DNA of 64,000 bases, taken from Rhodospirillales bacterium (GTDB lineage: Bacteria; Pseudomonadota; Alphaproteobacteria; SP197). The notes below the pieces were generated by a model. The model did no database searches. It saw only the letters and a program-made list of their open reading frames with translations, and was not told the DNA's origin. Made by a program: the position numbers and the translations under genes. Location of the stretch: assembly GCA_014323865.1 (NCBI GenBank), contig JACONG010000016.1:81685-145684 (forward strand), written 5' to 3'. Shown in pieces: positions 1-64,000 of the stretch (position 1 is its first letter; each line of letters begins with the position of its first letter).

Positions 1-20
1 CGGCGCGGCTAGAGCGGCAG

Positions 21-398
21 TCAGGGGTCGCGGCTGAGCCCCTCGGCCTCCAGGCGATCGAGATAGGCCTGCCAAATCGTCACCTGATCACGGCCCAGAT
101 CGTAGAGGTAATTCCACGAGAAAATTCCGGTGTCGTGCATGTCGTCGAAGCCGATCTTGATGGCGTAGTTGCCGATGGGCTCGACATTCATGATGCCGAC
201 ATGGCGACGGCCGGCAATCGTCTTCTTCTGGCCCGCGCCATGGCCCTGGACCTCGGCCGACGGGCTTTCGACACGCAGCAGTTCGGCCGGCAACACGACC
301 TTCGAGCCGTCGTCAAAATCGACCTCGAGAACCTTCTCGGCAGACTTCAGGCGGATTTCGGTCGGCCAGTGGCGTGTGGCTTGGGCATCGGACTTCAC
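21..398 (-). CDS. DUF971 domain protein
   Basis: 125-residue protein of the DUF971 family (gamma-butyrobetaine-hydroxylase-like N-terminal domain). Visible family features are the opening WPTEIRL, the E(V/L)DFDDG strand, the [18 protein letters not shown] segment and the GRRHVGI...[19 protein letters not shown] core. The length is normal. Members are implicated in Fe-S or metal handling, but no reaction is established. The start is GTG, and it overlaps the stop of the upstream Trm112 gene as GTGA, so translation is probably coupled. The pair is a common alphaproteobacterial neighbourhood with the Lon-N and CnoX genes found further right on the same strand. Confidence 0.85.
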
Positions 399-586
399 GC
401 CTCGTCCCCGTCGATCTTGCGCGCCTCGTCGACCAGCATGATCGGTATGCCGTCGCGGATCGGATAGGCAAGACCCGCCTGCTCGCTGATCAACTCCTGC
501 TTGTCGCGATCATACGTCAGCGGCCCCTTGGTCAGGGGACACACAAGAATCTCCAGCAGCTTCGGATCAACTCCGGCTTCGGTCAT
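395..586 (-). CDS. Trm112 / UPF0434 small zinc-ribbon-like protein
   Basis: 63-residue Trm112-family protein (YcaR type). The [14 protein letters not shown] opening, the [18 protein letters not shown] core and the trailing acidic tail are diagnostic. Eukaryotic and archaeal Trm112 proteins activate methyltransferases; the role of the short bacterial form is not settled. The ATG at 586 is preferred over an upstream in-frame ATG because it matches the normal family start and has a purine-rich GAAGAGA upstream. It overlaps the DUF971 gene by four bases. It is separated from the Lon-N gene by a low-GC stretch and a hairpin, so it probably has its own promoter. Confidence 0.85.
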
Positions 587-622
587 GGTGTGATCTCTTC
601 TCTTCGGGCGACAGGTTGCCAC

Positions 623-1017
623 ACGGGGCGACAGTTAGGGAGGCCACATCCAAATCTGTTCGCGGTCAACCAAAACCTGACACATGCCGATGCTTCTGGA
701 ACAAGAACACTCATGATTCAGTTGCGCCGCCTCTCGCACCAAACCGGGTCGATCTAAACAGCAATCTCCCGTTGTTGTTACCATGATCTGAGGATTGAGA
801 GTGCTTGAATGAGATATCCCGATGGAACTGAAGCCAGATTGGGTGATCGTGTGCGATTGCCTAGTGGTGTATGCGGAATTATTGCTCTTTCTTTTAATAC
901 AGATAAATAATCTTCAGATTTTTCCCAAGGAAGACTGGAGTTACCTGGCGAGATGTGTAATGATAAAGACGAATCAAGGGGTTCTCATATGCTATGAAGA
1001 CCCAAATGGAATCGAGG
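623..1017. other. Low-GC spacer without a convincing gene
   Basis: About 400 bases between the Trm112 and Lon-N genes. The part from roughly 740 to 1000 is visibly AT-richer than its surroundings. One ORF on the plus strand (822-1055, 77 residues, hydrophobic near its start) resembles no family I know and has no good ribosome site. I see no tRNA, repeat or transposase. Composition suggests a foreign remnant or regulatory DNA. Confidence 0.4.
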
Positions 1018-1052
1018 CCCCGGCGCGGCAGCCCTTCGGGCCTGTGCCGGGG
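1018..1052 (-). terminator. Hairpin downstream of the Lon-N gene
   Basis: CCCCGGC ... GCCC-TTC-GGGC ... GCCGGGG forms an interrupted GC-rich stem just past the stop codon of the minus-strand gene at 1068. Reading on the minus strand it is followed by a moderately T-rich stretch rather than a clean T run, so termination is inferred. Confidence 0.5.
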
Positions 1053-1067
1053 TAACAGCTTTTGTCA

Positions 1068-1733
1068 CTACTGCCGCGTCGCTTCGTTCTCGTCGCCTTC
1101 GCCACTCATTTGAAGGAGCGCAAGCAACGTCCGGGCGCGGGCGACAAAATCGATCGCTTCGAGCAGCGCCTGTTTTTCCGAGGGCTGGAAGGGGCATACC
1201 ATGGAAAGTGCGGTGACGAGGCTTTCGTCGTCGGCCTTTTCGATGGCATCCCAGTTGGCGTCGATCTGCTTGCGGCTGAAGAAAGCCTTGAGTTGTGTGA
1301 TCAGCGTATCACGCTCGATAACGCCGGTGCCGCCGTGGGCCCTCAGGTCGTCGCCGAAATCGGAGAAGTCAGCCTGGACGATCCGGTAGCCGCCGCCGAT
1401 CGTCGGCAGTTCCCGCTCGAGCCGGAAGCGCGCGACACCAGTGAGCATGACGAGATACCGGCCGTCGTCGGTCTCGGTCATCTGCGTGATGCGGCCTGCG
1501 CAGCCGATCGAGAAGCAGTGCGCGGTGCCAACATCAGCCGACTCTTCATCGGGCTGGATCATGCCGATCAGGCGCTCGCCCTTGAGCGCGTCCTCGATCA
1601 TCGCGACGTAACGCGGCTCGAAGATGTTGAGCGGGAGGGTGCCGCGCGGCAGCAGCAGGGAGCCGGGAAGCGGGAAGATCGGCAGCGTCTGCGGTAGTTC
1701 ATCAACTGCCCTGTAGTAGGGAATGCCCGTCAT
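1068..1733 (-). CDS. LON substrate-binding (Lon N-terminal) domain protein
   Basis: 221 residues, matching stand-alone LON substrate-binding domain proteins (PF02190). The LPIFPLPGSLLLPRGTLPL opening, NIFEPRYVAMI and the IGCAGRITQ/ YLVMLTGVARFRL strands are the family hallmarks. The ATPase and protease domains of Lon are absent, as usual for this group, so it is not a protease. Its role is presumed to be peptide or protein binding. The ATG at 1733 fits the family N-terminus; there is no strong Shine-Dalgarno. It lies 137 bases downstream of the CnoX gene, an arrangement typical of alphaproteobacteria. Confidence 0.88.
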   Translation of the reverse strand: MTGIPYYRAVDELPQTLPIFPLPGSLLLPRGTLPLNIFEPRYVAMIEDALKGERLIGMIQPDEESADVGTAHCFSIGCAGRITQMTETDDGRYLVMLTGVARFRLERELPTIGGGYRIVQADFSDFGDDLRAHGGTGVIERDTLITQLKAFFSRKQIDANWDAIEKADDESLVTALSMVCPFQPSEKQALLEAIDFVARARTLLALLQMSGEGDENEATRQ

Positions 1734-1870
1734 GGAGGGATCTGTCCTTACGCCAGTTGCTGCGGGCGGCCCGCAGGGGCGACGGTGCACGGAGGTGCGC
1801 CCGCTGTGTATACGGCGAAAGCCAAACGAGCGGATGCGAGCACCCGGCGCTTTAGGGCAAAAAAGGCCAA

Positions 1871-2782
1871 CTAGCTGAACCAGGCGGCACTGAGCTTGCG
1901 CCGCCCGTCCACGGTGGCCTCGTCGGTCGGTCCCCAAGCTTCGAAGAACTTCAGCAGTTCGCTGCGTGCGATTTCCTCGTTCCAGTCGCGCTTGATCTCG
2001 ATGATCGCGATCAGCTGGTCGACGGCCTGCTCGCGCCGATCGATCGCAGCATAGGCCTGGGCCAGTTCGAGCCGGGCTTCGAGATCGGTGCCGTTCGCCG
2101 CGACCCGCGCTTCGAGACCCGCGACGTCACCGCCGGCACCCGCCATGAGCTCCAGCTGGGCCTTCACGCCCTGGATCTTGTCGTCGTTGACGATGTCCTC
2201 TTCCAGGGTGTCGAGCAGCTGGGTGACATCCTCGGTCCGGCCCAGGCCGATCAGGGCGCGACAGAGCCCGGCAATAGCGTCGGTGTTGTCACCTTCATGC
2301 GTCATGACCTGCTGGAAGATAGCCTCGGCCTGGTCGTATTCCTCGGCCTCGAGCGCGGCGTGCGCCTGCTCGAGGGCCTGGTCGACCTGGCTCGGACCGA
2401 TCTCGCCCGCGACCCGCTCGACGAACGCCTTGATCTGGCTTTCGGGCTGCACGCCGACGAAGCCGTCGACCGGCTGGCCCTGGTCGAAGGCGAACACGGC
2501 CGGAATCGACTGCACACGCAGCGCCTGGGCGATCTGCGGCTCATCGTCGATGTTGATCTTCACCAGCTTGACCTTGCCCTGGGACGCCTTGACGATCTTC
2601 TCCAGAATCGGTGCGATCTGCTTGCACGGCCCGCACCAGGGTGCCCAGAGATCGACGATGACCGGCTGGGTAATCGATTCCTGCAGAACGTCCTGCTGGA
2701 AGCCTTCGGTGGTGACGTCCTTGGCGACCGAGCCGCCCGTTTCGGCAGCGACCTCGCCGCCTTCTCCGATGATCATCGCCAT
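1871..2782 (-). CDS. cnoX: Thioredoxin-TPR co-chaperone (CnoX/YbbN family)
   Basis: 303 residues. The N-terminal third is a thioredoxin fold with a complete WCGPC active site (about residues 48-52) and the cis-Pro motif SIPAVFAF; the remainder is tetratricopeptide-like helices (AHAALEAEEYDQAEAIFQQV and following). This is the CnoX/YbbN architecture, a redox-aware holdase that hands clients to GroEL. E. coli YbbN lacks the full CxxC, whereas many alphaproteobacterial members keep it as here, so real disulfide chemistry is plausible. The ATG at 2782 has AAAGG upstream. Confidence 0.9.
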   Translation of the reverse strand: MAMIIGEGGEVAAETGGSVAKDVTTEGFQQDVLQESITQPVIVDLWAPWCGPCKQIAPILEKIVKASQGKVKLVKINIDDEPQIAQALRVQSIPAVFAFDQGQPVDGFVGVQPESQIKAFVERVAGEIGPSQVDQALEQAHAALEAEEYDQAEAIFQQVMTHEGDNTDAIAGLCRALIGLGRTEDVTQLLDTLEEDIVNDDKIQGVKAQLELMAGAGGDVAGLEARVAANGTDLEARLELAQAYAAIDRREQAVDQLIAIIEIKRDWNEEIARSELLKFFEAWGPTDEATVDGRRKLSAAWFS

Positions 2783-2894
2783 GATTGGTTGCCTTTCTGT
2801 CCGGGCCCGGGCCCCGTCCGCGGGATCACGCGTGTGTCGGGATAAACTCTGCGGAATAGATGGCGGATTGGGGCGGGAATCGCAAGAGACGCGG

Positions 2895-3401
2895 TCAGCC
2901 GTCGTCCGATGCATCCACGTTCATGATCTGCGGCTCGTGCCCGCAAGATCGGATGAACGCCAGCAGCGCGTCGGGCGCAAGCGAGGTCGTCGCCTCGTTC
3001 GTCAGCGGATGGTAGTTCACGATCTCCGCGCCCATCATTGTCTGGTCCAGGATAACGTTGACCTGCTGCTCAGTGTCGTTGATCAGCGCAAAGGGCGTCA
3101 CCGCACCCGGGATCACGCCCAGGACCTCGCCCAGAAGTTCGGCCTTGCCGAAGCTCAGCCGCGCCGAGCCGATCTGCCTGTCGAGCTGTTTCATCGAAAT
3201 CGGCGCGTCGTCGCGCGCCACGACCAGCCACAGGACACCCTTCTTGTCCTTGAGAAAGAGGTTCTTGCAGTGGCACCCAGGTATATGCCCGCAATGTGCA
3301 CGCGATTCTCCGACCGTGAAAACGGCTGAATGACGATAGGTGGTGTGGTCGATGCCGAGCTCGGCGAGCCGGGCCATCAGGTCGTGTTCTGTCGCAGCCA
3401 T
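2895..3401 (-). CDS. Prolyl-tRNA deacylase-like (YbaK/ProX) protein
   Basis: 168-residue YbaK/aminoacyl-tRNA editing domain protein of the ProX (PrdX) type, which hydrolyses mischarged Ala-tRNA(Pro) in trans. Visible motifs include HSAVFTVGES, GCHCKNLFLKDKKG, the SARLSFG stretch and the LGVIPGAVTPFALIND segment with the GxxxP signature. The cytosolic editing role follows from the family. The ATG at 3401 gives the normal length. It is immediately upstream of the CnoX gene on the same strand. Confidence 0.88.
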   Translation of the reverse strand: MAATEHDLMARLAELGIDHTTYRHSAVFTVGESRAHCGHIPGCHCKNLFLKDKKGVLWLVVARDDAPISMKQLDRQIGSARLSFGKAELLGEVLGVIPGAVTPFALINDTEQQVNVILDQTMMGAEIVNYHPLTNEATTSLAPDALLAFIRSCGHEPQIMNVDASDDG

Positions 3402-3816
3402 GGCGCAGGGTTCTACTGCGCTCTGCGCCGCCTGTCTTCCCCCTGAACGTGTTGTGTCCGAACCGTGATCGAACCGTCGATGTCGAAACGGCGTATCATG
3501 ATATGCGGTAGACAAACGCCAAGCTTGCGGCCTCCAGCGGCACACTTTCGATATGGCGCGAGTGGGCGAGCCGGCGGCAGAAGCCCCGGCGCTGATCGCA
3601 GCGCGTCGGCAAGTCCGGCCTCTCACCGTCTGGAGCGACTGCTCGTCTTGGCCATCGCCGTCGATGTTGGGTTTCGGCGGACCGAGCAGCCGGTCAGTAT
3701 CGCGGTCACCGCCATGGCCAGGCTTGGGCGTATGAGCCCAATACCTCAAGAGCTGCTGCGCCTCCTTCGACAGCTTGATCGCCCGCTCGGGGGACAGGAG
3801 AGATAATGGTTCCCTC
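3402..3816. other. Gene-poor stretch with no coherent reading frame
   Basis: About 415 bases. Short pieces in changing minus-strand frames look protein-like (for example a stretch reading ERAIKLSKEAQQLLRYWAHT near 3750-3800), but no frame stays open long enough and none matches a family I recognise. It may be the decayed continuation of the frameshifted gene at 3817-4066. Confidence 0.3.
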
Positions 3817-4066
3817 CTATCGAAACCATCCCACGGCATAGCCCGAGACGATCCCTGTGCGTGGTGTCGCCGTGATGTTGACGCGTGCGCCGTGCAGCAC
3901 GGACCCCCAGACAGATCGGCGCCGCGCCGAGCGGTATGACGCCGATTTCGGTAAAGTCGGTCGCCGCGACGATCCATGACAGCAGGATATCCTTGCCGCC
4001 GGGCTCGCGCAGTTCGGCCTTCATATCGTCGAGCAGATCACCTGGCTGGACGTGCCGGACCGGCAT
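3817..4066 (-). pseudogene. Small unknown gene with a frameshift in a G5 run
   Basis: A strong ribosome site (GGGAGG, six bases upstream) precedes an ATG at 4066, and the frame reads MPVRHVQPGDLLDDMKAELR..., about 54 residues, until a run of five G. Dropping one G opens the other frame, which continues as a short beta-rich tail ending ...SGYAVGWFR at a TAG at 3817. The corrected product would be about 82 residues. I do not recognise the family. Either a real small pseudogene or an intact gene with a one-base homopolymer error. Confidence 0.5.
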
Positions 4067-4129
4067 AGTCGCCTCCCCTGCTGACAACCGACTCTCCCCC
4101 GGGGTGTTCTCGACGCAAGGGGCTTGGGG

Positions 4130-6370
4130 TCAGCCAGCGCGGAAGCGGTTGAGGCGCAGCGAATTCGAGATCACGAAGACACTGGAGAGGCTCATGGCCA
4201 GCGCCGCCAGGATCGGGGGCAGCAGGATGCCAGCGACGGGCCACAACACGCCGGCCGCCACCGGGATGAGCAACACGTTGTAGAGATAGGCCCACAGGAA
4301 GTTCTGCTTGATTGTGCGCAACGTCTTGCGGGCAAGCGCCACGGCACGCGGCACGCCCACGGGATCGCCCACCATCAGCACCACGTCGCCCGCCTCGATG
4401 GCGACATCGGTGCCGGTCCCGATGGCGATGCCGACGTCGGCACGGGCAAGCGCCGGTGCATCGTTGATGCCGTCGCCCACGAAGACGACCGTGCGACCAT
4501 CGCCCTGCAGCGCGGCAATCGCGTTTGCCTTGCCGCCCGGCAGCACCTCGGCAACAACCCGTGCGATCCCGAGGTCGTCGGCCACGGTCTGGGCGGTGAT
4601 GCGGTTGTCGCCCGTCAGCATGACGGTCTCGATGCCCTGCAAACGCAGACACGCCAGGGCCTCGCGGCTGGTCGGCTTGACCGGGTCGGCGACGGCGAAC
4701 AACACCGCGAGTTCCCCATCGATCTCCAGGAACACAGCGGTCGCGCCGCGCCTGGCCTGCTCGGCCGCCGCAGCATCGAGCAGATCGGTCGCGACACCAC
4801 GCGCCGCCATGAAGCGTGCCGAGCCGATCGCCGCTTGACGTCCGCCGACTCTTCCCGTGGCACCCAGACCGGCTTCCACCGCCGCATCGGTCACCGCGCC
4901 GGTATCGAGACCTCGCTCGGCCGCCGCGTCGACAATCGCACGCCCGATGGGATGATCGCTGAGCCGTTCGAGTGCAGCGGCTATGGCGAGCGCGCCATCC
5001 TCCGTCCAGCCGTCAGTCACGACCGTCGCGACCAAGGCCGGATGGCCTTTGGTCAGCGTGCCGGTCTTGTCGAAGATGGCGACATCGGCCCTTGCCAGCC
5101 GCTCCAGCGCCGCCCCCTGGCGCACGAGAAGACCCGAGGAGGCTCCTCGTCCGGTCGCGACCATGACAGCGGTCGGTGTGGCAAGACCCATGGCGCACGG
5201 GCAGGCGACGAGCAGGACCGAGACCGCCGTGACGACGGCATAGGAGACAGCCGGTGACGGTCCCAGAACAAGCCAGACCAGGAAGGTGACGGCCGCGATC
5301 GCCATGACGACGGGAACGAACACCCCGGCGATGCGATCGGCCAGGTTCTGGATCGGTGGTTTGAAGCCCTGCGCCTCCTCGACCATGCGCACGATCTGGG
5401 CGAGCACGGTGTCGCTGCCGACCCGCGTGGCCTCGACCGTCAAGGCCGCGCTGCCGTTCACCGTGCCGCCGGTGACCTCGTCGCCGGGTGCCTTGGCGAC
5501 CGGCACCGGCTCACCGGTGACCATCGCTTCATCGATATGGCCCGATCCCTCGGTCACCATACCGTCGACCGGGAGACATTCACCGGGGCGAACGACCACA
5601 TGATCGCCGACGACGATCTCCTCGACCGCAAGCTCCACTTCCTGCCCGTCACGCAGGACATGAGCGGTCGGCGGAGCCAGCTCGATCAGCTTGCGAATCG
5701 CCGCCGAGGTGCGCCCCCTGGCGGCATCCTCCATCAGGCGGCCGACCAGGATCAGCGTGATGATGACCGCGGCGGCCTCGAAGTAGGAGTTCGCCGTGCC
5801 TTCCGGGAAGAGGTGCGGCGCGATCAGCGCGATCAGCGAATAGCCGAAGGCCGCCGATGTGCCGATGGCGACGAGGCTGTTCATGCCGGGGCTGAGGTTC
5901 CGGAGTTCGTTGAAGGCGAGCCGGTACAGGCTGCCCACCGCGAAGACCTGCACGGGAAGTGCCAGCAGGAATTCGACGAACATCCAGCCGCGATGACCCA
6001 TCACCCGCTCGGTCAGCGCTTCACCTGCGCCCAGGTGGCGGCCCATGGCGATGACGACCAGCGGGATGGTGAAGAAGGCCGCCAGCGCGACCCGGCGCTT
6101 CAGGCGGGAGGGCCCGGCCTGGCGGGTCGCCTCGCCGTCGTCGGGCGCTTCTGCCCGGACCTCCTCGACTTCGTAACCCAGCCCGCGCACCGCATCGAAG
6201 ACGCCGTCGCGCGGCACCAATGCGCCATCGGCCGTCACGCGCGCGCGGTGGGTCGCGAGGTTGACCTCAGCGAGTCCGACGCCGGGGACGGCCAGCAACG
6301 TGCGTTCGACCTTGGCGACGCAGCCCGCACAGGTCATGCCATCGATGGTGATGTTGAGCGTGGCGCTCAT
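4130..6370 (-). CDS. copA: Copper-translocating P1B-type ATPase
   Basis: 746-residue heavy-metal P-type ATPase. In order: one heavy-metal-associated domain with GMTCAGC (residues 11-17), two leading membrane helices, the actuator TGEP (about 285), the intramembrane metal site CPC (390-392, in ACPCAMGLATP), the phosphorylation motif DKTGTLT (434-440), the DHPIG nucleotide-binding motif and GDGINDAPAL near the end. CPC with the MxxSS-like C-terminal helix indicates Cu(I) export across the inner membrane. It follows the CsoR-type repressor with a four-base ATGA overlap, so the two form one operon controlled by copper. Confidence 0.96.
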   Translation of the reverse strand: MSATLNITIDGMTCAGCVAKVERTLLAVPGVGLAEVNLATHRARVTADGALVPRDGVFDAVRGLGYEVEEVRAEAPDDGEATRQAGPSRLKRRVALAAFFTIPLVVIAMGRHLGAGEALTERVMGHRGWMFVEFLLALPVQVFAVGSLYRLAFNELRNLSPGMNSLVAIGTSAAFGYSLIALIAPHLFPEGTANSYFEAAAVIITLILVGRLMEDAARGRTSAAIRKLIELAPPTAHVLRDGQEVELAVEEIVVGDHVVVRPGECLPVDGMVTEGSGHIDEAMVTGEPVPVAKAPGDEVTGGTVNGSAALTVEATRVGSDTVLAQIVRMVEEAQGFKPPIQNLADRIAGVFVPVVMAIAAVTFLVWLVLGPSPAVSYAVVTAVSVLLVACPCAMGLATPTAVMVATGRGASSGLLVRQGAALERLARADVAIFDKTGTLTKGHPALVATVVTDGWTEDGALAIAAALERLSDHPIGRAIVDAAAERGLDTGAVTDAAVEAGLGATGRVGGRQAAIGSARFMAARGVATDLLDAAAAEQARRGATAVFLEIDGELAVLFAVADPVKPTSREALACLRLQGIETVMLTGDNRITAQTVADDLGIARVVAEVLPGGKANAIAALQGDGRTVVFVGDGINDAPALARADVGIAIGTGTDVAIEAGDVVLMVGDPVGVPRAVALARKTLRTIKQNFLWAYLYNVLLIPVAAGVLWPVAGILLPPILAALAMSLSSVFVISNSLRLNRFRAG

Positions 6371-6687
6371 CTGTACTTCAGCACTTCCATGAGCTCGGCG
6401 ACGATGGCGTCCTCATCGCCTCGTCTGGCCGCTGTCACGACGTGATCCCTCAAGTGCGCCTTCAGCACGAGATCGCCGACCTTGTCGAGGGCGCCGTCGA
6501 CCGCCTTGATCTGCTTGAGCACATCGACGCAGTAGACGCTGTCGTCCTCGAGCATGCGCAGGATGCCCTCGACATGCCCGCGCACCGAGAGCAGACGGCG
6601 GCGCGCATCCTGGCGCACGTCGTCATCAAGATGCAGGCAACCCAGCTCCGCGTGGTCGGGTTTCGTCTTCATCGCTGCTTTGGCCAC
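6367..6687 (-). CDS. CsoR/RcnR-family metal-sensing repressor
   Basis: 106-residue all-helical DUF156 repressor. Metal-ligand positions are Cys53 (VYCVDVLKQI), His78 and His82 (KAHLRDH), giving Cys-His-His rather than the classical Cys-His-Cys of CsoR; Thermus CsoR is a precedent for a C-H-H copper sensor. The helix RGHVEGILRMLEDD is the conserved DNA-contact region. The start is a GTG with AGGAG five bases upstream. The stop overlaps the copA start, so it most likely represses its own operon through the palindrome just upstream. Confidence 0.93.
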   Translation of the reverse strand: MAKAAMKTKPDHAELGCLHLDDDVRQDARRRLLSVRGHVEGILRMLEDDSVYCVDVLKQIKAVDGALDKVGDLVLKAHLRDHVVTAARRGDEDAIVAELMEVLKYR

Positions 6688-6710
6688 ATCAACTCCTAAT
6701 CACCATACCC

Positions 6711-6729
6711 ACCCCACCTGGAGTGGGGT
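6711..6729. promoter_or_regulatory. Probable CsoR-type operator
   Basis: ACCCCACCTGGAGTGGGGT: seven-base arms ACCCCAC / GTGGGGT around CTGGA, lying 24 bases upstream of the repressor's GTG and preceded by ATACCC. G/C-tract palindromes flanked by AT are the known operator form for CsoR-family repressors. Confidence 0.7.
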
Positions 6730-6786
6730 AACGTAGATGTTGTGCCACGTGATCCGCTGAACAAGCCCGCCGCAGTCATCTTGTCA

Positions 6787-6807
6787 TTGTCGGGCCTGAC
6801 CCGACAA
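6787..6807. repeat. Perfect hairpin TTGTCGGG-CCTGA-CCCGACAA
   Basis: Eight-base perfect arms with a five-base loop in the spacer between the csoR promoter and the next minus-strand genes. It sits in a GTCAT...CGGGC...CCCGAC context that resembles the small dispersed palindromic repeats of alphaproteobacterial intergenic regions. It could also act as a terminator for leftward transcripts. Confidence 0.45.
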
Positions 6808-6903
6808 TCCATGCTCGGAGCGTGAGGCCAGCGCGATCTGTACGTTCGGAGCATGGGTCATCCGGTCAAGCCGGAGGACAACAACCATCAGGTAGCAACA
6901 CGT

Positions 6904-7101
6904 TCAGTGACAGCGAAACACCAGAGCCCGCATCATGCCAAGCGTCGAATCGTCCTTCGGTGCGAGCAGCAGGCCGAGAGCACTGCCGGCCAGCAGCAGG
7001 GCAAGCGCGGCAAGCGCGCTGACCAGCACCAGTTCCGCGGTGCGCTGGGCATCGGAATGCGCGGGTGCAACATCGGGCGTACTGTCCACTGGTGCGGCCA
7101 T
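6904..7101 (-). CDS. Small single-helix membrane protein, unknown
   Basis: 65 residues: an Ala/Asp-rich N-terminus, one clear transmembrane helix (roughly residues 24-46, ELVLVSALAALALLLAGSAL) and a short tail. It starts ten bases after the stop of the CitE-like gene, so it could be its operon partner. No family recognised. It could be a chance ORF in GC-rich DNA. Confidence 0.4.
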   Translation of the reverse strand: MAAPVDSTPDVAPAHSDAQRTAELVLVSALAALALLLAGSALGLLLAPKDDSTLGMMRALVFRCH

Positions 7102-7110
7102 GGCTCGAGT

Positions 7111-7960
7111 TTATCCGACGCGGGCGGCGCGCTCCAGAATCCGTTCCATGGCGCGTAACACGGGCTTTTCGATCAGCTTGCCGTCGATCACGACGAACCC
7201 CGTGCCAGCCTCCTCAAAGGCCGCGACGATAGGCCGGGCATGCGCGACCTCATCGTCGGACGGGCTGAAGACTTCATGGATCACCGGGATCTGCTTGGGG
7301 GTGGATCGATCCCTTGCCGACGAAGCTGAGGGAGCGACTGGCCTCGGCCTCCGCACGCATGCCGTCGAGGTCCTCAAGGTCAAGCCAGGGAACGTCGATG
7401 GCGTCAAGCCCGGCCGCGGCGTCCGCCACCCGGCTGCGGGCGTAAAGCAGCAGCTCCCAAGCGTTCTGAGCGCCGATATCCGACGAAAGGTCGACCGCAC
7501 CAAAGAACAGCGCCTGCACGCGATTGCTGGCCTTCGCGATCGCTGGTGCGGCCTCCAGTCCCTCGGACGGTTCGATGATGACATGAAGCGTGGTGGCGAG
7601 ACCCGCATCGTCGAGCAGGCCCGAGATCAGCGCGACCTCGTCGGCCGAGGCCACCTTGGGCAACATGAGCGAGGGCGGGCCGGCCTCGCCCGCCGCGATC
7701 ACGGCTGCGAGATCAAGCAGGCCGGGATGCGAGCGGATCGTGTTCACCTGCACCACCGTTTCGGCCGCGCCGGCGGCGGGCTTTTCCGCCATCAGTGCCA
7801 TGGTCTTCTCACGCGCTTTGTCCTTGTCCTTGGAGTGGATCGCATCCTCGAGGTCGATGCAGACAATGTCGGCGCCCGAGGCCACGGCCTTCGGGAACAT
7901 CTCAGGCTTCAGCCCCGGCATGAAGATGAAACCGCGCCTTGCCCGCGCTCGAACCGCCAT
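7111..7960 (-). pseudogene. CitE/HpcH-type CoA-ester lyase, frameshifted
   Basis: HpcH/HpaI aldolase family, CitE branch (malyl-CoA/citramalyl-CoA lyase-like, Mg-dependent C-C lyase). The first 220 residues are clean: FMPGLKPEMFPKA, DIVCIDLEDAI (metal site), VVQVNTIRSH, LMLPKVASADEV, ALFFGAVDLSSDIG and GKGSIHP. After GSIHP a run of five C shifts the frame; removing one C restores PKQIPVIHEVFSPSDDEVA and the rest of the C-terminus to the stop at 7111. The corrected protein would be about 282 residues, the normal length. The lesion is either a true one-base insertion or a homopolymer sequencing error. Confidence 0.85.
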
Positions 7961-8100
7961 CTCCTGTCATCACTCGACACTCCCAGGACGGACCATCATC
8001 GGGCCGTCACAATGGACCACGCAACCGCTTGCACCGACCGCGCGACCTGCTGTAAAAGACGATCCTTCGCCGCCAAGGCATTTGGCCCGGTGGCGCGTGA

Positions 8101-8175
8101 GCGGGCGTAGCTCAGGGGTAGAGCACAACCTTGCCAAGGTTGGGGTCGTGAGTTCGAATCTCATCGCCCGCTCCA
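8101..8175 (+). tRNA. tRNA-Gly (anticodon GCC)
   Basis: Full cloverleaf: acceptor GCGGGCG pairs with CGCCCGC, D-arm GCTCAGGGGTAGAGC, anticodon loop TTGCCAA with GCC at 8133-8135, T-loop GTTCGAATC, encoded CCA at 8173-8175. It borders the decayed accessory zone to its right. I looked for a repeat of the tRNA 3' end (an attachment site) and did not find one in the window. Confidence 0.98.
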
Positions 8176-8286
8176 GTTTTCTCCCAAAACCTGGACCTCA
8201 CGCACGATGAACGTCGCTGCGGCGTTCACCTTCGTCCCGAACATCCGCGCCTTGTTGTCGTCGCTGATGGCGCGGAGCTACAGGCG

Positions 8287-8520
8287 TCAGAAGTGATGGA
8301 TGAGCTGTTCGCCGTCGTGGCCGATCTCCCTGGTGACGAAGTCACCGGGTTCCTTGACGTCGTTCTCGTGGCCCACGAAGTGGCAAGCCTTCGCGAAGAT
8401 CCTCTCGAGCTCGAAGATCGCTTCGGCGATATAGACCGCGACGGGTATGGTTTCCGACCGGCGGGGGTCGCCGTGGAATCCCGCGACCTGACTGCGCAAC
8501 GAAGTCTGGGTCTCATTCAT
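8287..8520 (-). pseudogene. Amputated N-terminus of a Rieske oxygenase alpha subunit
   Basis: 77-residue ORF whose second half (IAEAIFELERIFAKACHFVGHENDVKEPGDFVTREI) is the standard lead-in to the Rieske domain of ring-hydroxylating / demethylating oxygenases. It stops at LIHHF just before the cysteine/histidine cluster ligands would begin, and no other frame supplies them. A truncated remnant, one of three Rieske loci in this window. Confidence 0.65.
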
Positions 8521-8547
8521 GGCGTCGCCTCCACTCGGCGCGTGCGC

Positions 8548-9141
8548 TCAAGATCCGGGCCAGGGCGGCTGGCGCGGCACGAAGACACGAATGCTATCGC
8601 CTTCCGCGACCGGACCGTCCTTTTCGACCCAGGCGGTCACGCCGCGCCGATGCTTGGCGTTCTTGACGAAGAGGTTCGCCTTGCTGCCGTGCACCTTCTT
8701 GATCTCCTTGGCGGGAAAGCCACAGGGTTGGTTCTCCATGTCGACCACCAGGCTCAGGCCGCCACTGAACAGAAGCCGGGTCGACGGCGGCAGAAGTGTG
8801 AAGTGTGGGATTCCGGAGACCAGCAGGTTGGCGCCGAGCCATTCGGGCTCGATCACATCGAGCCCCATGCCCTCGGCCACCAGCGCCATCTCCTCTTCGG
8901 AGATGATCGAGAGCTGGCGGACATTGCGGATCTCGGTGCCTTCCTCGTAGATCTCCGCCACACGCACGCAGGACTTGCGCGTCAGGCCGGTGTGGTACTC
9001 GCCCGGGAAGCCTTCGAACGTCACGTCAATCGGCCCGGTCGCCGCGGCACTCCCGATGCCAGTCTCGTCGGTACGGCTCTGGGGCACGATCAGGATTCGC
9101 CGCACCTCGCCTGTGCAGGACGCTTCCTCGAATGTCGCCAT
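8548..9141 (-). CDS. MOSC domain protein
   Basis: 197-residue MOSC (molybdenum cofactor sulfurase C-terminal) domain protein of the stand-alone YiiM-like class. Supporting features are GPIDVTFEGFPGEYHTGLTR, the RQLSIISEEE strand, LGANLLVSGIP and the conserved cysteine in MENQPCGFPA, thought to carry sulfur to molybdenum. Partner enzymes are unknown here. The frame is intact although both neighbours are decayed. Confidence 0.8.
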   Translation of the reverse strand: MATFEEASCTGEVRRILIVPQSRTDETGIGSAAATGPIDVTFEGFPGEYHTGLTRKSCVRVAEIYEEGTEIRNVRQLSIISEEEMALVAEGMGLDVIEPEWLGANLLVSGIPHFTLLPPSTRLLFSGGLSLVVDMENQPCGFPAKEIKKVHGSKANLFVKNAKHRRGVTAWVEKDGPVAEGDSIRVFVPRQPPWPGS

Positions 9142-9233
9142 GATCTTGCTTCCTCGTTCGCGATTAGCGAACGTTAGAGCGGTTCGGGCTTGGGCGGAAC
9201 CATAGCCCCAACCTCAGCGAGCTCCATACCGAC

Positions 9234-10164
9234 ATGCAGTGGGACTCCAGCCTCGGCCTCCGCACCGTGGCAAAGACGCTGAGGGAGAACTACGACCTCA
9301 AGGCGCTCGACTTCACGTCTTGGACCGAAACATCGACGGCCCGCGAGCGGCGCGTGGCGCTGGTCTCCACGGGCTCGTTCTACCGAAAGGTCGACCAACC
9401 CCATCGCTTCCCGGGCTACAACTTTCGGGATATTCCGGCAGATGCCCACGACGTCCAGACTAACCATGTCTCGATCATTCTCGAACGCACCAGCTTCCTG
9501 CAGGACATCAACGTCGCGCTGCCGTTCGACTGGCTTGATGAGGCGGCCGCTGCCGTTACGATCGGGTTGGTCGCCTTGACGCACTACAACTTCAACGGCG
9601 GCAGCGCCTTGATGGGTATCGAGGGATACGAGCGCTACGCGGTCGAGGTCGCCGGCCGACTGCAGAACGGTGGCGTCAGTACGGTGCTCTTCTGCCCCCT
9701 CTGACCGGCTTGCACGTGCGCCGTGAGCGGTCTTGCGAACTATATGGAGCGCGAGGGGCTGGCGACGGCGAACGTTTCGCTGGTGCGGCTGCACTCCGAA
9801 CTGGAGCCGTCGCCGCGGGCGCTCCCGGGTGCCCTACCTTCTGGGCCGGCCCTTCGGTGCGCCAAACAATCCGGCGCTGCAGACCGACGTCATGAGCCGC
9901 CTGTTCGGCCTGCTCGACACCGCGACCGAGCAGACCCTGCTCGACACCGATGTCGAAGCTCCCGGCACACCGGCGCGCGACGCCTGGCAACCCGGCGTCA
10001 CGTTCGATCATCTGCCGGCGGATCCGGTCGATGTCGCAACGCTGCTCTATGCGTTTATGCGTTCCGCGACGAGCGTGCGGTTCTCGACATGCATCACGCA
10101 GAGGCCGTGCGGGCGCATGGCCCCTCCATGGCCGGCCCCAGCGTCCTTACTTCCGACGACCTGA
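9234..10164 (+). pseudogene. Glycine/betaine/sarcosine reductase selenoprotein B-like gene, broken
   Basis: The first frame (9234-9704) reads as the N-terminal half of the GrdB/PrdB-like family: ERRVALVSTGSFYRKVD, the FRDIPADAHDVQTNHVSI segment, and GVSTVLFCPL, ending in TGA at 9702-9704. In the same frame the protein resumes as PACTCAVSGLANYMEREGL. The TGA therefore occupies the catalytic Cys/Sec position of the CPxC(H/T) motif. Further on, one-base shifts are needed near 9820 (to reach VPYLLGRPFGAPNNPALQ) and near 10065 (to reach RDERAVLDMHHAEAVRAH). Two frameshifts make a pseudogene most likely, unless they are sequence errors. The 3' boundary is approximate. Confidence 0.7.
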
Positions 10165-10179
10165 TCACGCTGATCACCG

Positions 10180-10592
10180 ATGCGTTCGCCCACCGTCACG
10201 TCGGCGAACGCCGGGGTCATTCTGGCGGCGATCCGGGACAAGGATCACCTGAACCCGGCCCTGGTGCAGATCCCCGATTGCCCAGCGGTTCTGGTCATGC
10301 GCCGCGTCCAGCGCTTGGTGAGTGACGGTCTGGTCGAAGGTGCTGTTTGCAAGGGAAACGATCCGGAAGCCCTCTTGTTCCAATCACGGACATGACGACG
10401 GACGGTCACACGTTCCTTGCCGCGTTGGAGCAACGCAGCATCTGGGACCGGCTGACGAAAGCGCTCAGTCCAGAAGACATGGCCACCCTGTCGGTGTGCA
10501 GGATTGCCGGGCTGGCGAAGGACCTGGTGCTGGCCGCGCCCCGGAAGAAGCTGGGGCTTCAAGCTGCGCTGAATTCACCGTTCATAATCTGA
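10180..10592 (+). pseudogene. DUF2513-like small protein, frameshifted
   Basis: Two adjacent frames form one coherent small protein: an N-terminal winged-helix-like part (VLVMRRVQRLVSDGLVEG) to about 10370, then, after a one-base shift, MTTDGHTFLAALEQRSIWDRL and a helical tail ending KKLGLQAAL. The G-H-x-F-L-x-A...W pattern resembles DUF2513 proteins of phage and accessory regions. Confidence in the family is moderate; the need for the shift is clear. Confidence 0.5.
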
Positions 10593-10787
10593 TCAAACCA
10601 GACCTGAAAATGTTTTTGGGTCTCTGCGGCACGTAGTATGCTGTTGACGCAAGCCACACCCCACCTAGCGACAAGGTGTTTCGATATCCGCTACCGTCCA
10701 GTCGTTCGCAGGGTTGTCCCGCATGCGCTGCAGAAGAACCCGATTCCGCGCCATTCGGCAAAAATACTTCGTTCGGGAATGCCGCGA

Positions 10788-11024
10788 TTACATCCCGCTC
10801 AACAGGTTCCTCGCCAGCACCGCCATCCACGCAGTGCTGAGCGCGCCTCCGACGACCATGATCCACTTCAAGTTCGTTTCGATCCGTGCGAACCGAATGT
10901 TCGTTTCGGCGAGCTTCTCGTCTATACGGGAGAACCTCTCGTCTATACGGGCAAACCCCACACGGAGATCCGTACGCAAATCAGCCAAATCCCCACGGGT
11001 CACGACGTCTGTGCTGTCCCGCAT
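10788..11024 (-). CDS. Small coiled-coil membrane protein, unknown
   Basis: 78 residues from the ATG at 11024, chosen because AGGGGA lies six bases upstream; an in-frame GTG at 11075 is possible. An amphipathic heptad segment (DLADLRTDLRVGFARIDERF and RIDEKLAETNIRFARIE) is followed by one C-terminal transmembrane helix (IMVVGGALSTAWMAVLA). The heptads are encoded by a 21-bp tandem repeat (10915-10956). The architecture recalls small XhlA-like or DUF1640-like proteins. Function unknown. Confidence 0.65.
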   Translation of the reverse strand: MRDSTDVVTRGDLADLRTDLRVGFARIDERFSRIDEKLAETNIRFARIETNLKWIMVVGGALSTAWMAVLARNLLSGM

Positions 11025-11094
11025 GGCATGTCCCCTATTGGTGACAAACTTGGGGTCTTCTACCATAAACCGCACATCGGTCGAATCGGTTTGC

Positions 11095-11421
11095 TTACTC
11101 CCGACAAACAGGCCGAGGTAAAGGACCCAGGCTCGTCGAGATCACCTGCGACGGCCCGTAGCGATGTTCGACCGAAAAGGTCCCGTCACTGCCAATGGTA
11201 CTGGTCCCAGCTCCAGCGCTCCTGTTCACCGATGCTTTCGACTTAAGGCCGCGGGTCTTGACGCCGATCAGCGCCGCGATACCCTCGGAATCGTCCTGAC
11301 GGGCGATCAGCCCCATATAGAAATGCCGTTCGCTGCAGGAGGTCAGCATGGCGCGCCGCTTTGCGCTCCAGTACTCGGTGAACGTGCCGTCGGGCCGGGC
11401 AAAGCGATCGCGCACGGGCAT
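11095..11421 (-). other. Unclassified ORF, possible remnant
   Basis: 108-residue frame (…RFARPDGTFTEYWSAKRRAML..., RHFYMGLIARQDDSEGIAALIG) that reads as plausible protein and extends about 19 codons further upstream to a TGA without a start codon. No family recognised and no ribosome site. Its low-complexity C-terminus suggests decay. Confidence 0.3.
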
Positions 11422-11648
11422 CAGGAGCCGGATCGTGCCGTCCGCGAAGTCGCGCCGGGCCTCTAGCCCTGCGCCGCCACAACCTCAGGAGAGGGTTTCC
11501 GGAACGTGCGCCTCATCGAAACCGATTTGCACATGAAGCGTCGGCCCAGACAGACCGGCTGTCCCAAGCGTCGCATTTGCAGACAGGGGTGATTCGTTTA
11601 GGATGGGCTGGAGATGACACTTGAACGCGGTAGGGAGTTTGGTATTCG

Positions 11649-11984
11649 ATGCCTTCCGAAAAACTGGACACGCAAAAGATGCAAGAGCTGTCTGTTGATG
11701 ACGATCTGACAGCTCCTGTTGTTGTCGCTGATACTGTGATGGGGGCGATTGAGACTGGTGGCCTGATCACGTTCAGTCTGGCTCAAACCATGTTCAGGGT
11801 TCGTTCCAAAGAGGATATGAAAGCCGAAACAAAAGTTGTCTTGCGGCTTGCGATACCTGTCGGCGCGTTCCCGGATATGGTGGCGTATTTTCGCACGCAA
11901 GTCCGTGAAATGCTGGAAGATGGTCGGCTGAAATCCTCAAAGGCTCAAAATGAACAAGTTCAACCGGAAATCGAGCGATCTTGA
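11649..11984 (+). CDS. Hypothetical 111-residue protein
   Basis: ATG-initiated frame with normal-looking composition: VMGAIETGGLITFSLAQTMFRV, then KVVLRLAIPVGAFPDMVAYFRTQV and a charged tail. The beta-strand followed by a V-x-L...P...L pattern is weakly reminiscent of DUF3467, but I would not assign it. The DNA from 11.6 to 12.5 kb is noticeably less GC-rich than the core genes, which suggests horizontal origin. It overlaps the next gene by 35 bases, so the two are probably cotranslated. Confidence 0.6.
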   Translation: MPSEKLDTQKMQELSVDDDLTAPVVVADTVMGAIETGGLITFSLAQTMFRVRSKEDMKAETKVVLRLAIPVGAFPDMVAYFRTQVREMLEDGRLKSSKAQNEQVQPEIERS

Positions 11985-12501
11985 GGCCCCCACTGTCGAT
12001 AACGCAGTTGTTCAACTCAGCGACTGGACGACCCACGTAAACCATGATGGTAAGAGGCGAGACATGGGCCCTGAAATACAACGCTACGTAGATGCCAGTG
12101 CACGCACAACCCACGCCGAAAACAGCGCGCGCTTTTCTGAACTCGAATCGAAAATCGAAACCAACGTCTTGCGACTGGAAGCCAAGATCGAAACCAACGT
12201 TTCGCGACTGGAAGCCAACGTCTCACGACTGGAAGCCAAGATCGACGCTATCCAGCCTGGAGTGACATGGCAGCAGATCGCGGGGATGCTGGCCGTCGCT
12301 GTTGCGACAGCATTGGGCGGTGTGTCGGCTTTGTTTTCTTACGGCAGCGATCAGTTTGGCAGTGGTGCGTCCCTGATGCGCATCATAGAGCAAAGGGTTG
12401 TGGAGCAACGCGAAATCGACGCGGAGCAGAACGCGCGGCTTAATGCGCTTATCGGTGTGCTGGAAAGGCAGAACACACCTATAGCACCGGAAGAGCCGTA
12501 A
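11950..12501 (+). CDS. Coiled-coil membrane protein with internal repeats
   Basis: 183 residues from ATG 11950 (AAAGG upstream); an alternative ATG at 12064 with AAGAGG would give a 145-residue form without the overlap. The N-terminal half holds heptads RLEAKIETNVSRLEANV encoded by two 33-bp repeats and a 21-bp partial repeat (12151-12237). One or two transmembrane helices follow (WQQIAGMLAVAVATALGGVSALF), then a second short helix. Its design resembles the proteins at 10788-11024 and 41348-42001. Function unknown. Confidence 0.65.
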   Translation: MNKFNRKSSDLEAPTVDNAVVQLSDWTTHVNHDGKRRDMGPEIQRYVDASARTTHAENSARFSELESKIETNVLRLEAKIETNVSRLEANVSRLEAKIDAIQPGVTWQQIAGMLAVAVATALGGVSALFSYGSDQFGSGASLMRIIEQRVVEQREIDAEQNARLNALIGVLERQNTPIAPEEP

Positions 12502-12639
12502 GCGCCTCCACGTTGTCCGCCCCACACGTTGCCGGGCGGGGCTGAGTCTACTCTATATCGACCGTGCGCAACCAAACAGAAGAGGGCGCTATGAGGATTT
12601 GCCAAGAAGGCTGTGGCGGCGGAACCTGAGCTAAGATCC

Positions 12640-13784
12640 TGCGCCGGAAAAACTGAAGGAATTGCCTGAATGGCCGGCAAGGTTGTCATTTGCACGCTTG
12701 AGCTTGATGCCGATGCCACGCGGATAGCAGAGACCGTTCTTGTGATGGCCCGGCCGGTTGCGTAGCTCACATCGGTCACGACGATCGTGCTTGCATCGAC
12801 CCGTGCCGACACCTCGTGCATGAGCCGTTCCGGTCGGATGGGCGCCTGATCGGAGGGGAAGACGTCCTGGCTTCAGACGCGCCAGCGTGCACGCAAGCCG
12901 TCGAGCAGATCGGCGAGTACCTCCTTCGCATCGCCCACAAGCGCCACAGCATTGGGAAAGTTCCGACCGATCTCCATGGGATCGGTGTCGATCTGGACGA
13001 TGCGGCAGTCCGGCCGCGTCAGGGTCCAGTCGAAGGAGCAGATCTTGCCGTTGCGCGAGCCTAAGATCAGCAGCGATCAGGCCCTTGCCGTTCATGGTGG
13101 TGGCAACCGGCGCGTCGAGCCCATCCGCAACACCCGAAAGCAAGGCGCCGCCATTACCCAGGACGACCGGCCGCTGCGCCCCCAGCAGGAGCCCGACGAT
13201 CTGGGCGGTCGCGGCACGGGACGCGCGGCTGCGCATTGACGGCACATGGGTATGACGGCCGGCGATATCGCCATCGGTCCAGTCGATTTCGATCTTCAGG
13301 AGATCGGGCGTGCAGAGGACGGCGCCCGTTCCCGGACGGCCCGAGGTCGCGATACGGAAGGCGTGGCGCACGATCTCAAGGCCGCGCTCGGGCAATTCCA
13401 GACGCCCGACCCATTTCGCGAAGGGTGCGAGCACCGCGGCACGATCAATCTCACTGGCGGCATGCCGTTCCCGGTTGGCCGGGATGATGTCCTAAAAGGA
13501 AGGCGATCACGGGGATCGACGACGTCTGGGCTCGGAGCAACCCTGTGATCATGTTCGTCGCGCCCGGTCACAGGTCGCCAGGCAGAATGCAGGGCCGTCC
13601 TGTCGCCTTCGCGTAGCCGTGCGCCATGATGGCGCCGTGTTTCTCGTCATGTGCCGTGACGATGCGGACCGTGTTGCCGTCCAGGTTGTGGACGATCTCC
13701 ATGGGGTCCTCCATGCCGACGACGCAGGTGACCCCTTGCTTCCTTGAGCAGCTGCGCGCCCGCAGCGCCGACCGTCGTGCGCAT
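12640..13784 (-). pseudogene. Thiamine-diphosphate enzyme (acetolactate synthase-like), degraded
   Basis: From an ATG at 13784 with GGGGAG upstream, the frame reads MRTTVGAAGAQLLKEAGVTC..., IVTAHDEKHGAIMAHGYAKATG and GPRCI-like PYR-domain features including the catalytic-type Glu in HDEKH. Frame changes occur before PGATNMITG, again before the central domain (RPVVLGNGGALLSGVADGL, TMNGKGLI), and again before the start of the PP domain (IVVTDVSYATGRA). The GDG...N thiamine-binding motif is missing. It lies directly downstream of the Rieske operon on the same strand and may once have been its last gene. Confidence 0.75.
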
Positions 13785-13879
13785 GGTGTGACTCCCCGTT
13801 CGCCGACGCGCGATCATACACATCAAAGGGCTGCGATCAGGCCCCGACCCTCAGGCGACCACCGATGCCGCAGACACTG

Positions 13880-14995
13880 TCACGCCGCCAGCGCCGCCTT
13901 GTAGTAGCGCCAGATCTCACGGCTGATATGCTGGGCACCGAACTCGCGGTTGTTGACGTAGCGGTTCCAGGGCTGCAGTCCCGAGGCCAAGTTGATCTGC
14001 TGGTCCGCGGTCACGACGTTGTCCTCACGGTAGGTCAGGTCCCAGAGATCGCACCAGTCCTTGACGAAGCCTGGGTCGGTGCCGCGGCGCGCATAGTAAT
14101 GCGTCGTGTGGCGGGTGCGGTCGGGTGCCATTGGCACCATGCCGGCATGGTGAACGATGTCGCCGTCGCCGAACCCGACGAAACCCGGAAAGGCCTGCAG
14201 CACCGGGTTGTCCGTCGTCGCGCTGTTCGAACCGTCGCGCGCTCGGCCGTGGTACATGTTGAAGGTATAGTTCGGACCGAGTTCGGTCTCGTAGGTGCCG
14301 GCCTCCGAAAGGTAGGCGTCGGCGAAGCTCTGACCGTGAATCCAACGACAGTGGTAACACTCCGCACCGTTGTCGTACCAAAGCTTCCAGTTGGTCTCGA
14401 CGTCGTAGACCACCTCGCGCACCAGCTCGTACTCGTCCGGATCGGGCGCCAGCCCTCCTTTCGTGCTCTTGGTGTAGGCTTCGCCCCAAAACTCGCTTAA
14501 CGGCGGTGCCTTGCCACCGGGATTGACGAAGATGGCCGGTCCCCATTGGGCGATCACGACGCGCCGCAGGCCCAACGCATCCTTGTCGAAGCCGGCCTCG
14601 CCGTCGGCATCGGGCGCATGGGCCAGCGTACCGTCGAGGTTGTAGGACCAAGCGTGATAGCGACAGACCAGACGCAGGCATTTCGACTGGTCGCGCTCGG
14701 CCACGGTGTAGCCGCGATGGCGGCAGATGTTGTAGAAGGCGTGGAGTTCACCCGCCCGGTCGCGGGTGACCACGATCGGCCAACGGCCCATATTCTTGAC
14801 CGCGACGTCGCCCGGATTTGCAACCTGATGGACCGAGCCGAAGTAGAGCCAACCCTTGGCAAAGATCGCCTCCATCTCGAAATCGAAGATCGCGGGGTCG
14901 CTGTAGAACCGCGTCGGCAGGCTCCAGTTGTCAGCGAGCCGAGCGTCGATCTCGGCGACGTCGATGCCGAGTGTCTCGGGACTGAACGTGGTCAT
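13880..14995 (-). CDS. Rieske non-heme iron oxygenase, alpha subunit
   Basis: 371 residues. The [2Fe-2S] ligands are in ICRHRG and VCRYHAW (about residues 92 and 112). The mononuclear iron site is in NGAECYHCRWIHGQSF (His-x4-His, about residues 213-218) within a C-terminal SRPBCC domain. The closest functional class by eye is quaternary-amine or small-substrate monooxygenases (GbcA/CntA/Stc2 type) rather than classical arene dioxygenases; no beta subunit is present. It ends the operon and starts four bases inside the stop of the FrhB-N-like gene (ATGA), its likely electron donor. No separate reductase is encoded nearby. Confidence 0.9.
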   Translation of the reverse strand: MTTFSPETLGIDVAEIDARLADNWSLPTRFYSDPAIFDFEMEAIFAKGWLYFGSVHQVANPGDVAVKNMGRWPIVVTRDRAGELHAFYNICRHRGYTVAERDQSKCLRLVCRYHAWSYNLDGTLAHAPDADGEAGFDKDALGLRRVVIAQWGPAIFVNPGGKAPPLSEFWGEAYTKSTKGGLAPDPDEYELVREVVYDVETNWKLWYDNGAECYHCRWIHGQSFADAYLSEAGTYETELGPNYTFNMYHGRARDGSNSATTDNPVLQAFPGFVGFGDGDIVHHAGMVPMAPDRTRHTTHYYARRGTDPGFVKDWCDLWDLTYREDNVVTADQQINLASGLQPWNRYVNNREFGAQHISREIWRYYKAALAA

Positions 14996-15477
14996 GATCG
15001 TGCCCTCTGTTTGGTTTCGGTGTTGCGGCCGTTCCTGAGCCGCTTCCGTGTGCCCTGTTTCTGGCGCTCGTACTCTTCCGCGTGGAGCCCGGCGGCATGG
15101 TCATCGAGCCGAAACCTGCGCGTGTGCCGCGCCAACCGCCCTTCGGCCGAAATGCGGATCGCATCATCGGTCGCGTATCCGCTGAACATGCGCAGGCAAA
15201 GGCCATAGAAGGGGTCCGCCTCGGTCTCCGCCTCAAGGAAACACTCAGGCAGGCTCTCGAGCCGCAGACCGGGACAGGTATCGTAGATCAGATCGACGGT
15301 TTCCTGGCCGAGCGGCCCCACCACCACCGGGCGCCGGTAACCGTTCTCGACCGTGACGATCCTGACGCTGTCGGGGCCTGCAAGGCTCTCGCAAAGGCCA
15401 TAGCCGATGCAGAGCCTGTCCTCGACGATGCGCTCAAGCCGCTCTCGGGCGGTGACCGCCGGTTCAGGAACTGTCAT
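14992..15477 (-). CDS. Short iron-sulfur protein related to the FrhB/FdhB N-terminal domain
   Basis: 161 residues. CIGYGLCESLAGPDSVRIV, ENGYRRPVVVGPL and YDTCPGLRLE match the N-terminal ferredoxin-like part of coenzyme F420 hydrogenase beta-subunit (FrhB) proteins, and DPFYGLCLRMFSGYATD matches the linker that follows. The large FrhB catalytic domain is missing; instead there is a basic tail of about 50 residues. The middle Cys of the usual CxxCxxC is Tyr, leaving Cys-x5-Cys ... CysPro, which would suit a [3Fe-4S] cluster. Coupling by ATGA to the Rieske gene suggests a dedicated donor. It could instead be a truncated relic. Confidence 0.65.
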   Translation of the reverse strand: MTVPEPAVTARERLERIVEDRLCIGYGLCESLAGPDSVRIVTVENGYRRPVVVGPLGQETVDLIYDTCPGLRLESLPECFLEAETEADPFYGLCLRMFSGYATDDAIRISAEGRLARHTRRFRLDDHAAGLHAEEYERQKQGTRKRLRNGRNTETKQRARS

Positions 15478-15480
15478 CGT

Positions 15481-15699
15481 TCAATCCACCGTCGCGGCGG
15501 CTTCTCGTTCCCGGCGCACCTGGGCCGTGCTCTTCTCGCCCATGTACCAGTCGGCGGGATCGACCTCCTTGAAGACGAGCCAGACGGACGAAGCCGGCGC
15601 GCCGAGCTCCTCGTCCATCGCCACGACCACACGCTTGGCGAAGGCATCCTTCTGCTCCCGGGTGCGGCCGGGCATCATTTCGACAGTGACGAGAGGCAT
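15481..15699 (-). CDS. 4-oxalocrotonate tautomerase family protein
   Basis: 72 residues with the invariant Pro after the start Met (MPLVTVEMMPGRTREQKDAF) that acts as the general base in 4-OT enzymes. The length is within the family range of 60-75. It is four bases upstream of the FrhB-N-like gene and 16 downstream of the aldehyde dehydrogenase gene, so it is in the middle of the operon. It may tautomerise an enol/keto-acid intermediate of the pathway. Confidence 0.88.
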   Translation of the reverse strand: MPLVTVEMMPGRTREQKDAFAKRVVVAMDEELGAPASSVWLVFKEVDPADWYMGEKSTAQVRREREAAATVD

Positions 15700-15715
15700 G
15701 ATCGGTCTCCTCGGG

Positions 15716-17203
15716 TTATCTGAGGTTGAGGGTGTTGGGCATGGCCTCGGCCGTGTTGAACCAGATGCATTTGGTTTCCTGAAACTCGTCGATCGCGTGA
15801 ATACCGCTCTCGCGGCCGACGCCTGATTGTTTGTAGCCGCCGAAGGGCGAGGCGTGGCTCACCTGGCGGTAGGTGTTCACCCAAACGGTGCCCGCGCGCA
15901 GGTGGCGGCTGACGCGGACCGCCCGGCGCAGGTTCATGGTCCAGAGCCCGGCGGCGAGGCCATAATCGGTATCATTGGCGATGGCGACAGCGTCCTGATC
16001 GCCATCGAAGGGGATCACCGCCAGCACCGGCCCGAAGATCTCCTGGCGGGCCAGCGCCATGGAGTTCGTCACGTCGGTGAAGATCGTTGGCGCGATGAAG
16101 AGGCTGCGGCCGCCCGCAGGGCCTTCGACCGGATGGCCGCCCAGCACACAGCGCGCACCGGATGCCTTGGCTTCGTTGATATGGCCCATGATCTTGTCGA
16201 ACTGCGGCTGGGTCGCCACCGGACCCATCTGGGTCGCGGGGTCGAGCGGGTCGCCGAACCTGAGATCGCTGCAGGCGGTCACCAGCTTGTCGACCACCTC
16301 GTCGTGGATCTGGCGCTGGACCAGCAGGCGCGACCCGGCGATGCAGGTCTGACCGGTGGCGGCGAAAATGCCGCCAGTGATGCCGTTTACCGCGTTGTCG
16401 ATCTCGGCATCGGCGAAGACGATGTTGGGCGACTTGCCACCGAGCTCCAGCGACACGTTGTGGAAGTGTTCGGCCGCCAGCTTGCCGACCACGCGCCCGC
16501 CCTCGGGCCCGCCCGTGAAGGTGACCTTGGCGATACGCGGATCCGAAACGAGAGCCGCGCCGATCTCTTTGCCGAATCCCGTCACCACGTTGACCACACC
16601 CGGCGGGAAACCCGCTTCGGCGAAGAGGTCGGCGAACACCAGCGAGGTGACCGAGGTGAACTCCGACGGTTTGAGCACCACGGTGCAGCCCGCGGCCAGC
16701 GCCGGCGCCATCTTCCAGGCCGCCAGCATGAGCGGGGAGTTCCACGGCGTGATCGCCACGACCACGCCCATTGGCTCCTTGACCGTGAGGTTCAGCACAT
16801 CGCCGTTGCCGTTGGGCACCACACCGCCCTCGACCTTGTCGGCCAGGCCGGCGAAGTAGCGATACCAATCGGGGATACGGCGAATCTGGCCCGTTGTCTC
16901 CGAAATGCGTTTGCCGTTGTCCCGGCTTTCGAGCTCGGCCAGATCGTCGGCACGCTCGGCGATCAGGTCCGCCAGTCGGAACATCAGCGCAGCGCGGGCG
17001 GCAGGCTGCATGTCGCGCCATGCCGGGTTCTCGAACGCAGCCACCGCCGCGCCGACGGCCGCTGCGGCATCATCGGAATCTCCACGCGGTACCCGCGCCC
17101 AGGGTTCGCGCGTGTAGGGAAACTCGCTCTCGAACCACTGGCCCGAGGCGGCGGCGCGGCGTTCGCCGCCGATCAGCATGAGGTGGTCCTGGAGATCGGT
17201 CAT
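15716..17203 (-). CDS. NAD(P)-dependent aldehyde dehydrogenase
   Basis: 495-residue ALDH-superfamily enzyme. Visible motifs: VVAITPWNSPLMLAAWK, KPSEFTS, VTFTGGPEGG, the catalytic Glu in LELGGKSPN (about 262), the nucleophilic Cys in GQTCIAGS (about 296), and EIFGPVLAVIPF. It resembles betaine-aldehyde / gamma-(trimethyl)aminobutyraldehyde-type dehydrogenases in general layout, but specificity cannot be read from sequence alone. Likely oxidises an aldehyde released by the Rieske or flavoprotein step. Full length with a normal start. Confidence 0.93.
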   Translation of the reverse strand: MTDLQDHLMLIGGERRAAASGQWFESEFPYTREPWARVPRGDSDDAAAAVGAAVAAFENPAWRDMQPAARAALMFRLADLIAERADDLAELESRDNGKRISETTGQIRRIPDWYRYFAGLADKVEGGVVPNGNGDVLNLTVKEPMGVVVAITPWNSPLMLAAWKMAPALAAGCTVVLKPSEFTSVTSLVFADLFAEAGFPPGVVNVVTGFGKEIGAALVSDPRIAKVTFTGGPEGGRVVGKLAAEHFHNVSLELGGKSPNIVFADAEIDNAVNGITGGIFAATGQTCIAGSRLLVQRQIHDEVVDKLVTACSDLRFGDPLDPATQMGPVATQPQFDKIMGHINEAKASGARCVLGGHPVEGPAGGRSLFIAPTIFTDVTNSMALARQEIFGPVLAVIPFDGDQDAVAIANDTDYGLAAGLWTMNLRRAVRVSRHLRAGTVWVNTYRQVSHASPFGGYKQSGVGRESGIHAIDEFQETKCIWFNTAEAMPNTLNLR

Positions 17204-17211
17204 GGCGAGCC

Positions 17212-18570
17212 TCAGGGCAGCGCGTGGTCGAAGAGAGTGGCAGGTCCGTCCGCCGCCGCCATGGTGAGTGCACCTGCGGCCAGTTCGTCGGCACGATCCG
17301 ACCCGAGTGCCGGCGTGACGAGCGATCCGAACTTGCGCATCAGCAGGGCTTCCTGCCGGCCGAGATCCTCGGCGGGAATGCCGACATCCTCGTCACGTTC
17401 CAGCCTTTGTCCGTCGCCGCACGTCAGCGTGATCCGTCCGGCCCAGCGGCTCGACAGCTCGGCGCCCTGGAAATGAATGCGCTTCCGGAGCGCGACGAGA
17501 TCAGGTCGTGTCGCGGTCGCCGCCGTGTAGAGACCGGGATCGCCGACATCATCGCCGCTCAGTGCCATCGCGATCAGGTGGGGCACCGAGAACTTGATGC
17601 CCAGGCCGTCCTGCGGATCGGCGATATTGCAGACGCGGTCGTGAGTCGGCAGAAGGCAGATGTCAACCCCGTCCACGTCGTTCGGCGTCAGCCCGTGCTC
17701 GTCGCGCAGGGCCAGTGTGGCGGCAATCGCCGAGTGGGTCAGGTAGCAGGCCGGGTAGTACTTGTAGCAGTTGTCCTCGATGCCGAAGCGCCTGCCGGGC
17801 GGTGTGAAATCGGGCACGAACTCGGTGCTCATGGCGACACCCATGCCCTGGCGCGATTCCAGCGCATTGTCCGACGCCGTGAGGCCGGAGGCGGCCCAGC
17901 GTGCGGCGAGCAGGCCGCTCATGGCAGCGCAGCCCGCATGCAGCGGCTTGGTCATCGTGCCGAAGTTCGCCTTCAGGCCGGACGCCTGCGAGGCCGCGAT
18001 CGAGAGCGCCGTCGTGGTGCGGGCAGCATCGAAGCCCATCAGCCTGCCGACGGCCGCGACAGCGCCGATACAGCCGACCGTGGCGGTGGCGTGGAATCCG
18101 CGATTGTAGTGATCGTCACCCATAATTGCGCCCACCGCGCAGCTGACCTCGGTACCGATCACCAGCGCGTCGATCACGTCCGAACCGGATGCATCGCATG
18201 CGGGCGCGGCGGCCAGCAGCGCCGGCACGACGACCACCGTCGGATGGCCGTGGAGGCGCTGGTTGACATCGTCGAAATCGAGCGCATGGGACGCCGCACC
18301 GTTCACCAGCGCGGCGAAGGCCGGCGACAGCGTCTCCGCCCGGCCGATCAGGCGCGCCGCGCCGGTCTCGCCGTTGGCGACAGCATCGGCCACAAGCGCC
18401 TCGACCAACGGTTCGGCGCGCGCCGCGAGTGTGACCCCGGTCCAGTCCAGCAATGCATGACCCGCACAGCGACGCGCGCGTTCGGAGATCGCGCCGGGCT
18501 CGACCGTGGCGACCCAGTGGGCGAGTTGGCGTGTGACGCCCTCAGTAGGACTTGGGCAGGCCGAGGACAT
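17212..18570 (-). CDS. MmgE/PrpD family protein
   Basis: 452 residues from ATG 18570, which overlaps the acyl-CoA dehydrogenase stop by 29 bases; a longer in-frame extension upstream is not family-like. Characteristic features are HALLDWTGVTLAA, the HALDFDDVNQRLHGHPT motif, FHATATVGCIGAV, the KPLHAGCAA stretch and CYKYYPACYLTHSAI. The family includes 2-methylcitrate dehydratase, iminodisuccinate epimerase and cis-aconitate decarboxylase, so a hydratase, epimerase or decarboxylase acting on a polycarboxylate is expected. It sits among CoA-ester genes, suggesting it works on an acid before or after CoA handling. Confidence 0.9.
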   Translation of the reverse strand: MSSACPSPTEGVTRQLAHWVATVEPGAISERARRCAGHALLDWTGVTLAARAEPLVEALVADAVANGETGAARLIGRAETLSPAFAALVNGAASHALDFDDVNQRLHGHPTVVVVPALLAAAPACDASGSDVIDALVIGTEVSCAVGAIMGDDHYNRGFHATATVGCIGAVAAVGRLMGFDAARTTTALSIAASQASGLKANFGTMTKPLHAGCAAMSGLLAARWAASGLTASDNALESRQGMGVAMSTEFVPDFTPPGRRFGIEDNCYKYYPACYLTHSAIAATLALRDEHGLTPNDVDGVDICLLPTHDRVCNIADPQDGLGIKFSVPHLIAMALSGDDVGDPGLYTAATATRPDLVALRKRIHFQGAELSSRWAGRITLTCGDGQRLERDEDVGIPAEDLGRQEALLMRKFGSLVTPALGSDRADELAAGALTMAAADGPATLFDHALP

Positions 18571-19720
18571 GCTGGGCGATAAAGCTGAGGATGAGGTTGG
18601 GCGAAATCGGCGCGATGCGGGCCAGCCGGGCCTCGCGCCATTTGCGTTCGATGTCGTACTCGCGTGCGAAGGCGAAACCGCCATGTGCCGTGAAGCAGGC
18701 TTCGGCCGCCTCCCACGCGGCGTCGGCCGAGAGCAGGCGCGCCATGTTGGCTTCGGCGCCGCAGGGCTTGCCTGCCTCGAACAGCGCGGTCGCGTTGCGC
18801 ACCATCAGGTCGGCCGCCTCGAGATGCGCATGCGCCTGGGCCAGCGGAAACTGGATGCCCTGGTTCTGGCCGATCGGGCGACCGAAGACGACCCGCTCGT
18901 TGCAGTAGGCGGTGGCCTTGTCCATGAAGTAGCGGCCGTTGCCGATGGCTTCGGCCGCGGTCAGGCAACGCTCGGCGTTCATGCCGTCGAGAATGTAGCG
19001 GAAGCCCTTGCCCTCCTCGCCGATCAGCGCGTCGTGCGGCACCAGGACGTTCTCGAAGAACACCTCGCAGGTGTTGTGGTTGATCATCGCATCGATCGAC
19101 CGGATCGTGCAGCCGTTCTTCTGCGCTTCGTTGAGGTCAATCAGGAAGGTCGAGATGCCATGATGGCGCTTCTCGACCTCGGCCAGTGGCGTCGTGCGGG
19201 CGATCATCAGCATCAGATCGGAATGGAGCGCCCGGCTGGTCCAGACCTTCTGACCGTTGATGACGTAGCCTTCATTCGTGCGCTCGGCTCGCGTGCGGAT
19301 CTGGGTCGTGTCGGACCCGGACGTTGGCTCGGTGACACCGAAGGCCTGCAGCCTCAGCTCGCCGGCCGCAATCTTCGGAAGATACTTCTCTTTCTGCTCC
19401 GGGCTGCCGTGCCGGAGGACCGTACCCATCGTGTACATCTGGGCATGGCCCGCGGCTGCGCTTCCGCCGCAGCGGTTGACGGTCTCCAGGATCACCGCAC
19501 CGGCGCGCAGGGGCAGGCCCGCACCACCGTGCTCCTCGGGGATCAGCGCGGCGAGGTAGCCGGCTCCGGTCATCGCCTCGATGAACGCGGTGGGATAACT
19601 GCTCTCGACAGGCTTATCTTCCAGTCCGCGCCAATACGCGCCGGGGAAGTTCGCGCAGAGCCGCGTGACCTGCTCGCGCAGGTCGGCCCAGTCCTCGCCC
19701 GTCTCGAAGGTGATGCCCAT
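18542..19720 (-). CDS. Acyl-CoA dehydrogenase
   Basis: 392 residues, three-domain ACAD: the N-terminal helical part, the FAD-contact motif FGVTEPTSGSDTTQIRTRAE region, WTSRA, and the C-terminal helices with RVVFGRPIGQNQGIQFPLA. The usual EGT segment carrying the classical catalytic Glu is replaced by RIAPISPNLIL, as in a recognisable ACAD subgroup often found beside CaiB and HMGL genes, so the base is supplied elsewhere or the chemistry differs. ATG 19720 is chosen for family length. The start lies two bases from the HMGL-like stop. Confidence 0.92.
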   Translation of the reverse strand: MGITFETGEDWADLREQVTRLCANFPGAYWRGLEDKPVESSYPTAFIEAMTGAGYLAALIPEEHGGAGLPLRAGAVILETVNRCGGSAAAGHAQMYTMGTVLRHGSPEQKEKYLPKIAAGELRLQAFGVTEPTSGSDTTQIRTRAERTNEGYVINGQKVWTSRALHSDLMLMIARTTPLAEVEKRHHGISTFLIDLNEAQKNGCTIRSIDAMINHNTCEVFFENVLVPHDALIGEEGKGFRYILDGMNAERCLTAAEAIGNGRYFMDKATAYCNERVVFGRPIGQNQGIQFPLAQAHAHLEAADLMVRNATALFEAGKPCGAEANMARLLSADAAWEAAEACFTAHGGFAFAREYDIERKWREARLARIAPISPNLILSFIAQHVLGLPKSY

Positions 19721-19722
19721 GG

Positions 19723-20667
19723 TCAGTGCACCGCGCTCGCAGGCACGAACCCCTTGGGCGGACCGGCCTTCACATACATGCCGAAGGTCGGCTCGCCGGG
19801 CAGGTGGCCCGCCATGATGTCGCGCGCGCCGACCAGCTTCTCGAGATCGATGCCTGTCCTGAAGCCCATGGCCTCCAGGAGGAAGACGAGGTCTTCGGTG
19901 ACGATGTTGCCGGTTGCTCCGGGAGCGTGCGGACAACCGCCGAGACCGCCCATGCCACCATCGAAGTTCCTGACGCCGGCACCCAGCGCGGCATGCACGT
20001 TGGCGAGCCCGAGACCGCGCGTGTCGTGGAAGTGCGCGCCTAGGATCACACGCTCGCCGACGATCTCCCGCACCCTGGTGTAGATGCGGCTGACCTGATC
20101 GGGGTTGGCGTAACCCACCGTGTCGGCGATGCCGAGCCGGTCCGCGCCTGCCTCGGCCAAGGCTTCGGCCAGCCGGAAGACCTCGTCCTCGGGCACCGTC
20201 CCCTGGATCGTGCAGCCGAAGGCCGTCGCGATACCGCCAGAGACCGTGACCGACTTGTCGGGTACCAGCTCGTCGCGCAGCGCGACGATGCGCTTGAAGT
20301 CGGCGAGCGACTCCTCGACCGAGCGTCTGACGTTGCGTTCGTTGTGGGCGGCCGACGCCGACATCACGAAGGCGATCTGGTCGGGCTTGTGCGGCAGGGC
20401 GAGTTGCGCACCCTTCAGGTTCGGCACCAGCACGGACTGCTGCACATGGGGCCAGCGTTCGCGCGTGCGGCGAACGACCTCGGCGGTGTCGGCAAGCTGC
20501 GGCATCAGCTTGGGCGGCACGAAGCTGCCCACCTGGATTTGCGGCACGCCGGCCTGCGCCAGCGCGCCGATCCAGGCGATCTTGTGATCGGTCGGCATCA
20601 CCTGCTGCAGGTTCTGCAATCCGTCGCGCGGACCCACCTCCTGCACATAGACGTCGATCTGGCTCAT
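19723..20667 (-). CDS. HMG-CoA lyase-like aldolase (HMGL family)
   Basis: 314-residue TIM-barrel DRE-metallolyase. It has EVGPRDGLQN (catalytic Arg-Asp), VTVSGGIATAFGC, the metal-binding HFHDTRGLGLAN and the flexible cysteine loop GGLGGCPHAPGATGN with EDL, i.e. the complete active-site set of 3-hydroxy-3-methylglutaryl-CoA lyase. Expected reaction: retro-Claisen cleavage of a 3-hydroxy-3-alkyl-glutaryl-CoA-like ester to acetyl-CoA and a keto acid. With CaiB next door supplying the CoA ester, the substrate may be HMG-CoA or an analogue. Confidence 0.93.
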   Translation of the reverse strand: MSQIDVYVQEVGPRDGLQNLQQVMPTDHKIAWIGALAQAGVPQIQVGSFVPPKLMPQLADTAEVVRRTRERWPHVQQSVLVPNLKGAQLALPHKPDQIAFVMSASAAHNERNVRRSVEESLADFKRIVALRDELVPDKSVTVSGGIATAFGCTIQGTVPEDEVFRLAEALAEAGADRLGIADTVGYANPDQVSRIYTRVREIVGERVILGAHFHDTRGLGLANVHAALGAGVRNFDGGMGGLGGCPHAPGATGNIVTEDLVFLLEAMGFRTGIDLEKLVGARDIMAGHLPGEPTFGMYVKAGPPKGFVPASAVH

Positions 20668-20668
20668 C

Positions 20669-21463
20669 TCAGCATCCCTTGAACCGGGGTTTGCGGTTCT
20701 CGTTGAAGGCGTTCACGCCCTCCTGCCGGTCCTCTGTGACGACCAGCCGGTTGTAGGCCTCGAGCTCGAACTGGTAGCCCGTGGCGATGTCGAGATCGCT
20801 GGCGACCGATGCCGACCGCTTGATGCGCTGCACGGCGAGCGGTGCATTGCCGGCGATCTCGCGTGCGGTCTCGAGCGCATCGGGCACCAGCGTCTCGGGC
20901 TCGCAGAGCTTGTTGACCAGGCCCCAGTCGAACGCCTCCTCGGCGGTGAAGGGGCGGCCCGTCATCAGGATCTCCTTGGCCCGGCGCTCGCCGACGGCGC
21001 GGGGCAGCTGCTGCGTTCCCATGGTGCCGGGCAGGATGCCGATACGCACCTCGGTGAGGGCGAAGCGCACGCCGCGCACGGCATAGACGAAGTCGCACGA
21101 GAGCGCGGTCTCGCAGCCGCCACCGTAGGCCACGCCGTTGATCGCACCGATGACCGGGACCGGACACTGCTTCAGCGCCATCGCGCCCTGCTCGAAGATC
21201 GCGTGCTGGCGGCGCCACTGCGCATCGGTCATGCCCTTGCGCTCCTTGAGATCGCCGCCCGCGCTGAACGCCTTGTCGCCCGCCGCCGTGAGCACGACAC
21301 AGCGCACATCCTCCTGATCGACGTAGAGCCCGCTGAAGAGTTCCAGCCGCTCTTTGCCCATCTTCGTGTTGGTCGCGTTGCGCACCTCGGGCCGGTTAAG
21401 CGTGACCAGAAGGACGTGATCGTCGATCCGTTCGACCATCAGGGTTTCGAAGTCGTCTCTCAC
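20669..21463 (-). CDS. Enoyl-CoA hydratase/isomerase family protein
   Basis: 264-residue crotonase. KAFSAGGDLKE and INGVAYGGGCE form the oxyanion hole; VRIGILPGTMGTQQLPRAVG covers the catalytic glutamate/loop region. The start is GTG at 21463, overlapping the CaiB stop as GTGA with AGGAG five bases upstream. Likely hydrates the enoyl-CoA made by the acyl-CoA dehydrogenase to feed the HMGL-type lyase. Confidence 0.92.
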   Translation of the reverse strand: MRDDFETLMVERIDDHVLLVTLNRPEVRNATNTKMGKERLELFSGLYVDQEDVRCVVLTAAGDKAFSAGGDLKERKGMTDAQWRRQHAIFEQGAMALKQCPVPVIGAINGVAYGGGCETALSCDFVYAVRGVRFALTEVRIGILPGTMGTQQLPRAVGERRAKEILMTGRPFTAEEAFDWGLVNKLCEPETLVPDALETAREIAGNAPLAVQRIKRSASVASDLDIATGYQFELEAYNRLVVTEDRQEGVNAFNENRKPRFKGC

Positions 21464-22596
21464 AGCGTCTCCTTGAGGTCGTTGTGTTCGCCGAGCTGCG
21501 GTGGTGCCGAGCGTTGCGGCGGGCGCACGCCGTCGAAGCTCAACGGCAGGCCCATCATGCGGATGTCGCCGCCGACCAGCTCCTGGAGGATGCCGAGCGC
21601 CTCGGTCTGGGGATCGACCAGCATCTCGTCGACCTCGCGCACCGGCGCACACGGCACACCGGCCGCGTCCAGCACATCGATCCAGTGACCGCGCGGTTCG
21701 GCCGCCAGAATGGGTTCCAGCACCGCGTTGAGCGCCACGAGGTTGCCGTAGCGCTTCTGGTTGCTCGCGAAGCGCTCGTCGTCGGGCCACTCGGGGTGAC
21801 CGAGGGCACCGGCGAGTTGCACGAACAGGCGATCGTTGGGTGCGCTCACCACGAGCCAGCCGTCGGCGCAGCGATAGGCCTGGTAGGGCGCCATGCCGCG
21901 GGCGCCCGAGCCTTCCTTGGACGGATTGCGGCCGTCGACCTGCACCATCATCGTCTGGTTCGCGGTCCAGGCCACCGCGGTCTCGTAGAGCGAGCCGTCG
22001 ACGATACATCCGCGCCCCGTCTCCTTGCGCTGGTAGAGCGCCGCCAGAATGCCGATCGCACACCACAGGCCGGTGCCCATGTCGACGATCGAGACCCCGA
22101 CACGCACCGGCGGCCGTTCGGGTTCGCCGGTCAGCGCCATGATGCCGCCCGACGCCTGCATCAGCGGGTCGTAGCCCGGCTTGTCCTTGTGCGGCCCGAC
22201 CGAGCCGAAGGCGCCGAGATTGCAATAGACCAGCCGTCTGCTGGCCGCAGTCAGCGTGACCGCATCAAGGCCGTACTGCGCCACCTTGCCCGGCCGCATG
22301 TTCTGCACGATCGCATCGGCCTCGGCGGCGACGCGTCGCAGCCATGCGAGATCAGCGGCGTTCCTGAGGTCGACCGTGACCGACTGCTTGTTCGCATTGA
22401 GCGCGGTGAAGTGCGACGAACGCCCGTCGGGAAACATGCGACCCCAGCGCCGCGCATCGTCGCCGCCCTGCGCGTTCTCGACCTTGATCACCTCGGCACC
22501 GAGCATGCCCAGGATCCAGGAGCAATAGGGTGCCGCGACCGACGATCCCAGTTCGATGACACGGTGGCCCGCAAGCGGAAGATCGAGATCGCTCAT
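21460..22596 (-). CDS. CaiB/BaiF family (class III) CoA-transferase
   Basis: 378 residues. Signature features: LAGHRVIELGSSVAAPYCS, LGAEVIKVENAQGGDDAR, LNANKQSVTVDL, the GYDPLMQASGGIMALTG core and the catalytic-region Asp in VSIVDMGTG. Class III enzymes move CoA between carboxylic acids without ATP. ATG 22596 is chosen because homologues begin at LPLAGHRVIEL. It is four bases downstream of the flavoprotein gene and coupled to the enoyl-CoA hydratase. Confidence 0.93.
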   Translation of the reverse strand: MSDLDLPLAGHRVIELGSSVAAPYCSWILGMLGAEVIKVENAQGGDDARRWGRMFPDGRSSHFTALNANKQSVTVDLRNAADLAWLRRVAAEADAIVQNMRPGKVAQYGLDAVTLTAASRRLVYCNLGAFGSVGPHKDKPGYDPLMQASGGIMALTGEPERPPVRVGVSIVDMGTGLWCAIGILAALYQRKETGRGCIVDGSLYETAVAWTANQTMMVQVDGRNPSKEGSGARGMAPYQAYRCADGWLVVSAPNDRLFVQLAGALGHPEWPDDERFASNQKRYGNLVALNAVLEPILAAEPRGHWIDVLDAAGVPCAPVREVDEMLVDPQTEALGILQELVGGDIRMMGLPLSFDGVRPPQRSAPPQLGEHNDLKETL

Positions 22597-22600
22597 GCCG

Positions 22601-24673
22601 TCAGTCCGCCGCCATGTGACGCTGCATCGGTGGCGCGGACGCCATGGCGACATCCTCGCGCAGGAAGTCCGGTGTTTCCGAGAGGTCCAGGTTGAGATTG
22701 CGGGCGAAACGATGCCCGGCATAGACCGCAGTCGCAATGATCGACGGTGCGTGACAGTCGCCGAAGCAGACGACGCGCGGCCCGCCGTTGCGTGCATCAA
22801 GCGCGCGGGCGAGCGCATCGTTCGGTGTCATCCCGGCGACCATCAGCACCGTCCCGGCCGGGATGAAACGGTCCGGCCCGCCGTGCACGCTCTTGAGCTC
22901 GACTTCCTCGTCACCGATCCCGGCAAGGGCGTGGAACCCCATGATGACGACACCGAGCGACGCCATGCGGCGATGGATGTGGTCAAGCTCCAGGGTGAAC
23001 TGGGTGTAGGGCGCAATGGATGCCTGCGACGTCACGATCGTGACCGTGTGACCGGCGTTGGCCAGAGCCTCGGCCATGACGCTCGCCATGTAATAGTGGT
23101 CATCGTCCCAGATGACGACGGGTCCGGAGGCCTTGGCGCCGTCCATGATTTCGTCGGGCGTCAGGACATGGGGTGCATCGGCACCGGGGATCGGGCTGCG
23201 GTGATAACGGCCGATGCCGTCGCGCCGCCAGGTCGCCCCGGTCGCGAGGCCGACCAGCGTCGCCTCGGTCTCCAGCACCGCATCGGCGTCCATCGCGCTG
23301 CCCCGGAAGACCCCGACGTTGGTGAGTTTGTCGATCTGGCCGAGGCGCCAGTCGCGCACCCGCGCCCAGGCGGCCAGGCCCGGAAGACGGCTTTCGCGGC
23401 TGACGCGCCCGCCGAGCTCATCGCGCGCCTCGGCCAGCATGACCGGATAACCGCGCTCGCCCAGCGCCCGTGCCGCTTCGAGTCCGGCCGGCCCGGCGCC
23501 GACGATCAGGATCCGGTCGTCGGTGTCGGCAGGCGCGATGCGTTCGGGATGCCAGCCGCGCCGCCACTCCTCGCCCATGGTGGGGTTCTGCGTGCAGCGG
23601 ATCGGCGCCACCATGTAGTTGTTGGTCGTGCAGATGTTGCAGCCGATGCACTCGCGGATGTCTTCGGGCCTGCCCTCCTCGATCTTCTTCGGCAGGAACG
23701 GATCGGCGATGGTCGGGCGCGCCGCGCCGATGATGTCGAGGATGCCGCGCCGGATCTGCGAGACCATGGCGTCGGGGCTGGTGAAACGGCCGACGCCGAC
23801 CACGGGCCTGGTGGTGACCTGCTTGACGAAGGCGATCTTGTCTTCTTGTGATCCCTCTTCGCCGAAGCGCGATGTGATCGAGTCCCAGGCCCAGGACGCC
23901 ACATTCACATCCCAGATGTCGGGCAGCTCGGCCAGCATCTCGACGACCTCGCGGCCCTCGACCTCACAGGTGATGCCGGCTTCGCCCATCATCTCGTCGA
24001 CGGAGAAGCGGATGCCCACGGCACAGCTGTCGCCGATCGCGTCCTTGGTGTCCTCGAGCAGCTCGCGCAGCAGGCGCACACGGTTCTCGAGCGAACCGCC
24101 GTATTCGTCGGTGCGCTGGTTGTAACGCCGCGCGATGAAATGCATCGGCAGCGCCAGAGTGTGCCCGGCATAGACGTTCACGATGTCGAAGCCCATGTCG
24201 CGGGCCCGCAACGCGGCCGTGCGATGGGCAGCACGCAAGGTCCCGATGTCCTGTTTGTCGAGCGCCCGGGCATGGGCGGGGATCACGCCGAAGGAGGGAA
24301 TCAGCGACGGCGCGAGCGGGGTCTCGCGGCTGATCAGGTTGGGTGTGACAAACCCGTTATGCGCCAGCATCAGGCCCGCGAGGCTGCCGTGCGCGTGCAC
24401 CTCCTCGACCATGCGGCCGACGATGACCGTGTCCTGTTTGTCCCAGATCCGCACGTTGCGCACGTTGTCGGTAGAATGGTGCATGTCGCACTGCTCGGCG
24501 AACACAACCCCCCAGCCGCCCTCGGCCTTGATGCCGCGCATGACCGCCCACGGTGAGGGATAGTTGCGGCCCATGCCGCTGCACTGGGGCGTCTGATAGA
24601 ACCGGTTGGGCGCGGTGACGGGCCCGATGGAGACCGGCTCGAACAGGACATCATGACGGGGATCGCGGGCCAT
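22601..24673 (-). CDS. Trimethylamine dehydrogenase-like Fe-S flavoprotein
   Basis: 690 residues, near-colinear with TMADH and histamine dehydrogenase: FMN-binding TIM barrel (1-330), a four-cysteine [4Fe-4S] site (Cys342, 345, 348, 360) and C-terminal FAD/ADP-binding domains (ILIVGAGPAGLEAAR). Cys31 in RFYQTPQCSG matches the TMADH cysteine that forms 6-S-cysteinyl-FMN, and Tyr168 and His171 of the active site are kept. The aromatic bowl that holds trimethylammonium is altered: TMADH Tyr60 is Gln61, and the Trp355 region reads TTNNYMV, while Trp264 is kept as Trp261. An oxidative N-demethylase or amine dehydrogenase for another substrate is the best inference. First gene of the minus-strand operon. 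Confidence 0.9.
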   Translation of the reverse strand: MARDPRHDVLFEPVSIGPVTAPNRFYQTPQCSGMGRNYPSPWAVMRGIKAEGGWGVVFAEQCDMHHSTDNVRNVRIWDKQDTVIVGRMVEEVHAHGSLAGLMLAHNGFVTPNLISRETPLAPSLIPSFGVIPAHARALDKQDIGTLRAAHRTAALRARDMGFDIVNVYAGHTLALPMHFIARRYNQRTDEYGGSLENRVRLLRELLEDTKDAIGDSCAVGIRFSVDEMMGEAGITCEVEGREVVEMLAELPDIWDVNVASWAWDSITSRFGEEGSQEDKIAFVKQVTTRPVVGVGRFTSPDAMVSQIRRGILDIIGAARPTIADPFLPKKIEEGRPEDIRECIGCNICTTNNYMVAPIRCTQNPTMGEEWRRGWHPERIAPADTDDRILIVGAGPAGLEAARALGERGYPVMLAEARDELGGRVSRESRLPGLAAWARVRDWRLGQIDKLTNVGVFRGSAMDADAVLETEATLVGLATGATWRRDGIGRYHRSPIPGADAPHVLTPDEIMDGAKASGPVVIWDDDHYYMASVMAEALANAGHTVTIVTSQASIAPYTQFTLELDHIHRRMASLGVVIMGFHALAGIGDEEVELKSVHGGPDRFIPAGTVLMVAGMTPNDALARALDARNGGPRVVCFGDCHAPSIIATAVYAGHRFARNLNLDLSETPDFLREDVAMASAPPMQRHMAAD

Positions 24674-24698
24674 TGGGGCGGTCCGACTCCATCGCAGC

Positions 24699-24730
24699 GA
24701 TATTGCATCATAGTTAATATGCTTGCATCA
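24699..24730. promoter_or_regulatory. Divergent promoter element with repeated TTGCATCA
   Basis: Between the two divergent flavoprotein genes, TTGCATCA occurs at 24703-24710 and again at 24723-24730, two helical turns apart. AATATGCTTGCAT (24716-24728) matches, with one mismatch, AATATGATTGCAT in the palindrome at the XRE-cupin regulator start (27906-27923). Likely binding sites of that regulator. Confidence 0.55.
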
Positions 24731-24783
24731 AGGTCAAGGATATTGTGAGGTTCAATCTGTCGATTGCCACGACGAGGACCCGC

Positions 24784-26751
24784 ATGGACACCGGACACCA
24801 GCAGTTTCCCCACCTGCTTTCGCCCATCACCATCAACAACGTCACGCTCAGGAATCGTATCGTCTCGTCGGCACACGCCACCCGTCATGCCGAGAACCAC
24901 GAGATCGCGCCGAAGCTTCACGCCTACCACGCGGCACGTGGCGCGGGCGGCGCGGGCCTGATCATCACCGAGGCCGCCATGGTGGTCGAAGACTCGCTAC
25001 AGGAGGCGTCGAACCTGTCGATCGCCAACGACACCACCATCCCCTCGTTCCGCCGGCTGGCCGACACGCTTCACGATCACGGCTGCGCCGTCTTCGGCCA
25101 GCTCTTCCACCTCGGCCTTGAACAGGCCTACGGCAGCGAGGGACGCCGCGCGGTGGCCTACGGCCCGTCGTTCAGCCCGTCGGAGCGCTTCCACACGGCC
25201 GCGCGCGAGATGCCGACACGCATGGTGCGGGAAATCATCAAGGCGTATGCCGATGCCGCCGTGCGTTTCAAGACCGCCGGTCTGGACGGTGTCGAGATTG
25301 CCGCCAGCCACGGTTATCTTGTCGCCCAGTTCCTCAGCCCGCGCATCAACCGCCGCAGCGACGACTACGGCGGCAGCTTCGAGAACCGCATGCGGTTCCT
25401 GCTCGAGACCTGCGAGGCGGTGCGCGCGGCGATCGGGCCCGACATGACCATGGGAATCCGCATCTCCGGCGACGAGTTCGTGGGCGACGGGCTGGAGGCG
25501 CCCGAGGTGATCGCGGTCTGCAAGACCGCGGGATCAGCGGGTGGTCTCGATTACTTCAACGTCACCTCGGGCTCGTCGCGCCAGATCGGCGCGGCCACCC
25601 TCATGGTTCCGCCGATGGGCACCGGGATGGCGCTCACCGCGCCGTTTGCCGCGGCGATGAAGCAGCACGTCAGCCAGCCCGTCATCGCCGTGGGCCGGAT
25701 CAACCACGCGCCGGCGGCCGAAGAGGTCATCGCGACCGGCCAGGCTGACCTCTGCGGCATGACCCGCGCGATGATCTGCGACCCCGAGATGCCCAACAAG
25801 GTGACGCAAGGCCGGGTCGAGGACGTGCGCATCTGCATCGCCTGCAACCAGGCCTGCATCGACCGCATGCACCGCGGCCTTGGCGTCTCCTGCATCCAGA
25901 GACCGGAGACCGGTCGCGAGCTGACCTACGGTACACTCGTGCCGGCCGGGACGCAGAAGCGTGTCATCGTTGCGGGCGGTGGGCCCGGTGGCATGAAGGC
26001 CGCCATGACGGCGGCACGGCGCGGCCACAGGGTCACGCTCTACGAGAAGGAAAGCAGGCTCGGCGGTCAGGCCATGCTGGCCCAGCTCCTGCCCAACCGC
26101 GCCGAGTTTGGCGGTATCGTCACCAACTTCACCCGTGAGATGGAACTGGCCGGTGTCGAGGTCGTGAAGGGTCAGGCCGTCGATCACGCGCTGATCGAAC
26201 GCGAACAGCCCGACGCCGTGGTTGTCGCGACCGGCGCCACGGCCAACCGGCCCGACATGGAGGAATTCGGGGACGCCCATGTCGTCGACACCTGGCAGGT
26301 GCTGCAGGGCGCCAACACCGGCCGGCGGGTCGTCATCGCCGACTGGCGCTGCGACTGGATCGGCCTGGGGCTGGCCGAGAAGCTCGCCCGCGACGGCTGC
26401 CATGTCCGGCTGGTTTCGACCGGCCACATCGCCGGCGAATCGATTCCGCGCTACACGCGCGACATCTGGCTCGGCACCATGCACTCGCTCGGCGTCGAGA
26501 TGATCCCGCTCGCCAGGCTCCATGGTGCCGATTCCGACAGCGCCTACTTTCAGCATATGGCAAGCGGCGAGGCGGTGATCTGCGAGGAGGTCGACACCCT
26601 CGTGGTGTCCCAGGGCCACGCACCCGTGACAGGTCTCGAACAGGCACTGGAGGACTGGACCGGTGAGGTCCACGTCATTGGCGATTGCCTGGCTCCGCGC
26701 ACCGCCGAGGAAGCCGTGCTCGAAGGTCTGGAGGCTGGCGTCGCGATCTAG
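24784..26751 (+). CDS. NADH:flavin oxidoreductase / 2,4-dienoyl-CoA reductase-type Fe-S flavoprotein
   Basis: 655 residues from ATG 24784 (GAGGA five bases upstream). It has an old-yellow-enzyme TIM barrel (LLSPITINNVTLRNRIV, DGVEIAASHGYLVAQFLSP), a [4Fe-4S] motif CIACNQAC...VSC, and FAD/NAD domains (VIVAGGGPGGMKAA). It is the FadH/TMADH architecture but clearly different from the neighbour at 22601: there is no cysteine at the 6-S-cysteinyl-FMN position (HATRHAE instead). N-methylproline demethylases of stachydrine degradation have the same layout, so a second demethylation or reduction step is plausible. Transcribed divergently from the main operon. Confidence 0.88.
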   Translation: MDTGHQQFPHLLSPITINNVTLRNRIVSSAHATRHAENHEIAPKLHAYHAARGAGGAGLIITEAAMVVEDSLQEASNLSIANDTTIPSFRRLADTLHDHGCAVFGQLFHLGLEQAYGSEGRRAVAYGPSFSPSERFHTAAREMPTRMVREIIKAYADAAVRFKTAGLDGVEIAASHGYLVAQFLSPRINRRSDDYGGSFENRMRFLLETCEAVRAAIGPDMTMGIRISGDEFVGDGLEAPEVIAVCKTAGSAGGLDYFNVTSGSSRQIGAATLMVPPMGTGMALTAPFAAAMKQHVSQPVIAVGRINHAPAAEEVIATGQADLCGMTRAMICDPEMPNKVTQGRVEDVRICIACNQACIDRMHRGLGVSCIQRPETGRELTYGTLVPAGTQKRVIVAGGGPGGMKAAMTAARRGHRVTLYEKESRLGGQAMLAQLLPNRAEFGGIVTNFTREMELAGVEVVKGQAVDHALIEREQPDAVVVATGATANRPDMEEFGDAHVVDTWQVLQGANTGRRVVIADWRCDWIGLGLAEKLARDGCHVRLVSTGHIAGESIPRYTRDIWLGTMHSLGVEMIPLARLHGADSDSAYFQHMASGEAVICEEVDTLVVSQGHAPVTGLEQALEDWTGEVHVIGDCLAPRTAEEAVLEGLEAGVAI

Positions 26752-27188
26752 CTCGCTCTCGTGTCATACTGGCCGGCCCCCGGCCCTGAGTCGGGGGAGA
26801 GCCAGGACCTCCTCACGCGCAGGCGTTGCGGACCGGGATTTCGGATCGTCGGTCCTTTGGCCTCCGTCCGGGATGACACGTTGACCGGGTGATCCGGGCC
26901 GCAGCAGGCCGGGGGCCTACGAGGCCGATCTCATCGCGCGCTGCGCCGCCATCGTGGCGGGCGACACGCCCTCGCAGTACTGCCGCAGCCTAAAGACCGT
27001 CGCAGGTGCGCGAGAGCGGTTACGAGACCAGAACCGCGCGGGGCAGGGCACGGATCGTTCCATCCCAACCGGGGTAGCGGTGGCAAGCAGGAAAGGGGGT
27101 CAAGACCCGGCAGCAGGCCGGAGGCGAGCACGATGGCGCGGTTAGGTGGCGGATGACCAACTCCCATACAGCGCGGGGGCGCGCTACG
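26752..27188. other. Intergenic region with a palindromic element, no gene
   Basis: 437 bases between the convergent flavoprotein and regulator genes. The left part is the 121-bp repeat described separately. The right part (26900-27180) reads partly protein-like in one plus frame (ARCAAIVAGDTPSQYCRSL) but lacks a start, a ribosome site and a recognisable family. Confidence 0.4.
26760..26880. repeat. 121-bp element with terminal inverted repeats CGTGTCAT
   Basis: The left end reads CGTGTCATACTGGCCGG and the reverse complement of the right end reads CGTGTCATCCCGGACGG, 14 of 17 positions identical. The CGTGTCATCCCGG end is typical of small dispersed intergenic elements of alphaproteobacteria. 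It carries no coding capacity. Confidence 0.6.
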
Positions 27189-27902
27189 TCACGGTTCGGC
27201 CGATCCGCCCGATCGCGAACCCTGCTCGAAGCGCGGGTAAACTCCGATCGACAGCCAGCGCGCCGGAACGGTGATGAAACGCTCCGCACCGTGGGGCGCC
27301 ATGGCGTCATAGGTCAGTGAGTCGCCCGGCTTCAGCGGAAACTTGCGCTTGCCGTGACGAAAGATCACCTCGCCCTCCATCATATGCATGAACTTGTAGC
27401 CCTCCTCCTGCAGCATCGGATAGGGCTCGGACTTCTCGTCGACGGTGATGATGAAGGGTTCGATGCCAATGGTATGGCCCAGGTTGTGGCCGACCAGTTC
27501 GAAGATCTGGTTACCGCGGGTGCCGCGCCGGTCGGTCTTCAGGCCCTTGCCGGCGGGGACAAAGGAGACATAGGGCCGCTTCTGCAAGCGGTGGAGAAAC
27601 ATCGAGGCCGGCACGTCGAGCGCCTCAGAGATCTTCACCAAGGTCTGGAGCGAGGGTGCCACATCGCCCTTCTCGATCTTGGTCAGCATGCCCGCCGAAA
27701 CACCCGACATCCTGGCCAGGCGCGAACCCGTGAGACCGCGCTGGTTGCGCCAGAACTTGACCTCCTGGCCTACCGCGGCCTTGAGGTCTTCACCGTCCTC
27801 ATGGCTGTCGAGCCGGCCGGCCGCGACTGCAACGAGAGCGGTGCCGGACTCGCCGTCCCACACCGTGGCGATTTCTTGAGGGTCAACCAAGGATTTCTTC
27901 AT
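27189..27902 (-). CDS. XRE-family regulator with C-terminal cupin domain
   Basis: 237 residues from ATG 27902 (a TTG two codons upstream is possible). The helix-turn-helix is RGLTGSRLARMSGVSAGMLTKIEKGDVAPSLQTL (about 56-90) and the cupin follows (PMLQEEGYKFMHMMEGEVIFRHG, KPGDSLTYDAMAPHG). This class binds a small-molecule inducer in the cupin and usually represses or activates a neighbouring catabolic operon. A perfect palindrome overlaps its own start region, so it is probably autoregulated, and a near-identical half-site occurs in the divergent flavoprotein promoter. Confidence 0.92.
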   Translation of the reverse strand: MKKSLVDPQEIATVWDGESGTALVAVAAGRLDSHEDGEDLKAAVGQEVKFWRNQRGLTGSRLARMSGVSAGMLTKIEKGDVAPSLQTLVKISEALDVPASMFLHRLQKRPYVSFVPAGKGLKTDRRGTRGNQIFELVGHNLGHTIGIEPFIITVDEKSEPYPMLQEEGYKFMHMMEGEVIFRHGKRKFPLKPGDSLTYDAMAPHGAERFITVPARWLSIGVYPRFEQGSRSGGSAEP

Positions 27903-27905
27903 GTT

Positions 27906-27923
27906 CAATATGATTGCATATTG
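27906..27923. promoter_or_regulatory. Palindromic operator CAATATG-ATTG-CATATTG
   Basis: Perfect seven-base inverted repeat with a four-base spacer, four bases upstream of the regulator's ATG. The position suits autorepression. It shares 12 of 13 bases (AATATGnTTGCAT) with the divergent promoter at 24716-24728. Confidence 0.65.
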
Positions 27924-27966
27924 ATCAGTGCGTTGCCACTCTCACGGCAGCAGTGGAGGAACCGCC

Positions 27967-28390
27967 ATGAGCGTGATTGCCCGACGAGACGCCGAACGGA
28001 TGCGGCAACGGCCGGGACCTGACGACCGTGGTCTTCCCAACGCGTGGTTCATCGATCCCGACCATATATCGCCTCGAGCAGGAGAGCCTGTTCCGCCGTG
28101 GCTGGATGCTGGCCGGTGTCGAGGGCCAGATTCCGGAGAACGGATCGGTCATGGAGACCGAGGTTGCTGGTTTTCCCCTGATTTTCACCCGCGACGGCAA
28201 GGGCGAGGTCCGGGCGTTCCAGAATGTCTGTCCCCATCGCAACGCCAACACGGATCGCAAAGCCGGACCGATCGACCACGGCGAGCAGTTCGCGGCCGGC
28301 GGCGAGAGCGCGCGCTTGCGCCGCATCAATCTCGACGAGACGCAGCTTTCTTTTGCCCGAACAGGCGGTATCGTGCGCATCCGCGGTGCG
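27967..28390 (+). pseudogene. Rieske oxygenase alpha subunit, frameshifted and 3'-truncated
   Basis: An ATG at 27967 has an excellent ribosome site (GGAGGA). The frame reads MSVIARRDAERMR...LPNAWFIDP, then a one-base shift near 28050 leads to TIYRLEQESLFRRGWMLAG, VAGFPLIFTRDGKGEV and NVCPHRNA. This is the N-terminal part of a Rieske oxygenase up to the first Cys-His pair; the second pair and the iron domain are gone. Orientation is divergent from the XRE-cupin regulator, so it may have belonged to the same regulon. Confidence 0.75.
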
Positions 28391-28425
28391 GTGCCGCCCG
28401 TGTTGCTGACCAGACGGAGACGTTC

Positions 28426-28617
28426 ATGCTTGCACTTGCGAAGCGCGCCACCCGCGCGATCTCCGATCTTTCCCGGGACGAGGCCGGACTTGTGAAGACC
28501 GAGCGAATGCTGCTGTGGGGTGTTGTCGCGATGGCCCTTGCCACGGCGCTCCTGCTTCTGGGTGCCGATATCATGGGCTGGTTCGGTGTCGAATCGCCGG
28601 TCGACGACGAGGCCTGA
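28426..28617 (+). CDS. Small single-helix protein, Flp-pilin-like
   Basis: 63 residues from ATG 28426 (GGAG seven bases upstream). The DLSRDEAGLVKTERMLLWGV stretch followed by a hydrophobic helix recalls the (D/E)E.G....E.....  prepilin pattern of Flp/Fap pilins, but the processing site is not canonical and there are no tad genes nearby. It lies between a Rieske relic and a restriction relic, at what looks like a deletion junction. Function unknown. Confidence 0.5.
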   Translation: MLALAKRATRAISDLSRDEAGLVKTERMLLWGVVAMALATALLLLGADIMGWFGVESPVDDEA

Positions 28618-28626
28618 CGCGACGAC

Positions 28627-28842
28627 ATGAAACGCGAAGTTCTGCCCTTCGTCCCCGATGCCTGGGTCGATGAGACCCACACCGACCCGCAGGACGGCGG
28701 CGTCGGGCGTGTCGGCTATGAGATCAACTTTAACCGCTACTTCTACAGATACACCCCGCCCCGCCCGCTTGAGGAGATCGACGCCGCGTTGAAGGCACTG
28801 GAAGCCGACATCGCGGGTCTGCTGCGGGAGGGGGTTGGGTGA
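28627..28842 (+). pseudogene. C-terminal remnant of a type I DNA methyltransferase (HsdM)
   Basis: 71 residues: EVLPFVPDAWVDETHTDP, GYEINFNRYFYRYTPPRPLEEIDA and a coiled tail, which is the extreme C-terminus of HsdM proteins. The catalytic domain (NPPF motif, SAM site) is absent. The fragment ends in a GTGA overlap with hsdS, as in intact hsdMS operons, so most of hsdM was deleted while the junction with hsdS survived. Confidence 0.75.
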
Positions 28843-30275
28843 TCTACTGGGACGAAAGCGTTCGGTCGTCGCTACGCCCTCTCAAGCACTGTTGCCTTAT
28901 GAATCCAGTAGTGCTCCCAGAAACAACTGATCCAGACTGGGAGTTCGACTACATCGACATTGGCAGTGTTGCGCTGTTGGAAGGCGTAACGCACAAAGAG
29001 CGAATGCGCTTCGCCGCGTCCCCCAGTCGTGCCCGCAAACTGGTTCGTGAAGGCGACATCCTCGTATCGACTGTTCGCACCTATCTGAAAGCGATTGCCG
29101 CAATCGAACCGGCAGACACTCCTCAAGTTGCCTCTACAGGGTTCGCCGTTCTTCGCGCCAACAAGAGCACTGACGCTCGCTTTCTGTATCGCGTCGTTCA
29201 ATCAAACCCATTCGTGGAACAAGTCGTTTCGCAGTCCACGGGAGTCAGTTACCCAGCGATCAATCCTTCAACGCTATCAAAAATTGAAGTCCCGCTCCCC
29301 GCCCTCGCGACCCAGCGCCGGATTGCCGTGTTTCTGGACCGGGAGACTGCAAGACTGGACCTTCTGATCGGGAAAAAGCGTGGGATGCTGGAGCTTCTGG
29401 GGGAGAAACGATCCGCGCTGATCGCCGCCGCGGTCACAGGCGGTCTCGATCCGGCATCGGGTCAACCCGTCGTCGCCAAAACCGCCGCCCGCCCCTCTGC
29501 TGCGGGAGGGGGGCGGGTGAGCGAGCTCACACAGAAACGGAGAGAAGTCAGGCAACGCCTGATCGAAAAGAACGGGTTCCTGAACATCCCCGAAAACTGG
29601 GGCGTCGAACGCCTGCGATTTCTGTTCACTGAAAGCAAAGAGCGAAACGGGAAGTCGCCGATTGGTGAGATGTTGTCCGTTTCGGAGTATCGTGGCGTCG
29701 TGCCGCGCGAATACGAGAACGAAGAGCAAAAGCGAACCGACGAAGATTTGAAGAACTATCGCGTCGTGAGACCGGGACAACTCGCCGTTAACTCAATGTG
29801 GTTGAATCACCTCGGTTTGGGCGTATCCGACCACACTGGGCATGTAAGTCCAGCATATGACGTCTATGATATTTCAGATCGATTGGACCGTCGTTTCGTG
29901 CATTACCTGATGCGCTCCAACTATTACCTGAAAATCTATCTGCGTTACCTATACGGCATCCGCCCGAACTCGTTCCAGATCAAGTCCAACGATTGGGCAT
30001 CGATCCCTATCATTGTCCCCGACCTCGCGACCCAGCGTCGGATTGCCGGGTTTCTGGACCGGGAGACCGCAAGGCTGGACCTTCTGATGGCGAAGATCGA
30101 CGCTTCCATCGACCTTCTCAGGGAACGTCGCGCCGCCCTGATCACCGCCGCAGTCACGGGGCAGATCGACGTGCCGACCTCTGCCAAATCCGACACCCCC
30201 GGCACCCCCGACCACCCCCCGACGGACCCCCCGACGGACACCATGAACGCCCCTCAGGAGGAGACGAGCGCATGA
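28839..30275 (+). CDS. hsdS: Type I restriction-modification specificity subunit
   Basis: 478 residues with two target-recognition domains (about 1-160 and 230-395), each followed by the conserved helical repeat LATQRRIA.FLDRETARLDLL. This dimerises to clamp DNA with HsdM. The start is GTG, coupled to the HsdM remnant. The TRDs are less GC-rich than core genes, typical for this mobile family. The Pro/Thr-rich tail contains a 12-bp tandem duplication (PPTDPPTDT). The gene looks intact, but its HsdM and HsdR partners are wrecked, so it is probably inactive unless another HsdM is encoded elsewhere. Confidence 0.9.
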   Translation: MIYWDESVRSSLRPLKHCCLMNPVVLPETTDPDWEFDYIDIGSVALLEGVTHKERMRFAASPSRARKLVREGDILVSTVRTYLKAIAAIEPADTPQVASTGFAVLRANKSTDARFLYRVVQSNPFVEQVVSQSTGVSYPAINPSTLSKIEVPLPALATQRRIAVFLDRETARLDLLIGKKRGMLELLGEKRSALIAAAVTGGLDPASGQPVVAKTAARPSAAGGGRVSELTQKRREVRQRLIEKNGFLNIPENWGVERLRFLFTESKERNGKSPIGEMLSVSEYRGVVPREYENEEQKRTDEDLKNYRVVRPGQLAVNSMWLNHLGLGVSDHTGHVSPAYDVYDISDRLDRRFVHYLMRSNYYLKIYLRYLYGIRPNSFQIKSNDWASIPIIVPDLATQRRIAGFLDRETARLDLLMAKIDASIDLLRERRAALITAAVTGQIDVPTSAKSDTPGTPDHPPTDPPTDTMNAPQEETSA

Positions 30276-30670
30276 CGGAGAAACCCCACACCACCGCCGA
30301 CATTCATCGCGAGGCGGTCTTCGAGGAACATATCGTCGCCCGCCTGACCGCCGATCAGGGATATATCGAACGCGCTTCCTGCCCTTCAACCGCGGGCGCG
30401 ATGGCGGGGCCGGAAACCCCGATATCCCCGGCGAGAACCGGGTTGCCTGGCTCTACAGCGATCCGCCCGACGGGAAGGCGGTCTTCTCGCGCGATGTGCT
30501 GCTCGACCTGATCGGGCGCTTCGTTCGCCTCGAACGCCCGGACGGAAAAGACGGAAATGAGGCGCTGATCTTCCCCCGCTTCCAGCAGCTCGACGCCGTG
30601 CGCAAGGTTCTCGCCGACGCCCGATCAAGGGGCGCGGGACAAAACTACCTGATCCAGCCCGGCAACGCCC
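30272..30670 (+). pseudogene. N-terminal remnant of a type I restriction endonuclease (HsdR)
   Basis: An ATG overlaps the hsdS stop (ATGA) and reads TADIHREAVFEEHIVARLTA, the HsdR start. After about 35 residues the frame degrades, with one or more deletions. A second recognisable stretch in another frame (MLLDLIGRFVRLERPDG, IFPRFQQLDAV, GAGQNYLIQ) ends exactly where the helicase Walker A SAGSGKS should follow. The nuclease and motor domains are gone. Confidence 0.75.
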
Positions 30671-30814
30671 ACTGCGCGGCTGCCCAGGTTCACGATATGC
30701 CAGGCGTTCACGAACCCATCGTCAGACGCCTACTGGTACATCGGCGAAATGTCGCCGCGCTTCCGGTCGGCGCAATGTCGGTTATGGTGGCGCACCCTTC
30801 GGACAGGAATACCG

Positions 30815-32095
30815 ATGACCGCGACACCGCTCGACCGGCCCGGGACCCGCAAGGGGCTCCTCGCCTGGTGCCTGTTCGACTGGGCCAACTCGCCCACGCC
30901 CACGGTGGTGATAACCTTCGTCTTCGCGCCCTATTTCGCGCGCGGCATCGTGGGCGACGAAGCCGAAGGCCTGGCGCTGTGGAGCTGGGGCATCGCGGTC
31001 TCGGCGCTCATCATCGCCGTGCTTGCGCCGGTCACGGGTGCCGTCGCGGACGCGGCCGGACGCCGCAAGCCCTGGATCCTTGTCTTCACCGTGCTGACCG
31101 TGATCGCGACGGCCCTGCTCTGGTTCTGCGCACCCGCTGAGAGCTGGATTTTGCCAACGCTGATCCTTGTGGCGCTGGTCAACATCGGCTTCGAAACCGC
31201 AACCGTCTTCTACAACGCCATGCTGCCCGATCTGGCTGACAAGAGGAACATCGGACGGATTTCGGGCTGGTCCTGGGGCCTGGGTTACGCCGGCGGCATC
31301 GCCTGTCTGACGCTCGCGCTGGTCGTCTTCATCATGGCCGATCCCGCACCCTTCGGCCTCGACAAGGAGGCCAGCGAACCCCTCCGCGCCGTGGCCCTGC
31401 TGGTCGCGCTGTGGCTTGTTGTTTTCGGCTGGCCGCTCTTCGTCTGGACACCCGATCGGCCCGCCGCACGCGCCCCGCTTGGCGACTCCGTGCGGTGCGG
31501 CATGAGCCGGCTGGCCGCGACCGCACGCGAGCTGCGCAAGCACCGGGTCATCGTGCGGTTTCTGATCGCCCGCCTGCTCTACATCGACGGCCTCAACACG
31601 CTCTTTGCCCTGGGTGGCGTCTATGCCGCCACCGCCTTCGCGATGGACGAGGAGGGCGTGCTGACCTTTGCCATCGCGCTCAACATCACCGCCGGCCTGG
31701 GTGCGGCCGCTTTCGCCTGGATGGACGACATCGCAGGCGCCAGGAAGACGCTCATCGTCACGCTCTCCTGCCTCATGGCGGTGAGCCTCGCCATCCTGCT
31801 GGTCGAATCGGCGCTCTGGTTCTGGATTCTCGGGCTTGTGCTCGGCATCTTCATCGGGCCCGTGCAGTCGGCCAGCCGCTCGCTCATGGCGCGCCTGGCG
31901 CCGCCGGAGATGACTGGCGAGATGTTCGGGTTCTTCGCGCTCTCGGGAAAGCTCACCAGCTTCGCCGGACCGCTGCTCGTCGGCATCGTCGCCTACGCCA
32001 CCGACAGCCAGCGCCTGGGCATGGCCGTCATCGTCGTGCTGATGACACTGGGACTCTTCGTTCTGCTCAAGGTCCCGGAACCGGGGCGGGGTTAA
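30815..32095 (+). CDS. Atg22-like major facilitator transporter
   Basis: 426 residues, about 12 transmembrane helices. CLFDWANSPTPTVVITFVF at the start and the loop DAAGRRKPW after helix 2 are characteristic of the UMF1/Atg22-like MFS branch; ETATVFYNAMLPDL is also typical. Inner-membrane location; substrate unknown (amino-acid or metabolite efflux is assumed for the family). ATG 30815 is preferred over upstream in-frame codons because ACAGGA lies eight bases before it and it matches the family N-terminus. Confidence 0.88.
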   Translation: MTATPLDRPGTRKGLLAWCLFDWANSPTPTVVITFVFAPYFARGIVGDEAEGLALWSWGIAVSALIIAVLAPVTGAVADAAGRRKPWILVFTVLTVIATALLWFCAPAESWILPTLILVALVNIGFETATVFYNAMLPDLADKRNIGRISGWSWGLGYAGGIACLTLALVVFIMADPAPFGLDKEASEPLRAVALLVALWLVVFGWPLFVWTPDRPAARAPLGDSVRCGMSRLAATARELRKHRVIVRFLIARLLYIDGLNTLFALGGVYAATAFAMDEEGVLTFAIALNITAGLGAAAFAWMDDIAGARKTLIVTLSCLMAVSLAILLVESALWFWILGLVLGIFIGPVQSASRSLMARLAPPEMTGEMFGFFALSGKLTSFAGPLLVGIVAYATDSQRLGMAVIVVLMTLGLFVLLKVPEPGRG

Positions 32096-32452
32096 TCCCC
32101 GACCGACTGCGCGCGCCACTCCTCGCGGGTGACGCGGTAGCACGGCGTGTCTTGGCCGTAGCACCACATCGTGCCGCGGTCGGAGAACCCGGCTTTCCTC
32201 AGCACATGCCTGGTCGGTACGTTCCCCCTCGAAGAAGGTCGCGACAACGCTTCGCAGCGGTGTCTGCTCGAACGCCATATCCACCAGCCTGCGGCAGGTT
32301 TCGGTGGCATGACCCTTGCCCCGGGTCCTGCGCTTGAAGCAGTAGCCGATCCCGATCCCACCCTCGGGAAACGCGCCGGGTTCGACGAGGCTGTTGTCAG
32401 TGTCGTCGCTGTCGATCGGCAGGGGCAGAAGAAACAGACTGCCCAGCTTCAC
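32092..32452 (-). pseudogene. GNAT acetyltransferase, frameshifted and 5'-truncated
   Basis: Residues GIGIGYCFKRRTRGKGHATETCRRL form the acetyl-CoA loop of a RimJ/RimL-type GNAT, followed by MAFEQTPLRSVVATFFEG. At a run of five G the frame breaks; removing one G continues as NVPTRHVLRKAGFSDRG to the stop at 32092. The N-terminal half of the fold is missing because the gene runs into the UbiH C-terminus. The stop overlaps the MFS gene end by four bases. Confidence 0.75.
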
Positions 32453-33674
32453 GGGATATGCTCCAGAGGCCCTGGCCCCGCATCAGGCGGGGCAGCTTGC
32501 CGACGGTGCCCATGGCGTGGCGCATGAAGAGGCGCTTGAGCGGCGGCACGCGGTTGACCACCGCGAGACCGAGATCGCGGGCCAGCGCGACCGGCGGGAT
32601 GGCGTTCGAGAACAGGCGGTTCAGGCTGTCGGTGACCGCGACCATCGTCATCGTGTCCGTACGCCGTCCGCGCGCATAGGTTTCGAGCAGGCTCGCATCG
32701 CCGGGCTCCAGGCCCAGCTTGCGCCCGTCGGCCAGAACCTCAGCCAAAACGGCGATGTCGCGGATGCCGAGATTGTAGCCCTGGCCGGCGATCGGGTGGA
32801 TGCCGTGCGCCGCATCGCCCACCAGCAACAGCCGATCGTCGTGCAGGCTCGAGGCCACGACCAGGTTCAGCGGATAGCTCCAGACCGGTCCGATCACCTC
32901 GAGCCCGCCGAGGAAGTCGCCGAAACGCCAGGCGATCTCCTCCAGGAAGCGCGCGTCGTCGAGTTCGAGGACGCGCTGCCCGATGTCGTCCTGTTCGGTC
33001 CAGACCAGCGAGGCGGTGTTGCCCGGCAGGGGTAGAATGGCGAACGGGCCGCCCGGCAGAAATCGCTCATGGGCAATGCCCCGGTGCGGTCTGTCGTGAC
33101 GGATCGTGCACACGATACCGATCTGGCCATAACTCTCGTTGACCGCGCCAATGCCCGCCATAGTCCGCATCGGCGAGGCTTTTCCGTCACAGGCGACCAC
33201 GAGACGACACCGAACGCGGCCACCGTCATCCAGAACCAGAGTCGCGCCGGCGCTGTCGCGCTCCAGCGCGGCGACTTCGGCGGGCGCGATCATCGTCACG
33301 CCACCGCTGCTTTCGACGGCCGCATCGAGCGCGCGGCGGATGAAGCGGTTCTCGAGGATCCAGCCGAGCGGGTGGTCGCCGACCTCGGCGTGATCGTAGT
33401 GCAGGAAAAGCGGTGCGTCGCGGTCCGACACGCGTATTTCCAGGATCGGTTGTGCGTGGGGTTCCATGTCCTCCCAGGCACCGAGACCGTCGAGCACCAG
33501 CCTGGCGCCGTAGGCGATCGACGAAACGCGGCCGTCGAAGGCGTCCGACAGCGCCGCCCCGGGGCTGCCGCGCTCGATCACGGCTACGCTGAACCCGGCG
33601 CGGGCACATGCCAGCGCCGCCGTCATCCCGTTCATGCCGCCGCCCACGACGGCGATATCGAAGCTCTTGCTCAT
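32397..33674 (-). CDS. UbiH/UbiF-family FAD monooxygenase
   Basis: 425 residues. VVGGGMNGMTAALACARAG is the N-terminal FAD (GxGxxG) motif, ACDGKASPMR the DG motif, and LLVGDAAHGIHPIAGQGYNLGIRDI the second FAD signature of ubiquinone-biosynthesis hydroxylases. It hydroxylates the ubiquinone ring (2-octaprenyl-phenol series) at the inner membrane; position specificity cannot be told. ATG 33674 gives the family start. The last 22 residues after MRGQGLW are unlike homologues and overlap the GNAT relic, indicating a rearranged 3' end. Confidence 0.9.
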   Translation of the reverse strand: MSKSFDIAVVGGGMNGMTAALACARAGFSVAVIERGSPGAALSDAFDGRVSSIAYGARLVLDGLGAWEDMEPHAQPILEIRVSDRDAPLFLHYDHAEVGDHPLGWILENRFIRRALDAAVESSGGVTMIAPAEVAALERDSAGATLVLDDGGRVRCRLVVACDGKASPMRTMAGIGAVNESYGQIGIVCTIRHDRPHRGIAHERFLPGGPFAILPLPGNTASLVWTEQDDIGQRVLELDDARFLEEIAWRFGDFLGGLEVIGPVWSYPLNLVVASSLHDDRLLLVGDAAHGIHPIAGQGYNLGIRDIAVLAEVLADGRKLGLEPGDASLLETYARGRRTDTMTMVAVTDSLNRLFSNAIPPVALARDLGLAVVNRVPPLKRLFMRHAMGTVGKLPRLMRGQGLWSISREAGQSVSSAPADRQRRH

Positions 33675-33746
33675 GGCCCCATTCAACACCCGTGTCCGGG
33701 GGCCTGTCATCACTGGCCCCCTCACATGTGCGGTGCTAGAGCATAT

Positions 33747-33775
33747 CCCGTTCAGATGGAATCAATCCGAACGGG
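33747..33775. repeat. Inverted repeat CCCGTTC...GAACGGG
   Basis: Perfect seven-base arms separated by 15 bases, in the sequence context AGAGCATATCCCGTTCAGA. AGAGCAT..CGTTCAGAT-type palindromes are dispersed intergenic repeats in alphaproteobacteria. It lies between the divergent UbiH and amidase genes and could also be regulatory. Confidence 0.45.
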
Positions 33776-33833
33776 TGAAGATGCCCCGAGTCTTCAGATG
33801 CAGAGCAGACTTGCAACCGGCGGGGAGACGACC

Positions 33834-35192
33834 GTGACGGCATGGCACGACATGACGGGTCTGGAGCTCGGCACGGGCATCGGCGCAGGCACGATCGATC
33901 CCGTCGAACTGGCCGAGGACTTCCTCGCCCGTATCGTCGCGGAAGATCCGGGCAAGCTCGTCTTCATCCGCCTGGCCGAAGACCGCACACGGGCCGAGGC
34001 CGAGGCCGCGCGCGCCCGGCAGAAGGCCGGCCTGCGACGCGGTCCGTTGGATGGCGTGCCCGTCTCCTGGAAAGACCTCGCCGATGTCGCCGGCGTCGAA
34101 ACCACCATGGCGACAACAGCGCTCAAGGGTCGCATCCCCGAGACCGACGCGCTGCTGCTCAACCGCGCGACCCATGCGGGCACCGTCTTCCTTGGCAAGA
34201 CCAACATGACCGAGTTCGCCTTCTCGGGCCTCGGCATCAACACGACCCACGGCACGCCGGCCAACGCCTGCGATAGCGTGACACCGCGCACCCCGGGCGG
34301 CTCGTCGTCGGGTGCGGGCGTGGCAGTGGCACGCGGGCTGGGTCCGATCGCCATCGGCAGCGACACCGGCGGGTCCGTGCGCATCCCCGCCGCGGTCAAC
34401 GGCGTCGTCGGGCTCAAGACCACGATCGGTGCCCTGCCGCTCGACGGCGTGCTGCCGCTCTCGCCCCTGCTCGATACCATCGGCCCGCTGACCGCCGACA
34501 CGGCCGACGCCGCCGCGATCTGGTCGGTACTCTCGGGCCGCCCGATGCCGGACCTTTCGGGCACCGACCTCAGGGGCCGTCTCTTCGTCGCCGTCGAGGA
34601 CTCGCTCTGGTCCGACGTCGATCCCTCCATCGACACGGCCTGCCGCCAGGCCGCCGCCAAACTGGAAGCCGCCGGCGCGACCGTCGAATGGCGCATCGTG
34701 CCCGAACTCGACGAGGCGATGGAGGCGATGATCTCGATGGGCGGCCTCGTCACCACCGACGCCTGGTCGTGCTGGTCCGGGACGGTCGAATCCGATCCCG
34801 ACGCAATCCACAAGTTCATGCTGCCGCGCTTCCGCTCGGGCACGAAGCAGGCGGGGCACGATATCCTGCGCCTGCTGCGCCGGCTCGATGATCTCTCCGC
34901 GTCACTCCACCGCAAGCTGGCCGGCTGCGACGCCATGATCGCACCCACCGTGCCGGTCATGCAGTCGGCCATCGCCGATCTGCTCGACGACGAAAAGGCC
35001 TACACCCGCGCCAACGTCATGAACCTCCGCAACACGACGCCCGGCAACCTGACCAGGCTCTGCGCGCTGACCCTGCCCTGCGGCACCGACGACCTCGGCA
35101 TACCCGCGGGCCTGATGCTCATGCAGCGGCCGCACCAGGAAGAGGCACTGCTGCGCCTCGGTGTCGCGGTCGAGGCGGCCTTCGGGGGATGA
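33834..35192 (+). CDS. Amidase (amidase signature family)
   Basis: 452 residues. The Ser-cisSer-Lys triad is visible: Lys in VSWKDLA, cis-Ser in GGSSSGAGVAV and the nucleophile in GSDTGGSVRIPAAVNG. It hydrolyses a C-N amide bond in the cytoplasm; substrate unknown. It is not GatA, as no gatB/gatC are nearby and the length is short. The start is GTG 33834 with GGGAG at good spacing; ATG 33798 is an alternative. The stop overlaps the next gene by ATGA. Confidence 0.9.
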   Translation: MTAWHDMTGLELGTGIGAGTIDPVELAEDFLARIVAEDPGKLVFIRLAEDRTRAEAEAARARQKAGLRRGPLDGVPVSWKDLADVAGVETTMATTALKGRIPETDALLLNRATHAGTVFLGKTNMTEFAFSGLGINTTHGTPANACDSVTPRTPGGSSSGAGVAVARGLGPIAIGSDTGGSVRIPAAVNGVVGLKTTIGALPLDGVLPLSPLLDTIGPLTADTADAAAIWSVLSGRPMPDLSGTDLRGRLFVAVEDSLWSDVDPSIDTACRQAAAKLEAAGATVEWRIVPELDEAMEAMISMGGLVTTDAWSCWSGTVESDPDAIHKFMLPRFRSGTKQAGHDILRLLRRLDDLSASLHRKLAGCDAMIAPTVPVMQSAIADLLDDEKAYTRANVMNLRNTTPGNLTRLCALTLPCGTDDLGIPAGLMLMQRPHQEEALLRLGVAVEAAFGG

Positions 35193-35479
35193 GCGATCCC
35201 AACGAACCCGACAACAATGCGAGGCTGCGACTGCGCGATATCCTGGCAGTGGTCGGCTCGATCAAGGCCTGTGCCCATGCGCCGGTCTCGTGGCTGGTGC
35301 CGTTCGCGTTCCTGCCCTTGCCGTTGCTCCCGGGCGGCGGTCTGCTGTTCGGCCAGTCGATGCCCATGCCGATGATGATCGGCTTGGCTGCGGTCATTCC
35401 GGTCTGGGCCCTTCTGGCCCTGCGCGAGATCGTTCTGGTGCGTCGGGCGTACCATGGCATGTTGGCGCGTTTCGACTGA
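35189..35479 (+). CDS. Small two-helix membrane protein
   Basis: 96 residues with two hydrophobic segments (WLVPFAFLPLPLLPGGGLLF; MMIGLAAVIPVWALLALREIV). Not recognised. The ATG overlaps the amidase stop, and the EamA gene begins ten bases after its own stop, so it belongs to an amidase - membrane protein - exporter operon. Confidence 0.7.
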   Translation: MSDPNEPDNNARLRLRDILAVVGSIKACAHAPVSWLVPFAFLPLPLLPGGGLLFGQSMPMPMMIGLAAVIPVWALLALREIVLVRRAYHGMLARFD

Positions 35480-35489
35480 TGCAGGCGTC

Positions 35490-36446
35490 ATGACGTCACC
35501 CAACACCGGCACGCCGGCCGATCCCCGCATCGAAGCGGCGCGGGAGTATGCGGAGCCGGGCGAACCGAAGCGGTCGGGCGGCATGCATCCGCATGTCCTC
35601 GGCATCCTGCTGGTCATCCTCGGTCTGGCGCTGATCAGCACCTCCGATGCGATCGCCAAATGGACCATCAAGGACCTGCCGACCTACACGGTGATCATGG
35701 CGCAGGCGCTCGGCCTCATCGTGCTGGGCGGGATCGTGGCGAAGGAACCGAACCCCGCCGTGCTGATCCGGACGCCCGATCCCCGGTGGCAGATCGCACG
35801 CTCGGTCTGCCAGCTCGGCAGCGGACTGGCGTTCTACGCCGGGCTGCAGGTGCTGCAGTTCGCCGAGGTCGTGGCGATCCTCTTTGTCGGTCCGCTGATC
35901 GTGACCGCCATGGCGCACATCTTCCTGGGCGAGCACGTCGGACCGCGCCGCTGGGCCGCCTGCTGGGTCGGGCTCGTCGGCGGGCTGATCATCGTGCGGC
36001 CGGGCACCGACGTGATGGGCTGGGCGGCGATCTGGCCCGTGCTGGCGGTGACCTTCTGGTCGATCTACATCGTCATCACGCGAAAGATTTCGCCGCGCAA
36101 CAGCACCGGCAACATGATGCTCTGGGCCTCGGTGGTGCCGCTGCTCGCGATGGCGGTCGTCGTGCCGCTGACCTGGGAGGTCCCGACGATCTGGCAGTGG
36201 GTCGGCCTTGTGGGCATCGCCTTTCTCTCGGCCGCCAGCAACGGCGTCACGATCCATGGCTACGGCATGGCGCCGGCATCGCTGCTCGCACCCTTCACCT
36301 ATCTCGAGATCGTCGGCGCAACGCTCTTCGGCTGGTTCATCTGGCAGGAGTTCCCCGACGTCTGGACCTGGGTGGGTGCTGCCATCATTGTCGCTGCCGG
36401 ACTCTACGTTCTCAGGCGCGAGACCAGGGCTGCGAAACAGACATGA
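35490..36446 (+). CDS. EamA/DMT-superfamily exporter (first of a pair)
   Basis: 318 residues with about ten transmembrane helices and two EamA repeats (GILLVILGLALISTSDAIAKW; the FLGEHVGPRRW loop; final helix VWTWVGAAIIVAAGLYV). Inner-membrane metabolite exporter of unknown substrate. An N-terminal cytoplasmic extension of about 45 residues precedes the first helix. The stop overlaps the next EamA gene by ATGA. Confidence 0.85.
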   Translation: MTSPNTGTPADPRIEAAREYAEPGEPKRSGGMHPHVLGILLVILGLALISTSDAIAKWTIKDLPTYTVIMAQALGLIVLGGIVAKEPNPAVLIRTPDPRWQIARSVCQLGSGLAFYAGLQVLQFAEVVAILFVGPLIVTAMAHIFLGEHVGPRRWAACWVGLVGGLIIVRPGTDVMGWAAIWPVLAVTFWSIYIVITRKISPRNSTGNMMLWASVVPLLAMAVVVPLTWEVPTIWQWVGLVGIAFLSAASNGVTIHGYGMAPASLLAPFTYLEIVGATLFGWFIWQEFPDVWTWVGAAIIVAAGLYVLRRETRAAKQT

Positions 36447-37339
36447 GCGTGCGCACGACCGCGGACACGAGCCAGGCCGTGCTGCCCGGCATCGCGCTCT
36501 ACATGGTCGCGCTCACCGGCGTGATCGGCGCCACCACGGTCGGCAAGATCGTGATCGACACGATGACGGTCTGGCAGATCGTGCTGGCCCAGATGCTGGG
36601 GCTCCTGGTGGCCGGATTCGTCTTCGGCCGCACGCTCAACATCATCCGCCTGCTGCGCACCAACCATCCGTTCATCCAGATCGCGCGCACGTTCTGCCAG
36701 TTCGGTGCCGTGGTCTGTTTCTATCACGGCCTGCCCCACCTGCCGCTGGCCGACATCACCGGGATCATGCTGCTGCTGCCGCTGGTCATCACGGCGCTGG
36801 CCGCCCTGTTGCTGGGCGAGCAGGTCGGCTGGCGTCGCTGGACCGCCTGTGTCACCGGTCTGCTGGGCGCCTTCCTGATCGCCAGGCCCGGCATGCCCGG
36901 GACCGATCCCGGGGCGCTGTGGCCCTTCGGCACCGTCGTGCTGTTTGCCTTTTACACGGTGCTGACGCGCAAGGTGTCGGCCGACGATCCCGCACCCAAC
37001 TCCATGGTCTGGGCAGCACTGGCCACGGTAACCGTGCTGGCCCTGGCGAGCCCGAACTACTGGGAGGCGCCTTCGGGATCGGAATGGCTCGGGCTGGTCG
37101 GCATCGCGGTCTTCTCCGGCGTGGCGAACAGCGCACGCATCAAGGCGCTGGGGTTGGCGCCGGCCTCGGTGCTGGCGCCCTTTGGCCATACCCAGATCGT
37201 GACCGCGACGCTGGTCGGGCTGGTGGTCTTCGATGACCTTCCCGATGCGCTGTCCTTCGCCGGCATCGGCATCATCGTGGGCGCCGGCCTCTATGTCTGG
37301 CATCGCGAACGGGTGCGCGGCGCGGCGGCCCAGGCATGA
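36443..37339 (+). CDS. EamA/DMT-superfamily exporter (second of a pair)
   Basis: 298 residues, same fold and the same loop signatures (LLGEQVGWRRW, LAPASVLAPFGHTQIV) as the preceding protein, so a tandem paralogue. Coupling by ATGA and similar size suggest coordinated synthesis, possibly as a heterodimer, although most EamA proteins work alone. Substrate unknown; the upstream amidase may generate it. Confidence 0.85.
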   Translation: MSVRTTADTSQAVLPGIALYMVALTGVIGATTVGKIVIDTMTVWQIVLAQMLGLLVAGFVFGRTLNIIRLLRTNHPFIQIARTFCQFGAVVCFYHGLPHLPLADITGIMLLLPLVITALAALLLGEQVGWRRWTACVTGLLGAFLIARPGMPGTDPGALWPFGTVVLFAFYTVLTRKVSADDPAPNSMVWAALATVTVLALASPNYWEAPSGSEWLGLVGIAVFSGVANSARIKALGLAPASVLAPFGHTQIVTATLVGLVVFDDLPDALSFAGIGIIVGAGLYVWHRERVRGAAAQA

Positions 37340-37600
37340 GCGACCGGCCCGGCCTCGGCGGGATCGGGATCGGGCTTGACTGTATCAACCCGTACTGAAG
37401 CGCACTGACGCGTATTGACGTCGCACTGGCGCCCCGCAGAGCTGGCCGGCAAGGCTGGACCGCGGGTGGGTCCTTGCACGATGTCTGCTTGAGGCCCTTT
37501 CGCAACAACGACATGGAATTGTGCGACTCAAAACGAGATTTTGCCTTTCTCATGGGTTCAGGTTAAGCTTGTTGCCTGCCGTTGCATCGACAGGTGAACC

Positions 37601-38800
37601 GTGATCAGCGACAAGCTCGACGATCTTCAGGACTATCCGTTCTGGCGCCTCAATGCCCTTCTGGAGGGTATTCCGCTGCCAGAAGGCGAAACCGAGGCGA
37701 TCCCGATGTGGATCGGCGAGCCGAGGCACGGCGTGCCCGGGATTGCGCGGGCCCCGCTGCAGGGCAGTTTCGACGGCTATGGCATCTATCCTCCGGTCGA
37801 GGGCACACCTGCGGTGCGCCGGACCATGACGGCATGGCTCAACCGTCGCTACGGCCTGCCCGACAACCTGATCGACCCGGATCGTTCGATGCTGCCGGTC
37901 CAGGGCACCCGCGAGGGTCTCTTCATGATCGCGCTGGCCGCCGTGCCGCGCGCCAGCGGTGGCAAGGTACCGGCGGCCCTGATGCCCAACCCGTTCTACC
38001 AGCCCTACAAGGGCGGGGCAGTGGCGGCCGGCGCGGAGCCCGTCTTCCTGTCGTGCACGGCCGAGACCAACTTCCTGCCCGATCTCGACCGGACCGAACC
38101 CGCGCTGCTCGACCGCGCGGCAATCTTCTATCTCTGCTCGCCCGCCAACCCGCAGGGCACGGTGGCCGATCTCGCCTACTACCGGCGCGCTGTCGATCTT
38201 GCGCGCAGGCACGATTTCCTGCTGGTCTCCGACGAGTGTTACGCCGAGATCTACGATCGTGCGCCGCCGCCGGGCGTGATGCAGATCTGCGCCGAGGACA
38301 ACGACCTCTCGAATGTCGTCTGTTTCCACTCGCTCTCGAAGCGCTCCAGCGTGCCGGGTCTGCGCCACGGCTTCGTCGCGGGCGATCCCGAATTTCTGGC
38401 GGCGTTCCTGCGCCTCAGAAAGTACGCCGCGGCCTCAAGTGCCATGGCGCAGTATGCCGCCGCCGCCGTGCTCTGGTCCGACGAGGCGCATGTGTCGGAG
38501 AACCGTCGCCTCTACCGTGAAAAGATCGACATGGCCGAGCGCATTCTGGGCAACCGCTTCGGGTTCTTCCGTCCGCCGGGCGGCTTCTTTCTCTGGCTCG
38601 ATGTCGGCGACGGCGTCGAAGCGGCCAGGCGCCTGTGGGGCGAGGCCGCCGTCAAGGTCCTGCCCGGACGCTATCTGGCGGAAGACCTGCCCGACGGCTC
38701 CAACGCGGCGGCCGCCTACATCCGGGTCGCGCTGGTGAGCGATCCCGAAACCACGGGGACCGGGCTGACACGTATCGCCGAGACCCTCGGCCAGAGGTAA
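37601..38800 (+). CDS. PLP-dependent class I/II aminotransferase (DapC-like)
   Basis: 399 residues. VQGTREGLFMIALA, MPNPFYQPYKGGAVAAGAEP, CSPANPQG, VSDECYAEIY and the PLP lysine in SLSKRSSVPGLRHG are the fold-type I hallmarks. In alphaproteobacteria this protein is commonly encoded next to ftsK and annotated as aminotransferase or N-succinyldiaminopimelate aminotransferase; a DapC role in lysine/peptidoglycan synthesis is plausible but not proven. The start is GTG 37601. It is six bases before ftsK. Confidence 0.9.
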   Translation: MISDKLDDLQDYPFWRLNALLEGIPLPEGETEAIPMWIGEPRHGVPGIARAPLQGSFDGYGIYPPVEGTPAVRRTMTAWLNRRYGLPDNLIDPDRSMLPVQGTREGLFMIALAAVPRASGGKVPAALMPNPFYQPYKGGAVAAGAEPVFLSCTAETNFLPDLDRTEPALLDRAAIFYLCSPANPQGTVADLAYYRRAVDLARRHDFLLVSDECYAEIYDRAPPPGVMQICAEDNDLSNVVCFHSLSKRSSVPGLRHGFVAGDPEFLAAFLRLRKYAAASSAMAQYAAAAVLWSDEAHVSENRRLYREKIDMAERILGNRFGFFRPPGGFFLWLDVGDGVEAARRLWGEAAVKVLPGRYLAEDLPDGSNAAAAYIRVALVSDPETTGTGLTRIAETLGQR

Positions 38801-38806
38801 TCCATC

Positions 38807-41215
38807 ATGGCCACACGCAACGCACCCGCCCCTTCCTTCCGGCTCCTGTCCTTCCGGCTTCTGCCGCCCGGGGCCGCGGCCTGGCTGCTCCGGCGCGGCG
38901 CCGAGATACTCGGGATCGCTCTCGCGCTCGGTGCGGGCTGGCTGCTGATCGCCCTGGCAACCTGGGATGGTGCCGATCCCTCGTTCGGTCACGCCACCAC
39001 GGCCGAGGCGCTCAACACCGCAGGCCGGTTCGGTGCCTTCGCCTCCGATCTCGTCTTCACCTGGGTCGGGGTGCCCGGCTTCCTGCCCGTTCTCGTGTTC
39101 TGCGCATGGGCGCGGCGGCTCACGGTGCGTCACGCGTTGCCCCATCCGATGTGGCGGGCTGTCTCCATTCCGCTTGCCGTGCTTTTCCTGGCGCCCGCGC
39201 TTGAGTTTGCCGGCTGGCCCGGTGCGACGAGCCTGCCCGCCGGTCCCGGCGGTCTGACAGGCGTGCTGATCGCCGGCCAGATTGCCGACCTTGCCTTCGT
39301 GCAGGGTATCGCCGTCGGCTGGGTCGTCCTTGCGCTCGGCATTCCCGGTGTCGTCTTTGCGGCCTTTGCGACCGCCCTGCCCTGGACCGACGTCGCCACC
39401 ATGGGCCGGGGCCTGAAGGCGTGCGGTGTCTGGCTGATCGCCAGCCTTCGTGAAGGCCTGCCGCATCTCCATGCCGGCACGGCCTCGGGCATTGCCTTCC
39501 TGCGCGAGCGCCTGCGCCGCGCACCCTTGCCCGACGAGGACGGCGAGGACATCGTGCCGGAACCCGCGGCCCCGAAGGCCGCACCGAAGCAGGGCGCCCG
39601 GAGCCGCGTGCAGCAGCGCGCCGATACGCCCGGGAAGACGAAGCGCAAGAAGCCCGTGCAGCAGACCTTCGCCTTCGATCCCGATGCCGCGTTCACGCTG
39701 CCGCCGAACGCGCTGCTGGTCGATGTCGATCCCTCGACCCGCAAGAAGATCGATGAGGAGGGCCTGGAGCAGAACGCCCGCATGCTCGAGGGCGTGCTGG
39801 GTGACTTCGGAATCCGCGGCGAAATCGTCGACGTGCGCCCCGGGCCGGTCGTCACGCTCTACGAACTCGAGCCTGAGGCCGGCATCCGCGCGAACCGCGT
39901 GATCGGCCTGGCCGACGACATCGCCCGCAACATGTCGGCGATTTCGGCCCGCGTCGCCGTGGTGCCCGGGCGAACCGTGCTCGGCATCGAACTGCCAAAC
40001 GCCGACCGGGAGATGGTTGCCCTGCGCGAACTGATGGAGACCAGGGACTTCACCAGGCAAGGCATGAGGCTGCCGATTGCGCTGGGCAAGCAGATCTCCG
40101 GCGTGCCCGTGGTCGAGGACCTTGCCAACATGCCGCATCTCCTGGTCGCGGGCACGACGGGCTCGGGCAAGTCGGTCGCGGTCAACGCCATGATCCTCTC
40201 GCTGCTCTACCGCATGACACCCGATCAGTGCCGCCTGATCATGATCGATCCGAAAATGCTGGAGCTCAGCGTCTACGACGACATCCCGCATCTCCTGACG
40301 CCGGTCGTCACCGAGCCCGGCAAGGCGGTGATGGCGCTCAAATGGACCGTGCGCGAGATGGAGCAGCGCTATCGCGCCATGCAGAAGATCGGCGTGCGCA
40401 ACATCGACGGTTTCAACAAGCGTGTCGCCGAGGCCCAGGCCAAGGGGTCCGCGCTGACCCGCACCGTGCAGACCGGCTTCAACGCCGAATCCGGCGAACC
40501 TGTCTTCGAGGACGAGGTCATCGCCGAAAAGCCGCTGCCCTATATCGTCGTGGTGGTCGACGAGATGGCCGACCTCATGCTGGTCGCCGGCCGCGATATC
40601 GAGGGTGCGATCCAGCGTCTGGCCCAGATGGCGCGCGCCGCGGGCATCCATCTCATCATGGCAACGCAGCGTCCTTCGGTCGACGTCATCACCGGCACGA
40701 TCAAGGCCAACTTCCCGAGCCGCATCAGCTTCCATGTCACCTCGAAGATCGACAGCCGCACGATCATCGGCGAGCAGGGCGCCGAACAGCTCCTGGGCAA
40801 GGGCGACATGCTCTTCATGCGCGGCGGCGGCCGCCTGACCCGCATCCACGGCCCCTTCGTCTCCGACGAGGAGGTCCAGCAGGTCGCCGAGTTCCTGCGC
40901 CGCCAGGGCGGGCCCGAGTACATCGAATCGGTCACCGAGGAGGCCTTCGACGCCGGTGGCGGCGATCCCGGCGGCTGCGAGAGCGGCGCCGATGGCAAGG
41001 ACCGGCAGCTCTACGATCAGGCCGTCTTCCTTGTCACCAGGGAACAGAAGGCCTCGACCAGCTTCATCCAGCGCCACCTCAAGATCGGCTACAACCGGGC
41101 GGCCACCATCATCGAGCAGATGGAACGCAACGGCGTCGTCAGCGCCGCCAACCACGTCGGCAAACGCGAGGTGCTCGCCGCCAGCCCGCCGGAACTCCAG
41201 GCATCGGATGCGTGA
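38807..41215 (+). CDS. ftsK: DNA translocase FtsK
   Basis: 802 residues. The N-terminal third has four membrane helices anchoring it at the septum, then a short Pro/Lys-rich linker, the alpha/beta FtsK domain, the RecA-like motor with Walker A AGTTGSGKS (about 448) and Walker B VVVVDEMAD (about 581), ATQRPSVDVITG, and a C-terminal winged-helix gamma domain (TSFIQRHLKIGYNRAATIIEQME) that reads KOPS sites. It pumps chromosome termini toward dif during division. The lolA gene that often follows ftsK in related genomes is absent here. Confidence 0.97.
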   Translation: MATRNAPAPSFRLLSFRLLPPGAAAWLLRRGAEILGIALALGAGWLLIALATWDGADPSFGHATTAEALNTAGRFGAFASDLVFTWVGVPGFLPVLVFCAWARRLTVRHALPHPMWRAVSIPLAVLFLAPALEFAGWPGATSLPAGPGGLTGVLIAGQIADLAFVQGIAVGWVVLALGIPGVVFAAFATALPWTDVATMGRGLKACGVWLIASLREGLPHLHAGTASGIAFLRERLRRAPLPDEDGEDIVPEPAAPKAAPKQGARSRVQQRADTPGKTKRKKPVQQTFAFDPDAAFTLPPNALLVDVDPSTRKKIDEEGLEQNARMLEGVLGDFGIRGEIVDVRPGPVVTLYELEPEAGIRANRVIGLADDIARNMSAISARVAVVPGRTVLGIELPNADREMVALRELMETRDFTRQGMRLPIALGKQISGVPVVEDLANMPHLLVAGTTGSGKSVAVNAMILSLLYRMTPDQCRLIMIDPKMLELSVYDDIPHLLTPVVTEPGKAVMALKWTVREMEQRYRAMQKIGVRNIDGFNKRVAEAQAKGSALTRTVQTGFNAESGEPVFEDEVIAEKPLPYIVVVVDEMADLMLVAGRDIEGAIQRLAQMARAAGIHLIMATQRPSVDVITGTIKANFPSRISFHVTSKIDSRTIIGEQGAEQLLGKGDMLFMRGGGRLTRIHGPFVSDEEVQQVAEFLRRQGGPEYIESVTEEAFDAGGGDPGGCESGADGKDRQLYDQAVFLVTREQKASTSFIQRHLKIGYNRAATIIEQMERNGVVSAANHVGKREVLAASPPELQASDA

Positions 41216-41287
41216 CCGGACCGGCGGGTGCCAGCGCGGCACCGTGCGGGGGTGTCCGACGGACCCGGGCGTTCGATTTACGGAAAT

Positions 41288-41311
41288 GGGATGATCCGGG
41301 GGATGATCCGG
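41288..41311. repeat. 12-bp perfect tandem duplication
   Basis: GGGATGATCCGG occurs twice head to tail between ftsK and the convergent holin-like gene. One of several short local duplications in this half of the window. Confidence 0.85.
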
Positions 41312-41347
41312 GACTTGGCGGGTTGTTCCGGGATGTGTCGGCGTCGA

Positions 41348-42001
41348 TCATCGGTCCGCCTCGCGGTCGGTGCGCTTGCCGATCTGGCGTGCGCCGAACC
41401 ACCACAGCACGGTGGTCGTGGTGAGATACAGAATGGTGTCGATGACGCGGGAGTGAATGTTGATCTCGGTCGTACCACCGCCGGGCGGCGTGATATTGGT
41501 CACATAACCGCCGTCCAGCGTAAAATAGACTATGGCGGTCAGCCCGAGGAAGGCTACGGTCAGCAGCGGGCGCAGCAGGCCGCGGATGACATTGACAAAG
41601 ACCATAGACGGGACCATGGCCGGGCCGTCGCCGGGCCGCGACCAGCGCAGCCCGGGCTCTTCATGGGACGCCTTCAGGGCGGCGAGCTCGTCTTGCATCC
41701 TGGCGTTCTCGGCCTTGAGCTCGTCCTGGATCCTGACGATCTCGGCTCTGAGCTCGTCTCGCATCCTGTCGTTCTCGTCCTTGAGATTGTCTTGCATCCT
41801 GGCCAGCTGGGCCTCGATCGTAGCCCCGCGCTCGGCCAGGGCGGCCCTGGCTCGATGGAGCTCCAGATCGTGCCTGCGCACCCTGATCTCCTGCCTGTGA
41901 CGCTGACGTGCCTGAAAGTAGTCCGTGGCGGCGCTGACAAACGTGCCGAGCAGGCCCGTGGCACCGCCGGTGATGAGGGCGGTCAGAGTGTCATCTATCA
42001 T
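41348..42001 (-). CDS. Holin-like coiled-coil membrane protein
   Basis: 217 residues: a short N-terminal amphipathic/hydrophobic segment (ALITGGATGLLGTFVSAATDYF), a long coiled coil (about 30-110) built from repeats such as RMRDELRAEIVRIQDELKAE, and C-terminal hydrophobic helices (VIRGLLRPLLTVAFLGLTAIVYF; TILYLTTTTVLWWFGARQ). Phage and GTA-related holin-like proteins have this G-G-x-T-G-L-L-G ... coiled coil ... WFG layout. No other phage genes are nearby, so it is an orphan, next to an IS630 relic. Confidence 0.6.
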   Translation of the reverse strand: MIDDTLTALITGGATGLLGTFVSAATDYFQARQRHRQEIRVRRHDLELHRARAALAERGATIEAQLARMQDNLKDENDRMRDELRAEIVRIQDELKAENARMQDELAALKASHEEPGLRWSRPGDGPAMVPSMVFVNVIRGLLRPLLTVAFLGLTAIVYFTLDGGYVTNITPPGGGTTEINIHSRVIDTILYLTTTTVLWWFGARQIGKRTDREADR

Positions 42002-42129
42002 GATACGACCTCCGGGATGAAGGAGGCGGCAGCACCATCACATGCAGCCGCACATGAAGCCGCACGTCGCGGGCGGTATCGCGGTGAAGGGTGCCGAGGG
42101 GGTCCATGGTTCAGGAATACCATGCCGGC

Positions 42130-42365
42130 CCGGAGGCTGACAAACGCCGATGTGTCGCTTTGCCTTCCGGACCCTCGCCGCCGGGTCGTCGATGCGATCG
42201 AGGGTGGCCTGTCGGCGTCTGCGGCGGTGGTGCGAGAGGGGCTCGCCGGTGCCCGAACGGCAGGGCCGGGATGGCGTTCGGGATGACATTCTCCGGGCTC
42301 AAGGCCCTGCTCCGAAAGGCTGCCGCAGCGGGACAGGATCAACGATCAACACGATCAGATTGAAG
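42130..42365 (+). mobile_element. IS630-family transposase relic, internally deleted
   Basis: One frame reads SLCLPDPRRRVVDAIEGGLSASAA, matching the N-terminal helix-turn-helix of IS630 transposases; another, about 70 bases later, reads GMTFSGLKALLRKAAAA, matching the conserved segment near the DDE C-terminus. The catalytic core between them is missing. A second relic of the same shape is at 63643-63870. I could not see inverted termini. The rest of 42002-42528 holds no gene. Confidence 0.65.
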
Positions 42366-42419
42366 ACACTCCGGCAAGGCCCGCAGAGGAAGCCGGTTCG
42401 GCAAGACTTGTGTGGCGTG

Positions 42420-42445
42420 CTTGCGTGACATACTTGCGTGATGTC
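42420..42445. repeat. 13-bp imperfect tandem duplication
   Basis: CTTGCGTGACATA is followed directly by CTTGCGTGATGTC, about 85 bases before the TSUP gene. Confidence 0.6.
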
Positions 42446-42528
42446 AGGGATTTCGCGGGGTTTCCGCTTGTTCGGCGGCCTTTCGAGGCGCACAAGGGTC
42501 GGGTTCCTTCCGTTCCGCGGGATCAGCC

Positions 42529-43452
42529 ATGTTCCAGATCTACCTGCCGATTGCAGAGATGTCCGTCGATATCCTCCTGCTGCTCGGCATGGGCGGAGCG
42601 GTGGGCTTCCTGTCGGGCCTGTTCGGTGTCGGCGGCGGTTTCCTGATGACGCCGCTGCTGATCTTCATCGGCGTGCCGCCGCCCGTGGCGGTGGGCTCGG
42701 AGGTCAACCAGGTGGTCGCGGCCTCGGTCTCGGGCTTCATGGCGCACTGGCGACGACGCCAGGTCGATTTCAAGATGGGCAGCGTGCTGCTGGTCGGCGG
42801 CATGGCCGGCTCGGCCTTCGGTGTCTGGCTGTTCGGACTGCTCCGGCAGCTGGGCCAGATCGACCTTGTGATTTCGGTCTCCTATGTCGTGATGCTGGGT
42901 GCCATCGGTTTGCTGATGATGGTCGAGTCGGTGCGCGCGATCCTGCGCCGCAAGGACGGTGCCGCACCCCGCAGGAAGGCGCACATCCACCGCTGGGGCC
43001 ACGGCCTGCCGTTCAAGATGCGCTTCCGCGCGTCACGGCTCTACATCAGCGCGATCATGCCGATCCTGCTGGGCTTCCTGGTCGGCGTGCTGGCCGCGAT
43101 CATGGGTGTCGGCGGGGGCTTCCTGCTGGTTCCCGCCATGATCTACCTGCTCGGCATGCCGGTTTCGATCGTGATCGGCACCTCGCTCTTCCAGATCACC
43201 TTCGTCACGGCCGTCGCGACCTTCCTGCACGCCACCAGCACCCAGACCGTCGATGTCGTGCTCGCCGGTCTGCTCACGCTGGGGGCCGTGATCGGTGCGC
43301 AGTTCGGCACACGGGTCGGCGCGGAGCTGCGCGGCGAGGAGCTGCGCGGATTGCTGGCGCTGGTCGTGCTCGGGGTCTGCGGCACCCTGGTCTACCGGCT
43401 GGTTTCGGAGCCATCGAGCCTCTACAGCCTTGCCGTGGTGGGGCTGCATTGA
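42529..43452 (+). CDS. TauE/SafE (TSUP) family permease
   Basis: 307 residues in two homologous halves, each beginning with the family glycine motif (GFLSGLFGVGGGFLMTPLL and GVLAAIMGVGGGFLLVPAM), eight or so transmembrane helices, and a cytoplasmic loop of about 40 residues between them. TSUP proteins export sulfite, sulfoacetate or related anions. It is followed, with a four-base overlap, by the TIGR02186 protein, a pairing common in alphaproteobacteria. Confidence 0.92.
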   Translation: MFQIYLPIAEMSVDILLLLGMGGAVGFLSGLFGVGGGFLMTPLLIFIGVPPPVAVGSEVNQVVAASVSGFMAHWRRRQVDFKMGSVLLVGGMAGSAFGVWLFGLLRQLGQIDLVISVSYVVMLGAIGLLMMVESVRAILRRKDGAAPRRKAHIHRWGHGLPFKMRFRASRLYISAIMPILLGFLVGVLAAIMGVGGGFLLVPAMIYLLGMPVSIVIGTSLFQITFVTAVATFLHATSTQTVDVVLAGLLTLGAVIGAQFGTRVGAELRGEELRGLLALVVLGVCGTLVYRLVSEPSSLYSLAVVGLH

Positions 43453-44210
43453 GGCGGCTTGTGCTCATCACCGCCCTTGCGGCGCTTCTCGCCGTGCCCG
43501 GCGCACCCGCCCGGGCCCAGGAGCTGATCGCCGATCTGTCGCGCCATCTGATCCAGATCACCTCGGATTTCACCGGCACGGAGCTGCTCGTCTTCGGCGC
43601 TATCGAGAGCGGGGGCGAGAGCGGGGGCGGGGGCGATGTGGTGGTCATCGTGCGTGGCCCGCGCGAGGCGCTGGTGGTGCGCAAGAAGGACCGGGTGATG
43701 GGCATCTGGATCAACACCGAATCCGCCCGTTTCCATTCGGTTCCGACCTTCTACGGCATCGCCTCGACAAGACCGCTCGACGAGATCGGCGCGCCGGAGA
43801 TGCGCCGGCTGATGGAGATCGGCCTCGATGGCCTCCGGCTCACACCCGACGAGGCGCTGACGCCCGAGGAAGCCGAGGAGTTCCGGATGGCGCTGATCGC
43901 ACTGCAGCAGTCCGAGGGGCTCTACCCGACCGAACCCGACACGATCAATGTCGTGGGCGGGCGCCTGTTCCGGGCCGTCATCCCGTTCCCCGCCAGCGTG
44001 CCGGTCGGCACCTATATCGCCGACACCTTCCTGATCCGGGACGGCGAGATTGTCGCCGCGCAGTCGTCGCCGCTCACGGTTGACAAGGCAGGCTTCGGTG
44101 CCGACATCTTCGACTTCGCCCACCGGCAAGCGGCGCTCTACGGCATTCTTGCCGTCATCGCCGCTGTTCTGGCAGGCTTGGCGGGCAATGCCCTGTTCCG
44201 GCGCCCCTGA
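43449..44210 (+). CDS. TIGR02186 family (Alph_Pro_TM) membrane-anchored periplasmic protein
   Basis: 253 residues. A signal peptide (RRLVLITALAALLAVPGAPARAQ) leads into a periplasmic beta-rich domain (HLIQITSDFTGTELLVFGAIE, VVVIVRGPREALVVRKKDRV, GIWINTESARF) and a C-terminal anchor helix. This matches the family restricted to alphaproteobacteria and linked to TSUP permeases; function unknown. The start is inferred as TTG 43449, which overlaps the permease stop (TTGA); GTG 43461 is the alternative. Confidence 0.88.
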   Translation: MRRLVLITALAALLAVPGAPARAQELIADLSRHLIQITSDFTGTELLVFGAIESGGESGGGGDVVVIVRGPREALVVRKKDRVMGIWINTESARFHSVPTFYGIASTRPLDEIGAPEMRRLMEIGLDGLRLTPDEALTPEEAEEFRMALIALQQSEGLYPTEPDTINVVGGRLFRAVIPFPASVPVGTYIADTFLIRDGEIVAAQSSPLTVDKAGFGADIFDFAHRQAALYGILAVIAAVLAGLAGNALFRRP

Positions 44211-44295
44211 TGGGGTGCCCCCGATCAAGTGCCATTGGTCGGGTGCCACTGGATCGGGCGGCGGAGATCGCCCGGCAGCGAACAACCCGAACGGA

Positions 44296-44327
44296 GTGAC
44301 ATGACCGATACGTGACATGACCGATAC
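44296..44327. repeat. 16-bp perfect tandem duplication spanning the UspA start
   Basis: GTGACATGACCGATAC occurs twice head to tail. The second copy holds the real ATG (44317). The first copy holds an ATG (44301) with the better ribosome site (GGAG) that reads only four codons and stops at 44315, one base before the real start. Confidence 0.9.
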
Positions 44328-44823
44328 AGGCACCAGCACGGACCCGCGCGCCGACCATGTCGCCGGTGAGGTCAAGTTTCTCGTCTGCGTCGACGGCTCC
44401 CCGCCGAGCAGGGTGGCGACGCATTACGCCTGCCGCCGCGCCAGGACCACCAACGGCCGCGTCGCCCTGCTGCATGTCGTCCAGCCGGTCGACTTCCGCC
44501 AGTGGTCGGGCGTCGAGGAGATGATGCGCGAGGAACGCCGCGGCGAAGCCGAGGACCTGCTCAACGCCATCGCCGCCGACGTCAACGGCTGGGCCGGGGT
44601 GATGCCGGAACTCATGGTGCGCGAGGGCCGTATCGGCGACGAGGTTCTGGGCGCCATCGACGACGACCCCACGATCGACCTGCTGTGCGTCGGCTCCAAT
44701 CCGGAAGAAGGCCGCGGCAGGCTGGTCTCCTTCCTCGCCGGCCATCTGGCGGGCCGCCTGACGATCCCCCTGGTCGTGGTCCCGGGGACGCTGACCGACG
44801 AGACGATCATCAACATCACCTAG
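44317..44823 (+). CDS. Universal stress protein (UspA family)
   Basis: 168 residues. KFLVCVDGSPPSRVATHYAC at the start and DLLCVGSNPEEGRGRLVSFLAGHLAGRLTIPLVVVPG at the end form the UspA fold; the ATP-binding G-2x-G-9x-G(S/T) signature is incomplete, so it may belong to the non-ATP class. A strong terminator follows. It is upstream of the nfu gene, a usual alphaproteobacterial arrangement. The tandem duplication at its start puts a four-codon upstream ORF in front of it. Confidence 0.9.
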   Translation: MTDTGTSTDPRADHVAGEVKFLVCVDGSPPSRVATHYACRRARTTNGRVALLHVVQPVDFRQWSGVEEMMREERRGEAEDLLNAIAADVNGWAGVMPELMVREGRIGDEVLGAIDDDPTIDLLCVGSNPEEGRGRLVSFLAGHLAGRLTIPLVVVPGTLTDETIINIT

Positions 44824-44838
44824 CGCCGGTGCGTCCCG

Positions 44839-44863
44839 GCGAAGCCTGCGGCTTCGCTTTTTT
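44839..44863 (+). terminator. Rho-independent terminator after the UspA gene
   Basis: GCGAAGCC-TGC-GGCTTCGC, an eight-base perfect stem with a three-base loop, is followed directly by six T. It lies 16 bases past the stop codon. Confidence 0.95.
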
Positions 44864-45073
44864 CCTGTTCCCTCAGTCGCCGGGCGCGTGCTCCGCACGC
44901 TTGGCTTTCGCCGCTGGCGCGGCGGGGACGCGGGGGTGTGCATGTCAGCCATGCGTCGTCCGGCTTGACCGGGTGACGGCGATCACTATGTTGACGTGGA
45001 CCGGGTCGGGACCGGGTTGCCCCTGTTTCGGGGACATCGTTCCGACAGGAGCGCCGGGAAACGGGAGACGACG

Positions 45074-45628
45074 GTGTTTATCCAGACCGAAGACACGCCC
45101 AATCCGCTGACCCTGAAGTACCTTCCGGGCCGGGCCGTGATGGCGCAGGGCACAGCCGATTTTACCGATCGGGCCGATGCCGGGCGTTCGCCGCTGGCCC
45201 ATCGCCTGTTCGACGTCGAAGGTGTCGACGGCGTTTTCCTAGGCAGCGATTTCATCTCTGTCACCAGGACCGAGGCGGCCGACTGGCAGGTCATGAAGCC
45301 TGCCATTCTGGGCGTCATCATGGAGCACTTCATCGCCGGACGCCCGGTGATCGACAGCGACGACGCCGCGGCCGAGGAGAGCTTCTCCGAGAACGACGCC
45401 GAGATCGTCGGCCAGATCAAGGAACTGCTCGACACCCGGGTCCGCCCGGCGGTCGCACAGGACGGCGGCGACATCGTGTTCCGATCCTACGACAAGGGCA
45501 TCGTTTCCCTCACCATGCAGGGTGCCTGCCAAGGCTGCCCCAGCTCCGCAATGACCCTGAAAATGGGCATCGAGAACCTTCTGAAACACTATATTCCCGA
45601 AGTCGTCGAGGTCCGCCCGGTCATGTGA
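45074..45628 (+). CDS. Nfu-type iron-sulfur scaffold/carrier
   Basis: 184 residues: an Nfu N-terminal domain (FIQTEDTPNPLTLKYLPG ... LFDVEGVDGVFLGSDFISVT) and a C-terminal NifU domain with the cluster-binding CxxC in GACQGCPSSAMTLK. It delivers [4Fe-4S] clusters to apo-enzymes, relevant to MiaB and the flavoproteins encoded here. The start is GTG 45074 with GGGAG seven bases upstream. Confidence 0.95.
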   Translation: MFIQTEDTPNPLTLKYLPGRAVMAQGTADFTDRADAGRSPLAHRLFDVEGVDGVFLGSDFISVTRTEAADWQVMKPAILGVIMEHFIAGRPVIDSDDAAAEESFSENDAEIVGQIKELLDTRVRPAVAQDGGDIVFRSYDKGIVSLTMQGACQGCPSSAMTLKMGIENLLKHYIPEVVEVRPVM

Positions 45629-45701
45629 CCGCGGGCCACGCCGCGCCGTTGGAGGACGGGCGTGGCGCGGACGATACGGGCTGCCCGGGGGCTGCCTCAT
45701 C

Positions 45702-46679
45702 ATGCACAGGATTGCACTCTCCGGTGTGGCCGTGCTGGCCGCCTTGCTTGTGCCGTTCGAAGCGCGCACCACCTCGGTCGGCGGGGCCGCTCATGACAGG
45801 GCTGCCGCCGACGGGGCCGCCCATGGCGCGACGATCCGCCCGGTTCCGAGCGAAATCCGGCTGCCCGTGGAGACGCGGAGCACCACACCGGTGCCGGGCG
45901 CGGTGAGCGAGACCGGGGCCCTTGCGGTTGATGCCGCCCTGACCCAAGCCGGGCTGACGGTGGATGCCGTGCGCGAGGGCGATTCGCTCGTGCCGCGCGT
46001 CTACGTCGCCGCCATGCCCCGGGATATGGCCGAGATCGGCCAGGCCGCCGACAGGAAACGCATCTTCATCAAGGTGATGCTGCCGCTGGTGCTCGACGCC
46101 AACGAGCGCATTCTCGCCGACCGCGCGCGGCTGCTCCATCTCAAGGACAGGGTCGACATGGGCCGGGTGCCCAGCGCCGAAGAGCAGGCCTGGATCGACG
46201 AGCTCGCCGCGCTCTACTACGTCGACGACGGCGACCTCCACGAGCTGGCGCGCCGGGTCGACGCGATCCCCGCATCCCTGGCGCTCGCCCAGTCGGCGCT
46301 GGAGTCCGGCTGGGGCACGTCGCGTTTTGTCCATGAAGGCAACGCGGTGTTCGGCCAGCGCTCCTGGAATGCCGACGACGGCATCGTTCCCGGGGCACGT
46401 CCGCCCGGTGAGACCCATGTGGTCAAGTCGTTCGACGGCCTGAAGGACTCGGTCTTCGCCTATCTGGTGAACCTGAACCGCCATCCCGCCTACGAGCATC
46501 TGCGCGCGATGCGTGTCGGTCTCCATGCCCGGGGCGAGACACTCGACGGCTGGACCCTGGCCGGCGGTCTCGACGAATACGCCGAGGCGCCCGGGTATGT
46601 CGATCTGATCCGCTCGGTGATCCGTCAGAACGACCTGACCGATTTCGACAGCGCGCGTCTGGCCGACCTCGCGATTTGA
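45702..46679 (+). CDS. Bax-like glucosaminidase domain protein
   Basis: 325 residues: signal peptide (MHRIALSGVAVLAALLVPFEA), a variable region, then the Bax/COG2992 catalytic domain with RIFIKVMLPLVLDANERIL, the catalytic Glu in AQSALESGWGTSRF and GNAVFGQRSW. A periplasmic beta-N-acetylglucosaminidase acting on peptidoglycan is expected. It is followed convergently by two further envelope enzymes. Confidence 0.88.
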   Translation: MHRIALSGVAVLAALLVPFEARTTSVGGAAHDRAAADGAAHGATIRPVPSEIRLPVETRSTTPVPGAVSETGALAVDAALTQAGLTVDAVREGDSLVPRVYVAAMPRDMAEIGQAADRKRIFIKVMLPLVLDANERILADRARLLHLKDRVDMGRVPSAEEQAWIDELAALYYVDDGDLHELARRVDAIPASLALAQSALESGWGTSRFVHEGNAVFGQRSWNADDGIVPGARPPGETHVVKSFDGLKDSVFAYLVNLNRHPAYEHLRAMRVGLHARGETLDGWTLAGGLDEYAEAPGYVDLIRSVIRQNDLTDFDSARLADLAI

Positions 46680-46723
46680 TCGGATCAGGCCTGACTCGGC
46701 GGGATCCGGTGGGTTGGGGCGCG

Positions 46724-47770
46724 CTAGCCAGCGCCGCCCGGCACGACAAACGGGATCCCGAGCCAGCGGAACCGGCTGTCCCCGGCCGGGATCGTGCAAT
46801 TGATGCGGCTCCGACCGGGCGGGAATGGCCGATCGAGCCTCAGCTCGACCCGGCGCGCGCCGATCATCCCAAGCGTCACCTCAGCGCCGTTCGAGGCAAA
46901 ACATGCCAGGCGATGGAGCGGCCCCGCCGACTCCAGGGCCGTGAACCCGACAGCCGGGGGATTCGGCTGGCCGGTCGCGATGGGCATGTCCTGCGGCACG
47001 ATCCCGGTGGCGGGCAATGGCAGGGTGTCGATGACGGTCGCGAAGCGATCGGCCGCGCCGTAACGTTCGTTCATGGCGAATCGCGGCAGGGTGAAGCGGT
47101 TCGCGCCGGCTGTCGCGACACCGGAGTGCTGCCCGAAGGCGGCGATGTAGCCCGCGTCCCGCACCATGCTGACGAGTTCGACGCCGTATTCGCCATAGGG
47201 GTACGCGAAGAGACGGGGCACCTCGCCGAGCTCCTGCAGGAAGGTCGCGGCCATGCGGACCAGATCCTCCTCCATCGCCGCCCTCGTCATGAACGCCATA
47301 TGGTCGTGCGCCGCACCGTGTGCGCCAATCGCCGCGCCCCCGGCCTCGAGCAAACGGATGTCGTCCCAGGTCAGCGCCCCGCCGACCTGGCCGACCGCAT
47401 CGGTGCTGACGAAGACGGTAAAGGGCAGGCCGGCAGCCTTCAGGCGCGGCAGAGCCTCGGTGACGATCGACCGGTCGGTGTCGTCGATCGTGATCGCGAC
47501 CGTTCGATCCGGCAGGGGGCGGCCCTCGACCAGCGCCAGCGCGACCTCCTCAAGCGGCAGGACCGTGTGGCTCCCGCTCGTCAGGCGTTCGATGTGGTGT
47601 TCGAACTGGTCGATGCGGATGCTGGTCGACGGCAGGCGGTCCTGGCCGAACCGGTGATACATCAGGATCACCGCAGAGGCGGGATCGGCGGCGGCGGCGG
47701 CAGCAGGCAGCGCCGTCAGGGCAGCCGCGGCCAGGAGACCCACGGCGACCAGGCTTCGGAGACACGCCAT
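46724..47770 (-). CDS. Polysaccharide deacetylase (NodB-like) family protein
   Basis: 348 residues with a signal peptide (MACLRSLVAVGLLAAAALTALP). The NodB domain shows VILMYHRFG, the metal/catalytic Asp pair in ITIDDTD, the zinc motif in GAHGAAHDHM and FAYPYGEYG. A C-terminal domain of about 90 residues follows. It probably de-N-acetylates cell-wall or surface glycan. ATG 47770 is chosen; ATG 47803 upstream would lengthen the signal peptide's n-region. Confidence 0.88.
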   Translation of the reverse strand: MACLRSLVAVGLLAAAALTALPAAAAAADPASAVILMYHRFGQDRLPSTSIRIDQFEHHIERLTSGSHTVLPLEEVALALVEGRPLPDRTVAITIDDTDRSIVTEALPRLKAAGLPFTVFVSTDAVGQVGGALTWDDIRLLEAGGAAIGAHGAAHDHMAFMTRAAMEEDLVRMAATFLQELGEVPRLFAYPYGEYGVELVSMVRDAGYIAAFGQHSGVATAGANRFTLPRFAMNERYGAADRFATVIDTLPLPATGIVPQDMPIATGQPNPPAVGFTALESAGPLHRLACFASNGAEVTLGMIGARRVELRLDRPFPPGRSRINCTIPAGDSRFRWLGIPFVVPGGAG

Positions 47771-47892
47771 GAACCGGCGCGACGACAACGCTCCCGACCT
47801 CATCCCCAACGACGCGCGCACGAACGACACGCGCACGCTATCGCGCCGGCGGAACCCCGCCGCACGGCTTTCGACACGCTCGCCCGCGCGGC

Positions 47893-48450
47893 TCATCCCA
47901 TCATGCCCGTGCCTGCGGCGCGGTCGGTGAGAAGAGGATAACGGCGCGGCTGGAAGAGCTGGTAATGCCACCATTCGCGGACATACCAGTCGAAGCCGGC
48001 GGCTGTCATGATGCCGAGCAACAGCAGCCGGTTTGCCCGCGCGGCGGGGTCGAGCCCCGGTGCGTCGTGATGGCCGTTCCCGGTCAGGTCGTCGACCGGC
48101 CCGCCCATGTCGCATTCCGCACCGGCCTGGTCCATCAGCGTGACATCGACCGCAACCCCGCGGCTGTGGGGCGAACCGCGCCGCGGATCGGCAACATAGT
48201 CCGTGTCGGGCGTGTGGTTCCACAGGGCCCACTGCGCTTCGGACGGGCGAAAGGCGTCGGTGATCCTGAGCCGAAGGCCCTGTTCGGCGGCATGGCCGAT
48301 TGCACGCTCCAGGCACAGCGCGGCATCGGGGTGAAGGAAGCAGCGCGGTGCGGCATAGATGCGTCGGCCCGTGACATTGTCGTCATGGCCATAAACCAGG
48401 TCGACCACCACATCGTGGCCGGGCGGGGCGATCTCGACAAGGGCGGCCAT
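47893..48450 (-). CDS. D-alanyl-D-alanine dipeptidase (VanX/DdpX family)
   Basis: 185 residues. Zinc ligands and active site: SPHSRGVAVDVTL (SxHxxGxAxD), and the catalytic Glu with the third ligand in REWWHYQLF (ExWH). DAFRPSEAQWALW supplies the substrate arginine. It cleaves free D-Ala-D-Ala; no vanA/vanH genes are nearby, so a peptidoglycan-recycling role is more likely than resistance. No signal peptide. The ATG at 48450 has GGAG eight bases upstream and interlocks with the divergent rimI start. Confidence 0.92.
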   Translation of the reverse strand: MAALVEIAPPGHDVVVDLVYGHDDNVTGRRIYAAPRCFLHPDAALCLERAIGHAAEQGLRLRITDAFRPSEAQWALWNHTPDTDYVADPRRGSPHSRGVAVDVTLMDQAGAECDMGGPVDDLTGNGHHDAPGLDPAARANRLLLLGIMTAAGFDWYVREWWHYQLFQPRRYPLLTDRAAGTGMMG

Positions 48451-48958
48451 GGCGGCGTCTCCGGTCAGGCCGATGCAGTCTAGCCCGGTCACGCTGCGCC
48501 ACGCCACGGCCAGGGATGCCGCAAGGCTTTCGGCGCTTCATGGCGGCTGCTTCGACGAGGCCTGGAGCGCGGCGTCGATCGTCAGGGTCCTGAACGGCAC
48601 GGGTGCGGGTGCCCTGATCGCGCATGACGACGACGACCTGGGGTTTGCCATCCACCGCACCGTTGCCGGCGAAGCGGAGCTGTTGACCATCGGCGTCCTG
48701 CCGCGCGCCCGTCGCCACGGCGTCGCGACACGACTGGTTGCCGCCGTCCTCGACCGGGCGGCTGTCGGCGGTGCGTCGCGGCTGTATCTGGAGGTTGCGC
48801 GCGACAATCGGGCGGCCCGGGCGCTCTATGCCCGTCACGGATTCCGTCAGGTGGGATGGCGCAAGGGTTACTACGACAACGGCCGCACGGATGCGCTCAC
48901 CATGGCTGTCGATCCCGGTCAGGGCATATCCCGATCGGATCGGACCGATCTGCGATAG
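48449..48958 (+). CDS. rimI: RimI-type N-acetyltransferase
   Basis: 169-residue GNAT fold: VTLRHATARDAARLSALH, LLTIGVLPRARRHGVATRLV (acetyl-CoA loop) and LEVARDNRAARALYARHGF, matching ribosomal-protein-S18-alanine acetyltransferase. In relatives it lies between tsaB and fur; fur is present downstream but tsaB is not. The first ATG (48449) overlaps the divergent ddpX-like ATG inside CCATGG; the ATG at 48473 is an equally family-like start. Confidence 0.88.
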   Translation: MAASPVRPMQSSPVTLRHATARDAARLSALHGGCFDEAWSAASIVRVLNGTGAGALIAHDDDDLGFAIHRTVAGEAELLTIGVLPRARRHGVATRLVAAVLDRAAVGGASRLYLEVARDNRAARALYARHGFRQVGWRKGYYDNGRTDALTMAVDPGQGISRSDRTDLR

Positions 48959-48982
48959 GATCCGCCTTGAGTGCGATGCGCT

Positions 48983-49255
48983 CTAGCTCTTCCTCAGGAC
49001 CAGACGCCAGACCGGGGAGCCCTCGGCCTCCGGTTCCAGCGACAGGATCGCGTGGCCGTGCTCCTCGACCGAACGCGGCACGTTGCCGAGCGGCTCGCCG
49101 TCGTTCAGCCGGACCTCGGCCACCTGGCCGGATTCCATCCGCTCGATCATGAGCTTCGTCCTGACGAAGGTGAGCGGGCAGACATCGGACGTGATGTCGA
49201 GTGTGACGTCGGGCGGCGGATCGTTGGGAACGGTGAGAACAGTGAGAACAGTCAT
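48983..49255 (-). CDS. TusA-family sulfurtransferase-like protein
   Basis: 90 residues: DVTLDITSDVCPLTFVRTKLMIERM with the persulfide cysteine of the TusA fold (the usual CPxP reads CPLT), then VRLNDGEPLGNVPRSVEEHGH. A sulfur-carrier role is inferred from the family. Codons 2-7 (TVLTVL) come from a 9-bp tandem duplication. Convergent with rimI and divergent from fur. Confidence 0.85.
   Translation of the reverse strand: MTVLTVLTVPNDPPPDVTLDITSDVCPLTFVRTKLMIERMESGQVAEVRLNDGEPLGNVPRSVEEHGHAILSLEPEAEGSPVWRLVLRKS
49233..49250. repeat. 9-bp tandem duplication in the TusA-like start region
   Basis: GTGAGAACA twice in a row on the plus strand, in frame on the minus strand, repeating Thr-Val-Leu at residues 2-7. 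Confidence 0.8.
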
Positions 49256-49358
49256 GGGCGGGTGTCGTTTCCTGCTTTGCCTCGCGCCAGCCAAACCCAT
49301 ATATGGGATCGAGACCGAAGCCGCGCAAAGCCCGCCCGGACGGCGTGGCGGCAGCGGA

Positions 49359-49428
49359 CCGAAGGGGTTAGACTGAAGGAGTCGGGCTGAAGGAGTCAGG
49401 CTGAAGGAGTCGGGCCGAAGGGGTCAGA
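49359..49428. repeat. 14-bp tandem repeat, five copies, upstream of fur
   Basis: Five adjacent 14-mers: the outer two are CCGAAGGGGT(T/C)AGA and the inner three CTGAAGGAGTC(G/A)GG. The units have no spacers. Each carries an AAGG-type purine stretch. The array ends 65 bases before the fur ATG. Confidence 0.92.
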
Positions 49429-49493
49429 CACAGGAGCCCGCGAGCCGGGGAGGATGCGCCGGTCGGTGCCCATGCCGACCGTCCAGCACACAT

Positions 49494-49928
49494 ATGACAT
49501 CACCGATCGAGCAAGCCTGTATCGACAGGGGCCTGAAGATGACCGGGCAGCGCCGCGTCATCGCGCGCGTGCTGTCCGATGCCCAGGATCACCCCGATGT
49601 CCTGGACGTGCACCGCCGTGCGGCGGATATCGACGAACGGATCAGCCTCGCGACGGTCTATCGCACCCTGCGCCTGTTCGAGGATTCCGGGATCATCCAG
49701 AGCCACGCCTTCGGCGGCGGCCGGGCGCGTTACGAGGCGACCGACGACGACGAACACCACGATCACCTGATCGATGTCGATACGGGCGAGGTCATCGAGT
49801 TTCTCGACGAGGAGCTTGAGGCCCTGCAGGAGAAGATCGCCACAAGGCTCGGCTTCAGGCTGGTCGATCACAGGCTCGAACTCTACGGCAAGGCGGTGAA
49901 GCCGCGCGCGGACCGCCGCGAGACCTGA
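49494..49928 (+). CDS. fur: Fur-family metalloregulator (Fur/Mur type)
   Basis: 144 residues. The winged helix (MTGQRRVIARVL, SLATVYRTLRLFEDSGII) is followed by the regulatory metal site (HHDHLIDVDTGEVIEF) and dimerisation helix (EELEALQEKIA). The CxxC structural-zinc cysteines of E. coli Fur are absent, as in alphaproteobacterial Fur/Mur proteins, many of which respond mainly to manganese. No clear Shine-Dalgarno precedes the ATG; an array of 14-bp repeats does. Confidence 0.92.
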   Translation: MTSPIEQACIDRGLKMTGQRRVIARVLSDAQDHPDVLDVHRRAADIDERISLATVYRTLRLFEDSGIIQSHAFGGGRARYEATDDDEHHDHLIDVDTGEVIEFLDEELEALQEKIATRLGFRLVDHRLELYGKAVKPRADRRET

Positions 49929-49946
49929 GGCCGTTCCGTTCGTTCC

Positions 49947-50828
49947 ATGAGCAATCGCGAATCCAGCCACCAATCCGGGCATGAATCCGATGTGGCTCCG
50001 CTTGAAGCCGGTATCATGTCCGGGGGGCTGGAGCTCAGGCTTGCACGCACCGAAGAGGAAGTCCGGGCGCTGCAACGCCTGCGTTACCGTGTCTTCTATG
50101 AGGAAATGAACGCCACGCCGATCGGCACCATGGCCGCCGAGGGTCGCGACTTCGACGATTTCGACACGATCTGCGATCACCTGATCGTGCGCGACCCCAA
50201 ACGCGAGGGCGAGGCATCGATCGTCGGGACCTATCGGCTGCTGCGCCGATCGGTGGCGGAACAGCACGGCAGGTTCTACACGACCGGCGAGTACGACATC
50301 GCGAAGCTCCTGTCCGTGGAAGGCGAACTGGTCGAGCTGGGCCGCAGCTGCGTCGATCCGAACTATCGCGCCGGCGGGGCCATCACCGCCCTGCTGCGCG
50401 GGCTGGGTACCTATGCCGACCGGTACGACATCCGGATCATGTTCGGCTGCGCCAGTCTGCACGGCACCGACCCGGACGATCTTGCCCTGCCGCTCTCCTA
50501 TCTCTCGTATTACCGTGCGGCGCCGGACGCGCTGCGCCCGCGCGCGCTGGACGATCTCTATGTCGGCATGGAACGACTGCCGGCCGAAGCGGTCGACGAA
50601 GCCAGGGGGTGGGCGAGCCTGCCGCCCCTGATCAAGGGATATGTCCGCGCCGGCTGCCGCTTCGGCGACGGTGCGGTGATCGATCGCCAGTTCAACACGA
50701 CCGATGTCTGTGTCGTGCTCGATGTCTCGACGGTCAACGACAGGTACAGCAAGCGCTACCGCGACCTTGAGGGCGGAGGCGGGGGCGAGGACGGAGACAT
50801 GGCGATGGACGGGCACGGCGGCGGATGA
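49947..50828 (+). CDS. olsB: L-ornithine N-acyltransferase
   Basis: 293 residues, hemolysin-like GNAT fold of OlsB: RLARTEEEVRALQRLRYRVFYEEM, the FDDFDTICDHLIV motif, VGTYRLLRR, ELGRSCVDPNYRAGGAI and IMFGCASLHGTDP. It makes lyso-ornithine lipid from 3-hydroxyacyl-ACP and ornithine. Paired by an ATGA overlap with the OlsA-type acyltransferase, the complete two-gene route to ornithine lipids. The Gly/Asp-rich C-terminal tail is unusual. Confidence 0.9.
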   Translation: MSNRESSHQSGHESDVAPLEAGIMSGGLELRLARTEEEVRALQRLRYRVFYEEMNATPIGTMAAEGRDFDDFDTICDHLIVRDPKREGEASIVGTYRLLRRSVAEQHGRFYTTGEYDIAKLLSVEGELVELGRSCVDPNYRAGGAITALLRGLGTYADRYDIRIMFGCASLHGTDPDDLALPLSYLSYYRAAPDALRPRALDDLYVGMERLPAEAVDEARGWASLPPLIKGYVRAGCRFGDGAVIDRQFNTTDVCVVLDVSTVNDRYSKRYRDLEGGGGGEDGDMAMDGHGGG

Positions 50829-51655
50829 TGACCGCGGTCGCCATGGTGCGGGCAATCGCCTATCTCGGCTTCACCGCCGCCTGCCTGCCGATCCAGCTCG
50901 TGCTCGTCGTGTTCGGCGCCAGGGCAAGCCACGCCTTTCCGCAGTTCTACCATCGCATCGTGCTCGGGATCGTCGGCATCAAGCTCGACATCCGCGGTCG
51001 ACCGAGCCGCAAACGGCCCTGCATCTACGTCGCCAACCACAGCTCGTATCTCGACATCGAGATTCTCGGTTCCCTGATTCGCGGCAGTTTCGTCGCCAAG
51101 GCCGAGATCGGCGCGTGGCCCTTCTTCGGCCTGCTCGCCAGGCTCCAGCGCACCGTGTTCGTCGACCGGCGTCGCAGCCAGGCCGGCAGGCACAAGACGG
51201 CGATCGAACAGCGGCTCGACGCCGGTGAGCGGCTCATTCTCTTTCCCGAGGGCACCACGGGCGACGGCAACCGTGTGCTGCCCTTCAAGCGTGCGCTCTT
51301 CGCCACCGCACAGAAGCGCGTGCGGGGCGAGGCCGTCACGGTTCAGCCGGTCTCGATCGCCTATGCCGGCTTCTCCAACCTGCCGATGGGCCGGGAGCTC
51401 AGGCCGCTCTACGCCTGGTATGGCGACATGGAGCTCGTGCCCCACGCCTGGCAGATGTTGCGGGGCGGCGTCGCCACGGCGATCGTGCAGTTCCATCCCG
51501 CGCTCACGATCGACGAGACCGGCGGCGACCGGCGCGCCCTGGCCGAACGCTGCCACGGCATCGTCCGTGAGGGTGTGGCGATGGCGCTGACCGGTCGGTT
51601 GCCGCCGCGCCGGCGCAGGGGATCGGGCCGGCTGAAGCGCGCCGGGGCCAATTGA
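50825..51655 (+). CDS. olsA: Lyso-ornithine lipid O-acyltransferase (PlsC family)
   Basis: 276 residues. An N-terminal membrane helix, then the PlsC motifs: NHSSYLDI (H-x4-D), [22 protein letters not shown] and PVSIAY. It adds the second acyl chain in ornithine-lipid synthesis at the inner membrane; a general 1-acylglycerol-phosphate acyltransferase activity is also possible. Its stop overlaps a TTG that may start miaB. Confidence 0.9.
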
Positions 51656-53262
51656 CTCCGCGCCGTCTGCCAGGGCATGATCCGCCAGAGGGCACACATG
51701 CCGCGTGCCCGCGATGCGAGACAGGCGCACGTGAGGACGCAGACGTAGAGGACGCAGACGTAGAGGACGCAGACGTAGAGGACGCAGACGTAGAGGACAC
51801 GGGCGTACACGAGAACACGGGCGACACGAGCGACACAGACGCACCCACAGGCGACGCTGCCCGGCGTCCCAAGCGCGATCCGCGATTGCCGAGAAAACTC
51901 TTCATCAAGACCTACGGCTGCCAGATGAACGTCTACGACTCCGGTCGTATGGCCGATCTGTTGTCGCCGCTCGGGTATGAGGAGACACAAGCGCCCGAAG
52001 GTGCCGATCTCGTCATCCTCAACACCTGCCATATCCGCGAGAAGGCCGCCGAGAAGGTCTATTCGGAGCTGGGACGCCTGCGTCCGCTGAAGCAGCGACG
52101 GCGCAACGACGGCGGCGACATGCTGATCTGTGTCGCCGGATGCGTCGCCCAGGCCGAGGGCGAGGAAATGGCGCGCCGGGCACCCGCGGTCGATCTGATC
52201 GTCGGGCCGCAGACCTATCATCGCCTGCCCGAACTGGTCGCCCGCGCGCACCGCGCGGCGGGGGCCGTGCTTGATACCGACTTTCCGGCCGAGTCGAAGT
52301 TCGATCACCTGCCCGCCGAACAATCGGCCGACGGCCCGACGGCGTTCCTGTCGGTTCAGGAAGGCTGCGACAAGTTCTGCACCTTCTGCGTCGTGCCCTA
52401 CACCCGGGGTGCCGAATTCTCACGGCCTGCCGGGGCCGTGCTCGCCGAGGCGCGGCACCTGGCGGCACAGGGCGTGCGCGAGGTCACGCTGCTGGGCCAG
52501 AACGTCAACGCCTATCACGGCGAAGGGGCCGACGGCGGAACCTGGAGCCTGGCACGGCTGATCCGCGCGCTCGCCGACATAGCCGGTCTCAAGCGCATCC
52601 GCTACACCACGTCCCATCCGCGCGACATGTCCGACGATCTGATCGCCGCCCATGGCGAGATCGAGGCCCTGATGCCTTATCTGCATCTCCCGGTCCAGGC
52701 CGGCAGCGACAGGGTCCTCAAGGCCATGAACCGGCGGCACACCGCCGATGCGTATCTGCGTCTGATCGAACGCATCCGCAGCGCACGGCCCGATATTGCC
52801 ATGTCGGGCGATTTCATCGTCGGTTTCCCCGGCGAAACCGATGCCGACTTCGCCGCCACGCTCGCGCTTGTGCGCGAGGTCACCTACGCCCAGGCGTTCT
52901 CGTTCAAGTACAGTGGCCGGCCCGGGACGCCGGCCGCCGGTGCGGCCATGCAGGTTCCCGAAGACGTCAAGTCCGATCGGCTCAGCGCCCTGCAGCAGTT
53001 GCTCGACGCCCAGCAGGCGGCGTTCAACCACGCCAGCGTGGGACGCCGCTGCACGGTGCTTCTGGAACGGCCCGGCCGACACGCCGGACAGCTCGTCGGT
53101 CGCAGCCCGTGGCTCCAGGCCGTGCATGTCGAGGCCGATGCCGCACGGCTCGGATCGATCGTCGGGGTCAGACTGACCGAAGCGCGCGCCAACAGCCTGA
53201 CAGGTGTCCTGACATCAGGCGGTTCCGAGGCCATGGAGGATGCCATGGACGAGGTGGCCTGA
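51652..53262 (+). CDS. miaB: tRNA-2-methylthio-N6-dimethylallyladenosine synthase
   Basis: Up to 536 residues. The UPF0004 domain has the three auxiliary-cluster cysteines (TYGCQMN, NTCHIRE, AGCVAQ), the radical-SAM motif [15 protein letters not shown], and a C-terminal TRAM domain. It methylthiolates i6A37 of tRNA. The start is uncertain: TTG 51652 overlaps the olsA stop and gives an unusual 78-residue acidic extension with four perfect EDADV repeats; no ATG or GTG lies in frame before the domain, and a TTG near 51886 would give the normal length. Confidence 0.93.
51733..51807 (+). repeat. 15-bp tandem repeat coding (EDADV)n
   Basis: GAGGACGCAGACGTA occurs four times perfectly (51733-51792) and once diverged (51793-51807). 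It lies in the possible N-terminal extension of MiaB. Confidence 0.95.
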
Positions 53263-54296
53263 TGGCGGACACGGCCTCCCCACGGCCCCGCCCGCCCACG
53301 CCCCGCCCGGTCGAGGCCGAGGTCATGCGCTATCTCACGTTCGACGACAACGGGCTTCTGACCGCGCTTTACGGCGCTCACGATCGTCATCTGGCGCGCA
53401 TCGAACAGCAACTCGATGTCGCGATCACCTCGCGCGGCAACCAGGTCGCGATCCGTGGACCCGCATGGTCGGCGGACACGGCGGTCGGTGTGCTGAACCA
53501 GCTCTACGGGCACCTCAAGAGCGGGCTCACGGTCGCACCGGCCGATGTGGACGCCGCGCTGCGCTTCGCCGCCGGCCCGGTCGGGGAGACCGAAGGGGAC
53601 GCCGCGACGATCGGGATCAGGACGCCCAGGAAGCGGATCGCGCCGCGCTCGCGCAACCAGGCGCGCTATCTCAAGACCCTGCAGGAGCGCGAGATGGTCT
53701 TCGCGCTCGGCCCGGCCGGCACGGGCAAGACCTACCTCGCCGTCGCCATGGCGGTCTCGATGATGGAGGCCGGCAAGGTCGACCGCATCATCCTGTCACG
53801 GCCCGCGGTCGAGGCCGGCGAACGTCTCGGCTTTCTGCCCGGCGACCTGCGCGAGAAGGTCGATCCCTATCTGCGCCCGCTCTACGACGCGCTTTACGAC
53901 ACGATGCCGCCCGAGAAGGTCAGCCGGGGGCTGGCGAGCGACACCATCGAGGTGGCACCGCTGGCCTTCATGCGGGGCCGGACGCTGTCGAACGCCTTCG
54001 TCATCCTGGACGAGGCGCAGAACACCACGCCGGTCCAGATGAAGATGTTCCTCACCCGCCCGGGCGAGAATGCGCGCATGGTGGTGACGGGCGATCTGAG
54101 CCAGGTCGACCTTCCCGGCGGCGTGCGATCCGGTCTCGCCGATGCGATCGGGGTGCTTGACGGGATCGAGGGGATCGGCACCATCCGTTTCAGCGATGTC
54201 GATGTGGTCCGCCACGAACTCGTCGCGCGTATCGTGAGAGCCTATGACGCGCGCGAAAGCGGTAAATCCGCGCGGCGCGGGGTGGGGCCGGGGTGA
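53262..54296 (+). CDS. phoH: PhoH-family ATPase
   Basis: 344 residues: an N-terminal KH-like region and the PhoH ATPase domain with Walker A GPAGTGKTYLA (about 150), LSRPAVEAGERLGFLPGD and Walker B FVILDEAQN. It belongs to the PhoH-YbeY pair involved in RNA metabolism. The ATG overlaps the miaB stop by one base (TGATG). Its own stop also forms TGATG with the first of three mini-ORFs leading to ybeY. Confidence 0.93.
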   Translation: MADTASPRPRPPTPRPVEAEVMRYLTFDDNGLLTALYGAHDRHLARIEQQLDVAITSRGNQVAIRGPAWSADTAVGVLNQLYGHLKSGLTVAPADVDAALRFAAGPVGETEGDAATIGIRTPRKRIAPRSRNQARYLKTLQEREMVFALGPAGTGKTYLAVAMAVSMMEAGKVDRIILSRPAVEAGERLGFLPGDLREKVDPYLRPLYDALYDTMPPEKVSRGLASDTIEVAPLAFMRGRTLSNAFVILDEAQNTTPVQMKMFLTRPGENARMVVTGDLSQVDLPGGVRSGLADAIGVLDGIEGIGTIRFSDVDVVRHELVARIVRAYDARESGKSARRGVGPG

Positions 54297-54349
54297 TGGA
54301 CAGTAATCCGTGATGGACAGCATCCGCGATGGATAACATCTGATGGACG
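54294..54349 (+). repeat. Degenerate 14-17-bp tandem repeat forming a mini-ORF relay
   Basis: Units beginning TGATGGACAG repeat between phoH and ybeY. They create ATG-initiated mini-ORFs 54296-54313 (MDSNP), 54313-54336 (MDSIRDG) and 54329-54343 (MDNI). Three of the junctions, including the entry from phoH and the exit into ybeY, are TGATG overlaps. Confidence 0.85.
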
Positions 54350-54882
54350 ACGACCAATCCTGCAGTACAACCGGCGGGGGCGCGTCCGTTGCGATCGATC
54401 TCGCCATCGACGACCCCGCCTGGCTCACGGCGCTGCCCGGTGCGACAAGCACGGCGCGCGCTGCGCTGACCGCCGCCCTCGATGCGGCCTGTCCCGGGTG
54501 CCCGGCGGAGGTCACCCTCGTGCTGGCCGACGACGGCAGGGTGCGCGACCTCAATCGCGCCTGGCGCGGCATCGACAGGGCGACGAATGTGCTGTCCTTC
54601 CCGTCGGTTGCCCGGCGCGCGGGCGAGGCACCGCAGCGCGATCCCGGCGACCCGCCGGACGCAACGGTGGGTCTCGGCGACATCATCGTCGCGCGCGAAA
54701 CCCTGATGCGCGAGGCCTGCGAGGCCGGACGGCCCGCCGATCACCATCTCTCCCACCTGGTCGTTCACGGCACGCTGCACCTGCTGGGTTACGACCATGA
54801 CGACGACGGCGACGCCGAAGTCATGGAAGCGCTGGAATGCGATGTCCTGGCCGGTATCGGCGTGCCCGACCCCTATCGCTGA
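54343..54882 (+). CDS. ybeY: Endoribonuclease / rRNA maturation factor YbeY
   Basis: 179 residues. The zinc motif HGTLHLLGYDH (HxxxHxxxxxH) near residue 146 and RVRDLNRAWRG...NVLSFPS define the family. It processes 16S rRNA 3' ends and takes part in quality control. The loop between NVLSFPS and GDIIVARET is longer than in E. coli. ATG 54343 overlaps a mini-ORF stop (TGATG). Confidence 0.94.
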   Translation: MDDDQSCSTTGGGASVAIDLAIDDPAWLTALPGATSTARAALTAALDAACPGCPAEVTLVLADDGRVRDLNRAWRGIDRATNVLSFPSVARRAGEAPQRDPGDPPDATVGLGDIIVARETLMREACEAGRPADHHLSHLVVHGTLHLLGYDHDDDGDAEVMEALECDVLAGIGVPDPYR

Positions 54883-54888
54883 CCCGCC

Positions 54889-55764
54889 ATGGCCGATCGA
54901 TCACCCGGTTCCCCGACCCCTGCGAGCACCGGCTTCGGCGGCTGGCTGCGCAAGCTGATCGGCGGACGCAACGGCGAAAGCCTGCGCGAGACGGTCGAGG
55001 AGATGCTCGACGAGGACGAGGAGGACGGCTCGACACTCTCGGCCACAGAACGCGCGATGCTGGCCAACCTGCTGGCGTTCGGCGAACTCCGGGTTGACGA
55101 CGTCATGGTTCCGCGCGCCGATGTCATCGCCGTCGATGAGCAGGCGGCGCTCGACGATGTCGTCGAACTGGTGCGGCGGGAGGGTCATTCCAGGCTGCCG
55201 GTCTACCGTGAGACGCTCGACGATCCGATTGGCATGATCCACGTCCGCGACCTGCTCGACCACTGGGGTGCGGAGCCGCCGGGAGCGCCGCTCAGCGCCA
55301 TCACACGACACGTGCTCTTCGTGCCGCCGTCGATGCCGGTGGTCGACCTGCTGATCAGGATGCGGACCTCGCGCACCCATATGGCGCTGGTGGTCGACGA
55401 GTTCGGCGGGATCGACGGGCTCGCCACCATCGAGGACCTGGTCGAGCCGATCGTCGGCGAGATACGGGACGAGCACGATACCGACGACGGCGACCTGCTG
55501 AGCGAACGGCCGGGCGGCATCATCGAGGCCCATGCCCGGGCACCGGTCGACGAACTCGAACGGATGACCGGCTGCGATCTTCTGAACGACGAGAAGGAAG
55601 AGGACATCGAGACCGTCGGCGGTCTGGTCTACGCCATGCTCGGGCGCATTCCCTCGCGCGGCGAGCTGATCACGCACAGGAGCGGCCTGGGGTTCGAGGT
55701 CGTCGATGCCGATCCGCGGCGGATCAAACGGCTGCGGGTCCGGCGTGGTGCAGGCCGCGCCTGA
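54889..55764 (+). CDS. corC: CorC/HlyC-type CBS-domain protein
   Basis: 291 residues: two CBS domains (DDVMVPRADVIAVDE, HSRLPVYRETLDDPIGMIHVRDLL, THMALVVDEFGGIDGLATIEDLVE) and a C-terminal CorC/HlyC domain (ETVGGLVYAMLGRIPSRGE). There is no membrane part, so it is the soluble CorC form linked to Mg/Co handling. The position between ybeY and lnt is conserved. The 3' end overlaps the lnt start by 17-20 bases. Confidence 0.93.
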   Translation: MADRSPGSPTPASTGFGGWLRKLIGGRNGESLRETVEEMLDEDEEDGSTLSATERAMLANLLAFGELRVDDVMVPRADVIAVDEQAALDDVVELVRREGHSRLPVYRETLDDPIGMIHVRDLLDHWGAEPPGAPLSAITRHVLFVPPSMPVVDLLIRMRTSRTHMALVVDEFGGIDGLATIEDLVEPIVGEIRDEHDTDDGDLLSERPGGIIEAHARAPVDELERMTGCDLLNDEKEEDIETVGGLVYAMLGRIPSRGELITHRSGLGFEVVDADPRRIKRLRVRRGAGRA

Positions 55765-57385
55765 TCCGGCGAGCGCCGGGCGGCTGGAGACCCTGCCGGC
55801 CCGCCTTGCAGCGCTGCGATCCTGGCGGCGCGCCCTGGTGCTCGGCCTGCTCGGTGCCCTGACCGCCGCCGCCCTGCCACCGTTCCACATCCTGCCGGCG
55901 GCACTGGTCGGCTTCACGGGGCTGGTCTGGATCCTCGACGGTGCGGGCGCAAGCCGGCGGGCGTTGTTCGACGGCTGGTTCTTCGGTATCGGCTGGGCGC
56001 TGGCGGGGTTCTCCTGGATCGCCAACGCCCTGCTGGTCGATGCCGATCGCTTCGGCTGGCTCTATCCCGTCGCGCTGCTGGCCATCGGGGCGGGGTTCGG
56101 CGTGTTCCCTGCCGTCGCCGCCCTGGCCGCCCGCCTCGTCCCAGCGGGTGCCCCGCGGATCGTCGCGCTCGGCATCGCCTGGCTCGTTCTCGAATGGGTA
56201 CGAAGCTGGATCCTCACCGGATTCCCCTGGAACCTGATGGGGACCGCGCTGGCCGTCTCCGACGCCATGATCCAGCCGGCGGCCTGGGGCGGGCCCTGGT
56301 TGCTGAGCGCCATTGTCCTGGCCGCGGCGCTGGCGCCCGCCTTTGCCGCCCGCGAGGGTGCCCTGACACCTAAGCGTGTCATGGCTGGCCTGGGCGTCTC
56401 GGTCGGGCTCCTGGCGGCCACTTGGGCGGCTGGAACATGGCGCCTTTCGAGCGCCGGACCCGAGGCGGCCACGGGACCGGTCATCCGCATCGTCCAGCCG
56501 GCCATCGCGCAGGCCGACAAATGGCGCAGCACCCTCTACCAATCGCATCTTGCGACGCATCTCGCCCTGAGTCTCTCGCAACCTGCGGGCGAAACGCCGG
56601 CCGTCATCGTCTGGCCCGAGGCTGCGGTGCCGCACAGCCTCCTGCGCGCGCCCGAAACGACCGCCCGGCTGGCCGCCGTCGCGCCGGACCGGGGCCATCT
56701 CCTGATCGGTGCCGTACGCATCGAGCGCGACGCCGAGGGTATCCTAAGACCCTACAACAGCCTTCTGGCGTTCGATGCCGGGGGGCTCGTCGACAGCTAT
56801 GACAAGCACCATCTCGTGCCCTTCGGCGAGTATGTTCCGGGCCGCGGTATCCTGCCGGTCGAGAGGATCGCGCCCGGCGGTGTCGATTTTGTCCCGGGCC
56901 CCGGCCCGAGCGTCATGCACCTCGATTCTGCGCCGTCTTTCGCACCCCTGATCTGTTACGAGGTGATCTTTCCGGCCGGGATCGTCGGCGACCGGGGCCG
57001 ACCGGCATGGCTCCTGAATGTCACCAACGATGCCTGGTACGGCCATTCGACCGGGCCCTACCAGCACTTCGTCGCCGCGCGTATGCGGGCGGTCGAGCAG
57101 GGCCTCCCGCTTGTACGCGCGGCCAACACCGGCATCAGCGGGGCGATCGACGCCCGGGGCCGTGTCGTCGCGAGCTTGCCGCTGGGCCACCGCGGCGTGC
57201 TCGACCTCGTCCTTCCCGGCCCGCTTCCCGAACCCACGCTCCATGCCCGAATCGGCGACGGGTCGCTCGCGGGACTTGTCTTTCTCGGCGCGGCCGGGCT
57301 GGTCTGGACCTTGCGGGGGCGCAAGGCTGCGGGTGGGCGAGCGGGCGGGCGGGCGGCGCTGGCATCGCCGGGTCGATCGGGTTAG
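55745..57385 (+). CDS. lnt: Apolipoprotein N-acyltransferase
   Basis: 546 residues. About six N-terminal membrane helices carry a periplasmic nitrilase domain with the Glu-Lys-Cys triad in VWPEAAVP (about 290), SYDKHHLVPFGEY (about 352) and APLICYEVIF (about 402). It N-acylates lipoproteins at the outer face of the inner membrane. The start is GTG 55745 or GTG 55748, both inside the corC end. The Gly/Ala/Arg-rich C-terminus is poorly conserved. Confidence 0.94.
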   Translation: MVQAAPDPASAGRLETLPARLAALRSWRRALVLGLLGALTAAALPPFHILPAALVGFTGLVWILDGAGASRRALFDGWFFGIGWALAGFSWIANALLVDADRFGWLYPVALLAIGAGFGVFPAVAALAARLVPAGAPRIVALGIAWLVLEWVRSWILTGFPWNLMGTALAVSDAMIQPAAWGGPWLLSAIVLAAALAPAFAAREGALTPKRVMAGLGVSVGLLAATWAAGTWRLSSAGPEAATGPVIRIVQPAIAQADKWRSTLYQSHLATHLALSLSQPAGETPAVIVWPEAAVPHSLLRAPETTARLAAVAPDRGHLLIGAVRIERDAEGILRPYNSLLAFDAGGLVDSYDKHHLVPFGEYVPGRGILPVERIAPGGVDFVPGPGPSVMHLDSAPSFAPLICYEVIFPAGIVGDRGRPAWLLNVTNDAWYGHSTGPYQHFVAARMRAVEQGLPLVRAANTGISGAIDARGRVVASLPLGHRGVLDLVLPGPLPEPTLHARIGDGSLAGLVFLGAAGLVWTLRGRKAAGGRAGGRAALASPGRSG

Positions 57386-57432
57386 GTTTGCCCCGACAAC
57401 AGCCTCCATCGGGCGCAGAGGTGCGGGGGCAA

Positions 57433-57458
57433 CACGAAAGAACGGCACGAAAGAACGG
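57433..57458. repeat. 13-bp perfect tandem duplication before the XRE gene
   Basis: CACGAAAGAACGG occurs twice, ending six bases before the ATG at 57465, so it spans the ribosome-binding region. Confidence 0.9.
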
Positions 57459-57464
57459 TATGTC

Positions 57465-57911
57465 ATGGCAAGCAACCCCAATCCGATCGACATTCATGTC
57501 GGTGGCCGCGTACGGCTGCGCCGCACGCTGCTCGGCATGAGTCAGGAGACGCTGGCAGAGGCTCTGGGACTGACGTTCCAGCAGGTCCAGAAGTATGAAC
57601 GCGGGGCAAACCGCATCGGTTCGAGCCGCCTGTTCAAGCTGTCGCAGATTCTCGACGTTCCGGTCGATTTCTTCTTCGACGCCATGGCCGAGGAGACCGC
57701 GCGGGCGGGCGGTGCAGCGCCGCCGGACAGCCGGCCCGAGGATCCGTCCGGACCGGATGCACTGACCAGGCGCGAGACGCTGGAACTGGTCCGCGCGTAC
57801 TATCGCATTCCCGACGACAGGCTGCGGCGCAGGGTGTACGAACTGGTCAAGGCCGCCGGACCGAAAGACGGACCGAAAGACAGCCCGAAGGACAGATTGC
57901 AGACCGACTGA
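57465..57911 (+). CDS. XRE-family regulator (PraR/PhrR-like) upstream of metK
   Basis: 148 residues. The helix-turn-helix is GMSQETLAEALGLTFQQVQKYERGANRI, then SSRLFKLSQILDVPVDFFFD. A C-terminal helical part follows (LELVRAYYRIPDDRLRRRVYELVKA). This regulator upstream of metK is conserved in alphaproteobacteria. The tail GPKDGPKDSPKD is encoded by three 12-bp tandem repeats (57858-57893). Confidence 0.93.
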   Translation: MASNPNPIDIHVGGRVRLRRTLLGMSQETLAEALGLTFQQVQKYERGANRIGSSRLFKLSQILDVPVDFFFDAMAEETARAGGAAPPDSRPEDPSGPDALTRRETLELVRAYYRIPDDRLRRRVYELVKAAGPKDGPKDSPKDRLQTD

Positions 57912-57950
57912 CCGGCCTGCAGCGCGCCCGAAACGCAGCGTCAGATCGCC

Positions 57951-58022
57951 TGACCGACAGACATGACCTGACCGACAGACATGACCTGACCGACAGACAT
58001 GACTTGACCGATAGACATGCTT
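57951..58022. repeat. 18-bp tandem repeat, four copies, in the metK leader
   Basis: TGACCGACAGACATGACC occurs twice perfectly and twice with one or more changes (57951-58022). Each junction spells ATGACCTGA or ATGACTTGA, i.e. a start-one codon-stop minimal ORF. It ends 118 bases before metK. Confidence 0.95.
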
Positions 58023-58140
58023 CGGCGAGTGTCCGGCGCGGCAGCCACCTTGCAGGGCCGTCTTTCGCGAAGGGGGCGGTTGGCAGAGCGGTGCCCTTTC
58101 GACATGTCGACGATCCGAAATCCGAGGGGGAGGGGCGAGC

Positions 58141-59307
58141 GTGGCCCGAAGCAACTATCTGTTCACCAGCGAATCGGTCTCCGAAGGCCATCCCGACAAG
58201 GTCTGCGACCGCATTTCGGACGCCGTGGTCGATGCCTATCTCGGGGCCGATCCCGATGCGCGGGTCGCCTGCGAGACACTGACCACCACGAACCTGATCG
58301 TCATCGTCGGCGAGGTCCGGGGACCGCATGGCATCGTCGAACAGGTCGAGGCGCTGGCGCGCGGCGCGGTCAGGGCGATCGGCTACGAACAGGACGGGTT
58401 CCACTGGAAGAACGCCGAGGTTCACGTCAGACTTCACGAGCAGTCGCGCGACATTGCCCGGGGCGTCGACGCCGCCGGCAACAAGGCCGAGGGTGCCGGC
58501 GACCAAGGCATCATGTTCGGCCATGCCTGCCGCGAGACCGATGCGCTCATGCCCGCGCCGATCCACCTTTCGCATCGCATTCTCAAGCGCCTGGCCGAGG
58601 TCCGCCACGACGGCACCGAGCCGCTTCTGGGCCCCGATTCCAAGAGCCAGGTGACGCTCGCCTATGAAAACGGCAAGCCCGTGCGTGCCACCTCGGTGGT
58701 TGTCTCGACACAGCACGACGCCAGCCTCGATCAGGACCAGGTCAGGGAGATCGTCCGGCCCCATGTCGAGGCGGTGCTGCCCGCAGGCTGGATGTGCGGG
58801 GAAGACGCGTTCTACGTGAACCCCACCGGCAGTTTCGTGATCGGCGGTCCCGACGGTGACGCCGGCCTGACCGGGCGCAAGATTGTCGTCGACACCTATG
58901 GCGGCGCGGCACCGCATGGCGGCGGTGCCTTCTCGGGCAAGGACCCGTCGAAGGTCGATCGTTCGGCGGCCTACGCCTGCCGTTACCTCGCCAAGAACGT
59001 GGTCGCCGCCGAGCTCGCCGAGCGCTGCACGATCCAGGTATCCTATGCCATCGGCGTGACCGATCCGCTGTCGGTCCATGTCGATACCCATGGCACCGGA
59101 CAGTGCGACGAAGTGAGGCTTGAGGCGGCGCTGCGGGACGTGATGGATCTCGGCCCGCGCGGCATTCGCGATCATCTCGGCCTCGACCGGGCGATCTACG
59201 AGCGCACCGCCGCCTATGGCCACTTCGGACGCGACGTCGAGGCGGATGGCGGGTTCTCGTGGGAGAAGGTGGATCTCGCCGATGCGCTGAAGAGCGCCGT
59301 CGGCTGA
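58141..59307 (+). CDS. metK: S-adenosylmethionine synthase
   Basis: 388 residues with the full set of signatures: [34 protein letters not shown], and [19 protein letters not shown]. It makes SAM from methionine and ATP, serving trmB next door and the radical-SAM enzyme MiaB. The start is GTG with GGGGAGGGGC upstream. The 229-base leader has the 18-bp repeats and hairpins such as CTTTCGCGAAGG, but I could not match it to a known SAM riboswitch. Confidence 0.97.
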
Positions 59308-59311
59308 GCCG

Positions 59312-59348
59312 GAACGCCGCCGCGCCTGACCGCAGGGCGGCGGCGTTC
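59312..59348 (+). terminator. Strong hairpin between metK and trmB
   Basis: GAACGCCGCCG pairs perfectly with CGGCGGCGTTC (11 base pairs, 15-base loop), five bases after the metK stop. There is no T tract, so it may be an mRNA-stabilising or attenuating hairpin rather than a full terminator. Confidence 0.6.
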
Positions 59349-59363
59349 TGCACAGTCACCGCC

Positions 59364-60098
59364 ATGACCGAGCCCCGTTCCGCCGCGGGTCCGGACCGCC
59401 GGCACAAGGGCCGGCGCAAGGGCCATGCCCTCTCGGCACGCCGTCAGGCGCTGGTCGATACGCTGCTGCCGCGCCTGCGCCCGGCGCTCGGCGGCGAGGG
59501 TGCGGTCGATCTGCGCGGCCCTCTGCCGGGTCACGACCGGCTGTGGCTCGAGGTCGGCTTCGGTGGCGGCGAACATCTGGCCTGGCAGGCCGGGGCCAAT
59601 CCCGATGTCACCATGATCGGCGCGGAGCCGTTCCTCAACGGTGTCGCGAGCCTGCTGGCCCATGTCGATGACGGGGGCCTCGACAATGTGCGCATCCTCG
59701 ACAGCGACGTCCGGCCCCTGCTCGACGCCCTGCCCGAGGCAAGCCTTGAACGGATCGTCGTGCTTTTCCCCGATCCCTGGCCCAAGACACGGCACCACAA
59801 GCGCAGGATCGTCAATCGCGAGACGGCGCGCCGGTTTGCCGCGCTGCTGGCCGATGGCGGCGAGCTTCGGCTGGCCACCGACATCATGGACCATGCCCGG
59901 TGGATGATGGCAGCGGTCTGGCCGCTCGACGATCTCGTCTGGCAGGCGCGCGGGCCCGACGACTGGCGCATCCGCCCCGACGACTGGCCCGAAACCCGGT
60001 ACGAAGCCAAGGCGCGGCGCGCGGGTCGGGCATCGGTCTTTCTCAGGTTTCGCCGTCGGCCCCGGGCCATGTCGGCGGTCTCGCCGGTCAGGGCTTGA
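59364..60098 (+). CDS. trmB: tRNA (guanine-N7-)-methyltransferase
   Basis: 244 residues. [15 protein letters not shown] (SAM motif I), [29 protein letters not shown] and [14 protein letters not shown] are TrmB hallmarks; it methylates G46 of tRNA. It uses SAM made by the preceding gene. The 3' end overlaps trpS tail to tail by 11 bases. Confidence 0.95.
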
Positions 60099-61080
60099 GA
60101 AACCCCATGATCTCCTCGACCTCGGCCTGGATCGGTTCGGCGATGCTGCGTGCCCGCGCCGCGCCGTCACGCAGCACAGCGTCGACATGGCCGGGATCGG
60201 CGGCCAGCCGTTTCATCTCCTCGCCGACCGGGCCGAGTTTCTCGACGGCAAGCTCGGTGAGCCGTTCCTTGAAGTCGCTGAACCGGGCCGAGGCAAATTC
60301 GTCGACCACCGCCTGGCGGCTGCTGTCGGCCAGGGCGGCGTAGATCGCGATCAGGTTCGAGGCCTCGGGACGGTTCTCCGGATCGTCGGTCACGCCGGGT
60401 TCGCTGTCGGTGCGGGCCTTGCGGAACTTGCGTGCGATGGTGTCGCGGTCGTCGGTCAGGTTGATACGCGAATAGTCGCTCTCGTCCGATTTCGACATCT
60501 TCCTGGTGCCGTCGCGCAGGCTCATCACCCGCGTTGCCTCGCCCGCGATCACCGGTTCGGGCAGCGGGAAGAAATCGACGCCGAAGCGGCGGTTGAACGC
60601 TCCGGCGATGTCGCGGCTCAGCTCCAGGTGCTGCTTCTGGTCCTCGCCCACCGGCACATGGGTGGCGCGAAACCCAAGAATGTCGGCGGCCTGAAGCACG
60701 GGATAGCCGTAGAGGCCGAGGCTCGCATGATCGCGCTTCTTTCCGGCCTTCTCCTTGAACTGGGTCATCCGGTTGAGCCAGCCCAGCGGCGTCAGGCAGG
60801 ACAGCATCCAGCCGAGCCGCGTGTGCATCGGGCATTGGCTCTGGTTGAACATGATGCAGCGCTCAGGATCGAGACCGGCGGCCAGAAAGCCCGCCGCCGC
60901 CTCCCGCGTGGCATGGCGCAACGCTCCGGGATCGCAGGGCATGGTGATCGCGTGCAGATCGACAATGCAATAGATGCAGTCGAACTCGTCCTGCATCGCC
61001 ACGAAGCGCCGGAGCGCGCCGAGATAGTTGCCGAGATGCAGGCTGCCGGTCGGCTGGATGCCGGAAAACACCCGATTCAT
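60088..61080 (-). CDS. trpS: Tryptophanyl-tRNA synthetase
   Basis: 330 residues, class I synthetase. [18 protein letters not shown] carries the HIGH-equivalent [22 protein letters not shown] and the KMSKS loop in [10 protein letters not shown] complete the catalytic site. The length is standard for the bacterial enzyme. The stop lies inside the trmB 3' end on the opposite strand. Confidence 0.97.
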
Positions 61081-61136
61081 CGGGACCTCACTGTGTCCGG
61101 GAATGGTGCGGGTTATGGCGCGCGGCACCGGGCCGG

Positions 61137-61817
61137 TCAAGCGGGCGGCTGCGGCCTCGCGCCGAAGATCGCCGTGCCGACGCGCACATGGGTGGCACCG
61201 AAGATGACCGCCGTTTCGTAGTCGCCGGACATGCCCATCGACAGGCCGGCGAGACCGTTGCGCCGGGCGATGTCGGCGAGCAGGGCGAAATGGAGCGACG
61301 GTTCGTCGTCGAACGGCGGGATGCACATGAGGCCCCTCACGTCGAGCCCGGCCCCGCGCGCCTCCGCGACGAGCGCATCGGCCCCGGCAGGCAGGCAACC
61401 GGCCTTCTGCGCCTCTTCGCCCGTGTTGACCTGAATGAAGCAGGCCGGACGGCGACCGGTCTTCTCCATCGCCCTGGCCAGCGCCCGGACCAGCCGGGGC
61501 CGGTCGACGCTTTCGATGGCGTCGAACAGCGCCACCGCATCCTCGGCCTTGTTGGTTTGCAGCGGGCCGATCAGGTGGAGTTCGAGATCCGGACAGGCGG
61601 CCTTGAGGGCGGGCCATTTGCCCCGGGCTTCCTGAACCCGGTTCTCGCCATAGGTGCGATGACCCGCCTCGAGCGCGGGCCGGATGCGCGCCGCATCGTG
61701 GGTCTTGGAGACCGCGACCAGCGTTATATCGCCGGCAGCGCGTGCGGCATTCCCGGCAGCGTCCGCGATCCCGGTCTTCACGGCGGCAAGATTGGCGGCG
61801 ACATCGACGTCGCTCAT
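61137..61817 (-). CDS. YggS/PLPBP family pyridoxal-phosphate homeostasis protein
   Basis: 226 residues. The PLP lysine is in LVAVSKTHD (about residue 38); [34 protein letters not shown] and [13 protein letters not shown] are family motifs. A PLP carrier/homeostasis protein with no known catalytic activity. It starts where the first sulfotransferase stops (ATGA). Confidence 0.95.
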
Positions 61818-62659
61818 GTCGCCTCATCCCCGGGACAGTAGCCGAAGCGCGCCATCTGCTCGCGATGGTCGCCGACGATCCGCGCCACCTGGTCGCGTGT
61901 CAGCCGGTCGCGCCACTGGCCGGCCTTGCCCGAGCGGAAGAAGTGCGCCTGGGCGGGTGTGCGTTCGCGGAACCCCTCCGATGTCTCCTGGGCGCGCACC
62001 CGGTCGAAGCTGCTGAGATCGACCGCCCGGCGCACGGCGGCGTCATCGGCCCCGATACGCATGAAGGACACGAGGCGCGTGAAGACAGGTTCCGGATCGG
62101 CCAGCATGTCCTCATAGCGCATGATGTGGAGCATCGGGCTCGAACTGCCGGTCCAGCTTCGGACGTGCTGGGTCCAGCTTCCCATGACCTCGAAGACGTT
62201 GTGTTCGTTGGTCGGCGTGCGGAACATGTCGGTCGCCATGATCCCGATGATGGCATCGACGCCGAGACCCTGGTGGTCGGCGTAGCTGATGGCGACATCG
62301 AGCGGATTGCGGACGATATAGACCACCCCTGATGTCACCGCCATGTTGATCACCGGTGCGCCTTTGGCCATGACGAAGGCCGAGTGCGTCTTGACCGGCA
62401 CCGCGCCGTCGCCGGTCGAGGCGATCCGCTCCTGAACCCTGGGGCGCATGGCCGCGATGTCGTCATGGCTCCATTCCGTCCAGGGCCGGTCGTCGAACCG
62501 GGCGAAGCCGGTCGTGCCGGATTCCGAGAGGGTGGCCTCGCCGAGGCGGTCGAGCGCGACCGGTGCGTTGCCGTCGCCGATCAGGAGGTTGGCGAGGAAG
62601 ACGCGAACCCAGGTGTTGCCCGATTTCGGATAGCTTGCGAGCCAGAGAATCCTGCCCAT
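61814..62659 (-). CDS. Sulfotransferase domain protein (first of a tandem pair)
   Basis: 281 residues. The 5'-phosphosulfate-binding loop is [14 protein letters not shown] at the N-terminus, and [19 protein letters not shown] contains the 3'-phosphate-binding Arg-Asn-Pro segment; [14 protein letters not shown] and [15 protein letters not shown] are also typical. It transfers sulfate from PAPS to a hydroxyl or amine; acceptor unknown. Cytoplasmic, no signal peptide. A close paralogue lies immediately upstream. Confidence 0.9.
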
Positions 62660-62699
62660 GGTCAGGCCCGCCGGGACGCCGTGTCGCCGGGGCCGCGTC

Positions 62700-63539
62700 T
62701 CACGCGTACCGCTCCGGCAGGTAGCCGAAGCGCGCCATCTGCTCGCGGTTGGCATCGCAGATGGCCGCGACCTGGTCGTCGCTCAGCACGTCCTTCCAGC
62801 CGCCGGCCTTGCCCGAGCGGAAGAAGCGATCCTGGGCAGGCGTCTTCTCATAGAAGCCGTATTTCTGCTCCTGGTGTTGCAGCACCCTGAACCCGGAGTT
62901 CTTCACCGCACGCGCGATGCGGTCCCGGGGCGTTTTCAGCTGCAGGAATGTCACGAGATCGCCGAACGCCTTCAATGGCCGGGCCAGCATGTCCTCGTAG
63001 CGCATGATGTGAAGCCCCGGGCTGGGTCGGCCCGTCCAGCTCTCGACATGCTGGGACCAGCTTCCCATCGGCTCGTTGACATGGCTTTCGGAGTTCGGTG
63101 TCTCGAAGTTCTCCATCGTCATCATCTCGACCGTCCGGTCGAGTGTGAGACCCTGATGAAGGGCGTAGGACTCCACCACATCGAGCGGATTGCGCAGGAG
63201 ATAGACGGCACCCGCCGTGACCTCGACGTTGATCGTCGGAAAGCCGCGGACATGGCCGACATGGACATGGGTCTTGCAGAACACCGTGTGCGGCTTCGAG
63301 GCCGCGATGTTGCGATGCACCCGGGGGCGCATGGCCGCAACATCGTCATGGCTCCATTCCGTCCAGGGCCGTGGATCGAGCGCGGTATAGTGGGCGATTG
63401 CCGCCTCGTTCGACGACAGCAGCAGCATCCTGTTGATGTCCCAGGACGATGCGGGATCGCGAAAGAGGTTGTGCAGAAAGGCACGGGTCCACGTGTTGCC
63501 CGACTTCGGGTAGCTCGCAATCCAGACAATCCGGCCCAT
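62700..63539 (-). CDS. Sulfotransferase domain protein (second of a tandem pair)
   Basis: 279 residues, colinear with the previous protein: [67 protein letters not shown], and [19 protein letters not shown]. Differences concentrate in the middle, where acceptor specificity usually lies. No PAPS synthesis genes (cysC/cysN) are in the window. An IS630 relic lies just upstream. Confidence 0.9.
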   Translation of the reverse strand: MGRIVWIASYPKSGNTWTRAFLHNLFRDPASSWDINRMLLLSSNEAAIAHYTALDPRPWTEWSHDDVAAMRPRVHRNIAASKPHTVFCKTHVHVGHVRGFPTINVEVTAGAVYLLRNPLDVVESYALHQGLTLDRTVEMMTMENFETPNSESHVNEPMGSWSQHVESWTGRPSPGLHIMRYEDMLARPLKAFGDLVTFLQLKTPRDRIARAVKNSGFRVLQHQEQKYGFYEKTPAQDRFFRSGKAGGWKDVLSDDQVAAICDANREQMARFGYLPERYA

Positions 63540-63642
63540 GGCGCGCCCCAGAGGGTCTTCCTCCCGATCCCAAGCGAACACGGGGATCCCCATGGGTTCC
63601 ACCCCATGATTCTGTACTCCCAAAGTGACACGGGAAGCAAGC

Positions 63643-63870
63643 ATGGGGCGTTGCTACGGACTGGACCTTCGCCGCCGGGTCGTCGATGCGATCGGGGACG
63701 TCCGGTCGGCGCACGGGGCGGGCTCCGGGTCTTTCGATACAGATTTGCCTGCCGCCCCAAAGCCCGGACGTCAACCCATCGGGATGACGTTCTCCAGGCT
63801 CAAGGCGCTGCTCCGGGAGGCCATCGCCGGGACACGATTCCGATTCAATCGGTCCCGCTCTGGGGCGGGG
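63643..63870 (+). mobile_element. IS630-family transposase relic, internally deleted
   Basis: ATG 63643 starts CYGLDLRRRVVDAIGDVRSA, the N-terminus of an IS630 transposase. About 110 bases later GMTFSRLKALLREAIAG corresponds to the C-terminal part. Same two-part structure as the relic at 42130, with a stretch identical over 21 bases around the DLRRRVVDAI codons. The remaining bases to 64000 hold no gene that I can see. Confidence 0.65.
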
Positions 63871-64000
63871 TCTCGTAATGTGCTTTTACGACCCACCCGC
63901 CCGTTTGACGGCTGATTGTGATTTTTTGCACCCTATGATCAACGAAGAGACTATTCAGAGTAAGCAGATGCGCGCAAACAGCGGCGTGATCCTGCAGTGG

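Follow-up and report, generated by a model that had tools for sequence, protein, structure and literature searches.

The window analysed here, a stretch of 64,000 nucleotides from a Rhodospirillales bacterium, contains a reading frame (9234-9704, plus strand) that is terminated by TGA after ...LFCPL and then reads on in the same frame as PACTCAVSGLANYMEREGL / PACTCAVSGLANYMEREGLAT. This raises the question whether the UGA is, or was, a selenocysteine (Sec) codon, and whether the gene still works. A first-pass annotation had placed the UGA at the catalytic Cys/Sec position of a glycine-reductase-like protein, had noted that two downstream frameshifts were also needed, and had left open whether these reflect decay or sequence errors.

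When the region 9234-9839 was read through the TGA and compared with NCBI models, TIGR04483 (D-proline reductase PrdB) matched with an E value of 6e-12 (45.5 bits), and the GrdB-type models matched more weakly. Intact relatives scored 79-111 bits against the PrdB model, and neither they nor the window copy reached its equivalog cut-off of 300. A Pfam search of the window piece gave no match, although Pfam does detect intact relatives, and no solved structure was found by sequence for an intact relative. The homology of the core domain to the PF07355/TIGR04483 superfamily is present in the window copy, and the family is nearer to PrdB than to the glycine-reductase subunit GrdB. The core that is homologous to D-proline reductase PrdB (TIGR04483) and GrdB (TIGR01917/01918) runs through and past the UxxC motif, whereas the window family differs from both in scoring far under the cut-offs of these equivalog models (300 and over 600 bits) and in carrying about 170 additional residues at the C-terminus. 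Marine selenoproteins annotated as 'proline reductase PrdB' have been reported before; the Sargasso Sea and GOS surveys (PMC1088965, PMC2398784) counted 42 and 235 such Sec sequences. They have the same UxxC motif, PF07355-type domain, and UGA with a bacterial SECIS element, and are likewise common in marine bacteria, and we take the family studied here to be this already described PF07355/TIGR04483-like group; it corresponds to the survey set by family, motif and habitat. Unlike them, the window copy is broken.

In an alignment with 24 close relatives, the UGA at 9702-9704 (plus strand) fell on their invariant Sec position (P-L-U-P-A-C, within PLU-PACT), and TGA was found there in every close family member fetched, which agrees with the catalytic position proposed initially. 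Family matches were present in 15 of the 61 related genomes searched. Counting the window copy and its own paralog, TGA occupied the Sec codon in 25 of these 26 matches, and each of the 25 contained exactly one in-frame TGA, at that same codon. The sole exception, with TGC (Cys), was a distant relative from the same bacterial family (29% identity). In named contigs of several phyla, from which the family-alignment scan kept 80 loci, TGA was present in 83/83 motif-bearing members, spanning Alpha-, Gamma- and Deltaproteobacteria, Chloroflexota, Nitrospinota, Gemmatimonadota and others; this set overlaps with that of the related genomes. Since the scan was keyed on protein patterns flanking the codon and not on TGA, the uniform TGA is not a selection effect. 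A pattern scan of the named genomes using the window protein alone gave no match, whereas the family alignment succeeded. The named contigs that share the family genes of genus mates came from MAGs of Alphaproteobacteria or Rhodospirillaceae, in many cases marine, and by inference the genome of the window would likewise belong to a marine-type alphaproteobacterium. Across the entire sampled range, the family is thus a predicted selenoprotein family. One PrdB-like member (L077 and L034; Rhodospirillaceae SI072_bin42 / G009) has an extra in-frame TGA near the N-terminus, replacing Ser (SEA-U-RAS).

The genome assembly (2.82 Mb, 18 contigs, 99.88% complete) contains all four sel genes, whose presence the first-pass annotation had proposed to check. 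SelB, selA and selD scored 427, 566 and 286 bits, above their curated cut-offs, tRNA-Sec (selC) scored 75 bits, above its gathering score, and the four lie in one 6-kb cluster (C4:227778-233421). SelD itself (G000:C4:227778-228671) is of the Cys type and has an open frame of 750 codons, suggestive of fusion to an N-terminal domain. Of the other proteins that might contain Sec in this genome, formate dehydrogenase alpha has a Cys codon, and no SelW-like Rdx is present. A gene of the UGSC family (G000:C6:27377-27874) has an in-frame TGA in U-G-S-C, with a hairpin directly 3' of it, and is otherwise intact. Judged from sequence, this genome still decodes Sec, and the idea that it has lost the Sec trait altogether was rejected in view of the UGSC gene, with its TGA in an otherwise open frame. 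Given the TGA in the relatives and the sel genes in the genome, the UGA at 9702-9704 is an ancestral Sec codon. The selenoprotein ancestry that had been suspected is thereby borne out, the near relatives all having TGA and not Cys.

The region downstream of the UGA was compared in an ungapped alignment of 74 sequences, which revealed a family SECIS element whose 5-nt loop lies 17 nt from the UGA and has an invariant G-U. Stem cells were paired in 96.6%, versus 19-57% when the partner strand was slid. Among distinct sequences, column pair 16/30 was C-G in 61 and U-A in 11, the U-A form being seen in both Alphaproteobacteria and Chloroflexota. The covariation rests on this one pair, as coding constraint leaves little freedom, and the strong conservation of the region is partly due to the protein. 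In the window, the element persists as a remnant hairpin at 9711-9737 (plus strand, 57.2 bits) with the loop CGUGA at 9722-9726, likewise separated from the UGA by 17 nt. Pair 16/30 (9717/9731) is U-U here, the only break of this pair among the 74 sequences, and under the family fold the window sequence is the least stable of all (-9.2 kcal/mol; median -14.1). The bacterial SECIS model quoted in PMC13188914 calls for an upper stem that is stable and has 4 or more pairs, with a minimum free energy (MFE) of -7.5 kcal/mol or lower; measured against this, the window hairpin has -9.2 kcal/mol, and the broken covarying pair, situated below a 3-bp upper stem, interrupts the stem. Taken alone, the window sequence does fold into the hairpin originally drawn at 9705-9730, which is the MFE structure of 9702-9750, but this hairpin is not the family SECIS. 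It folds no better than shuffled sequences (z 0.81), and was rejected as a SECIS element because only 72.8% of its cells are paired in the family, equal to shuffled sequences.

The frame of the window copy was followed with a profile of the 24 relatives. The N-terminal half, including the Sec UGA, is in frame 1 from 9234 to 9822 (plus strand, profile positions 11-194, 187.9 bits). Both frameshifts that had been postulated were found on the plus strand. The first (+1), near 9824 and within 9819-9828, is due to one extra base in GCGCTCCCGGGTG, where relatives read GCG CTC TGG GTG (CTCCCGGGTG versus CTC TGG GTG). A second stretch, shifted by one (VPYLLGRPFGAPNNPALQ...), extends from 9829 to 10062 (plus strand, profile 195-274, 36.9 bits), and the frame changes again between about 10053 and 10062, near 10060. 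Directly downstream, a third, weak stretch returns to frame 1 (10053-10187, plus strand, profile 269-313; 3.9 bits, E 0.004). Profile positions 314-402 were not matched in the window copy, so that its last ~90 residues are gone. The active-site motif and the UGA are still kept, but with two frameshifts and a missing C-terminus the reading frame is not complete.

Since frameshifts alone could be errors, constraint was tested separately. Near-invariant residues were taken as columns conserved in 95% or more of 62 non-redundant relatives; of these 48, 12 were changed in the window copy, against 5 in the next worst sequence and a median of 1. The window copy still keeps 48 of 65 conserved columns, and 10 of the 17 residues lost lie upstream of the UGA. 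Its end branch was 2.49 long (median 0.034), and on a fixed tree the ratio of branch lengths for codon positions 1+2 to position 3 was 0.74, compared to a median of 0.13 over 57 branches and a next highest value of 0.385. Together, this ratio and the lost residues are as expected of a gene that escaped selection along part of its branch; a sequencing error would not produce them. As the window copy is without a close relative, some of its divergence may be older than the loss of function; the retained active-site residues and 48 of 65 columns imply that the decay is not very old. With the residue loss, the codon-position rates, the broken SECIS pair and the lost C-terminal quarter all favouring decay over sequence error, the locus is very probably a pseudogene of a PrdB/GrdB-like selenoprotein that gives no working enzyme.

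The truncated 3' end abuts a DUF2513-like gene remnant in two frames (10174-10592, plus strand), apparently also frameshifted; DUF2513 matched 10347-10589 with E 7e-4, below the gathering score, and the 10174-10392 portion is assigned to it by inference. The surrounding 8-16 kb is poor in long frames (35% versus 62-98% elsewhere in the window). A gene similar to HpcH/HpaI aldolase/citrate lyase (7111-7960, minus strand) is split in two frames near 7290 and is a probable pseudogene as well. At 12634-13431 lies a fragment of a thiamine-pyrophosphate enzyme, consisting of the central domain, which scored below the gathering score and is apparently broken.

Could the gene nevertheless be intact, and both frameshifts be assembly or sequencing errors? 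The retained UGA, active-site motif and most of the SECIS would fit, and single frameshifts could still be errors, our calls being based on the assembled sequence. However, the C-terminal ~90 residues are missing outright and not merely shifted, invariant residues are lost, and positions 1+2 evolve almost as fast as position 3 on the window branch only. In addition, the assembly is nearly complete in few contigs, and the scarcity of coding sequence is local, long reading frames being normal in other genome stretches outside 8-16 kb. We therefore regard wholesale error as highly improbable. Even less probable is that the UGA now serves simply as a stop codon and that the N-terminal part of 156 residues took on some role as a shortened protein; the frame 9234-9704 is indeed open and has an ATG start, but constraint was lost there too, as the residues lost before the UGA illustrate. 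That the protein was of the Cys type and never a selenoprotein, its UGA being a chance Cys-to-UGA nonsense mutation, is hardly credible: the TGC of the distant relative would agree with it, but all closer members, the genome's own paralog included, have TGA and a conserved SECIS, and the window SECIS itself still scores 57 bits.

This paralog (L023, G000:C4, about 226390-227600) lies next to selD. It resembles the window copy in family, TGA and SECIS, the latter with the best score of all (64.7 bits), but differs in still being constrained (ratio 0.089). In several genus and family mates, the gene adjoins the sel cluster (selD-selC-selB-selA). In the C-terminal part of the paralog, TAG replaces a Trp that is conserved in relatives (L023:2278-2280), and past this TAG the frame runs to the natural end of the family. 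This could mean that the paralog has only just died, or that the TAG is erroneous. It is conceivable, though somewhat doubtful, that the lineage, with the window copy frameshifted and truncated and the last copy newly amber, is losing the whole PrdB-like family while keeping the Sec machinery for UGSC and other clients.

Under the pseudogene reading, the ancestor would have used SelB together with the 9711-9737 hairpin to read the UGA at 9702-9704 as Sec, as predicted for the relatives. Intact relatives presumably insert Sec, and by analogy with PrdB/GrdB their U-x-x-C pair would form a redox or nucleophilic centre. Even if SelB still decodes the UGA in the window copy, the frame would be left at about 9824 and no working enzyme would result. 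For the marine PrdB-like family, the locus yields a SECIS alignment that is well conserved and includes, in the window copy, a natural broken variant. It is also a clean example of selenoprotein gene death, in which the reading frame is outlasted by the UGA and the greater part of the SECIS, so that a scan for a UGA plus hairpin would miscount this copy as a working selenoprotein.
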